Of a DNA stretch of 42,553 nucleotides, positions 1-42,553 are shown one piece after another. Position numbers and translations under genes: made by a program. Source of the stretch: Pirellulales bacterium (GTDB taxonomy: Bacteria > Planctomycetota > Planctomycetia > Pirellulales > JADZDJ01). The stretch lies in the NCBI GenBank assembly GCA_035656635.1, contig DASRSD010000055.1, forward strand, positions 1 through 42,553, given 5' to 3'. How positions within the stretch are numbered: position 1 is the first letter of the stretch; each line of letters starts with the position of its first letter. The notes under the pieces were generated by a model. The model searched no databases. It was not told the DNA's origin and saw only the letters and a program-made list of their open reading frames with translations.

Positions 1-77
1 AACCGCCGTTTGATTTTGGGGCTAGGCCCATGCCAATTCTCTTGGACAACCAAATCCCAGCGGGCGATGTTGCACCC

Positions 78-1370
78 TCAGTCAGCGCGATGGGAGTCAA
101 CCACCGTCTGCTGTTGAGCATGGTCGACGAAGTCTTTTCTAAATCTGATGACCCAGCAAATATGTCCTCCTGGGAGCAGTTCGACAATCTTGGCGATCAT
201 CAAACCGATGCGCATTTCTGCGAAATTGAGGCGCTCGTCTCCAGCAATGCCTAGGCGATATCGAATGCCATGCTCCGCAGCCTCTTGTTCGTTTAGCCCA
301 ATGCGCGCCAACTCCGGATCGGTGAACAGACAAAACGGCACTTGCCGGCCGGTCGTCGTGCGATTGCCGCCGAAAAGGTTCGCTAGCACAATGCGAAAAT
401 CATCCTCACCGATATGCGTGAAGTACGGACTGCCCGCGCAGTCTCCCGCGGCCCAAATTCCTATTGCCGTGGTTTCCAATCGCTCATTGACTTTGACATG
501 TCCACGTGCGTCGACCTCCACGCCAGTCTTTTCCAGCCCAATGGCATCGGTGTTCGGCGTTCGACCGCCAGCAACCAAGACATGCGTACCTTCAATATTT
601 CCACGAGTTGTGCGCATCCGAACGGATGTTCCGGATTGACCGTCCACCTGCTCGACCGTCATGCCAGTCAACACTTCAATGCCTTCGTCGCGAAATAGCT
701 GCTGCATCGCCTTGGAGACGTCCGAATCCTCACGATGAATGAGAGCAATGTTTCGCTCGATGACTGTCACGCGACTGCCAAAGCACCGAAATGCCTGCGC
801 AATTTCCAGGCCGACGTAGCCGCCACCTAACACAATCAAGTGTTCTGGCAATTCACCTAGTTCAAGCGCTTCGATATGAGTCATGGGTCAGACATCTGAA
901 AGCCCCGGCGTGTTGTCGATTCGAGCCCGCGATCCGGTGTTGATAACGACAATATTGCCTTGGAGTGTGCGCGTGCCACCGTCATTCAATGTCACGTCAA
1001 TGGTCTTGGCCGTCACAAACTTTCCGCTGCCCATGATCTACTCGGTGTCAGATTCTTTATATTTCTGCTGGTGTACTGCGATCAGGCCGTCAACCATCTT
1101 CCGTTTACGATCGCGGACCCCGGCCATATTGATTTTGCAATTCTCTGCGATGATGCCGAACGCGTCCCGGCGAGACAATAGTTGGCGACTTTCGCGCTGT
1201 GAATGATGTTCTTACTCGGCAAGCAGGGCGATATTCGGGCAAGACCCGCCAACATACCGCCGCTCGATAACCGCTGTCTTTTTGCCCCGAGAGGCCAGCG
1301 ACCAGGAAAGGAGCTTGCTCGGTGCACCACTTCCCAGAATGACGACATCATATTGCTCTGGCTGGTTCAT
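78..1370 (-). pseudogene. Broken FAD-dependent disulfide oxidoreductase (mercuric reductase / lipoamide dehydrogenase type)
   Basis: Remnant of a class I pyridine nucleotide-disulfide oxidoreductase. A good start at 1370 is preceded by AAGGAGG and encodes MNQPEQYDVVILGSGAPSK, an FAD-binding GxGxxx fold. The redox-active disulfide motif GGSCPNIACLPSKN can be read only by removing one extra C after PNIA (about 1220). A second shift near 1170 is needed to continue through INMAGVRDRKRKMVDGL, and in-frame TAG and TGA codons then follow (TE*IMGSGKF and LSDV*PMTHIEAL). From 884 downward the frame is open and carries the NAD-binding segment VLGGGYVGLEIAQAF and the FAD-binding AAGDCAGSP. The dimerisation domain at the C-terminus is not recognisable past FAEMRIG. 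Two frameshifts plus two stops make loss of function near certain. The start overlaps the doxX stop by 23 bases, so the pair was probably translationally coupled. The exact substrate cannot be told. Confidence 0.85.
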
Positions 1371-1878
1371 CTGATCCTCCTTGGAATTGGTTTTCAGTGG
1401 CACAAAGGTTGGATTTCTCGCGGAACAGAATTCGGTCGACCGATGCCGCTGTCGGGCTCGACAATGCCAGCGCAATCAACCCCGCAATGTAGAGCAGGTT
1501 GATCTCGTATCCAGGCGGTCCAAACACGGGCCCCGAGGGGGTCAACCCAATCGTGTTTACCGAACTGAATCCGTAATGGATGTGAACTGTAAACAGGGCA
1601 ACCAGCATCGAGATAATCAGCGGAATGCTCGCAAGCCTCACCATGAGTCCGATGATCAGGAGCATGCCACCAAGAACTTCAATGCACGCCACCAGCCACG
1701 CCGTGGGAAGTGGATATGGCGCGCCGATTTGCTCAAGGATTGCAGCAAACTTCGCCGGACCGCGATTTAGTTTTTCCAAACCGTGCAGCAGAAATCCGAC
1801 GCCAACAATGAGCCGAAGCGGGAGAAGCGTCCAAGAATTAGGGATGTTCAATTTCCCGAGTGATCTCCAACGAATCAT
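1348..1878 (-). CDS. DoxX family membrane protein
   Basis: A 176-residue integral membrane protein of the DoxX family. Four hydrophobic segments are visible, around residues 18-36, 60-80, 82-102 and 123-140, with the family-typical early segment LRLIVGVGFLLHGLEKL. DoxX proteins are small four-helix inner-membrane proteins; some work with thiol or oxidative-stress partners, but most have no assigned reaction. AAGGAGATG lies just before the ATG at 1878, so the start is well supported. The gene is the only unbroken member of a minus-strand set: a dehalogenase-like hydrolase ends about 88 bases upstream, and the oxidoreductase pseudogene starts inside its last codons. The C-terminal 20 residues are hydrophilic and lie partly over the next gene's leader, so the tail could be slightly altered. 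Family call is firm, role is not. Confidence 0.85.
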   Translation of the reverse strand: MIRWRSLGKLNIPNSWTLLPLRLIVGVGFLLHGLEKLNRGPAKFAAILEQIGAPYPLPTAWLVACIEVLGGMLLIIGLMVRLASIPLIISMLVALFTVHIHYGFSSVNTIGLTPSGPVFGPPGYEINLLYIAGLIALALSSPTAASVDRILFREKSNLCATENQFQGGSDEPARAI

Positions 1879-1965
1879 TTCGACATCTCCTTACAAAATG
1901 CCTCGTCAGGCTATTGCGATACCAACAATCCTCCACTGCGGCCGCCGATGGCCTATTCGGAATAA

Positions 1966-2825
1966 TTACTCATGCGAAATATGCTTAGCGAGAAATTCGC
2001 GCATTAATTTTGCGATTTCGTTCGCATTGGTTTCTAACGCGAAATGCCGGTATCGAGAAAATGCACGACAGCGTCCGGGATGTCGCGTTTGAACGCCTCG
2101 GCCCCTGGTGGCAGAAAAAATGGATCGTTTTTTCTCCACACCGCCAGCAGCGGCGGCTTATGGGTACGAAAATACTTTTGGAAGGTCGGGTATAGCGCGA
2201 CGTTGCTCTTGTAATCGCCGAACAAGTCGAGCTGTACTTCAGCCGCGCCCGGCCGGGCCAGGTAGAAGTTATCGAGTGTGTATCCGTCTGGCGAGACCGC
2301 AGTAGGGTCGGTAACTCCATGCGTGTATTGCCAAACGGTTGACTCGGGCGTCAGAAAGGCGCGAAGGGCCTCGCGGTTTGCGGGTGATGCGTCTTGCCAA
2401 TAAGCCCGGATCGGATTCCAGCCGTCGCTGAGTCCTTCCTCGTACGCGTTGCCATTCTGGCTGATGATCGCCGTGATCCGGTCCGGGTGCTTTACCGCGA
2501 GTCGGAATCCGGTCGGCGCGCCGTAATCGAAAACATAGACGGCGTAGCGATCAAAGCCGACCACCTCAGTGAAACGATCGATCGTCTCGGCGATCCTGTC
2601 GAAGGTATGGCCCCGGCCCGGCATGTCGGACCTTCCGAAGCCTGGCAAATCGGGAGCCATAATATGAAATCGGTCGGCCAGCATCGGGATCAGATCCCGG
2701 AACATATGGCTGGCGCTCGGGAAACCATGAAGCAACAGTAAGTTTGGGGCGCCGGCCGGGCCGGCCTCGCGATAGAAGACGTTGACGCCGCCCACGTCCG
2801 CTGTTCGATACTTGATGGCAGTCAT
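1966..2825 (-). pseudogene. Alpha/beta hydrolase (haloalkane dehalogenase-like), frameshifted at the catalytic histidine
   Basis: The open frame 2825-2034 encodes 263 residues of an alpha/beta hydrolase of the haloalkane/haloacetate dehalogenase-like branch: LLLLHGFPSASHMFRDLIP near the oxyanion hole, APDLPGFGRSD, the nucleophile elbow VFDYGAPTG with Asp in the nucleophile position, and the acid region WRKNDPFF. It ends VHFLDTGISR and stops. Adding one C after GATACCGG restores LDTGHFALETNANEIAKLMR and then EFLAKHISHE with a stop at 1966. The family's catalytic His (DTGHFALE) therefore lies one base out of frame, and about 25 C-terminal residues are lost. As written the product lacks the triad His and should be inactive. 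Either a true one-base deletion or an assembly error; several other single-base breaks in nearby accessory genes favour decay. It is first in the minus-strand set with doxX. Confidence 0.8.
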
Positions 2826-2909
2826 GACGCCTCCTTTGAGTTACGAGCCTAAGCAATTCGGATTGATCGATGTTGTTATGCGATTGAAATCGTAATGTCT
2901 CAACGTCGG

Positions 2910-3092
2910 TTAATGCAGTGCCGCGGAATTTAGTTCCTGGACTTCATTCGCCGACATTTGCCTGTGCGAATTGACCATGCTCAGACCAACCGTAAGTTCT
3001 TTAATTGCCTCGCGGATGATCTCGACGACGACGGATGGCGCGGACACGATTGGCGCGTGGTCGACTGTCACTACTTGTTGTAAATCAGGCAG
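2910..3092 (-). pseudogene. 3' fragment of a second alpha/beta hydrolase
   Basis: The minus strand here reads LPDLQQVVTVDHAPIVSAPS followed by VVVEIIREAIKELTVGLS and a stop at 2910. VDHxPxxSAP is a common C-terminal catalytic-His segment in alpha/beta hydrolases. A TGA lies immediately upstream in frame and no start is available, so only the last 60 or so codons survive. The rest of the 374-base gap from 2826 to 3199 shows no other gene. The sequence is too short to name a substrate class. Confidence 0.5.
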
Positions 3093-3199
3093 AAATCAAG
3101 CGTTTTGTTGATTACCTGCCGATGTTCGGCAGTGCAGCCAGTTCCTAGCCCGCCCAACGTTCCAAAATTTGCTCGCTCGCGGTGAGGCCGTGGTGAGAA

Positions 3200-4069
3200 T
3201 TATGAATTTAGGGACGCACCGCTTCGCGCTTTGGGCTTCCGATAATAATTTCCTTGCCTACCCACAGCCAATGTGGTTAGCGCTAAGAGAAGAAAAGACG
3301 CCGGCTCGGGCACGGAAGAAATTGAACCGCTGCCGTTTGTCAGGTAGTTCAGTAGCGCTTGCAGATCGGTATTGGTAAATTTGCCATTGCCGTCAAGGTC
3401 GCCGAGAAGCGTTACTTGCGAATCGGTCAATCCCCCGTGAGTTTGTTCGTAGCTAGACAAATTGGTGAGAGCTTGCATCATCGGTATAATGTCCGAGGCA
3501 TCGACATGACCATCGCGATTTAAATCGCCGGGCGCCACGACCGTGAGGATGCCGTTGCCAAAGACAGCGGGAACAATATCTCCATCTACGTCTCCATCGT
3601 TAAATTTGCTGTCGCTACTGCTGTTCTTCGTGCCGACAAGTTTTAAATCGTAATCGCCCAGGGGTGCGCCGGCGGCACTAAAGCTAACTGTGGCAAGTGT
3701 GCCACTGGGATTGACGAATTCCCCTTGATTGTCGGTTACGACAACATACGACTGAAATTGCGGAAGATTTCCGCCGCTAGCCGGAAGAACATCGTCGGGC
3801 GCAACCTGGCCAGACCAAATCGTATTGCTCAAAAAATTAACGCTGTTGATCGCTGGCAAACTTTCTGTGCCGTCGGCAATTTGCAGCGTGAATAGCATGC
3901 CTTCAATGTCTTCCGCTGCAGGGTTTGCGGTATCGGACACAGCCAAGCTGATCGAAGCCGACGAATTCTTAGCCACGTAGTAATGTCCCAAATTGACAAT
4001 TGGATTGGCATGTGCCGCCAGAACGGTCGCCAGCCAACTGACGCAAATAATGAATCCAATCGTTCGCAT
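3200..4069 (-). CDS. Secreted protein with dockerin-like repeats and a PEP-CTERM sorting tail
   Basis: A 289-residue exported protein. The N-terminus MRTIGFIICVSWLATVLAAH is a signal peptide with a likely cut after AHA; I choose this start rather than the ATG five codons earlier (4084) because it gives the cleaner signal. A beta-rich region with alternating hydrophobics (about residues 25-185) resembles cohesin-like domains of planctomycete and Clostridium proteins, but this is weak. Two calcium-binding dockerin-like loops follow, DLNRDGHVDASDI near 187-200 and DLDGNGKFTNTDLQ near 228-242. The end is a standard PEP-CTERM: VPEPASFLLLALTTLAVG and then a basic tail. PEP-CTERM proteins are handled by exosortase (EpsH/XrtA type) and the tail is removed on sorting. 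It lies 63 bases downstream of the giant dockerin protein on the same strand. Function unknown. Confidence 0.8.
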   Translation of the reverse strand: MRTIGFIICVSWLATVLAAHANPIVNLGHYYVAKNSSASISLAVSDTANPAAEDIEGMLFTLQIADGTESLPAINSVNFLSNTIWSGQVAPDDVLPASGGNLPQFQSYVVVTDNQGEFVNPSGTLATVSFSAAGAPLGDYDLKLVGTKNSSSDSKFNDGDVDGDIVPAVFGNGILTVVAPGDLNRDGHVDASDIIPMMQALTNLSSYEQTHGGLTDSQVTLLGDLDGNGKFTNTDLQALLNYLTNGSGSISSVPEPASFLLLALTTLAVGRQGNYYRKPKARSGASLNS

Positions 4070-4132
4070 GGAATTACCTGGCAAGCCGTTTTTTGGCCAT
4101 ACAATGGACCGCCATTTATGGTCTGAAAGACA

Positions 4133-7100
4133 TTATAGTTTCAGCAGTTGTTGCCATCGCGGCGCAACATCGGCCGCCAAATTTTCGCAATAAGCATCGA
4201 TGGTGACCGAGTCGGTATCAAAACTGTGTGATTTCTCGCGCTTTGTGGGAAGGAACATCAAATCCACGAATAGATCTTGCCCAGGCAAATGGTGGTTAAC
4301 CATCGGCGGTGGCGTGGATGCAACATCTTCATATATGGTGGAAAGGTTGTTACGCAATCCAGTATTTACAACCGCCACGGTACTGCTTAAGGGAATTAGC
4401 GGCGGCAAAGTGTTTTCCACTGCCACAATCGGCGGGCTGGGCCGAGAGCTGGAATCAACAGACGTAGAATTACCATCCGTCGAAGTCACCGACGAAAAAT
4501 TAACGGTTATCGGGGTAGATAAAATCGTCGGAAGCAATGGGGGGCTAATCGGCATAGCTGTTGGAATTGAGGCCGGGGCATCCTCGGCAAGCGGAGGCGA
4601 ATCGGCATCAGCAGTCAGCGAACCGCCGCCAGTTGGCGCGGTAATCAATTGGAGCGCCGCATCCGCCACGCGGACATTTTGCTTGGCGACCGTCACATCC
4701 TGGTTGTCGACAATGCCATCGCGGTTGAAATCAAACGGATTGATGATCGATACCGGCCCCGCATCGTGATGACCGCGAGCTGCCAAAATATCGCTCGAAT
4801 CGATATTGGCATCGGTCGCGGAATTTCCGACTTCACCCATGGCGTTGCCGACATAAAACACGTCGGGCGTTGCCAGTTGCGTAACGCCATCGGCATTCAA
4901 CGTGACCTGTAGCCACTCGTTCTGAATAGCATTGTCTGCCCAAATCAGTTCGATCCGGGTGGAACCGTTGATGCCCCCGCCGGAAAACTCCGAAATAATT
5001 TGTGGAGCCGGAGCTGTTTGCCAACTGGCCACGTCGTTGGTATTGCCTACTAGGAACGTAAAATCCCCGGCAGTGACGGCGCCATCGAGATTGTTCACGT
5101 CAATCATGAGGCCATTGAGGCCTTTAGAGTAACTCGTGTAATTTTGGAAGCTGGCGGTTTGGCCCGGCAACAGCACTTGTTTATCGGTGGCAATCGCGTT
5201 GGAATCGATCTCGTCGTCAAACAGACTGTCGTTATAGAAAATGAAGTTGTCGGCGATCGTCGGCACGGTGGGTATGACACTCACAGCTGAAGTAAACGCG
5301 GAGTTGCCGGCTCCGTCCGTGGCGCGAATTTGATAAAAGTATTGCGTGCCGGCCGTGAGATTGGTGTCGGTAAATGTGGTCGCGCTACCTTGTAGCAAAG
5401 TCACTTGCGCGAACGTGCCGCCCACGCCGGTTTTACGATCAACCTCGATATTTTGCGCGAAACTGGAGGCATTGGTCCAATTCAACTGCGCCTGCGACGC
5501 GGATAACGCGATCGCGGTAAAATTGGCGGGAGCGGCCGGTATTTCTCCCAAACCAGCAATTTCCGAAGCGCTCAGCACGCGGCTGTAAATGCGAACATCG
5601 TCCAAACTGCCGTTGAAATAATTCGCGCCAGTGATCGTCGTGCCGTTTACGTCGGTTAATGCGCCAAGCAGGGAGAACGGACTGGTTTTGCTTCCCGTAT
5701 CAAAAGTTCCGCTGCCGTTGAGCACTCCATCGACGTACAATTGCACAATGCCCGTCGCGGCGTCGCGGGTCATGGCGATATTGTGCCACTGGCCATTGTT
5801 GATGGGGCTGGTGCTGTAGACGCCACCGGCATCGCCCACATAAATTCCGATGTCGCCGGCGGTATTGAGAGTCCCCCAATTAATATCGTTGTTGCTACCG
5901 CTTTGCTCCACACCAGTAATCGCCGGCGACATATAGTGGAGGCTGCTAGTGGATGTTTGCGTCGTCCGGACCCACACGTCCAGAGTGCTGGTCGTGCCCA
6001 AAATCGGCGCCAGATTACTGGCTAGTTGTACCGCCGATTGTCCGCTGCTGCTGAAGGACAGCGCGCTTGTGCCAATGCGCCCGGGGGTAATAAAAGTAGT
6101 TGCGCCGACGAGCGTGCCTGTGTTCGTGCCGGCGGAATCAGCAGCAGTACTGCCCGAGCCGGCATCGAATCGATACCAATCGACTGGCCCCAGCAATTCG
6201 CTAATTTCCGCTGAGCGAGCGCTTTCTAGCCCCGCGGAGTTCACGGCAGTGACTTCGTAGTAAAAATTAGAGCCCGAAGTAGCGTCGATGTAGATGGGCT
6301 GCGCCACGTTGACTGCGATGGGCGTTGGGGCTTCGCCGCCGCTGGTGCTGCCACGATAGAGGTTATACGTGTCCGCACCAACCGGCACACTCCAGGTAAG
6401 CGTGATGGAGCCACTGGCGGTTGCCCCAACCAAATTGGTTGGCGCCACGGGAAAAAGGGTAACGAGCACATCGCCGGGATTGCTGAAGCCCGAAGCATTG
6501 AAGGCTTGAATCAAGTATTCGTACTGGGTTCCAGGGATCAGACCAAGGCCGTTATTATTGTCCGTGAATGTTGTCGTGTTAGCGGCCAGGCTGGCAATTT
6601 GCGTGAAAGGACCGCCAGAAGTGCTGCGGAAAACGGTGTAGCCCTGCTCGGTGGTGGCGTTATCGATCCATTGCAGCGCAACCTGGGTGGTTGAAATATT
6701 CGAGGCCACAGCACTTGTGGGTCCCGGCAACGACGCCGTGCTGCCCACGCCCGGAGTGCCATTGGTGGTTGTGCTGGCTCGCCAATTGGCAGAGTTGTTC
6801 AAGTCTGGATCGACCGCTGGGTTAATCACTTCCAATGTGGCGCCCGACCCATGCGTCGTCGGGTACCAGTCGGGACTATACGTGAAATCGGCCAATACTT
6901 GTCCGAATGCGTCATCCAGTTCTACCTCTTCGCCGCTATTGCTGAAACTTTGGCCGGTCGAAAGGTAATCGCCCAAAATCAACGGCCCGGCGCCATACAG
7001 CGATTGAAACGCTGCCGTGTTGTGCACCAAAACGCCCACTTGTCCCGGTGTAAGCGTGACGTTGCCGAAGGTGAAATCGATCCCGTTTGTGAAACTAACG

Positions 7101-10100
7101 CCCGCCAAATTCAGCGTTTGACTGCCGAAGTTTTCCAGCTCGACGAATTCAAAATCGTCGTTGTTGAACGAACTGCCGCTGGGCTTTTTCGGATCGTAAT
7201 TCAACTCCGTGATTCGCAGCGAGTTTTTCACCGCATTATTCGGAGCAGTAACCACAAATTGTGTGGAATCGGCGCTGACACTTGACCAATGGCTCCAGCG
7301 CCCGTTGGAATCTAGCATTCGCACTCGCAACCGGTACGTGTGGCCAGGAATCAATCCGATATTCGAGGGAATGGTCACGGTCGGACTATAAGGGGTGATT
7401 ACGCCGCTATCCCAGACGGCATTGACCTCCAAATTTGGATTGAGGCCCGGCACATTCGTAACGTCGGCAATGCGCCACTCCACGCCGGCAAAACTGCCCC
7501 CCAAGTTGCCGGCGGAAAACAAGCCGGTGGAGAAGGTCAAATCGTTTAAGGGGAAGTCGGAATCGCCGGTGTAAGAAACGCTGGGAGTCAATGGCGCAGC
7601 GGAAGCATCGGCGGTGGTGATGACGGTCGTGTCTAAATACGAAATCCGGCTTTGCGCAAACGACTTGAGCCGCGCCACCATGCCGGCAAAATCTTGCGTG
7701 GGCGAGCCGTTGGCGTAAAATCGCCCCACGCTTGCTTTGGAGGAGTTCACGTCGCTGGAGGTTTCAATCGGATTGTAATCCCACATCGCCGCATCTGCTT
7801 GAACCAACGTGGGACCAGTGCTCTGGGGGTTAACTTCGTTGGCATAAGCGTCGGCCAGCTTGCTGATGTTTTCCGGCGTGAACAGCAAATCTTCCAGGCT
7901 GCGAACCGTATCGCGATACTGAATTTGCAGATCAGCATAAGCCAAAATCGCGGAGGTAAACGGCGTGATGTCGCCGTTGGTGGGCTGGTAATTGACATAC
8001 CACGTCAAATCGGTATCCCAGGGAATGATTTCCCAGAGTCCTGTGTCGGGATTGTGGTAATACAAATAGTTTTTTCCGAAGCCGATGTCCCAGTTATGGA
8101 TCATCTCGGTGACAGCCTGATAGGCGTAGAACTCGGGCAAGTCGATGTTGGCTTCGATCCACGCTTCGCTGGGGTGATTATTCAGCGCGGCGATGAAAGC
8201 GGTTAAGTCTGAGCCGTCGCTGGGTTCGGTGGACCCCTGATTTTTTGAGGTGCCCGCGCCGTTTTCGATTTTGTAAAGATTACCGTCGGGCAAATCATGC
8301 GCATCAAGAAAGCGCCCGTCCGGCTCCTCGATCATCAAATACAAACCCTGAAAATCGGTCGTGTATTGGCTGGTTCCGGTCGCGGAGGCGCTTTCGACAA
8401 TTCGCAGCTCGGTGGGAATGGTGGCCGGCGCTGGCACTCCGGCTTCGTCGAATAGCGCGAACGACATGGTTTCGAACAGGCCCTGTTCGCCGCGATCACC
8501 AATGTCGCCTTGCTGGATGTCGGCGCCTAAGTCAAGCTTTTTCCACAGCGTGGGATAAGGCGTGCCATCGGCATAGTAGGCTTGGAAATCGTGTCCGTTT
8601 TGGAAGTCGATTTTCCACATATTTTTGCCCATGGCGTACCGCCACGTACCGCCACGGGCTCGGTAGTGAATGCCATCGTAGACCACGCCGTTGTAAACCA
8701 ATGTGCCGGAAAAGGTATATTCGTTGCCGGTCGAAGCCGGACTATTGGAACCGGGAATGTGCTGCGAGTTGTCGTGGTCTTGCTGTTTTGTCAGAAGTTG
8801 CAGTACGGGCACAGAACTCATAGTTGCCGAACTGAACATCTGAGTTTGCCCGGCCGAGCCACTGCCGCCGGGTTGTAGCGCAGCAGTGTACGATGGCACG
8901 CCTGAATAAACGTAATAGGCGAAATTGGGCACCGGGTCATCGTCGTAGGGGCCGGTGATGGAAAGGCCGTCACTACCGGTGGCCGTAATGCGGTATCGCA
9001 CCAAGCGCCGATCCATCTGCACCGAGGCCGGCAGCACGGCGGTGTAAATTCCGTCGCCGGCGGCGGCATCGCCATTGGTGCCGTTGTCGAACATGGTGAC
9101 GGTGGTCCAATTCGCTGGATTGCTGTAGGCGGCGTCTTGCAAGGAAATGTAATTGCCGGCGTCGACCGTTTGATACGCCAGTGTCACGGAAGCCACACCG
9201 GCAGGATCGGTCACTTTAACGGTGATGCTTTGCGTGGTGCCGGGCGTTGGCATTTGCTGACTTTGCGTCACCTGCCGCATGTCCGGCGCAGCGGCGGCCG
9301 CAAAATCGGAGTTTTGCCGGCCAGGCGTGGGACCGCCGGTGCCCGTGGTTTCGATCAGTGCGGCGTCGAAGTAAGCATCGCTATCGGTCTTGGCGGCGTT
9401 GAAAAATTGGATGGCAATTTCGTTATCGCCAGCCTGGAGAAATGTGGGGTTGATCGTGAAGTTGAAATAAGTGGCGTCCGAGCCAGCGCGCGCGCTGCTG
9501 GCCAACCCGTTGAATGCCGTGTTCTCGCCCGGTGTATTTACGGTTTGCGCCAGGTGGCCGTTGATCCAGACGTTGAAGCCGTCATCGTACATCGCCTGCA
9601 GCGTCAACCCCAGCGCCTCAGCCGGATCAGGAATGTTAAACGTCTTGCGCATGAACACTGAGGTGTAGCTGCTGCTCATGTCAGACAGCTTGGTGCCCAT
9701 CACCGGTCCGCCGGTTTGGTCGTAGCCGATGGGTCCGGCGCCAGTTTTCCAATTGCTGTCCTCGACATAATCGAGCCCACGCCACGCACCGATTGCAAAT
9801 GGCGCCGGGGTTGCTTCCGCCGTTCCTTTGCGATAATCCCACGTGGAATCTTTGGCGATGAGCGTTACTTGCGTCGGCACGGCGGGATTATACGATCGCC
9901 AATTGCCGCCCAAACTGTTGTCTAAATTCGGGTTGATAAGTTCGATGCTGTACCCAGGTCCGGGCGAGTCGCCCTCCAGCGGCCAGGGAAAACCCGCTCC
10001 ATAATTCACATCGTCCAGCATATTGCCAGCGGCATCTTGAATCGTTACATCTTCGCCGCTGTTGCTCAGACTGCCGGACCACGGTCCAAACGAACTGACG

Positions 10101-10429
10101 CCATACATTTGTTGCAGTGCCGTCGGGCTTTCCGACACAACGATGAAGCCACCGGTTGCCAGCGTGGTGCCCGAGGGGAACGTGTAGTGCACGCCGTTCA
10201 CGAACGAAGCCCCGCTCAAATCGACGGACGTGGTTCCGGGATTGGTCAGCTCGATGAATTCCGTCGGCTTGGTTTTGTCCGGCGGATTGTAGTTAATTTC
10301 GTTGATGACCACGCTCCCGGCGGCAAGCTGCAATCGGACTTCCAGCCGCTCGAAATAGCGTCTGGAAAACAGCCGGTGTCGACGGACGTGCCTGCGTTGC
10401 GCATTCCCATCCCTGCATCGCTTGGTCAT
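4133..10429 (-). CDS. Giant secreted multidomain protein: lamin-tail, CotH, Fn3, LamG and dockerin domains
   Basis: A 2098-residue protein. After a very basic start, the segment RRYFERLEVRLQLAA (about 23-37) is a divergent copy of the planctomycete LEPR-XLL N-terminal sorting motif. Domains in order: lamin-tail LTD about 38-165 (VVINEINYNP); a jelly-roll-like region; a CotH kinase-like domain about 538-900, with RARGG, KNMWKIDF and IPWDTDLTW; a second LTD about 1070-1215 (ITELNYDPKK); fibronectin type III about 1235-1316 and 1330-1400; a LamG/concanavalin fold about 1415-1613; another Fn3 about 1630-1718; and a dockerin pair about 1866-1920, ending DFNRDGIVDNQDV. The tail is low-complexity and has no PEP-CTERM helix. 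CotH proteins include atypical protein kinases of spore coats; in planctomycetes this layout is probably a surface or matrix protein, and whether the CotH part is active is unknown. The frame is intact for 6.3 kb. Confidence 0.85.
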   Translation of the reverse strand: MTKRCRDGNAQRRHVRRHRLFSRRYFERLEVRLQLAAGSVVINEINYNPPDKTKPTEFIELTNPGTTSVDLSGASFVNGVHYTFPSGTTLATGGFIVVSESPTALQQMYGVSSFGPWSGSLSNSGEDVTIQDAAGNMLDDVNYGAGFPWPLEGDSPGPGYSIELINPNLDNSLGGNWRSYNPAVPTQVTLIAKDSTWDYRKGTAEATPAPFAIGAWRGLDYVEDSNWKTGAGPIGYDQTGGPVMGTKLSDMSSSYTSVFMRKTFNIPDPAEALGLTLQAMYDDGFNVWINGHLAQTVNTPGENTAFNGLASSARAGSDATYFNFTINPTFLQAGDNEIAIQFFNAAKTDSDAYFDAALIETTGTGGPTPGRQNSDFAAAAAPDMRQVTQSQQMPTPGTTQSITVKVTDPAGVASVTLAYQTVDAGNYISLQDAAYSNPANWTTVTMFDNGTNGDAAAGDGIYTAVLPASVQMDRRLVRYRITATGSDGLSITGPYDDDPVPNFAYYVYSGVPSYTAALQPGGSGSAGQTQMFSSATMSSVPVLQLLTKQQDHDNSQHIPGSNSPASTGNEYTFSGTLVYNGVVYDGIHYRARGGTWRYAMGKNMWKIDFQNGHDFQAYYADGTPYPTLWKKLDLGADIQQGDIGDRGEQGLFETMSFALFDEAGVPAPATIPTELRIVESASATGTSQYTTDFQGLYLMIEEPDGRFLDAHDLPDGNLYKIENGAGTSKNQGSTEPSDGSDLTAFIAALNNHPSEAWIEANIDLPEFYAYQAVTEMIHNWDIGFGKNYLYYHNPDTGLWEIIPWDTDLTWYVNYQPTNGDITPFTSAILAYADLQIQYRDTVRSLEDLLFTPENISKLADAYANEVNPQSTGPTLVQADAAMWDYNPIETSSDVNSSKASVGRFYANGSPTQDFAGMVARLKSFAQSRISYLDTTVITTADASAAPLTPSVSYTGDSDFPLNDLTFSTGLFSAGNLGGSFAGVEWRIADVTNVPGLNPNLEVNAVWDSGVITPYSPTVTIPSNIGLIPGHTYRLRVRMLDSNGRWSHWSSVSADSTQFVVTAPNNAVKNSLRITELNYDPKKPSGSSFNNDDFEFVELENFGSQTLNLAGVSFTNGIDFTFGNVTLTPGQVGVLVHNTAAFQSLYGAGPLILGDYLSTGQSFSNSGEEVELDDAFGQVLADFTYSPDWYPTTHGSGATLEVINPAVDPDLNNSANWRASTTTNGTPGVGSTASLPGPTSAVASNISTTQVALQWIDNATTEQGYTVFRSTSGGPFTQIASLAANTTTFTDNNNGLGLIPGTQYEYLIQAFNASGFSNPGDVLVTLFPVAPTNLVGATASGSITLTWSVPVGADTYNLYRGSTSGGEAPTPIAVNVAQPIYIDATSGSNFYYEVTAVNSAGLESARSAEISELLGPVDWYRFDAGSGSTAADSAGTNTGTLVGATTFITPGRIGTSALSFSSSGQSAVQLASNLAPILGTTSTLDVWVRTTQTSTSSLHYMSPAITGVEQSGSNNDINWGTLNTAGDIGIYVGDAGGVYSTSPINNGQWHNIAMTRDAATGIVQLYVDGVLNGSGTFDTGSKTSPFSLLGALTDVNGTTITGANYFNGSLDDVRIYSRVLSASEIAGLGEIPAAPANFTAIALSASQAQLNWTNASSFAQNIEVDRKTGVGGTFAQVTLLQGSATTFTDTNLTAGTQYFYQIRATDGAGNSAFTSAVSVIPTVPTIADNFIFYNDSLFDDEIDSNAIATDKQVLLPGQTASFQNYTSYSKGLNGLMIDVNNLDGAVTAGDFTFLVGNTNDVASWQTAPAPQIISEFSGGGINGSTRIELIWADNAIQNEWLQVTLNADGVTQLATPDVFYVGNAMGEVGNSATDANIDSSDILAARGHHDAGPVSIINPFDFNRDGIVDNQDVTVAKQNVRVADAALQLITAPTGGGSLTADADSPPLAEDAPASIPTAMPISPPLLPTILSTPITVNFSSVTSTDGNSTSVDSSSRPSPPIVAVENTLPPLIPLSSTVAVVNTGLRNNLSTIYEDVASTPPPMVNHHLPGQDLFVDLMFLPTKREKSHSFDTDSVTIDAYCENLAADVAPRWQQLLKL

Positions 10430-10650
10430 GCATTGCTCCTGATCCCAATCATTCCCCTAACCATTAGCGAATATCAATATATTTGCAATCGCTCACCGCT
10501 GCAATAAAAAGATCTTTTATTGTGATCGCTACGAATTAGAAAGCGCCTGTTCGTTTCTGCTTAGACACCCATGTTGGAATTTCGCGAACATTCTTGCATG
10601 CAGTTCGGTCGTATCCGCATTCGAAGTGATTTTGAGAATGGAGATTAAAT

Positions 10651-10798
10651 CATTTCGCGTTGACTTCCAATGATTCCGCGTCTGCCACTAGCGTGTTCAA
10701 GTTCGTGGCCGTTCCCGAACCAGCCTCGATCACGTTGGGAACTACTTGCATTCATCGGTTGCGTGGTGCTTTCAGTGCGACGTCGAAAAGCAGGCTGA
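10651..10798 (+). pseudogene. Frameshifted PEP-CTERM C-terminal fragment
   Basis: The plus strand encodes ATSVFKFVAVPEPASITLG, a clear PEP-CTERM entry. Removing one A at about 10740 continues it as LLAFIGCVVLSVRRRKAG and a stop at 10798: the expected membrane helix plus Arg-rich tail. No start codon or upstream domain is left, so this is the tail of a lost exported protein. The rest of the 10430-11058 gap shows no gene. An AT-rich near-palindrome (about 10500-10521) lies just upstream of the giant minus-strand gene and may belong to its promoter region, but I cannot assign it. Confidence 0.6.
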
Positions 10799-10976
10799 CT
10801 TGGTCGAGGGGCAGCGTCGTACGGAACCGCCCGGTCGATTTGTGTGTAAATAACTGACACTACCACTGACGATCATGGGACAAATTCAATTCCACATGCG
10901 GAATGGGCCAATTGACCCAGTCGGGTAATGTGCAAAGTACCCAATACTCTTCAGCCTGTTGATTTGCATTTGTTTC

Positions 10977-11004
10977 TTGGCAAGCTAACCTTAAGTGGTA
11001 GTCT
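10977..11004 (+). promoter_or_regulatory. Possible sigma-70-like promoter for the Flp pilin
   Basis: TTGGCA (10977-10982), a 16-base spacer and TAGTCT (10999-11004) lie 54 bases before the pilin start. The -10 match is imperfect, and planctomycete promoters are poorly defined, so this is tentative. Confidence 0.25.
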
Positions 11005-11058
11005 AGTCATTTGTGGTGTTGTCTTTTCTTTGGCTGAGATTCGATCGGGAGTTAGAGG

Positions 11059-11238
11059 ATGATTTTATCAATCAAACGGTTTATGCGGTCCGATCGTGCC
11101 GCAACCGCCGTGGAATATGCAGTGATGTTGGCGTTAATTCTGTTGGTATGCTTCGGAGCGATCGTGCTGGTGGGGCAGGCCACTTCCACAAGCTATACGT
11201 CGTCTGCAAATTCATTGAGCGCAGCCTTCGGAAGTTAG
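11059..11238 (+). CDS. Flp/Fap-type pilin (orphan)
   Basis: A 59-residue type IVb pilin. It begins MILSIKRFMRSDRAATAVEY and continues into the hydrophobic helix AVMLALILLVCFGAIVLVGQ, then a short polar tail ending SLSAAFGS. The segment RAATAVEY fits the Flp prepilin pattern, in which a TadV/CpaA peptidase cuts five residues before the conserved Glu-Tyr; here the residue before the cut would be Ala rather than the usual Gly. Flp subunits polymerise into tight-adherence (Tad) pili. No tad assembly gene (tadA, tadB, tadC, rcpA, tadV) is in this window, so the assembly machinery must be elsewhere if the pilin is used. The start has a modest ribosome site (AGAGG directly upstream), and a strong terminator follows at 11446. 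Confidence 0.85.
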   Translation: MILSIKRFMRSDRAATAVEYAVMLALILLVCFGAIVLVGQATSTSYTSSANSLSAAFGS

Positions 11239-11445
11239 GCAATTAGCGCAAGTAACTAGCCTGCGGCATTAGATTACGCGGACGCGCTGAAAATTCGCGA
11301 GGTTGATCGCGGGCGAGCCCCGTGTCTGGTAGACAAGCACGGGGAATAAGCTAACCTTTGCGGGTTGCCGCATCCGATGAACATGCGGTATGGCAAGTTG
11401 CGGAAGGTGCTAGCACAGCCTCAGCTTGCTCAACCTCAATAATAG

Positions 11446-11506
11446 CGGCTCTCCTTCGCGCCAAGGGATTACCTGCCCCAGTCCCTGCGAGGAGAGCCGT
11501 TTTTTT
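11446..11506 (+). terminator. Rho-independent terminator downstream of the pilin
   Basis: CGGCTCTCCT-TCGC pairs with GCGAGGAGAGCCG (one bulged T), with an inner AGGGA/TCCCT stem in the loop, followed by seven T. It is about 210 bases after the pilin stop and 160 before the cyclophilin gene. A smaller hairpin CCCCGTG/CACGGGG at 11318-11344 lies between. Otherwise 11239-11632 has no gene. Confidence 0.8.
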
Positions 11507-11674
11507 GATGGCCGCTTTGATTTTATGGAAAATCGGCATTGCCAGAATTGCACCAAGCGCGGATGATGCCATCCCCGCATTCCGGCTTACCGGAATATCA
11601 TTCGGCGCGGTCTTTAGATTTGGCCCCGTCGATTGCCTTCGATTACCAACCAAGCAAGGAGGTTTGTGTTGGCC

Positions 11675-12358
11675 ATGCAATGCATCGACCTAGCTGTGCG
11701 TAAATTTTTGTGCGGACTGGCGATTGCTGTTCTACCAATCACCGCCGGATGTTGGTCTAGCGACACCGCCCCTCCTACCGCCAGCATCAACACGTCGAAT
11801 TATGGTGGAGTAACACCGTCGAAAAGTGTGCCAGAGCGACGGCTACTGAATTTGCACCCGATGGTATTGATGCGGACCTCCGCCGGCGAATTCACAGTCG
11901 AGCTCGATGCTGAACATGCACCGCTTACGGTTGATAACTTTTTAAGCTACGTGCAAACGGGCCAGTACGACGGCACTATTTTCCATCAGGTCTATGACAA
12001 TTTCATTGTGCTTGGCGGCGGATACGATCCCAACTTCACGCAGCGTCCCACCCAACCGCCGCTGAGGAATGAAGCCCATAACGGATTGAAGAATCGCCGA
12101 GGAACCATCGCCATGGCGCGCCAATTGGACAGCATCGATAGCGCAACGTGTCAATTTTTCATCAACTTGGGCAACAATACGACGCTCGATTTTTCCGGCT
12201 CCGAGCCCGAACAATACGGATACTGCGTATTTGGCAAGGTCATAAAAGGGATGGAAGTAATCGATCAAATTGCCAACAGTAAAGTCCATAGCACGCCTCA
12301 ATTTGAAAACGTGCCAGAACGGCCTGTGGTGATCGAATCAATTCGCTGTGTGCCATAG
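11675..12358 (+). CDS. Cyclophilin-type peptidyl-prolyl cis-trans isomerase, predicted lipoprotein
   Basis: A 227-residue protein with a lipoprotein signal: KFLCGLAIAVLPITAGC, lipid-modified Cys predicted at residue 26, then a polar linker. The cyclophilin domain covers about 65-225: GEFTVELDAEHAPLTVDNFL, YDGTIFHQVYDNFIVLGGGY, GTIAMAR, ATCQFFINLGNN and YCVFGKVIKGMEVID. Cyclophilins catalyse proline peptide-bond isomerisation; this one would act on the periplasmic face of a membrane. The key catalytic Arg of cyclophilins (FHR in human CypA, Arg55) is Gln here (FHQV), so activity may be weak or the protein may act as a chaperone. A strong AAGGAGG at about 11657 fits a TTG start at 11669 (six-base gap) as well as the ATG at 11675; both give nearly the same protein. 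Confidence 0.85.
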   Translation: MQCIDLAVRKFLCGLAIAVLPITAGCWSSDTAPPTASINTSNYGGVTPSKSVPERRLLNLHPMVLMRTSAGEFTVELDAEHAPLTVDNFLSYVQTGQYDGTIFHQVYDNFIVLGGGYDPNFTQRPTQPPLRNEAHNGLKNRRGTIAMARQLDSIDSATCQFFINLGNNTTLDFSGSEPEQYGYCVFGKVIKGMEVIDQIANSKVHSTPQFENVPERPVVIESIRCVP

Positions 12359-12402
12359 AGCGTGCGTAAAAATTATCATTCTACGGGGATGGATATTCTC
12401 TT

Positions 12403-13011
12403 TCACTTTCCCGCCTGAGCCATTTCGTACGATTTCTTCAATCGCGATAGAAGTTCTTCGGCCGTGTAGATGCGCCCTGTCGAAGCGTTGAAATTGGTCC
12501 CACGCAAACTGGGAGCTATCATCCACGATTGGTTCTGACGTGGCGTGCTGGTTCCCAGGTTCAATATCTTTTTGTACCCATCATTGCTCGTGATGAGTGC
12601 ATCGACGGTTTCCGGCCCCAGCGTGACATGATCGAGCTGATCGACACGGCTGTAACCCATCGGGTCTCTATTAATTTGCCGCATGAACTTCTTTCCGGCG
12701 GCCGAGCGGAACTGACGAACGATGGCTTCGCTATCGCCGGGCACCAAACTTACGATTTCTAGCCGATCGTTTACGGTCCAACCCAATCGCGTAAAACGAT
12801 CGAACATGGGGTCTACTTCATTTCGGGAGAGGACGTCGCCTGGCTGATAATCCGCCAAACTGTTCAATTGTTGAGCGACAACTTTCTCCACTTGGTCCCA
12901 GGAGGGAAGCCTTGGAACGGACGCATAAGCTAATAAATCTGTCAAAGCGGCGGTCATTACGGTTCCTAAAAATGCAATCCTCAGGTTTAGAAGTTTCGTC
13001 ATTTTTGCCAT
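12403..13011 (-). CDS. Exported hypothetical protein
   Basis: A 202-residue protein I do not recognise. The N-terminus MTKLLNLRIAFLGTVMTAAL (second Met, 13002) looks like a signal peptide with a possible cut after YAS. The mature part has no membrane helix and few cysteines; it has mixed helix-like character and the notable segments SLVPGDSEAIVRQF and QINRDPMGYSRVDQL. Codon use and the lack of a competing frame make it a likely real gene. It is convergent with the cyclophilin gene (45-base gap) and there is no clear ribosome site. Upstream, 13012-13300 holds nothing I can name. Confidence 0.65.
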   Translation of the reverse strand: MAKMTKLLNLRIAFLGTVMTAALTDLLAYASVPRLPSWDQVEKVVAQQLNSLADYQPGDVLSRNEVDPMFDRFTRLGWTVNDRLEIVSLVPGDSEAIVRQFRSAAGKKFMRQINRDPMGYSRVDQLDHVTLGPETVDALITSNDGYKKILNLGTSTPRQNQSWMIAPSLRGTNFNASTGRIYTAEELLSRLKKSYEMAQAGK

Positions 13012-13300
13012 GATTCGGTTGAATTTGGGTGTTTTGAAGAGACAGCGGATACATAAAGCCGTTGAAAAACCGCAGTTGTCTTACGCCTTTTTACATGCTC
13101 ATGAAAGCCTAGCATGTATGTCATCGGCTGAATGCTGGCTTTGGGCACGGTATATGCATGGAAAGCAAACCTCCTGTGAACCTGAAAAACCCGTTTGCTG
13201 TCTGGCAATTCTGTTCACTGCTTTCATGCAGCGCGGCAAGGGATAGCGTGGTTTGCCACATTTAACAGTTTTACACATTTGTAAATTTTGCGTGATCTAT

Positions 13301-13329
13301 TTGCTTCGGGCCAGGAAGGGTCGTACAAT
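13301..13329 (+). promoter_or_regulatory. Sigma-70-like promoter for the zinc-ribbon gene
   Basis: TTGCTT (13301-13306), an exact 17-base spacer and TACAAT (13324-13329) lie 48 bases before the ATG at 13378. Spacing and -10 match are good; no experimental support. Confidence 0.45.
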
Positions 13330-13377
13330 ATGCGACATCAATGGCGATCGGGCAATTCGGTAGTAGGAGATACCGTC

Positions 13378-13620
13378 ATGTCGAAGCCCGTGTATTATGT
13401 TCAGGAATGCCCCACCTGCGGTCGGAGTCTGGAAATTCGGGTGGCACATTTAGGCAAACAAGTGGTTTGCCAACATTGCTTGGCCGAATTTGAAGCACGC
13501 GATCCGGCGAACAAGCAGCTTTCAGCTTCAGATTCGAGTCAAAATTTGCTCGCTCTGGCCGATGAGTTGCTGGCGACGGTTGACCGACAGCACGAAGCCA
13601 AAGCCGAGTGGGCGTCTTGA
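13378..13620 (+). CDS. Small zinc-ribbon protein
   Basis: An 80-residue protein beginning MSKPVYYVQECPTCGRSLEI. Two CxxC knuckles, CPTC at residues 11-14 and CQHC at 33-36, form a zinc-ribbon of the kind that opens many small planctomycete proteins. The second half is a polar linker followed by a helix (NLLALADELLATVDRQHEAK). The start at 13378 is chosen because AGGAG lies nine bases upstream and the zinc ribbon begins directly after it; the longer frame from 13288 has no such support. No enzyme domain is visible. A DNA, RNA or protein-binding role is possible but not shown. Confidence 0.75.
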   Translation: MSKPVYYVQECPTCGRSLEIRVAHLGKQVVCQHCLAEFEARDPANKQLSASDSSQNLLALADELLATVDRQHEAKAEWAS

Positions 13621-13676
13621 ACATCGTTGTGCGCAGCCTGACGAAGTCGCAAGTGCATCGTTTTAACGGTGTGCGT

Positions 13677-14927
13677 TTACCACATCGTCTCCAAAATCAA
13701 GGTTAATTCATCATCGGAAATCTCGCGCGGATTTCCCGCAAGGCTGTTACCGTGCGAGCCAGCTACCAAGGCGGGAATTTGCTCGCGGCGTACTTGCAAG
13801 TCTCGCAGGCGTGTGGGAATTCCTAATTCGGTAACCAGCGATTCCATGTGCTGAACGAACGCATAGACGGCAGCACTTTGATTTCCGAACGAACTTTCCT
13901 TCGTTGCATAAAGCCCAGCAGCTCGCGCCAGCGCGGCCAGTTCTTTCTCGGCCACGTCACGATTCGCCTTTAGTGCCACCGGCAGCATCACCGCACAAGC
14001 CAGGCCGTGCGATACATGGCACTCCGCGCCGAGTGCAGCCGCCAAGCCATGAGCCAAGCCCAGCCCGGAATTTGCCAACGCCATTCCGGAAAGTAGCGCC
14101 GCCTGCGACATCGCTTCGCGCGCCCAGCGGCAACTACCATTTCGTACGGCTTCTGGCAGGGCCGGCAGCGCCAGTTGAATGCCTTGCACGCACAAAGCGC
14201 GCGGCAACGGTTTGGCCCGCCGCGATATGTAACTTTCGATCAACTGCGTAATGGCGTCCATGCCGGTGTGCGCGGTGACTGTGGCCGGAGCGCTTGTAGT
14301 CAGCTCGGGGTCGATCAGCACAATCCTCGGCAGCATCAGGTCTGATCGCAGGCTCTTTTTGAACGGCGGGTTGTAGCTGCTGATGACGGCGTTCTTCGTC
14401 GCCTCGCTGCCTGTGCCCGCGGTGGTGGGCACGGCCAGCAAGGGCAGGGGCGGTTGAACAATTTTCAAACCGCGGCCAACGCCTTCCAAATAATCAGTAA
14501 CCGTCGTGCTGTCTCGATTGGTGGCTATGGCGGCGGCGGCTTTGGCTAAATCGATCGCCGAGCCGCCCCCCAGGCCAATCACAAAATCGCCCGCACTGGC
14601 ATGTTGTTCCACCAGTGCCGCGGTCAGCCGATCGACATCACCCACCTCCGGCTCGTGCGAAATCGAAGCCACGTGCAGCGGCTCCACGCCGGCGGCTTCT
14701 AGCAGCCGAAGCAGCTCGTCGAGCGTGCCGTTTTTCTCCAGCGTGCGGGAACCAGTCACCACAAACGCGCGGCGGCCCAAGCTAGCGGCCAGCGTTCCAA
14801 TTTCCCGCCGTCGCCCCCAGCCGAATACAATTCGCGGCGGTGCGAGAAAATCGTATTCCAGCGGCGGCAGCGGAAAGCCAATCGCCGGGCTTAAAGTCGG
14901 AGGAGTCGAATGATCGGCTGGGGGCAT
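13677..14927 (-). CDS. Iron-containing alcohol dehydrogenase
   Basis: A 416-residue group III (Fe-dependent) alcohol dehydrogenase, about the usual family length of 380-420. Visible signatures: the nucleotide-binding segment GDFVIGLGGGSAIDLAKA (about 113-130), VPTTAGTGSEATKNAVIS, the metal region TGMDAITQLIESY with its Asp, and LAHGLAAALGAECHVSHGLA with the metal-binding His residues. The family reduces aldehydes or oxidises alcohols with NAD(P); the substrate cannot be told from sequence. The frame stays open far upstream across the antisense of aroA, but homology begins after MPPADHSTPP, so I use the ATG at 14927. It is transcribed divergently from aroA with only 42 bases between starts, so both promoters overlap. 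Confidence 0.9.
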   Translation of the reverse strand: MPPADHSTPPTLSPAIGFPLPPLEYDFLAPPRIVFGWGRRREIGTLAASLGRRAFVVTGSRTLEKNGTLDELLRLLEAAGVEPLHVASISHEPEVGDVDRLTAALVEQHASAGDFVIGLGGGSAIDLAKAAAAIATNRDSTTVTDYLEGVGRGLKIVQPPLPLLAVPTTAGTGSEATKNAVISSYNPPFKKSLRSDLMLPRIVLIDPELTTSAPATVTAHTGMDAITQLIESYISRRAKPLPRALCVQGIQLALPALPEAVRNGSCRWAREAMSQAALLSGMALANSGLGLAHGLAAALGAECHVSHGLACAVMLPVALKANRDVAEKELAALARAAGLYATKESSFGNQSAAVYAFVQHMESLVTELGIPTRLRDLQVRREQIPALVAGSHGNSLAGNPREISDDELTLILETMW

Positions 14928-14969
14928 GCCGCCATTCTCGGTTCGTCCAGTGCAATCTACAATACGGCC

Positions 14970-16292
14970 ATGGTCGAGTCGCTGGAAATCACGCCCGCCG
15001 CAGGCCCCGTTCGGGGAAGCATTCGCCCGCCGGGCTCGAAAAGCATTACCAATCGGGCGCTCATCTGCGCCGCGCTGGCCGAAGGGGAATCGATACTTGC
15101 CGGCGCTCTGCCCAGTGAAGATACGCAAGTGATGATCGAATCGCTCCGCCGCCTTGGCATTGCCGTGAACGCCACCGACGGCGGCCAAACACCGCACCTG
15201 ACTGGCTGTGGCGGAAAAATTCCCGCGGCCGGGGCAGATTTGTACATCGCCAACAGCGGCACCAGCGTGCGATTTCTCACGGCGCTGTCGTCGCTGGGGC
15301 AGGGGCGTTTCCGGTTGGATGGAACCGCCCGCATGCGCGAGCGCCCCATTGCGGATTTGCTGGAAGGCTTGGCGCAACTGGGCGTGAATTTGAATAGCGA
15401 ACTGGGCAACGGCTGTCCGCCGGTCGTGGTGCACGCTGCAAGCTTGGCCGGCGGCCGAGCAAAAATTCGGGGCGATATTTCCAGCCAATTTCTCAGCGGC
15501 TTGCTGTTGGTCGCCCCGTATGCGCAACACGGGGTCGAGTTGAGCATCGAAGGGGAGCTGGTTTCGCAACCATACATACGGCTCACCTTGGCAGTGATGC
15601 GCTCCTTCGGCGTGGACGTACCCGGGGAAAATTTGCGGCAGTTCCACATCGTGCCGGGCAAATATCGCGGGCAGAATTATGCGATCGAGCCCGACGCCAG
15701 CGCGGCGAGTTATTTTTTTGCTGCCGCAGCCATCACCGGCGGCGAAGCAATCGTGCAGGGATTGTCGCAGCAAAGCTTGCAAGGGGACGTGGCTTTTGTG
15801 GAATGCTTGGAAAGGATGGGATGCAGCGTAAGGGAGCAGGAAGTAGGAAGTAGGGAACAGGGAGCAGGAGGAATCGTGATGACTGGGCCGGGGAAGGGAA
15901 AAAAACTGCACGGCATCAGCGTGAACATGAACGCCATTAGCGATACCGTGCAAACGCTGGCCGCGGTCGCGCTGTTTGCCGACGGGCCAACCACCATCAC
16001 CGGCGTGGCCCACATCCGGCATAAGGAAACCGATCGCATTGGAAATCTGGCCCTCGAGCTGCGCAAGTTCGGCGCCACCGTCGACGAATTGCCGGACGGG
16101 TTGCGGATTGCGCCGCCTGCTAAGCCGCAAGCGGCGCGCATCGCCACCTACAACGATCACCGCATGGCGATGAGCCTGGCCTTGGTCGGCCTGAAAGTTC
16201 CCGGCGTGGTGATTGAGAATCCTGGTTGCACGGGCAAAACTTACCCCGGGTTTTTTGATGACCTTGCGAAATTGGTGACAGGACGCGGCTAG
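14970..16292 (+). CDS. aroA: 3-phosphoshikimate 1-carboxyvinyltransferase (EPSP synthase)
   Basis: A 440-residue enzyme that joins phosphoenolpyruvate to shikimate-3-phosphate, the sixth step of the shikimate pathway in the cytoplasm. Signatures: IRPPGSKSITNRALICAALA near the N-terminus, LYIANSGTSVRFLTAL, DGTARMRERPI, DISSQFLSGLL, EPDASAASYFFAAAAI, HIRHKETDRIGNLALELRKF and TYNDHRMAMSLALVG. The start at 14970 (MVESLEITPAAGPVRGSI) matches the family N-terminus; an in-frame ATG at 14910 would add 20 unrelated residues. Around residues 289-302 there is an extra segment REQEVGSREQGAGG, encoded by a purine-rich repeat, in a place where the family normally has a short loop. All catalytic motifs are intact, so the insertion is probably tolerated. 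Confidence 0.95.
   Translation: MVESLEITPAAGPVRGSIRPPGSKSITNRALICAALAEGESILAGALPSEDTQVMIESLRRLGIAVNATDGGQTPHLTGCGGKIPAAGADLYIANSGTSVRFLTALSSLGQGRFRLDGTARMRERPIADLLEGLAQLGVNLNSELGNGCPPVVVHAASLAGGRAKIRGDISSQFLSGLLLVAPYAQHGVELSIEGELVSQPYIRLTLAVMRSFGVDVPGENLRQFHIVPGKYRGQNYAIEPDASAASYFFAAAAITGGEAIVQGLSQQSLQGDVAFVECLERMGCSVREQEVGSREQGAGGIVMTGPGKGKKLHGISVNMNAISDTVQTLAAVALFADGPTTITGVAHIRHKETDRIGNLALELRKFGATVDELPDGLRIAPPAKPQAARIATYNDHRMAMSLALVGLKVPGVVIENPGCTGKTYPGFFDDLAKLVTGRG
15834..15874 (+). repeat. Purine-rich repeat inserted in frame in aroA
   Basis: AGGGAGCAGGAAGTAGG and AGGGAACAGGGAGCAGGAGG are near-repeats of one unit. They encode REQEVGSREQGAGG and keep the frame. Confidence 0.6.
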
Positions 16293-16298
16293 GGAAGA

Positions 16299-16390
16299 AA
16301 TGTGGAATGGGGAGTGCGAATGAAATGTGGAATGGGGATTGGGGAATTGATAAAAAATGTGGAATGGGGATTGGGGAATGGAGAATGCGG
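16299..16390. repeat. Direct repeats after aroA
   Basis: Three copies, one partial, of a unit close to ATGTGGAATGGGGATTGGGG occur at about 16299, 16324 and 16357. They follow the aroA stop by seven bases. The remainder to 16600 has no gene. Confidence 0.7.
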
Positions 16391-16609
16391 AAACGTGAAG
16401 TTTTTTCGGGACGCGATATTTTTTCAGTGAATTCGTTTTTGTCCTGGATTTTTTATTTGCGGACAGAATGCGGACGTTTTGTCGCCATCGCAGCCTGGGC
16501 GAGGCAGGTTTTTCCCGTGCAAACTGAAATTGCCCACGACAAAAGTCGCGGAGTTTAAGTCCGGCTATGAGAGTTTTCGGCAATTTGTTCAGCGCGATTG
16601 ACATGGCGG

Positions 16610-16760
16610 ACCTAGTAGCAGGCGGCAGGCGGCGGGCAGTAGGCGGCGGGTAGCGGGCGGCATGCAGTAGGCGGTTGGCTGCCGGTTGCAGACCGCCTGC
16701 TGCCAGCGTCTAGTCTCTTGTTGGGAACCAGCAGGCTGTTTACCGCCTACTGCTAGTACG
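16610..16760. repeat. GGCAGTAGGCGG-rich element with inverted ends
   Basis: CTAGTAGCAGGCGG on the left matches the reverse complement of CCGCCTACTGCTAG on the right with two mismatches. Between them are several copies of GTAGGCGG/GCAGGCGG and one inverted CCGCCTGCTGCC. It is a palindromic repeat, not coding. From 16761 to 17059 I see nothing. Confidence 0.6.
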
Positions 16761-17059
16761 ATACATGCGTACACTATAACGAATTCCACGAGAGATTCAA
16801 CCGAGTTTTTGTGCCACGCGTTGGCTTGGCATAGCAAGCGCAAACATCCTTAATCGCTCCCTGATTTCGCGTCACTCTTATATCGTTCCCAAAATTCGGC
16901 AGCACGCGTTAAAGGGATTCGTTTTGCGGTAGTGTCCTAACAGTGTGGTGCTGAATTTAGAACCGTCTGTCAGGCACGGACTCCGCAGCATCGCGTGGTG
17001 TTCTGATTGGTCTGAATCCGTCTGGGTAAACAAGTTGCCGCTCAAAAACGAATCGAATC

Positions 17060-17392
17060 TTATAGACCGTTAGCACGCTTGAATTGCTCAAGCGTAAGGA
17101 ATCGGGTTGACCGGCCTGATTCTTCGTATGGGTCAATTGCGACATATCTAAACCCTCCGTTCCGCATTGATTGGATATGAAAATCGACATTGGACTTTGC
17201 CGGAATTGGCCATATCTGTGCGAGCGGGGATTGCGAATCACGAGCACGCTCAGCTAGCAGTTCTTCGGTAAAAATAGCGATGCCGCGTATATTCTCGTCT
17301 TCTTCGGAGACACACTTTAGCGGAGATATTCCTTTCGATTCATCTACGACCATGAACAATGGCAACGTGACGACAAAGTCTTCGTCTTCCAT
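17060..17392 (-). CDS. Hypothetical protein, possibly 5'-truncated
   Basis: A 110-residue acidic protein that I do not recognise: MEDEDFVVTLPLFMVVDES, GIAIFTEELLAERARDS and DFHIQSMRNGGFRYVAIDPY. LPLF plus IFTEELLAERA is a little like SseB/Type III accessory domains, but this is weak. Protein-like sequence continues in frame upstream of the ATG (SLAWYAIGLSASTKGHAI), back to a hairpin at 17477, with no usable start. The true N-terminus may therefore have been removed where an IS1-like remnant now lies (17510-17730). Base composition is lower in GC than in neighbouring genes. No clear ribosome site precedes the ATG. Confidence 0.5.
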   Translation of the reverse strand: MEDEDFVVTLPLFMVVDESKGISPLKCVSEEDENIRGIAIFTEELLAERARDSQSPLAQIWPIPAKSNVDFHIQSMRNGGFRYVAIDPYEESGRSTRFLTLEQFKRANGL

Positions 17393-17476
17393 GATGGCAT
17401 GCCCTTTGGTTGACGCTGAGAGCCCAATGGCATACCATGCAAGTGACGAGTCGCATGGGCCTTTTGGCTCATAATG

Positions 17477-17510
17477 AAAGCCGTCCGCAGCAACGGACGG
17501 CTTTTTATTT
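17477..17510 (+). terminator. Hairpin terminator beside the IS1-like remnant
   Basis: AGCCGTCCG-CAGCAA-CGGACGGCT followed by TTTTATTTTAT on the plus strand. It is also directly downstream of the minus-strand transposase remnant and may have ended that gene; the T-run is better on the plus strand. Confidence 0.6.
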
Positions 17511-17730
17511 TATCCGCCGAGAACGGTAGAGAATAGCTCGTCAAAACTCGAAATATGGTCAGTAATTCCGGCCATCATGCAAGCGGTCGGGCGCTTCTGA
17601 CCGCTCTTGCCCGGCTTGCGAGTCCGCAGCAGTAATTGTAGTAAGCCGCGAACATTGCGAAAGCCGCCTCTAGGTTTTCCAGTTTCTTGGAAAAGCACAG
17701 CGTCAATCTGTTCAAAGCGGTTTCTTTGAG
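17510..17730 (-). pseudogene. IS1-like transposase, C-terminal remnant
   Basis: Reading the minus strand in two frames gives NRLTLCFSKKLENLEAAFAM, FAAYYNYC, then after a shift RTRKPGKSGQKRPTACMMAG and ITDHISSFDELFSTVLGG to a stop at 17510. FSKKLEN, AAYYNY and PxxxAGITDHxWSxxEL are typical of the C-terminus of IS1-family DDE transposases. A frameshift near 17640 breaks it, and the N-terminal two thirds is missing. No inverted ends could be identified. From 17731 to 18073 there is no gene. Confidence 0.6.
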
Positions 17731-18073
17731 ACATCGCGGATAATAACGGCGTGTCCATTGCTAACAATCGGCGTAATACTTGATGAACTGTTTTCGCGGA
17801 TTAATGGCTCACACGGCGAAGGTTAGCGGCACGGTAAATGTTACGCTAATCCAGCACGCTTACCGCCGGCCTGGAAAAACCGAAGCGGCGGCGTAAGCCT
17901 GGCGGCAAGCGCGAATGAATCTATGAAATTGCCGAATTCACAACTCCGCGGTGATTTCGGAAACAAGGATCGTTGGGTAATTGCTCGGTCCGGCGCATTC
18001 GGTCGTGGGTCGGGATTCACATTGATGGCAGCGGTGGTTGTCATCGCAGACCGTATGTGATTGGATACGGATT

Positions 18074-18096
18074 GCCCCCGGCCGTGGGCCGGGGGC
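18074..18096. repeat. GC-rich hairpin
   Basis: GCCCCCGGCC-GTG-GGCCGGGGGC is a perfect stem, followed by ACCGGTGAAACCGGT at about 18105. No T-run; an intergenic palindrome of unknown role. Confidence 0.6.
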
Positions 18097-18130
18097 TAAA
18101 TGGGACCGGTGAAACCGGTTTAAATGCGCG

Positions 18131-18170
18131 CAAAAAGCAAGCGGCCGGTTGATGGGTCAACCGGCCGCTT
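18131..18170 (-). terminator. Rho-independent terminator for the HTH-receiver gene
   Basis: A 14-base perfect stem AAGCGGCCGGTTGA/TCAACCGGCCGCTT (18139-18170) followed on the minus strand by GCTTTTTG. It lies about 150 bases after the regulator's stop. The leader from 18171 to 18316 has no gene. Confidence 0.75.
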
Positions 18171-18316
18171 AAAAGCGAGAGTTTCGCGTTATCGTTTCGA
18201 TCCGTCGCGGGGGTCAACCGCGATGGGTTGTTTATTATCGGCGATCGGGCGGGACTTGTCCGCCGCGGGCTGCTGTCCGCTTCCTGACGGTTGCGGCGGG
18301 AAGCCCGCGGGGAGCG

Positions 18317-18889
18317 TTAGACCAACTCTTTACGGGCGCCAATCAACGTCTTCAAGCGTTCGGCCAACAGGGCTACGTCGAACGGCTTCTTGAAGGTTTC
18401 GTTGATGGTGGAGCGATCGAAGCTGATGCTGTTGCCGTCATCGGGCAACAAGGCAATCAGAATCACTTCGCCATACTGCGGATTGCGGCGGAGATTTTGG
18501 CAGATCTGCAGGGCTTCCACCCGGCCGATGCTGAAATCTACCACGATGCAATCGGGATGGAAGCTTTCGGCCTGAATGCCGGCTTCAAACCCACTGGCGG
18601 CGGTGGCCAGCTTGAACGACTTTTCGATGGGCAAATTACGCTTCAAATTTTCAATGAGCACTTGGTCTTGGCCAACGACCAACACCTTGGCCATTGCTTC
18701 GTCTTCCAGCTCTCCCAGCGGCATGCCATGTTCTTTGAGGAACTTGATCAAGTATTCGCGCGGGATGCGACGGTCCTGGGAACCAGGAATCCGATAGCCA
18801 CGCAAGCGGCCGGAATCGAACCATTTACTGACCGTGCGCGGGGCCACTTTACAGATCTTGGCGACCTGTCCGGTTGTAAAAACCTTCAT
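18317..18889 (-). CDS. Helix-turn-helix regulator with a C-terminal receiver-like domain
   Basis: A 190-residue protein. Residues 1-52 form a MerR/excisionase-type DNA-binding domain: MKVFTTGQVAKICKVAPRTV, SKWFDSGRLRGYRIPGS, RRIPREYLIKF. Residues 66-185 are a response-regulator receiver fold: AKVLVVGQDQVLIENLK, CIVVDFSIGRVEALQIC with the likely phosphate-accepting Asp at 118, and NETFKKPFDVALL with the conserved Lys-Pro. The first acidic pair is reduced to a single Asp, so phosphorylation may be altered. The order (DNA-binding first, receiver last) is the reverse of normal response regulators. The start at 18889 has GGGAGAG seven bases upstream; the open frame 47 codons longer lacks this and is low-complexity. 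No sensor kinase is adjacent. Confidence 0.85.
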   Translation of the reverse strand: MKVFTTGQVAKICKVAPRTVSKWFDSGRLRGYRIPGSQDRRIPREYLIKFLKEHGMPLGELEDEAMAKVLVVGQDQVLIENLKRNLPIEKSFKLATAASGFEAGIQAESFHPDCIVVDFSIGRVEALQICQNLRRNPQYGEVILIALLPDDGNSISFDRSTINETFKKPFDVALLAERLKTLIGARKELV

Positions 18890-19506
18890 CGCAGGCTCTC
18901 CCTTAACTCTCGCTTTGGTTTTTGAACTGGCGTCGGTTGCGGTGGTGGACACCACGACAACTGGCGCTTTGCCCTGTGCTTGCGTCGCTCGCCGGGGGCG
19001 AACGTGGTTGGCTGCGGGGGCTGCCAACACAACACAAACTCTGGGTTCAGGGCGTTTTAGTCGCTTCTTTTAGTCGGCCTGGTTCAGTTCCCTCTGAACT
19101 CGTGCCTATGTTTGGACATCGGCACACCGGGCATTCGGAAATGGGCGAAAAACCCTAAGATGGCGAACCGTGCGTTCAACCGTCTCCTTGTTTTCGGCTC
19201 ATCCCGCATACTCGGCAGAGGGATGGTACAAGGGGAGAGCTACGAGAGAGCCCGCCGAAATAATCGCTTTCGGCGGCAAGCTCGCCCTGCGGCGAGACTC
19301 CGGTGGCAGGTTCCCCCCTGCAGCCTGTTTCGCGTTTCGCCTGGACACGTTGCCCAAGTTGCACACAGAACAAGCCTTCCGATTGTTAGCATCGTTTCCG
19401 GCCGCCAGCAGACTTTAGAAACTTTGTCCGTTCATACCGTCCATTCCCATAGATTCGGCCGTGGCGGACTCAACCGTGGGTCCGTTGGGGTAAAATGGAG
19501 GGATTA

Positions 19507-19524
19507 AGCCCGTTATAACGGGCT
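19507..19524. repeat. Perfect 18-base palindrome
   Basis: AGCCCGTTATAACGGGCT is self-complementary. It lies in the gene-free stretch 18890-19764, which otherwise holds the 31-base tandem repeats. Confidence 0.6.
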
Positions 19525-19623
19525 GATGGCGATAGCAAGCATCGATGTGCGATCGGGCCCGGCTACATCGTCATTTTACGCTTGGGGGTTGGCGAGGCCA
19601 GCACGGTGCTCTCACCCGACTGA

Positions 19624-19735
19624 CACAGTCGGGCTATGTAGAATTGCCGGCGGGCACAGTCGGGCTATGTAGAATTGCCGACGGGCACAATTGGGCTATG
19701 TAGAATTGCCCGACTGGCACAATCGGGTTATGTAA
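19624..19735. repeat. 31-base tandem repeat, about 3.6 copies
   Basis: Units start at 19624, 19655, 19686 and 19718 with CACAGTCGGGCTATGTAGAA or a variant. The junctions form small hairpins such as CCCGACTGGCACAATCGGG. There are no spacers between units, so it is not a CRISPR array. It ends about 30 bases after the stop of the ricin-fold gene on the minus strand. Confidence 0.85.
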
Positions 19736-19764
19736 CCACGATGCAAATTTCCGAGGGCAGGCTG

Positions 19765-20754
19765 CTACTGTTCGCCCACGAGAAGCCAGAGTTGGCTTTT
19801 GGCGCTATCGCTAGCGGCACGCTGCACCAGATTGCCATCATCGTCAACATCGAGCACCAGTCCGCTGGCTTTTGATTTTAAGCGCAGGGGCTTATCTTTC
19901 GACGAGGCGCCGCCGACCCAGATCCAGCGTTGGCTGTCGGCGTTTTCCGATTTGCTTTCCGCCACGCTGACGGGGTGATCTTCTTCTTTCGAGCCATCGG
20001 GCACATTTAACACCAGTCCGCTGGGACGGTGCGCGAAGGTGTAAACATCGTTTTCCTTGGCGAGCTTCCATTGCCGATCGTTAAAGTTTTTATCGCTGCT
20101 GCTTACCTTCTTTGCCAGCACGGCCCGGCCGCCGCTTGTGGCAGCATCCGATTCCAGCGCCAGCACCCAGCCGGTATTGGCGTTGACCAGCATGAAGTAT
20201 TGCGTGGGATGCACGCTCACAATTTTCCATAATTGGCTCTTGGCGTTTTCGTCGGGCTTGCGCTGCACGATGCTTCCCGAATCGTTGACATCCAACACCA
20301 GCTCGGTGAATTTCGATTGGATGCGCAGCGGCTTGGGATTTTCCAGATCGAACTTGCCCAACACCCAGCGTTGATTGTCGACCCCTTCCGTGGTATTGGC
20401 GGCGCTTTCCGCGGATTTTTCCGGCCACTGGATGATGGGGGTTTCCTCATCTTTGTGTGCGCCGAACACATCGAGCAGGTGTTCCGCGCTGTTGTTGCGA
20501 AGCTTGTAGCCGTGCTCGTCCTTTTCCAGCCGCCACTGGCGAATGGTGCTGTTGTTGTCTTCGGCCAAAGCGATGGGGGCGGCCTCTTCGCCGGAATCGC
20601 CTTGTGGGGCCAGCACTTTTCCCGTTTCCACGTTGATGATTTTGACTTCCACCGGCTCAGGCTGCTTTTCCGCAGCAGTTGCGTTGAGCTTTGCCGTAAC
20701 GCACCACGCCGCCCATAGCAGCCCACCAAATACAACCGACTTGGGCGAAAACAT
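19765..20754 (-). CDS. Secreted protein with ricin-type beta-trefoil repeats (paralogue 2)
   Basis: A 329-residue protein. The signal peptide is MFSPKSVVFGGLLWAAWCVT and following residues; AGGAGG six bases before the ATG at 20754 fixes this start over the longer frame from 20787. The mature part has about six repeats of the RICIN/Ricin_B-like type, with QxW motifs (RQWRLEKD, QRWVLGKF, SQLWKIVS, RQWKLAKE, QRWIWVGG, SQLWLLVG) and SGLVLDVDDDGNLVQR strands: two beta-trefoils. Ricin-fold domains usually bind carbohydrate; no enzyme domain is present. It is 64 bases downstream of its paralogue (20819-21796), clearly a tandem duplication that has diverged. Extracellular or cell-surface sugar binding is an inference. 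Confidence 0.85.
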   Translation of the reverse strand: MFSPKSVVFGGLLWAAWCVTAKLNATAAEKQPEPVEVKIINVETGKVLAPQGDSGEEAAPIALAEDNNSTIRQWRLEKDEHGYKLRNNSAEHLLDVFGAHKDEETPIIQWPEKSAESAANTTEGVDNQRWVLGKFDLENPKPLRIQSKFTELVLDVNDSGSIVQRKPDENAKSQLWKIVSVHPTQYFMLVNANTGWVLALESDAATSGGRAVLAKKVSSSDKNFNDRQWKLAKENDVYTFAHRPSGLVLNVPDGSKEEDHPVSVAESKSENADSQRWIWVGGASSKDKPLRLKSKASGLVLDVDDDGNLVQRAASDSAKSQLWLLVGEQ

Positions 20755-20818
20755 GCTCGCCTCCTGTAATTCGAAGCACAATTTCAAAAGTAGTGCCGGC
20801 AGCCCGTGCGGAGCGCTG

Positions 20819-21796
20819 CTATTCCTTCACTTCCACCATCAACCACATTTGGCCCTTAGATTTTTCGCTGGGGCTGCGCTGAACGATGTTGCCTTCGTCA
20901 TCTACGTCGAGCACCAGTCCGCTTGATTTCGATTTCAACCGCCGGGGCTTGTCGGCCGTGGCGGGGCCCCCTTCCCAGCTCCAGCGTTGGTTATCGTTGC
21001 CATCGGCGGCAGATTTATCGTCGTACAGAATGATGGCCCCGTCTTCGTCGCTGGAATCGCCCGAAACGTCCAGCACCAAGCCGGTGGGCCGCTGCACAAT
21101 TTTGTAGAAGCTGCCGTCCTTTTCCAATTTCCATTGATGTTCTTTGTTCGGTTTGTCTTTGCTGTCGGCGTCTTTGGCCACCACCGCCCGGGCGCCGGAG
21201 TAGCCGGAATCTGATTCTGGCGCAAGCACCCAGTGCGAGTTGGCGTTGACCAACTTCACATACGCGGGGGCTAGCACATAGACGATGCGCCACAGCTGGC
21301 TTTTGGCGGTATTGCTGGCGCCTTGCTGGACAATTTTTCCCGCGTCGTCGACATCCAGCACCAGCCCGCTCGATTTAGAATTAATGCGCACGCCCTTATC
21401 GCTGGCCTGATTGGCTTGTTCCCAGGACCATTGCTGATTGTCGTTTTGATCTCCGGCTCCTTTAGCATCCCACAGAATGATGCTGGCGCCGGCATCGGTA
21501 GACCAACCATTCACATCCAGCGCCAGGCCGTTGGCGCGATTCACCAATTGGTAGAAATCGCCATTTTTTTCCAGCTTCCATTGCTGCGCGTGGCTGCCTT
21601 TGGCTTCGGCGGCAATGACCGCTTGGTCGCTGGCGGCGTCGCTCTCGTGTTCCAAGGCGAGAAGTTTGCCGGTCGCTACGTTGATAATTTTCACGTAGCC
21701 GGCATCGTCGGGTTTGCTGTCGGCAGCATATGTTTGGGCAGCGGATAGCAATAGGACAGCACCCATCGCGACGAGGGCCATTTGAAACCGCGACAT
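20819..21796 (-). CDS. Secreted protein with ricin-type beta-trefoil repeats (paralogue 1)
   Basis: A 325-residue paralogue of the next gene. Signal peptide MSRFQMALVAMGAVLLLSAA with a likely cut after TYA. Two beta-trefoils follow, with QxW motifs (QQWKLEKN, QQWSWEQA, SQLWRIVY, HQWKLEKD, QRWSWEGG, GQMWLMVE) and LVLDV segments. GGGAGATG upstream of the ATG supports the start. The repeats are better preserved here than in the downstream copy. The 21797-22006 gap upstream has no gene and presumably holds the promoter for both. Sugar binding is a family-based guess. Confidence 0.85.
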   Translation of the reverse strand: MSRFQMALVAMGAVLLLSAAQTYAADSKPDDAGYVKIINVATGKLLALEHESDAASDQAVIAAEAKGSHAQQWKLEKNGDFYQLVNRANGLALDVNGWSTDAGASIILWDAKGAGDQNDNQQWSWEQANQASDKGVRINSKSSGLVLDVDDAGKIVQQGASNTAKSQLWRIVYVLAPAYVKLVNANSHWVLAPESDSGYSGARAVVAKDADSKDKPNKEHQWKLEKDGSFYKIVQRPTGLVLDVSGDSSDEDGAIILYDDKSAADGNDNQRWSWEGGPATADKPRRLKSKSSGLVLDVDDEGNIVQRSPSEKSKGQMWLMVEVKE

Positions 21797-22006
21797 GAGA
21801 CATCTCCCGAGGGCGTAAAGTGGAGGAGTGAAAAGCGTGTTGCCGGCAGGTAAAAAAACTTATGCAGAGCGCTTACTGCCAACGAACAGAATGTATTTGC
21901 TGGCGCAGCGGTTGTCAAATCCTGGCCCGAAACCTCCAATGAATCCAGTGCTGCTTCCCGAGATAAGAAATGTCGACGTTGTAGATGAAGTGTGATAGGC
22001 TTAACA

Positions 22007-22244
22007 ATGCCCACTGTTTTTACGTGTTTGACCCTATAGTTTTGTGTTCTTTAGTTCCGATCGTGGAGAACCCCCGCACATTCACGTAAAGCGTGACCGG
22101 CAAATCGCAAAGTTTTGGCTGGAACCTGTCCAAGTTGCAAAAAATCATGGATTCGCAGAACACGAGTTGCACCCAATCGAACAACTTGTCAGGCAGCATC
22201 GCGAACATTTATTGAAGGCATGGCATGACCACTTTAGTGCTTGA
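22007..22244 (+). pseudogene. DUF4160 protein, 5' end broken
   Basis: The open part from a GTG at 22044 encodes FFSSDRGEPPHIHVKRD and AKFWLEPVQVAKNHGFAEHE, then EHLLKAWHDHF, a typical DUF4160 body. The normal N-terminus can be read from the ATG at 22007 as MPTVLRVGPYSFVFFSSDRG only after removing one T from the T5 run at 22016 and changing a TGA (22029) back to GGA. So it is either a pseudogene or a 66-residue short form from the GTG. DUF4160 and DUF2442 genes often occur as a pair, and some are proposed toxin-antitoxin-like; here the DUF2442 gene overlaps by 20 bases. DUF4160 proteins are small and of unknown activity. Confidence 0.7.
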
Positions 22245-22521
22245 GCACGATCCTGTCGCGATAAAAGTTTTAGTGACCGCCGATCGTTTAATCGTGGAGC
22301 TAGCGGATGGGCGCAGCTTAAGCGTCCCGCTGGAGTGGTATCCGCGTTTGTTGAATGGCCTGCCTGCTGAGCGTCAAAACTGGCAAATGCTGGGCAATGG
22401 TTATGCGATGGAATGGCCAGACTTAGACGAGCACATTGGCGTGGAAGGTTTACTCGCTGGCCGCCGCAGCGGAGAGAGTGTGGAATCGATCAACCGCTGG
22501 TTGGCAACGCGAAGTAAATAA
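22225..22521 (+). CDS. DUF2442 protein, partner of the DUF4160 gene
   Basis: A 98-residue intact protein. The fold is recognisable by LIVELADGRSLSVPLEWYPR and WPDLDEHIGVEGLLAGR, as in the DUF2442 family. The family is short, cytoplasmic and often next to DUF4160; the pair has been suggested to behave like toxin and antitoxin, but this is not settled. The ATG at 22225 overlaps the end of the preceding gene by 20 bases, pointing to coupled translation. It is convergent with smc (30-base gap). Confidence 0.8.
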   Translation: MTTLVLEHDPVAIKVLVTADRLIVELADGRSLSVPLEWYPRLLNGLPAERQNWQMLGNGYAMEWPDLDEHIGVEGLLAGRRSGESVESINRWLATRSK

Positions 22522-22551
22522 ATTCGTGATGCCTGTGCAGGTCGCCGCTTT

Positions 22552-26220
<3,669 letters not shown>

Positions 26221-26289
26221 GAGGGGGCGTGCTAAAAATGGACAGAGGCAAATTCAATCCGCAAGAAATCTAACCGAGGACAGAGAACA

Positions 26290-26379
26290 AATGACCAATG
26301 CACAAGCACCCATGACCAATGTGGCCGGCGCTAGATGTCAAAGATAATTGGTCATTGGGACTTGGTCATGGGTCATTAT
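26290..26379. repeat. Imperfect inverted repeat between smc and the FlgI-like gene
   Basis: Left arm near AATGACCAATGCACAAGCAC (26290-26321) and right arm GGTCATTGGGACTTGGTCAT (26346-26379) pair imperfectly over about 30 bases. It lies in the 171-base gap upstream of smc. Confidence 0.7.
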
Positions 26380-26391
26380 GCCTGCGTCCCT

Positions 26392-28263
26392 TCATTTTAC
26401 CCCAGAGGGCTTCGGTTTGGCTGCGGTTTTTGGGGAATCTTCGGCCTGATTTTTGTCCGATTCCGCCGCCGCGGGAGGCTCCATTTCGTCGGCCGACTCG
26501 CTGAATTTGGGAGTGTCGCCGCCAAATAGATTGGGAAGCGGCTGGTTCGATTGCACTTCGGTGGTTTCGCTGTCGTCGCCATCGGCCGATTTACCGTGGG
26601 CAGAGGCCACGTTGCCATCCTTGTCTTTGGACGTGCGGGCCACGCGGTTGCGGTCGTAAACTCGGCCGCGCTCCGGAATGGCGTCGACCTCAAACCGGCT
26701 CAATACCGCTCCGCCGGAGTGCGCTTCCTCCAAGGCCTGCACCGCATCGGGGTAATCGCCGCTGACTTCGACAATTGCGCGAATGACCTCGGCCACGGAG
26801 TTCTCCACCGTGCGGCGCTCGTCGGGTTTTTGCAGGCTGAACCGGGCCACGCTGATGAGGCCGTCGGGTTGCGATTTCACGATGATCGAATTGCCGGCTT
26901 CCAGCGTGAGGGGCAACTGGAATTTTTGATTTTCGCCAAACAGCACAATTTCAGGGCGGAAGCTGTGCGTCACGTGAATCATCGGTGGGCCGGCGCTGGG
27001 CACAACATACAGCCAGAATTTATCGCTCAAATGCTCGCCGCGAAGTTGCGGATCGTGCTCGTTCATGGCCCACAGGGCGCGGAAGGCGCCGTAGCGTGTT
27101 TCGGCGCTGGAAACATCGAACAAATCGCGCAGGGCGTCGGCAGATTGCACATCGCCCAGGGCGCACAGCGCCGTGAGAGCATAGGCCCGCAAGGCCGGCT
27201 CGCTTTTCACGGTTTCGGACAGAACCGGGACGGCGCACGATTGATCGAGATAGGCCAGCGATTCGGCGGCATAAAAGCGGACTTCGGAATCGGAAGAGTC
27301 CAGGCCTTTTTTCAGCACGCGCTGGGCATCGGGCCCAATGGCTTCCAATCGCAAGGCGGCCTGAGCGCTGGTGACCGGATCCAGCAATTGCCGCTCCAGC
27401 AATTCCAGCCGCGCCAGTTGTTCTTGCGGCGATTCAAACAGCGCCACGCTGCGAACAACTTGCAAATACCGGCCCAAATTGTACTTGTAGCGCGGATGCA
27501 CTTCCAAATCGATGAAGGCGTCGGTCTTCGGCGTGGCCACGCCTTGTTTTTGGCCCCGAATGTAGGTGTGAAAGCGACGATTGACGGCGTCGCCAATTTG
27601 CTTGCTTAAGAAAACCGATTTGTCGCTTTCGCGCAGCACCAGTCCCAGCGAGCGCGATTTCAGCGCCACCCCGCCCCCCAACACCACGCCCCGCAATTGC
27701 GAAACCGAGTCGTCGCTGTCCGGCGTCACAGGATTCACCAGCACGGGTCCTTCGGCCTGCGCCAGCACGTGCCCGTTGCGAATGCTGCCGGCAATGACCG
27801 CCATTTCCTTCAATTGCGTTTCCATCATCCATCCGCCGCGCAAGCTGGTGGTTTCGGTCGGCGGTGGGACGCGCACTTCGATATCTAGCGGATCACCTTT
27901 GCGAACTCCCGGCGGCAAATATGCTCGGGCCCAGGCTAATGCATTATTGGGAGAGGCCAGCACCCGGCTGGGATTAATGACCCCATGCGCTTGCATATCG
28001 GACAATAGCGCCGCACGCTGCGAGCCTGGCGCCGGATCGCATCCCGTGCCCGCTAAGCCAGTAACCAGCACCGGCCCTTCCACGCGAATGTACGAGGTGC
28101 CATACGGGGCGGCAAAATCGCCGACCAACTTGGCGTCGACCGTGGGGGCATCGCCATGCTCCGGGCTTTGCGAGCGCGAGTTCAGCAGCGAGCCAGTGCA
28201 ACCGGCCACAGCCGCACAAGCCAGCAAGGAGACAATTAAAATGGGACGCGGAACAGGCCTCAT
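26392..28263 (-). CDS. FlgI-like (flagellar P-ring domain) lipoprotein with HEAT-like repeats
   Basis: A 623-residue protein. The lipoprotein signal is ILIVSLLACAAVAGC with Cys at 22. Residues about 45-220 resemble FlgI, the flagellar P-ring subunit: VEGPVLVTGLAGTGCDP, RAYLPPGVRKGDPLDIEV, TTSLRGGWMMETQL, VLAQAEGPVLV. Residues about 300-430 hold HEAT/armadillo-like helices (SSDSEVRFYAAESLAYLDQS, SETRYGAFRALWAMNEHD). A Pro/Glu/Lys-rich tail follows to 623. True FlgI is about 360 residues, is not a lipoprotein and lies with flagellar genes. None are here, so this is probably a planctomycete envelope protein that reuses the P-ring fold. The start at 28263 is the only one giving the lipoprotein signal. 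Confidence 0.75.
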   Translation of the reverse strand: MRPVPRPILIVSLLACAAVAGCTGSLLNSRSQSPEHGDAPTVDAKLVGDFAAPYGTSYIRVEGPVLVTGLAGTGCDPAPGSQRAALLSDMQAHGVINPSRVLASPNNALAWARAYLPPGVRKGDPLDIEVRVPPPTETTSLRGGWMMETQLKEMAVIAGSIRNGHVLAQAEGPVLVNPVTPDSDDSVSQLRGVVLGGGVALKSRSLGLVLRESDKSVFLSKQIGDAVNRRFHTYIRGQKQGVATPKTDAFIDLEVHPRYKYNLGRYLQVVRSVALFESPQEQLARLELLERQLLDPVTSAQAALRLEAIGPDAQRVLKKGLDSSDSEVRFYAAESLAYLDQSCAVPVLSETVKSEPALRAYALTALCALGDVQSADALRDLFDVSSAETRYGAFRALWAMNEHDPQLRGEHLSDKFWLYVVPSAGPPMIHVTHSFRPEIVLFGENQKFQLPLTLEAGNSIIVKSQPDGLISVARFSLQKPDERRTVENSVAEVIRAIVEVSGDYPDAVQALEEAHSGGAVLSRFEVDAIPERGRVYDRNRVARTSKDKDGNVASAHGKSADGDDSETTEVQSNQPLPNLFGGDTPKFSESADEMEPPAAAESDKNQAEDSPKTAAKPKPSGVK

Positions 28264-28649
28264 GCCTTGGGCGCCTCTATAATCTAAATCGATTTTGACA
28301 AGCGATGCTGCCGGCCGTCCCCTTCCTGGCGACGTGATCGACAGCTCGAAAACTGACTCAAACTACCTCCACAGACGGCAATGCCCGAATGGGCAGACTA
28401 TCGGAGGCGGGGAGAATAGTTTTCCGTCGACCGCCGGTCAAGGCGACTTCTGGATAGGACGATCGCAGCGGGCCAGGAAATCTGTCGCAGACCCGAACCG
28501 CTAGCACCGGCTGTCCGCGCGATCACAATTTACGAGCGCCCCACCGTGAGAAAGCACATTTCGCCCGGAAAACATGGACTTTGTGCGGCAATACCGCTGG
28601 CCCGGCGCTCAGGTTATGATGAGTGAAAATCGAACCTGGGGGAACTACC
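28264..28649. other. Divergent intergenic region
   Basis: The 386 bases between the FlgI-like gene (minus) and the cytochrome gene (plus) should contain both promoters. I saw a TATAAT-like string at 28276 and a TTATGAT at 28613, but no convincing -35 spacing. There are no RNA genes or repeats. Confidence 0.4.
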
Positions 28650-31349
28650 ATGCGAACGCGGTGGCCAATTCTGCTGGCAAGTTGCGCCGGCGTGCTTTTC
28701 GCAATTCAAGCGGCCCGTCCTGCCGACGATGCGGCGACGAAGGACAGCTTCAAGCCCGCGGCGGCGGCGGAAAAAAAAGCATCACCTGGGCAAGCGCCCA
28801 AAGTCAGCACCGAATTTCGCACGTCCCCGGGCTTTGAGGTCGAGCGGTTGTACACCGTGCCCAAGGAAGAGCAGGGCTCCTGGGTGAGCATGGCCACCGA
28901 CAACAAGGGGCGGCTGATCGTTAGCGATCAAAACACCAAAGGGTTATATCGCGTCACGCCGCCAGCCATCGGCAGCAACGAAGAAACGAAAGTTGAAAAG
29001 CTCGATGCCAAAATTACCGGCGCCCAAGGCATGCTGTATGCCTTCGACAGTTTATATGTGGTCGTCAACCATGGGCGTGACAGCGGCTTGTATCGGCTGC
29101 GTGACACCAAGGGGACCGACCAGTTCGACGAAATCGTCAAGCTGCACGAGTTTCATGGGCCGATGGGCGAACACGGTCCGCATGCCATTAAGCTTTCTCC
29201 GGACGGCAAATCGCTATTTATTGTGTGCGGCAATCACACGGAGCTGCCGTGGGACACCATCATGCCGCGCCAGCCGAGTGCGGCGGATATGCAAGCGCAT
29301 CCGGAATACACTTCGCGCCTGCCGGTCACTTGGGACGAAGATTTAATTTTGCCGCGACTGTGGGATCCCAACGGCCATGCCGTGGGACGCATGGCGCCGG
29401 GCGGATACATCGTGCAGACCGATCCCGAAGGCAAAACGTGGAACATGTACAGTGCCGGGTACCGCAACTGTTACGACATGGATTTCAACGCCGATGGCGA
29501 ATTGTTCGCCTACGATTCGGACATGGAATGGGACATGGGCTTGCCGTGGTATCGGCCCACGCGGTTGGTGCACGCCTCGGCCGGAAGTGACTTCGGCTGG
29601 CGCAGCGGGGCCGGCGATTGGCCTTGGTATTATGTCGACAGCTTAGCGCCGGCCGCCGACATGGGGCCCGGCTCGCCGGTGGGTGTGATCTTCGGTTATG
29701 GGACGAAATTTCCCGCGAAATATCAGCGGGCCTTGTTCGCTTGCGATTGGACCTATGGCACGATTTACGCGGTCACGCTGGAGCCGGAAGGCTCGAGCTA
29801 TAAAGCGATCAAGGAAGAATTTCTATCGCGCAATGCGTTGCCGCTGACCGATATTGTGGTCGGCAAAGACGGCGCGCTGTATTTCATTGTCGGCGGGCGA
29901 AATTTGCAATCGGAATTGTTCCGCGTTAGGTACGTTGGGCCGGAATCGACCGAGCCGGTTGATTATCACGATTCGCGCAATGCCGATCAGCGCGAAATCC
30001 GCCACAAACTGGAAGCGCTGCAAAGAAAGGTGGCGGACACTTCGAAAGCGGTCGTCGATTTGGCGTGGCCCGCGTTGGGTAGCTCCGACCGCCTATTGCG
30101 ATTTGACGCGCGCGCGGCACTGGAATTTCAACCCGTGGAATTGTGGCAGGATAAAGTTTTGATGGCCACCGATCCGGAGACACTCATCACCGGCGCGGTG
30201 GCCATTGCCCATCAGGCCGACAAAAAAATTCTGCCGCGGCTGCTGGAAGCGCTGAACCAATTAGATTTTGACAAGCTCACCACGTTTCAACAGTTGGAAT
30301 TGCTGCGAGATTACGAGCTGGCCATTATTCGCCTGGGTCCACTCGCTGCCGCCCAGCAGGAAGCGCTAATCAAACGCTTGGATGCCCATTATCCCGGCGG
30401 CAACGATTTGGTGAATCGCGAACTGTGCAATTTGCTGTGTGCGTTACAATCGCCCACGGTGGTGGCCAAAACCATGCCGCTGTTGGCGGCGCCCAGCCCG
30501 CAGGTGAAGGAGGAATTTGGCGATTTACTAGGCCGCAACACGCAATTCGCCCGGCCGATTGCCGCCATGCTGGAACATCATCCCGATCAGCAAAAAATTG
30601 CCTACGTGTATGCTCTGCGCGTGGTCAAGGCGGGCTGGACGCCAGACCAGCGAGCGGCATTCTTCAATTGTCTGCGCGAACTCAGCCATGCTAGCGGCGG
30701 CTTCAGCTTCCAAAAATATCTGAACAACATTGGCAACGAGGCCTACGACAATTGCACCAATGCCGAGCGCCTGGCCATCGAAGCCGCCGGCGCCCGGAAG
30801 CCGTATGTTCCCCCGGTGCTGCCCAAGCCGGAGGGGCCAACCCACGATTGGACTGCCGAGGAAGTGTTGCAGTTGGCGACGAACGCAAACGCGCTCAATC
30901 ATCGCGATTTCCGCAAAGGACGCACCACGTTCGCCGCAGCCCGCTGCATTGTGTGTCATCGTTTTGGCGGCGACGGTGGCTCGACCGGTCCTGATTTAAC
31001 ACAACTGGCCGGCCGCTACAGCATGAAAGATTTAGTGCAAAAAATCAGCGAGCCGAACAAAGCCATTTCGGATCAATACCGGGCGAAAATGGTGGTCACG
31101 ACCGGCGGCAAATCTTACACGGGCCGAGTGGTCAAAGACGAAGGGGGGAAAATCGTATTGCTGACCGATCCGGAAGATTCAACCAAGACGGTCACCATTT
31201 CCCGCGACGAAATTGAAGACATGCACGATTCGCCCGTGTCGCTGATGCCCACCGGGTTGCTCAAGCCGCTGAACGAGCAAGAAGTGCTGAACCTGTTGGC
31301 GTATTTGCTCTCGCGCGGCAATCCGCAAGATGCGATGTTTGCGAAATAA
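28650..31349 (+). CDS. PVC-type exported beta-propeller / HEAT / cytochrome c protein
   Basis: An 899-residue exported protein of a type expanded in Planctomycetota. Signal peptide MRTRWPILLASCAGVLFAIQ; GGGGGA before the ATG at 28650 supports this start over 28623. Residues about 55-430 are a sugar/sorbosone dehydrogenase-like beta-propeller (SWVSMATDNKGRLIVSDQNT, GEHGPHAIKLSPDGKSLFIV, PLTDIVVGKDGALYFIVGG). Residues about 450-690 are helical HEAT-like repeats. Residues about 745-885 are the planctomycete heme-binding cytochrome c domain, with CIVCH at 766-770 and GSTGPDLTQLAGRYSMKDL. The proteins are periplasmic and presumably pass electrons from an oxidised sugar or alcohol; the substrate is unknown. 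The thioredoxin-fold gene 29 bases downstream probably shares the transcript. Confidence 0.9.
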   Translation: MRTRWPILLASCAGVLFAIQAARPADDAATKDSFKPAAAAEKKASPGQAPKVSTEFRTSPGFEVERLYTVPKEEQGSWVSMATDNKGRLIVSDQNTKGLYRVTPPAIGSNEETKVEKLDAKITGAQGMLYAFDSLYVVVNHGRDSGLYRLRDTKGTDQFDEIVKLHEFHGPMGEHGPHAIKLSPDGKSLFIVCGNHTELPWDTIMPRQPSAADMQAHPEYTSRLPVTWDEDLILPRLWDPNGHAVGRMAPGGYIVQTDPEGKTWNMYSAGYRNCYDMDFNADGELFAYDSDMEWDMGLPWYRPTRLVHASAGSDFGWRSGAGDWPWYYVDSLAPAADMGPGSPVGVIFGYGTKFPAKYQRALFACDWTYGTIYAVTLEPEGSSYKAIKEEFLSRNALPLTDIVVGKDGALYFIVGGRNLQSELFRVRYVGPESTEPVDYHDSRNADQREIRHKLEALQRKVADTSKAVVDLAWPALGSSDRLLRFDARAALEFQPVELWQDKVLMATDPETLITGAVAIAHQADKKILPRLLEALNQLDFDKLTTFQQLELLRDYELAIIRLGPLAAAQQEALIKRLDAHYPGGNDLVNRELCNLLCALQSPTVVAKTMPLLAAPSPQVKEEFGDLLGRNTQFARPIAAMLEHHPDQQKIAYVYALRVVKAGWTPDQRAAFFNCLRELSHASGGFSFQKYLNNIGNEAYDNCTNAERLAIEAAGARKPYVPPVLPKPEGPTHDWTAEEVLQLATNANALNHRDFRKGRTTFAAARCIVCHRFGGDGGSTGPDLTQLAGRYSMKDLVQKISEPNKAISDQYRAKMVVTTGGKSYTGRVVKDEGGKIVLLTDPEDSTKTVTISRDEIEDMHDSPVSLMPTGLLKPLNEQEVLNLLAYLLSRGNPQDAMFAK

Positions 31350-31378
31350 CGCCGCGGGCTTCAACAAACGGAGTTTTT

Positions 31379-32656
31379 ATGGAGATGCGACTGAGGATGA
31401 CCAAACTCATGATGTGGGGGCCGCTGCTGTTGGGCGGCATTCTGCTAGCCACGGCGCAATTCGACGCAGCTTTTGCCGCGCAGCCCAAGCCGCTGGAAAT
31501 TGGTCAGCCGGCGCCGGATTTCAAATTGCCTGGAGTCGATGGCCAAACGCACAAGCTGGCCGATTATGCCGCCGCCAAAGTGCTGGCGGTGGTGTTTACG
31601 TGCAATCACTGTCCCGCGGCGCAGGCATATGAAGATCGCATTATTCAGCTCGATAAAGATTTCAAAAGCCGCGGCGTGGCGCTGGTGGCAATAAATCCCA
31701 ACGATCCCCATTCTTTGCGGCTCGATGAGTTGGGCTACACCGATTTAAGCGACTCGCTCGCGGAAATGAAAATTCGCGCCAAAGAAAAAAACTTCACGTT
31801 CCCCTATTTGTACGATGGCGATACGCAAGAAGTGGCCGCCGCATACGGCGTGTTGGCCACGCCGCATGTGTTTGTGTTCGATGCCGACCGCAAGCTGCGC
31901 TACCAGGGGCGCGTCGACAATTCCGATGTGCACCAGGTCACGTCGCAAGATGCCCGCAACGCCATCGAGGCCGTGCTGGCCGGCAAACCGGTCGCCGTGG
32001 AAACGACGCGGGTCTTCGGCTGCTCGACCAAATGGGCCGACAAGCAGCAAACGGCCGTTAGCTCGATCAAAAAGTGGGATGAAGAACCGGTAACGCTGGA
32101 AACCATCGATTTGGACGGAATCAAAAAGCTGGCGAAAAACAATAGCAGCCCCGCCGAAAAGCCGGACAGCACGATGAAACAAGCTAAGGCCGTCGAAGAC
32201 AAAGCAACCGACGCCGCCAACACAGCGCCGGGCAAAGCCACCGAGGAAAAAGACGCTCATCCCGGCAAGTTGCTGCTGGTAAACTTGTGGGCCTCATCGT
32301 GCGGCGATTGCGTGGCGGAAATGCCTGACCTGGTGACGATGAATCGCATGTACCGCAAGCGTCCCTTCGAGTTTATCACCATTAGCTTGGACGAGCCCGC
32401 AGATAAAGATCAGGCGCAAAAAGCGCTGCAAGAAGCCCACGCCTCGGGCAAAAACTATTTGTTCACCGGCGAAGATAAGGACAAGCTGGCCGTCGCTCTC
32501 GATCCGCAGTGGCAGGGCCCCACTCCCTATACCATGCTGATAGCGCCCGGGGGCAAAGTAATTTATCGCCACGACGGCGCAATCGACGCGCTGGAGCTGA
32601 AACGGGCGATTGTCGATTATCTAGGCCGGACCTACGCTGGCCGCGCGAGCAAATAG
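31379..32656 (+). CDS. Exported protein with two thioredoxin-fold domains
   Basis: A 425-residue protein. The signal segment is MMWGPLLLGGILLATAQF and following, with a cut near FAA. Domain 1 (about 38-205) is a redoxin/AhpC-TSA fold: GQPAPDFKLPGVDGQTHKLA, VVFTCNHCPAA with CNHC at 75-78, GVLATPHVFVFDADRKLRYQ. Domain 2 (about 298-420) is TlpA/ResA-like: LLLVNLWASSCGDCVAEMPD with Cys308 and Cys311, and YTMLIAPGGKVIYRHDG with the cis-Pro region. A charged Ala/Lys linker joins them. Such proteins move reducing power to periplasmic thiols; one task is heme-site Cys reduction during cytochrome c assembly. Position 29 bases after a CxxCH-cytochrome gene fits that, but it is inference. Confidence 0.85.
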   Translation: MEMRLRMTKLMMWGPLLLGGILLATAQFDAAFAAQPKPLEIGQPAPDFKLPGVDGQTHKLADYAAAKVLAVVFTCNHCPAAQAYEDRIIQLDKDFKSRGVALVAINPNDPHSLRLDELGYTDLSDSLAEMKIRAKEKNFTFPYLYDGDTQEVAAAYGVLATPHVFVFDADRKLRYQGRVDNSDVHQVTSQDARNAIEAVLAGKPVAVETTRVFGCSTKWADKQQTAVSSIKKWDEEPVTLETIDLDGIKKLAKNNSSPAEKPDSTMKQAKAVEDKATDAANTAPGKATEEKDAHPGKLLLVNLWASSCGDCVAEMPDLVTMNRMYRKRPFEFITISLDEPADKDQAQKALQEAHASGKNYLFTGEDKDKLAVALDPQWQGPTPYTMLIAPGGKVIYRHDGAIDALELKRAIVDYLGRTYAGRASK

Positions 32657-32674
32657 GAATTCTTAGGTTCGGCA

Positions 32675-33172
32675 ATGATTCCAGAGATTTTGAACAGCAA
32701 TGCCATGACGCTCGATTTTTTGCGTCGGCTTGTGGATGATGTTCCCGATGAACTGATGACAAAACAACCGCCCGGGGTGGTGAACCATCCGGCCTGGGTT
32801 TTGGGACACTTGGTATACAGCCTGGAAGCCATCGGAGGCGAAATGGGCCTGTCGTCGTGGCTCCCTGCCGATTGGCAGCCGCGCTTTGGAACGGGGAGCA
32901 TTCCCAGCGACCATCGCGAGGCATATCCGTCCAAGGAATCGCTGTTGGCCGCGCTGGCCGATTGCCAGCATCGCATTACCAAGCAGTTCGCCGTGCTTGG
33001 CGAACATGGTTTACAGCACGCCTTACCCGACGAAAAGCATCGCGCGTTCTTCCCCACCATCGGCCATGCTGTCTTGCACATTTTAACGGCACATGCGGCG
33101 CTGCACGTCGGCCAAATCACCATCTGGCGGCGAGCCGTGGGCTTGGAGCCACTACACAAATTCTTTGTGTAA
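32675..33172 (+). CDS. DinB family protein
   Basis: A 165-residue four-helix-bundle protein of the DinB/YfiT type. The usual metal-binding His pattern is present: VVNHPAWVLGHL (His38, His45) and LTAHAALHVGQITIW (His140, His144). DinB-fold proteins in the bacillithiol or mycothiol pathways act as thiol transferases, but most, including this form, have no known substrate. It starts 19 bases after the thioredoxin-fold gene, so the three genes from 28650 may form an operon. It is convergent with the antitoxin gene downstream. Confidence 0.85.
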   Translation: MIPEILNSNAMTLDFLRRLVDDVPDELMTKQPPGVVNHPAWVLGHLVYSLEAIGGEMGLSSWLPADWQPRFGTGSIPSDHREAYPSKESLLAALADCQHRITKQFAVLGEHGLQHALPDEKHRAFFPTIGHAVLHILTAHAALHVGQITIWRRAVGLEPLHKFFV

Positions 33173-33219
33173 TCGCCGACATGTTGCACAATGCCTGACT
33201 GCGGCAAATCGCATCTAGT

Positions 33220-33471
33220 TTAATGCGATTCAATTTTTTCCCGTACCCATTGCCTAACAAGCTGGGCGTCGGTGATCCCTTGAGACTTTGCCATTTGGTG
33301 AACCGCCTCAGCCTCAGCGCCCGCCAGTGGCAAAGTCAGAAATTGCTTACTTTCGAAAACAGGTTCGCTAACTTCTTCGAGTTCGTGGTCGAAGTCGGTC
33401 ACATCGTGAGCGTCCCAGAACTTGGCCAATTCACGAATCGAGTCAGTTTGCGGCAAGGGAGAAGTGTTCAT
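33220..33471 (-). CDS. CopG-type antitoxin (BrnA-like), partner of BrnT
   Basis: An 83-residue protein with the CopG-antitoxin pattern: SIRELAKFWDAHDVTDFDHE and LTLPLAGAEAEAVHQMAKSQ, then DAQLVRQWVREKIE. Such antitoxins bind the cognate toxin and repress their own operon. The ATG at 33471 overlaps the toxin stop as ATGA, so I choose it over the ATG at 33483. The toxin gene upstream is frameshifted, so this antitoxin may be an orphan. Confidence 0.8.
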   Translation of the reverse strand: MNTSPLPQTDSIRELAKFWDAHDVTDFDHELEEVSEPVFESKQFLTLPLAGAEAEAVHQMAKSQGITDAQLVRQWVREKIESH

Positions 33472-33751
33472 CGATTTTTCCATTGCTTGTATCGAGCTTT
33501 TTCTTTCTCGGTCATCGGGCGCGCGGTCACAGGATACCCGTTGCCGTCAGGAAAGCTAATGATAACACAAAACAGATATCGGCCCGTCGTCGTTTGCCCC
33601 AGAATGTAGTAAACCGGATTTTTGCCTTGCGATTTTGCCCGTAGCACCAACGGCGCGCTAAAGCATATTGTTCCACTTCGCTGGGAGTCACGCCATGAGT
33701 CGCAATATGCTCAATTCTATCTTGTGGCCAGATAAGTTGGTGGATTTTCAT
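33468..33751 (-). pseudogene. BrnT-like toxin, single-base frameshift
   Basis: The start MKIHQLIWPQDRIEHIATHG (33751) continues as VTPSEVEQYALA and then loses the frame at about 33655. Adding one C in the GCGCGCCG run gives ALARPLVLRAKSQGKNPVYY and on to GRYLFCVIISFPDGNGYP, ARPMTEKEKARYKQW and a stop at 33468. This is a full BrnT-type ribonuclease toxin of about 94 residues. BrnT toxins cleave RNA and pair with a downstream antitoxin, as here. In the present form only the first 34 codons or an N-terminally cut 60-residue piece can be made. Either inactivation, or an error at a short C run. Confidence 0.75.
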
Positions 33752-33896
33752 GGACGCCATGCTATCGCTTTTCGTGAAACAGAACCACAATTACGGCGCC
33801 CAACGAACCGGAGGTAGTCGGCTTAAAACCCATCCAGCGCCCACTTGCCAGGCCGCGACTTCTGCGATAGGTTAAAGTGTTTAACCACTGGCACGG

Positions 33897-35147
33897 ATGA
33901 ACTTTATGATTGCTCGCCCCGACACACAACGGATTGTTATTACCGGGGTGGGGCTGACCGCGCCCGGGGCGAATAACTTGGGCGAGTTTCGCTCCAATTT
34001 GCTGGCCGGGCGTAGCGCCGTGCGGCCTTACGAAATTCGCTACGTGGGCGCCACGGTGGCGGGCATTTGCGAGTACGACGAGCTGCGCTACCAAAAGAAG
34101 AAGGAAGTCCGCCGCGGCACCCGGGCCGGCAGCATCGGCATTTACTGCGCCAACGAGGCCATTTCCAACGCCGGACTCGATTGGGCGAACCTCGATAAAG
34201 CCAATGTCGGCGTGTATGTGGGCGTCACCGAGCATGGCAACGTCGAAACCGAGAACGAAATTTATCAGCTGAAAGAGTTCGATTACGACACGAAGTTTTG
34301 GTCGCACCATCACAATCCGCGGACCGTGGCCAACAATCCGGCGGGGGAAATTTCGCTCAGCCTGGGCATTACCGGGCCGCACTATACGATTGGCGCTGCT
34401 TGTGCCGCCGGCAATGCTGGAGTGATTCAAGGGGCCCAAATGTTGCTGCTGGGCGAGTGCGATGTGGCCTTGGCCGGCGGCGTGTCGGAAAGCATTCACA
34501 CGTTTGGAATTTTTGCCAGCTTCAAAGCCCAGGGGGCGCTGGCCTGGCACGATGATCCCACCAAAGCCTCGCGTCCCTTCGATGCCCAGCGCACCGGCAT
34601 TGTCGTGGCCGAGGGAGGCTGCATGTATGTGCTGGAACGAATGAGTGATGCCAAAGATCGCGGCGCAAAAATTTACGGCGAGGTGGCCGGTTGGGCCATC
34701 AACAGCGATGCCAGCGATTTTGTGATGCCCAATCCCGAGCGGCAGGCGCAGTGCATGCAATCGGCCTTGCGGCGTGCGGGGATGGGGGCCGAAGAGGTCG
34801 ATATTGTCAGCACGCACGCCACCGGCACCACTTCCGGCGATGCCCAGGAGTGCGCGGCCTTGCGGCAAGTGTTCGGCGGCAGCAGCATCACGCGGTTCAA
34901 CAACACCAAAAGTTACATTGGGCATGCGATGGGCGCAGCCGGCGCGTTGGAACTGGCGGGCAACCTGCCGGCCTTTAGCGATGGCGCCTGTCATCCGACC
35001 ATCAATTTGGAACAAGTCGATCCAGAGTGTCGGCTGGAGGGTTTGATTGTGAACGAGCCGCGCGAACTGCCGAAGGTCGACACCATTTTGAATAATTCAT
35101 TTGGCATGCTGGGAATTAATTCGGTGGTGGTGGTGACGCGCGTATAA
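33897..35147 (+). CDS. Beta-ketoacyl-ACP synthase II family (FabF-like), dedicated cluster copy
   Basis: A 416-residue condensing enzyme of the KAS I/II type. It begins RIVITGVGLTAPGANNLGEF. The catalytic triad is intact: Cys169 in IGAACAAGNAGV, His307 in STHATGTTSGD and His343 in YIGHAMGAAGALE; RPFDAQRTGIVVAEGG is the usual gatekeeping region. It elongates an ACP-bound acyl chain with malonyl-ACP, in the cytoplasm. It is first in a plus-strand set with ACP, two CrtI-like flavoproteins, FabZ-like and FabI-like enzymes. The sequence is closer to specialised planctomycete copies than to a housekeeping FabF in the lid region, an impression from the text alone. Start 33897 or 33906 (both ATG); no clear ribosome site. 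Confidence 0.9.
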   Translation: MNFMIARPDTQRIVITGVGLTAPGANNLGEFRSNLLAGRSAVRPYEIRYVGATVAGICEYDELRYQKKKEVRRGTRAGSIGIYCANEAISNAGLDWANLDKANVGVYVGVTEHGNVETENEIYQLKEFDYDTKFWSHHHNPRTVANNPAGEISLSLGITGPHYTIGAACAAGNAGVIQGAQMLLLGECDVALAGGVSESIHTFGIFASFKAQGALAWHDDPTKASRPFDAQRTGIVVAEGGCMYVLERMSDAKDRGAKIYGEVAGWAINSDASDFVMPNPERQAQCMQSALRRAGMGAEEVDIVSTHATGTTSGDAQECAALRQVFGGSSITRFNNTKSYIGHAMGAAGALELAGNLPAFSDGACHPTINLEQVDPECRLEGLIVNEPRELPKVDTILNNSFGMLGINSVVVVTRV

Positions 35148-35208
35148 TTTAAGTGCACACTGTGTTAAGTTGAAGTTTTTAGTCTTGGGAATTGTTGGAG
35201 TGTGAAGC

Positions 35209-35469
35209 ATGACGGCGACGGACATTCGGGATGAACTGATCAATATTCTGTCCGATATTGTGCCCGACGAGGATTTGAGCAACCTCGACAACGATAAGCC
35301 GTTGCGCGAGCAAATCGAGCTGGATAGCATGGATTTTCTCGACATTGTGATGGAACTCCGCAAGCGCTACCGCATCCAAATTCCCGAGGACGATTACGTT
35401 CACCTGGCCACGCTTTCCAGCACGGTGAAGTACTTGGAGCCGCTGATGAGCGGTTTGCAGCGCGCCTAA
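35209..35469 (+). CDS. Acyl carrier protein
   Basis: An 86-residue acidic carrier protein. The phosphopantetheine attachment Ser is residue 40 in EQIELDSMDFLDIVMELRKR; the motif is DSMD rather than the DSLD/DSLE of housekeeping ACPs. It carries the growing acyl chain as a thioester after activation by a 4'-phosphopantetheinyl transferase, not found in the window. TTGGAG lies seven bases before the ATG. The position between a ketosynthase and the flavoproteins suggests that the flavoproteins act on this carrier's cargo. Confidence 0.92.
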   Translation: MTATDIRDELINILSDIVPDEDLSNLDNDKPLREQIELDSMDFLDIVMELRKRYRIQIPEDDYVHLATLSSTVKYLEPLMSGLQRA

Positions 35470-35507
35470 TTGGCGCCGCTTTGTGCCTCGCAATTCCGCG
35501 TCCTGCC

Positions 35508-37061
35508 ATGTACGACGTGATTATCATTGGCGCCGGCATGTCGGGGTTAGCGGCCGGCATTCGCCTGGCCATGTTCGACCGCCGGGTGTGCATTCTGGAG
35601 CGGCATTACGCGATTGGCGGCTTGAATTCTTACTATCGGCTTGATGACCGTAATTACGACGTCGGCTTGCACGCACTTACCAATTACGCCCCGCGCGGGG
35701 CCAAGCATGGCCCGTTGCCGCGGCTGATGCGACAGTTGCGGTTGAGTTGGGACGAATTCGAGCTGGCCGAGCAAAATGGCTCGGTCATTGCATTTCCGGA
35801 CGTGCGCTTGCAATTCGATAACGATCCAGCACGGTTGGCTGCGGAAATTGTGCGCGCCTTTCCGGCGGAGCGCGACCATTACCCGCGCATGCTGGCGGCA
35901 CTGTTGAATTATGAGGAGCTCCAATCGCCGCAGGCTGCCACTTCAGCGCGGGAAATGTTGGCCGGCACGCTTCGCGATCCGCAGTTAATCGAAATGTTGT
36001 TGTGCCCGGTGATGTTTTACGGCAGCGCGACCGAGCACGATCTGGATTGGGGCTCGTTCAGCGTGTTATTTCGGGCAATTTTTCTAGAAGGTTTGTGTCG
36101 GCCGCGCGGCGGCATTCGCACGATCTTGAAGCCACTGGTGCAGCGGTTCAAGCAGTTGGGGGGCGAACTGCGATTGCACAGCGGCGTGCAGCAAATTTCT
36201 GCCGATCGTGGCGAAGTGGTCCACGTCGTGCTGGACGACGGCGCCGAGTTGACTGCACGGCAGGTGATTTCGTCGGCCGGCTGGAACGAAACCATGCGGC
36301 TGTGCGCGGCCACACCAGAGAAAGTCGAAGCCATTGCTCAACCCTCTCCCTTTGGGAGAGGGCAGGGTGAGGGCGTCGGAAGTCGAACAGGCAGCCTCGC
36401 CTCAACTCTCTCCCACAGTGAGAACGCGCAGCGCCCGCAACAGCCTGCCGGTCCTGTCGGCCGAATGACATTCTTCGAATCGATTTGCACGCTGGATTGC
36501 CAGCCGCGCGATTTGGGATTTGCCGACACCATTGTGTTCTACAACGATGCGCCGCGGTTCGATTATGCCCGGCCGGATGATTTTGCCGATCTGCGCAGCG
36601 GCATTGTGTGTTCGCCCAACAATTACCAATACGCGGCGGGGGAAGAAAATGGCGACAGCACTGGCCTGCAAGCGTTGGGAAACGCCAAATTACCCCAGCC
36701 CGTCGAAGGGACGATTCGCCTTACAGCCCTGGCGAATTTCGATCGTTGGGCCGCGCTGGGGCCGGAAGATTATTCATTTCAAAAGCAACATTGGCGCCAG
36801 CGGCTGTTGGATTCCGCGGCTCGGTTTATCCCGAATGTTTCGCAGCATGTGGTGGCTCACGATACGTTCACGCCCCGCACGATTCGCCATTTCACCGGTC
36901 ACGACTACGGGGCGGTATACGGCGCGCCGCAAAAACGGTACGATGCAAGCACCCCCTTCGATCATGTGTTTGTGTGCGGCGCCGACCAAGGTTATGTGGG
37001 CATCGTTGGCACGCTGACCAGCGGCATTCAAGTGGCGAACATGCTGTTGCAGCGAGTTTAG
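35508..37061 (+). CDS. CrtI-like FAD-dependent desaturase/isomerase 1
   Basis: A 517-residue flavoprotein of the phytoene-desaturase/CrtISO/RetSat type. N-terminal FAD dinucleotide fold: VIIIGAGMSGLAAG (Gly8, Gly10, Gly13) with Glu31 of the second strand in CILERHYAIGGLNSYY. Near the C-terminus is GADQGYVGIVGTLTSG, the family's second FAD motif. Such enzymes introduce, shift or isomerise carbon-carbon double bonds in long isoprenoid or acyl chains. Here the ACP gene upstream makes an acyl-ACP substrate more likely than a carotenoid; there is no phytoene synthase in the window. Residues about 279-318 are an inserted repeat-encoded segment (SPFGRGQGEGV and more) absent from its paralogue. ATG at 35508 is preferred to GTG at 35481, since the FAD fold begins directly there. 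Confidence 0.82.
   Translation: MYDVIIIGAGMSGLAAGIRLAMFDRRVCILERHYAIGGLNSYYRLDDRNYDVGLHALTNYAPRGAKHGPLPRLMRQLRLSWDEFELAEQNGSVIAFPDVRLQFDNDPARLAAEIVRAFPAERDHYPRMLAALLNYEELQSPQAATSAREMLAGTLRDPQLIEMLLCPVMFYGSATEHDLDWGSFSVLFRAIFLEGLCRPRGGIRTILKPLVQRFKQLGGELRLHSGVQQISADRGEVVHVVLDDGAELTARQVISSAGWNETMRLCAATPEKVEAIAQPSPFGRGQGEGVGSRTGSLASTLSHSENAQRPQQPAGPVGRMTFFESICTLDCQPRDLGFADTIVFYNDAPRFDYARPDDFADLRSGIVCSPNNYQYAAGEENGDSTGLQALGNAKLPQPVEGTIRLTALANFDRWAALGPEDYSFQKQHWRQRLLDSAARFIPNVSQHVVAHDTFTPRTIRHFTGHDYGAVYGAPQKRYDASTPFDHVFVCGADQGYVGIVGTLTSGIQVANMLLQRV
36340..36460 (+). repeat. REP-like hairpin repeat inserted in frame in desaturase 1
   Basis: CCCTCTCCC-TTT-GGGAGAGGG (36342-36362) is a perfect 9-base stem, followed by GCAGGGTGAGGG and about 90 further bases with CTCTCTCCC. 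It adds about 40 residues in frame. Confidence 0.7.
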
Positions 37062-37127
37062 CCCCGGCGGCCACGACGGGGACCCTGTGCAATTTTTCCC
37101 GCCGCAGCCGGCGGGAGCTAACCGAAG

Positions 37128-38573
37128 ATGCCTCGCGATTTTCTCCACGACGTTGCCCAGCGGTACGATTGCATTGTCATTGGCAGCGGCCTGGCCGGGT
37201 TGACGTGCGCCAATACCCTGGCCCGGGCCGGGCAGCGAGTGCTGCTGTTGGAGCAGCATTACAAATTGGGGGGCATGGCTACGTGGTTTCGTCGGCCGGG
37301 GGGCCATATTTTTGATATTTCGCTGCATGGCTTTCCCATTGGCATGATCAAAAGCTGCCGCCGCTATTGGACGCAGGAAATTGCCGATTCGATTGTGCAA
37401 TTAAAGCACATTCGCTTCGACAACCCCATGTTTTCGCTGACCACTTCGTTCGATCGAGACGATTTCACAAGGCTGCTGGCAACGCAGTTCGGCGTGCCGC
37501 CGGAGCAGGTGAATCTGTTTTTTGACACCGTGCGGCGGATGAATTTTTACGACGATCAATCGACCACCGTGGGCCAATTGTTCGAGCAGTTTTTTCCCGG
37601 CCGCGAAGATGTGATTCGCCTGCTGATGGAACCGATCACCTATGCCAACGGCTCTACGCTGGAAGATCCGGCCATCACGTATGGCATTGTGTTTTCCAAC
37701 TTCATGTCTCAAGGGGTGTACACGTTTGAAGGCGGGACCGATCGGCTCATCAAGCTGATGCAAGCAGAGCTGGAGCGCAACGGCGTCGATGTGCGCATTC
37801 GCTGCGATGTGGAGCGTATTTTGGTCGATCGCCAGCGTCGTGTGGTTGGAGTGCGCGTGAATGGGCGCGACATTAAAACCTCGGCCGTCGTGTCGAACGC
37901 CAATTTGAAAGCCACCGTGTTTCGGTTGGTGGGCGAAGAATGTTTCGACGGACGGTTTGTTGAGGAAGCCCGCGCGGTGCGGCTTAACAATTCCAGCACG
38001 CAGGTATATATGGCGCTGAAGCCGGGGGAAATGATCGATTCGGCCTGCGGCGATTTGCTGTTTAGCTCGGCCGCGCCGCTGTTCCGCACCGAGTTGCTGT
38101 TGAGCCGCGACATTACCAGCCGCACGTTCTCGTTTTATTATCCGCAAATGCGGCCGGGGAGCGATCGGTGCCTGGTGGTTTCGAGCACCAATGCTCGATA
38201 CGAAGATTGGGCGAGTCTGAGCGACGAAGAATACGAGCTCAGCAAGCGCGATTTAATCGAAACGACGCTTTCCACGTTGGAAAAATACGTGCCGAACGTG
38301 CGCGATCGGCTCGATCATGCGGAGGCCGCCACTCCCCGCACCTTCGAGCATTACACCCGGCACGTGAACGGGGCCAGCTTTGGCACCAAGTTTGAAGGCT
38401 TGGCCGTCAGCCGCGGACTGCCGCAACAAATTGCTGGGCTGTATCATGCCGGCAGCGTGGGCATTATTATGTCGGGCTGGCTGGGCGCGATGAATTATGG
38501 CGTGATTGTGGCCAACGACGTGGATGCCCTACTGACGAAAACTTCATCTCGTGATGCTGTGGCCATTGAATAA
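37128..38573 (+). CDS. CrtI-like FAD-dependent desaturase/isomerase 2
   Basis: A 481-residue flavoprotein and distant paralogue of the preceding gene. The FAD fold is [16 protein letters not shown] (Gly19, Gly21, Gly24) with Glu42 in [16 protein letters not shown]; the C-terminal motif is [21 protein letters not shown] central segment, [20 protein letters not shown], matches the second helix pair of CrtI/CrtISO proteins. Expected reaction: dehydrogenation or isomerisation of a long unsaturated chain. Two different copies side by side, both with an ACP, suggest successive double-bond steps, as in four-step phytoene desaturation, but the substrate is unknown. It starts 66 bases after its paralogue with GGGAG upstream. 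The stop is the left edge of a palindromic repeat. Confidence 0.82.
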
Positions 38574-38810
38574 CCACGGAGACGCTGAGACATAGAGAAG
38601 GCAGTGAAGAAATTTATAACAGGCTGTTTCAAAACTAGGAATCGGGTGGCTGGGGGCTCCCTTCGGTCGACCCCAGCAGCCTATTCACTGGGGGCTCGGC
38701 GGCACTCGACCCCAGCCACCCTTGAAGGAAGTCCAGTTTTGAAACAGCCTCTTATAAGACCTCTTCTGTTTTGTTCCTCTCTGCGTCTTCGTGCCTCTGC
38801 GGTTCATAAC
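38572..38810. repeat. Long palindromic repeat (outer), copy 1
   Basis: AACCACGGAGACGCTGAGAC at 38572 pairs with CTCTGCGTCTTCGTGCCTCT and GCGGTT near 38779-38808. The arms are interrupted at TTATAA by an inserted smaller palindrome (38618-38751). The same outer repeat occurs at 40168. Confidence 0.75.
38621..38750. mobile_element. MITE-like palindromic element nested in the outer repeat
   Basis: AGGCTGTTTCAAAACT (38621-38636) is the perfect reverse complement of AGTTTTGAAACAGCCT (38735-38750). Inside, GGTGGCTGGGG and CCCCAGCCACC form a second stem, and two GGGG-CTC loops form small hairpins. TTATAA occurs on both sides, one base from each arm, as a possible target duplication. About 130 bases and no ORF: a non-autonomous element by structure. 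Confidence 0.7.
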
Positions 38811-38817
38811 CGATCCG

Positions 38818-39309
38818 ATGAATAAGAGTCTGGCTGAAATTTACGCTGCAATTCCGCATCGGCCGCCCTTTTTGCTGGTGGACGAAATTGTTTCTCGCGA
38901 TGGCGGCAGAATTGTTTGCCGCAAGCATTTCTCCGGCGACGAATGGTTTTTCGCCGGGCACTATCCCGACGAGCCGGTCGTGCCGGGGGTGCTATTGTGC
39001 GAAGCCGCGCTACAGGCCGGAGCGATTTTACTGGGCGGAACAACGCAAACGCAGCGCGCAGATGATCCCTCGGAGCGCACGCCGCCAGATTGCAACGCTT
39101 CGCTAGCGATGCCCGTTGTCACAAGGATGAATGAAGTGCGGTTCAAACAAATGGTTCGGCCGGGCGATACCATCGAGCTAGAAGTGCAATTGCGCGAGCA
39201 GTTGGCCGACGCGTTCTTCTTCGATGCCAAAGTAACGTGCAACGGAAAGCTGGCCGCCCGATTGGAATTTGCATGCATGCTGGTGGCGAAAAGTGAGGCG
39301 CCGCCATGA
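38818..39309 (+). CDS. FabZ-like 3-hydroxyacyl-ACP dehydratase
   Basis: A 163-residue hot-dog-fold dehydratase. Active-site residues are present: His48 in [16 protein letters not shown] and Glu62 in [14 protein letters not shown], matching the FabZ His-Glu pair. [16 protein letters not shown] and [18 protein letters not shown] complete the signature. It removes water from 3-hydroxyacyl-ACP to give trans-2-enoyl-ACP. A hydrophilic stretch of about 25 residues (from TQTQRADDP to NASLA) replaces a shorter loop in most FabZ proteins. The start is ATG at 38818, beyond the repeat that runs to 38810; the open frame from 38791 lies within the repeat. The stop overlaps the next gene as ATGA. Confidence 0.88.
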
Positions 39310-40163
39310 CCGATTTTTTGCAACTCGCGGGCAAAACCGTGTTAGTGATGGGCGTGGCCAATCGCAAAAGCGTGGCCTGGCACGTGGGACGGGTGTTGTC
39401 CGAAGTCGGTGCCGACGTCGTCTACTCGGTCCGCACCGAAGCTCGGCGGGACAGTGTGCAAAAAATAGTGGACGCTGCTCCAGTGTTGGTATGCGACGTG
39501 GAGCACGAAGCCCAAATTGCCCGGCTGCGAAATCAGTTGGCCGAAATTCGGCCGCAACTGCATGGATTGTGCCACTCCATTGCTTTCGCAGATTACGGCA
39601 GTGCGGAAGCGGCAAATTCCATCACCCCGTCCTCTCCCGTCAGGGGAGAGGGAGTTGCCGGAAGGCCATTTCACGAAACGTCGAAAGATGCGTTTTTACG
39701 GGCGGTCGATATTTCTTGCTTCTCGCTGATTGCGGTGTCCAATGCATTGCGGGAGCTATTCGACCCGGATGCGTCGGTGGTGAGCGTGTCGATTTCGACC
39801 ACGCGCATGGCCGCGGAAAATTACGGCTTCATGGCGCCCGTGAAGGCGGCGCTCGATTCGTCCTTGGCGTTCTTGGCTAAATCGTTCAGCGGCTTTTCCC
39901 GAGTGCGCTTCAATGCCGTTGCGCCGGGATTGTTGAAAACCTCGGCCTCAGCCGGTATTCCTGGCTACGTCGATGCGTATCTCTATGCCGAGCAGGCCAC
40001 ACTGCGCAAACAGGCGGTGCAGACTGAGGAAGTGGCCAATGCAGCAGCGTTTTTGCTAAGCCCGCGCTCCAGCGGCATCAACGCGCAGCAAATGGTGATC
40101 GATGCCGGCATGAGCGTGAATTATTTTGACCGCGAACTGATCCGCCGTGCCCTGCGGGACTGA
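39306..40163 (+). CDS. FabI-like enoyl-ACP reductase (short-chain dehydrogenase fold)
   Basis: A 285-residue SDR protein of the FabI type. The nucleotide segment [20 protein letters not shown] is FabI-like (GxxNxxSxA). The active-site Tyr173-x6-Lys180 in [15 protein letters not shown] matches FabI Tyr156/Lys163. The second FabI Tyr (E. coli Tyr146) aligns with Ile163, so the enzyme may differ in mechanism or substrate, or be a divergent FabI. FabI reduces trans-2-enoyl-ACP with NAD(P)H, the last step of each elongation. It is translationally coupled to fabZ by an ATGA overlap. Residues about 104-121 ([16 protein letters not shown]) are an extra loop encoded by a hairpin repeat related to the one in desaturase 1. 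It ends before the palindromic repeat at 40168. Confidence 0.82.
39615..39669 (+). repeat. REP-like hairpin repeat inserted in frame in the FabI-like gene
   Basis: CCTCTCCC (39631-39638) and GGGAGAGG (39644-39651) form the stem, the same CTCTCCC/GGGAGAG family as at 36342. It encodes SPVRGEGV in frame. Confidence 0.7.
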
Positions 40164-40167
40164 TTTG

Positions 40168-40356
40168 AACCGCAGAGACACGGAGATACAGAGAAAGAAC
40201 GAAAAAATTTATAAGGATGTCAGGAAACAAGGAATGATCATTAGAATAAACGATTGAGAATCAACTTCGCCTTGGATATTTCCTGGATTCCTGGATTCCT
40301 TATTAAAAATCTGCCCGCATCAATCTTCTCAGTGTCTTTGCGTTTCCGCGATTCAC
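40168..40356. repeat. Long palindromic repeat (outer), copy 2
   Basis: AACCGCAGAGACACGGAGAT (40168) pairs with TCTCAGTGTCTTTGCGTTTC near 40327-40346. The interior has AATTTATAAGGATGTCAGGA against TCCTGGATTCCTTATTAAAA. The left arm and its AAATTTATAA match the outer repeat at 38572, without the nested element. It fills the gap between the convergent FabI-like and Uma2 genes. Confidence 0.7.
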
Positions 40357-40363
40357 TCGATTT

Positions 40364-40972
40364 TTACGGCAGAATGTCGCCGATGCGCAACGTGCCCAAA
40401 TCGTCCAGGGCAATCACCAGCGATATTCTGTCCTCCGTGCGGTACACACGCTTCTCTTGATAGCCGGGCATCGGAACCGGGCCGCTGGGATTCGTGTAAA
40501 CTTCCAATTGGCTATCGATCAGATTCAACAGCCAGTAGCAAACAATGCCGGCCCGGGCGTAAATGCGGCCTTTCAGTTTGCGGTCGGAAAGGAGCGAACC
40601 GTCGGCCGCTTCCACCACCAGCGGAACATTTTCGGCGGTGGGGGGGTGATTGGCGAATTCGTTCAGTACATCGGCAGCAACGGCTAAATCCGGCTCCGGC
40701 TGGCTGTCTCCGCAGGCAATTGGTTGTTGCGCCAACAAGTGCCAGCCGTTGGGGATCATAATGCCGATCAGGTCGCGCAGCTTTTCGACCGCCGTTTCGT
40801 GTCGCAGCGTTTGTCGAGTTTTGGGAACCACGACGCCTTCGAGCAGCTCGAACGCCTGGCTGGTGCTGAATGCGCCTGCAGCGGCACGGCGACGGTATTC
40901 GTCCAGCGTCATTCGCTCCGCAGCGCCGAGAGGGGCTCCGAAGGGCTCGTCGGTAGAAGGATGATCGCTCAT
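40364..40972 (-). CDS. Uma2 family (DUF820) putative endonuclease
   Basis: A 202-residue protein with the PD-(D/E)xK-like fold of Uma2/DUF820: QPEPDLAVAADVL, VPLVVEAADGSL and the Lys in DRKLKGRIYARAGI, then YWLLNLIDSQLEVYTNPSGP. Many copies occur in cyanobacteria and planctomycetes; the nuclease activity is predicted from fold and not shown for this type. The usual VEV(S/A)D is present as VEAAD. The start at 40972 (MSDHPSTDEP) is chosen because the longer frame to 41053 overlaps the next gene and has an unnatural leader. It separates the lipid cluster from the OleA-like gene. Confidence 0.75.
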   Translation of the reverse strand: MSDHPSTDEPFGAPLGAAERMTLDEYRRRAAAGAFSTSQAFELLEGVVVPKTRQTLRHETAVEKLRDLIGIMIPNGWHLLAQQPIACGDSQPEPDLAVAADVLNEFANHPPTAENVPLVVEAADGSLLSDRKLKGRIYARAGIVCYWLLNLIDSQLEVYTNPSGPVPMPGYQEKRVYRTEDRISLVIALDDLGTLRIGDILP

Positions 40973-41045
40973 GGTGCGTACATTCTCGCACCGAAAGTTG
41001 TCGCGGTCAACGAACGGCCGCCTCACATATCGCTCAACGAACGAC

Positions 41046-42125
41046 TCATTCAAACTTGCCGCCGGCGACTAAGCTCTGTTGCAATTCCATCGCCAGCATC
41101 AGCACATTGATGCCCGAGCCAATGCCGAGCATGGCAATGCGATCGCCGCTTTGATAATGGCCTTGCTCCATGCCGGCGGCCAGCGTGACCGGCAGCGCCG
41201 CCGCGCCCGTGTTGCCCAACCACGGAAACGTAACAAAGTCGATCGCCGGATTCAGCCCAAATTTTTCCAACATCATTTTGCGGTGAGCCGAGCCGACCTG
41301 GTGGCAAGCTGTTTTGGAAACGTCGGCCAGCGACCAGCCCAGTTCAGCGAGTAGTTGAACGAACGTTTCGCGGCCGACGGCAATGCCTTCGTGCATGAGT
41401 GTTTCCGCATCGGTTTGCATCAGTGGGGCCATGCCTCCGCCCACGGTTTCATCGCGCCCGCTGTGGCACAGTTGATGCGCTGCCGTGTGCGTTCGGCCAA
41501 CGGCTGCCAGCAAACGATTTTGCGTGCGGCTTAAATCGCTGTGCACCAGCAGCACGGCGGCGCTGGCCGAGCCAATGGTCAGCGAGGCCAAGGCTGGCTT
41601 CACGGTATCGCGGGTGAGCGATTGATTGTCGTTCAACATGGCAATGGTAGTTTCCATCAAAGGGCGGCTGACTTCGCTGGCCACTACAAGGCCCGCTCGA
41701 ATTTGGCCTAGCTCAATCATGTTAGCCACTTGCACCATGCCGTTCAGCAAGCCCAGGCAGGCATTGGAAACATCGTAAATCAAACAGTCCGCGGGTAATG
41801 CCAAGTGATGATGCACGCTGCACGCCGTGGCAGGCTCTAGAAAATCGCGACAGACCGAACCGTGAATCAGCGCGCCAATGTGGCGCTGATCGATTCCGCC
41901 GACGTCGAGCGCTCGCTGTCCGCTTTGCACGCTGATTTGGCTGGGCAATGTGTTTGGCGGCCACACCCGGCGCTCGCGGATGCCGGTCATCAATTCCAGA
42001 CGGCCGGCGGGCAACTTCAGGCGTGTGTACAGCGGTTCTAAGCGCCGCTCGATCTCCTCAGACGAAATCACTTCGTCTGGAAGCGTATATCCCAGCGCTT
42101 CAACGCAAACATTACGGTACTTCAT
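41046..42125 (-). CDS. OleA-like 3-ketoacyl-ACP synthase III family protein
   Basis: A 359-residue thiolase-fold protein, closest in text to OleA (long-chain acyl-CoA Claisen condensation, first step of head-to-head hydrocarbon synthesis) rather than to FabH. Catalytic residues: Cys123 in DVSNACLGLLNGM, His275 in ACHQVGSAH and Asn305 in WLGNTGAAALPVT. The extra Glu of OleA is present as Glu97 in SVCRDFLEPATA, and ERLEPLYTRLKLPAGRLELM fits the OleA N-terminal part. OleA joins two acyl-CoAs without decarboxylation to a beta-ketoacid; OleB, OleC and OleD then make an alkene. None of these is in the window. The start is ATG at 42125, with GAGG upstream. It is on the strand opposite the ACP cluster. 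Confidence 0.8.
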   Translation of the reverse strand: MKYRNVCVEALGYTLPDEVISSEEIERRLEPLYTRLKLPAGRLELMTGIRERRVWPPNTLPSQISVQSGQRALDVGGIDQRHIGALIHGSVCRDFLEPATACSVHHHLALPADCLIYDVSNACLGLLNGMVQVANMIELGQIRAGLVVASEVSRPLMETTIAMLNDNQSLTRDTVKPALASLTIGSASAAVLLVHSDLSRTQNRLLAAVGRTHTAAHQLCHSGRDETVGGGMAPLMQTDAETLMHEGIAVGRETFVQLLAELGWSLADVSKTACHQVGSAHRKMMLEKFGLNPAIDFVTFPWLGNTGAAALPVTLAAGMEQGHYQSGDRIAMLGIGSGINVLMLAMELQQSLVAGGKFE

Positions 42126-42515
42126 CACCACGCATCCTCATCGAATCTTGACGACGGGCCGCTGACTACTATTCTTGCTAGCACACTATGTTGAGCTAGC
42201 ATGGGCTGCTTTGCGCAAAATAGCGGAAAAGCTTGCTCTCTGCGAGCGGGTGGCTACATTGGCCCCAGTTTGATTGTTCTGGCTGGGGTGACACGGCCAG
42301 AGAAATAATTCGTGGACCGTTGCTCGCTCGAATGATTGTGGGGCACAGCTCGGAAGGATTCTGAGTTGGGCCCAGCAGGTTCGGCGGCAACACAGCAGCG
42401 TGATTTCAGGGACGGAAACATGCCAGCTATTCTGTTAGACGCCGCGCCGGCGTCGTGTAGCCAGGCCGAATTTTCTCACCCCAATTTCAGACACACGACG
42501 TGTCAAGGAGAAAGC
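42126..42515. other. Divergent intergenic region
   Basis: Between the OleA-like gene and the next plus-strand gene lie 390 bases. Present: GCTAGCACACTATGTTGAGC with a matching GCTAGC at about 42157-42179, and CCCCAG...CTGGGG near 42263-42288. No gene and no clear promoter. Confidence 0.4.
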
Positions 42516-42553
42516 AATGCGCAAGAAACCTTTAATCGGGATGAACGCGGAAT
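42516..42553 (+). CDS. Start of a gene, possibly a gamma-glutamyl-GABA hydrolase (peptidase C26) family protein
   Basis: An ATG at 42516 with AAGGAG six bases upstream encodes MRKKPLIGMNAE before the window ends. KPLIGxN is a common start of peptidase C26 (gamma-glutamyl-gamma-aminobutyrate hydrolase) proteins in planctomycetes. Only 12 codons are visible, so the product is a guess. Confidence 0.4.

Follow-up and report, generated by a model that had tools for sequence, protein, structure and literature searches.

A degenerate heptanucleotide array read in frame within a predicted loop of AroA from a Pirellulales bacterium

The aroA gene of this Pirellulales bacterium contains a short DNA repeat in the middle of its coding sequence, which raises the question of what kind of repeat it is, how it came to be read in frame within a housekeeping enzyme, and whether the enzyme gains anything from the encoded peptide. 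The gene lies in a stretch of 42,553 nt that was analyzed as a whole (the window). A first-pass annotation had described the in-frame repeat as two 21-nt near-copies. Both near-copies are real, and the features identified in and around them are compiled in Table 1.

Table 1. Features at the aroA locus of the window
Feature	Position	Strand	Evidence
aroA, EPSP synthase (3-phosphoshikimate 1-carboxyvinyltransferase), host gene	14970..16292	+	PF00275, TIGR01356, PDB matches
Heptamer array, 14 codons REQEVGSREQGAGG, AroA residues 288-301 (from ATG 14970)	15831..15872	+	sequence and period-7 score
Unit 1, GGAGCAG	15833..15839	+	read from sequence
Unit 2, GAAGTAG	15840..15846	+	read from sequence
Unit 3, GAAGTAG	15847..15853	+	read from sequence
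Unit 4, GGAACAG	15854..15860	+	read from sequence
Unit 5, GGAGCAG	15861..15867	+	read from sequence
Heptamer array of the same class, AATGGGG/ATTGGGG type, just 3′ of the aroA stop codon	16299..16392	+	direct-repeat listing and period-7 scan
Heptamer array, GGCGGCA/GGCAGTA type, inverted partner arm	16618..16753	.	inverted-repeat listing, Tandem Repeats Finder, period-7 scan

The heptamer array in aroA

The product of the host gene matched PF00275 (E = 7.7e-118) and, over residues 16-436, TIGR01356 (424.8 bits, cut-off 287.25, E = 3.3e-127), which identifies it as an EPSP synthase; the start codon was chosen because homologs align from there. The repeat begins 3 nt before the position initially assigned to it, and its period is 7 nt (score 19) instead of 21 nt, the latter corresponding to three heptamers or seven codons. 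None of 3000 codon-order shuffles of aroA (maximum score 13) and none of 3000 protein-preserving synonymous shuffles (maximum 18) reached the observed score. Among the three forward frames of the array, the one used is the only one free of stops: the TAG of both GAAGTAG units is out of frame, and units arriving in the critical phase read CAG. Only one pair of adjacent units is identical. The imperfect array escaped Tandem Repeats Finder when the default threshold was applied, and it was also missing from the direct-repeat listing for the window, which showed 20 of 27 families. With a period of 7 nt, more than two units, a score above chance and recurrence in the genome, it is a heptanucleotide tandem repeat in the general sense. 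On the minus strand, an open frame of 975 aa (13677-16604) runs antisense to all of aroA including the array and reaches an apparent downstream dehydrogenase gene; probably its last part alone is a gene, for which the dehydrogenase name is putative.

Modeling of the loop, as suggested in the first-pass annotation, yielded an AlphaFold model (34 sequences, mean pLDDT 94.8) with predicted strands at residues 286-291 and 300-305 and the array residues between them, at the tip of a β-hairpin. The block 291-300 had a pLDDT of 62, that of every other block being at least 85. Taken together, the model and the alignment of relatives agree with the earlier view of a loop beside conserved motifs, in that the array is predicted to form a loop adjoining conserved strands.

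The same annotation had counted aroA as a third case of a repeat kept in frame in the window, which does not apply to the 31-nt and 164-nt repeats examined. No ORF of at least 150 aa overlaps the tandem 31-nt array (19616-19734; 3.8 copies), which flanks a minus-strand lectin ORF on the 3′ side. The 164-nt family resides in two adjacent minus-strand ORFs (19765-20787 and 20819-21796) whose ricin-type beta-trefoil lectin domains (PF14200, PF00652) are themselves repeated, as is to be expected of such proteins. Elsewhere in the window, a MITE-like element (38614-38757) has 23-nt inverted ends (TTATAACAGGCTGTTTCAAAACT / AGTTTTGAAACAGCCTCTTATAA) separated by 98 nt, and two inverted 40-nt arms (TCTCTGCGTCTTCGTGCCTCTGCGGTTCATAACCG...; 38778-38817 and 40155-40194), 78% complementary, are 1337 nt apart.

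Period-7 arrays in this genome and its sister

A scan of 660 kb of this genome (41 stretches including the window, 0.7% masked, score at least 14) revealed 37 period-7 arrays, whereas each other period from 2 to 13 gave at most 6 and one Markov-simulated copy gave no period-7 array. Periods 14, 15, and 21 gave 25, 15, and 24 arrays, respectively; the first and third of these are multiples of 7, and protein repeats may contribute to the second and third. In the same-genus sister G001, 50 period-7 arrays were found in 1.10 Mb (80 stretches). The arrays do not form a single purine-rich family: the 37 of this genome have 26 distinct consensus units that vary by site (GGCAGAA, GGGGAAT, GGTCATT, GGTGTCT, GGTCAGT, GCGATTA, and others). 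The array at L129 19886-19926 consists of GGGATTA/GGGGTTA-like units, which we take to resemble plant-type telomere repeats.

At a score of at least 11 (142 arrays), same-family arrays up to 250 nt apart formed 11 inverted and 0 direct pairs, the absence of the latter being subject to the scan, which may have merged close direct neighbors into one array. The inverted pairs comprise 22 of the 142 arrays; the aroA array itself is single. A pattern search allowing up to 3 mismatches gave only one other near-copy of the latter (C107:33844-33866, 2 mismatches in 23), and its assignment to one transposed family was dismissed. A similar array is located at L121 4718-4757, before the likely start of an opposite-strand gene. 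The unit differences within the aroA arrays of both sisters are transitions without exception. Wobble copying, for which a transition bias is expected, was rejected: calculated over all arrays, Ts/Tv values were ~1.2 in this genome and 0.8-1.0 in the sister versus 1.04 between orthologs.

Tested against shuffles that preserve base composition only, 19 of the 37 units of this genome recurred in the sister (shuffle mean 2.1, maximum 7) and 9 of 37 in Chloroflexota (mean 1.1, maximum 5); 7 of the 50 sister units recurred in Chloroflexota, equal to the shuffle maximum of 7. The motif fit, evaluated with shuffles of the same limited kind, exceeded 100 of 100 shuffles for the planctomycete genus (4.71 versus a null maximum of 4.42) and, narrowly, for Chloroflexota (4.52 versus 4.49); an earlier fit with fewer null starts had given 4.77 versus 4.35 and 4.47 versus 4.50, respectively. 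These sequence comparisons provide a hint of a unit “grammar” that this genome, its sister, and Chloroflexota may have in common.

AroA of G001 shares 79% identity with AroA of this genome. At the same codons, the sister gene reads GTCAGTG GTCAGTG GTCGGTG GCCAGTG GTCAG, encoding SGQWSVASGQ, and both flanks align well. The surrounding region (region 3 below) comprises 43 and 41 aa in the sisters versus 31 aa in seven other planctomycetes compared, including the same-family G002 (L007), and none of the 17 further AroA of the order that were read correctly has the 8 extra residues. Thus, the longer loop is a feature of this genus, with a unit that differs between its members. According to the first-pass annotation, the same loop with unrelated DNA in sister species would refute its interpretation; taken literally this applies, the sister having the longer loop with a different unit, but not in substance, since that unit again forms a heptamer array.

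Beyond aroA, 6 of 38 arrays of this genome (score at least 13) could be mapped to the sister, of which 5 were usable after L168 had been discarded for matching paralogs; reverse mapping placed 10 of 58 sister arrays in this genome. A fatty acid desaturase (L158/L211) has different heptamer units in its N-terminal linker in the two sisters, the array here being short and below the threshold, and at the end of an intergenic region (L163/L198) the site is kept with differing units. The unit is unchanged at L123/L200 and at L156/L180. The sister lacks a counterpart of the array at 16618 in the corresponding position and has a different array nearer to the aroA stop codon; the sister arrays L147 10322, L197 8634, and L197 15351 are without counterpart here. 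The array at L197 8634, considered as a coding insertion, turned out to be C-terminal tail plus spacer. Because two of the compared sites keep their unit, three are without counterpart, and few arrays are comparable, the swap of units is not a rule.

Arrays in AroA across phyla and in other genes

The AroA survey comprised 98 loci (array score at least 12), not all from distinct species since some probably represent one genome twice (e.g. L023 and L036); 11 wrong-strand rows (of 30), the partial L074, and the duplicate L003 had been left out. Arrays within AroA were present at 2 of 53 planctomycete loci (both of this genus), 14 of 18 Chloroflexota loci, and 0 of 27 others, the phylum labels being approximate in that a few of the others may be planctomycetes. 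All 30 arrays fell into four regions: ~141-149 (region 1, 10 arrays), 222-238 (region 2, 9), 288-314 (region 3, 9), and 382-390 (2). Region 3 includes the loop of the aroA array described here; 7 of its 9 arrays are from Chloroflexota, with TGGTCAC-like (L080, L089, L103), CCGTCCA-like (L073, L085, L097), or CTCATCA-like (L065) units. At the 30 arrays, of which the 28 from Chloroflexota are non-independent owing to common AroA ancestry (L097 carries a stop), mean helix content was 0.00 versus 0.36 at random placement and mean coil content 0.73 versus 0.38; column conservation was 0.27 versus 0.61, insertion columns being partly unconserved by construction. In a model of the Chloroflexota AroA at L089, pLDDT values below 50 were confined to residues 144-146 and 241-248, within the first two array-encoded stretches, and the third array stretch comprised well-predicted strands.

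The length of the array-bearing regions differed. All 10 array-bearing Chloroflexota were longer in region 1 (24-35 aa versus 15-19 aa in the planctomycetes and others compared), 3 of 9 array-bearing sequences were longer in region 2 (37, 41, and 48 aa versus 27-31 aa; the other six had 30-31 aa), and in region 3 all 7 array-bearing Chloroflexota had 32 aa, equal to array-free ones. Since array-bearing regions are often unlengthened, many arrays replaced existing sequence instead of extending it; region 3 grew in this genus. Two further Chloroflexota AroA (L078 2412-3713 and L082 4001-5284) have repeat-like peptides in region 1 (LSQRERAEGEGE and LAQRERDGVRE) where their neighbors have heptamer arrays, as if, judged from sequence, this loop may accept repeats of other kinds, too.

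Across 80 named aroA loci, 71 period-7 arrays were counted in 146 kb of Chloroflexota (16 of 18 loci), 13 in 285 kb of planctomycetes (11 of 35 loci), and none in 220 kb of Fibrobacter, Shewanella, and others (27 loci). Four other genomes of the order had 0, 1, 1, and 0 arrays in 80, 40, 40, and 40 kb, respectively, and the same-family G002 had 5 in 164 kb.

Outside aroA, 17 of the 37 arrays here and 20 of the 50 in the sister fall within ORFs of 120 aa or more, often antisense or at the ORF end; most of these seemingly coding arrays were set aside as located at ORF ends, antisense, or in unmatched ORFs. A Pfam match with E ≤0.001 was obtained for 15 of 18 array-bearing ORFs scanned, that of L125 10994-12469 being below the curated cut-off. 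Two proteins have tails encoded by arrays, one being lumazine-binding (riboflavin-synthase-like) and the other cytidylate kinase; further arrays are located N-terminal to RuvC, MutM, IlvD-type, pilin-like, and other domains. Apart from AroA, the clearly internal array is that of a SUMT-HemD fusion, at residues 83-94 inside the methyltransferase domain, where a solved relative has a gap. Judged by match length, the relatives in G002, G003, G006, and G017 are a net 33, 35, 38, and 37 residues shorter, and the one in G001 is a net 13 residues longer, values that refer to the match as a whole and not to the array position. In the sister, the array at L229 3166-3204 supplies the hydrophobic portion of a lipoprotein-like signal peptide (LLPCAFCLLLSLAGC), which is followed by an LptE-like domain.

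Known heptamers, alternatives, and a likely origin

G-rich heptamers of Xanthomonas (GGGAATC) and Nostoc (GGGGA(C/T)T) are genome-dispersed tandem units found mostly outside genes; inverted pairs are reported for Xanthomonas, and many sites are kept between related species with differing lengths (PMC4692102). The genomes studied here resemble them in having dispersed tandem 7-nt units and frequent inverted pairs, but they contain many units each instead of one unit family with a preference for four G-tracts, and the aroA array is found midway through a conserved enzyme, with different units at one site in the sisters. Its units GGAGCAG, GAAGTAG, and GGAACAG do not fit GGGNATC or GGGGA(C/T)T; the AATGGGG array 3′ of aroA is closer. 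For the TAACTGA repeats of Beggiatoaceae, Cyanobacteria, and Bacteroidetes, PMC4679880 describes a few cases in frame within ORFs, some with assigned function; most in-ORF repeats are terminal in the protein or avoid regions whose function is known. Heptameric direct repeats and in-frame reading are common to both, whereas TAACTGA is one fixed unit and the aroA array has other units in an internal domain loop. The aroA array does not match the TAACTGA unit. Heptanucleotide repeats of cyanobacteria are named STRR. Those of, for example, Calothrix are tandem with more than one unit per genome (PMC4692102) and can be likened to the class of the aroA array by description, not by sequence. The aroA array is outside every named heptamer unit family, and no report of heptamer arrays in AroA or planctomycetes was recognized among the hits listed in searches of open-licence papers.

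We consider it likely that the aroA array is a degenerate heptanucleotide array of the genome-wide class, probably generated by 7-nt slippage and tolerated in a permissive in-frame loop. It is unlikely that a mobile, copied element of the MITE or Rickettsia palindromic type was inserted in frame. The near-copy at C107, the similar array at L121, the exclusively inverted orientation of neighboring same-family arrays, and a sister array pair opposite a short spacer of this genome (L147/L154) would suit such an element; the aroA array, however, has neither fixed ends nor a palindrome, the genome contains 26 units in place of one, and the sister array at this site is built from a different unit. 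Rickettsia palindromic elements, of ~150 bp, insert a conserved peptide in frame into unrelated metabolic genes and are apparently tolerated (PMC10969869, a review). On this description, an apparently tolerated in-frame repeat in a metabolic gene is common to both, but the aroA case is a 42-nt heptamer array without a fixed peptide, the sister peptide differing, and no inverted repeat was listed at the array.

Selection of the added peptide for an effect on AroA stability, interaction, or regulation appears quite improbable. The longer loop was kept in both sisters, yet their peptides (REQEVGSREQGAGG and SGQWSVASGQEN) are dissimilar, the AroA model has its lowest confidence in this loop, and arrays are common outside genes and at gene ends as well. 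That gain or loss of one unit switches aroA off by a frameshift, as in phase variation, is very unlikely: 7 nt is not a multiple of three, so any change in unit number would shift the frame, but phase-variable simple sequence repeats have near-perfect units, and the one identical adjacent pair found here would make slippage rare; moreover, aroA is a biosynthetic housekeeping gene and in frame in both sisters. A control element forming a G-quadruplex, as proposed for the heptamers of Xanthomonas and Nostoc, has hardly any likelihood. The GG runs, spaced 4-5 nt apart, fit a weak two-tetrad pattern, which was present in 42 of 87 arrays of both genomes; four GGG runs were found in 7 of these 87 and not in the aroA array, which is moreover located mid-gene.

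As to the origin by 7-nt slippage, this step is one that we infer, because no mutational event was seen. Arrays would arise locally by slippage or by slip-and-return copying, which could also overwrite sequence without changing its length, and many would survive in spacers and at gene ends. Coding arrays would be kept only if they alter the length by a net multiple of three, bring no stop into the frame, and lie in a tolerant loop; later, a site may keep its array while the unit sequence turns over. AroA would provide tolerant segments of this kind in two phyla. The unlengthened Chloroflexota arrays in regions 2 and 3 argue against simple insertion, which does not predict them. Local 7-nt copying most likely explains the frame, the loop, the difference between the sisters, and the absence from outgroups; it explains neither the step of seven nor the apparent likeness of the units to those of Chloroflexota. 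Most likely, the loop serves the enzyme nothing useful.

A more far-reaching proposal, which we regard as rather doubtful, is a dedicated 7-nt copying process that operates in some planctomycetes, is rampant in Anaerolineae, uses a restricted set of units, and overwrites spacers and permissive loops of essential enzymes, making it a general source of protein loops and termini. It would account for one AroA loop with differing heptamer arrays in two phyla and also between sister species. If true, it would constitute an unrecognized way for essential proteins to acquire loops and tails and pose a testable question of replication or repair. Several bacteria have an excess of heptameric repeats, whose origin is left unsettled in the papers compared. 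A conserved enzyme makes such arrays measurable: outgroups present the empty loop, sisters another unit, and the frame records the events that survived. The loop of AroA seems to be a place where heptamer repeats of a widespread class can land and be tolerated.
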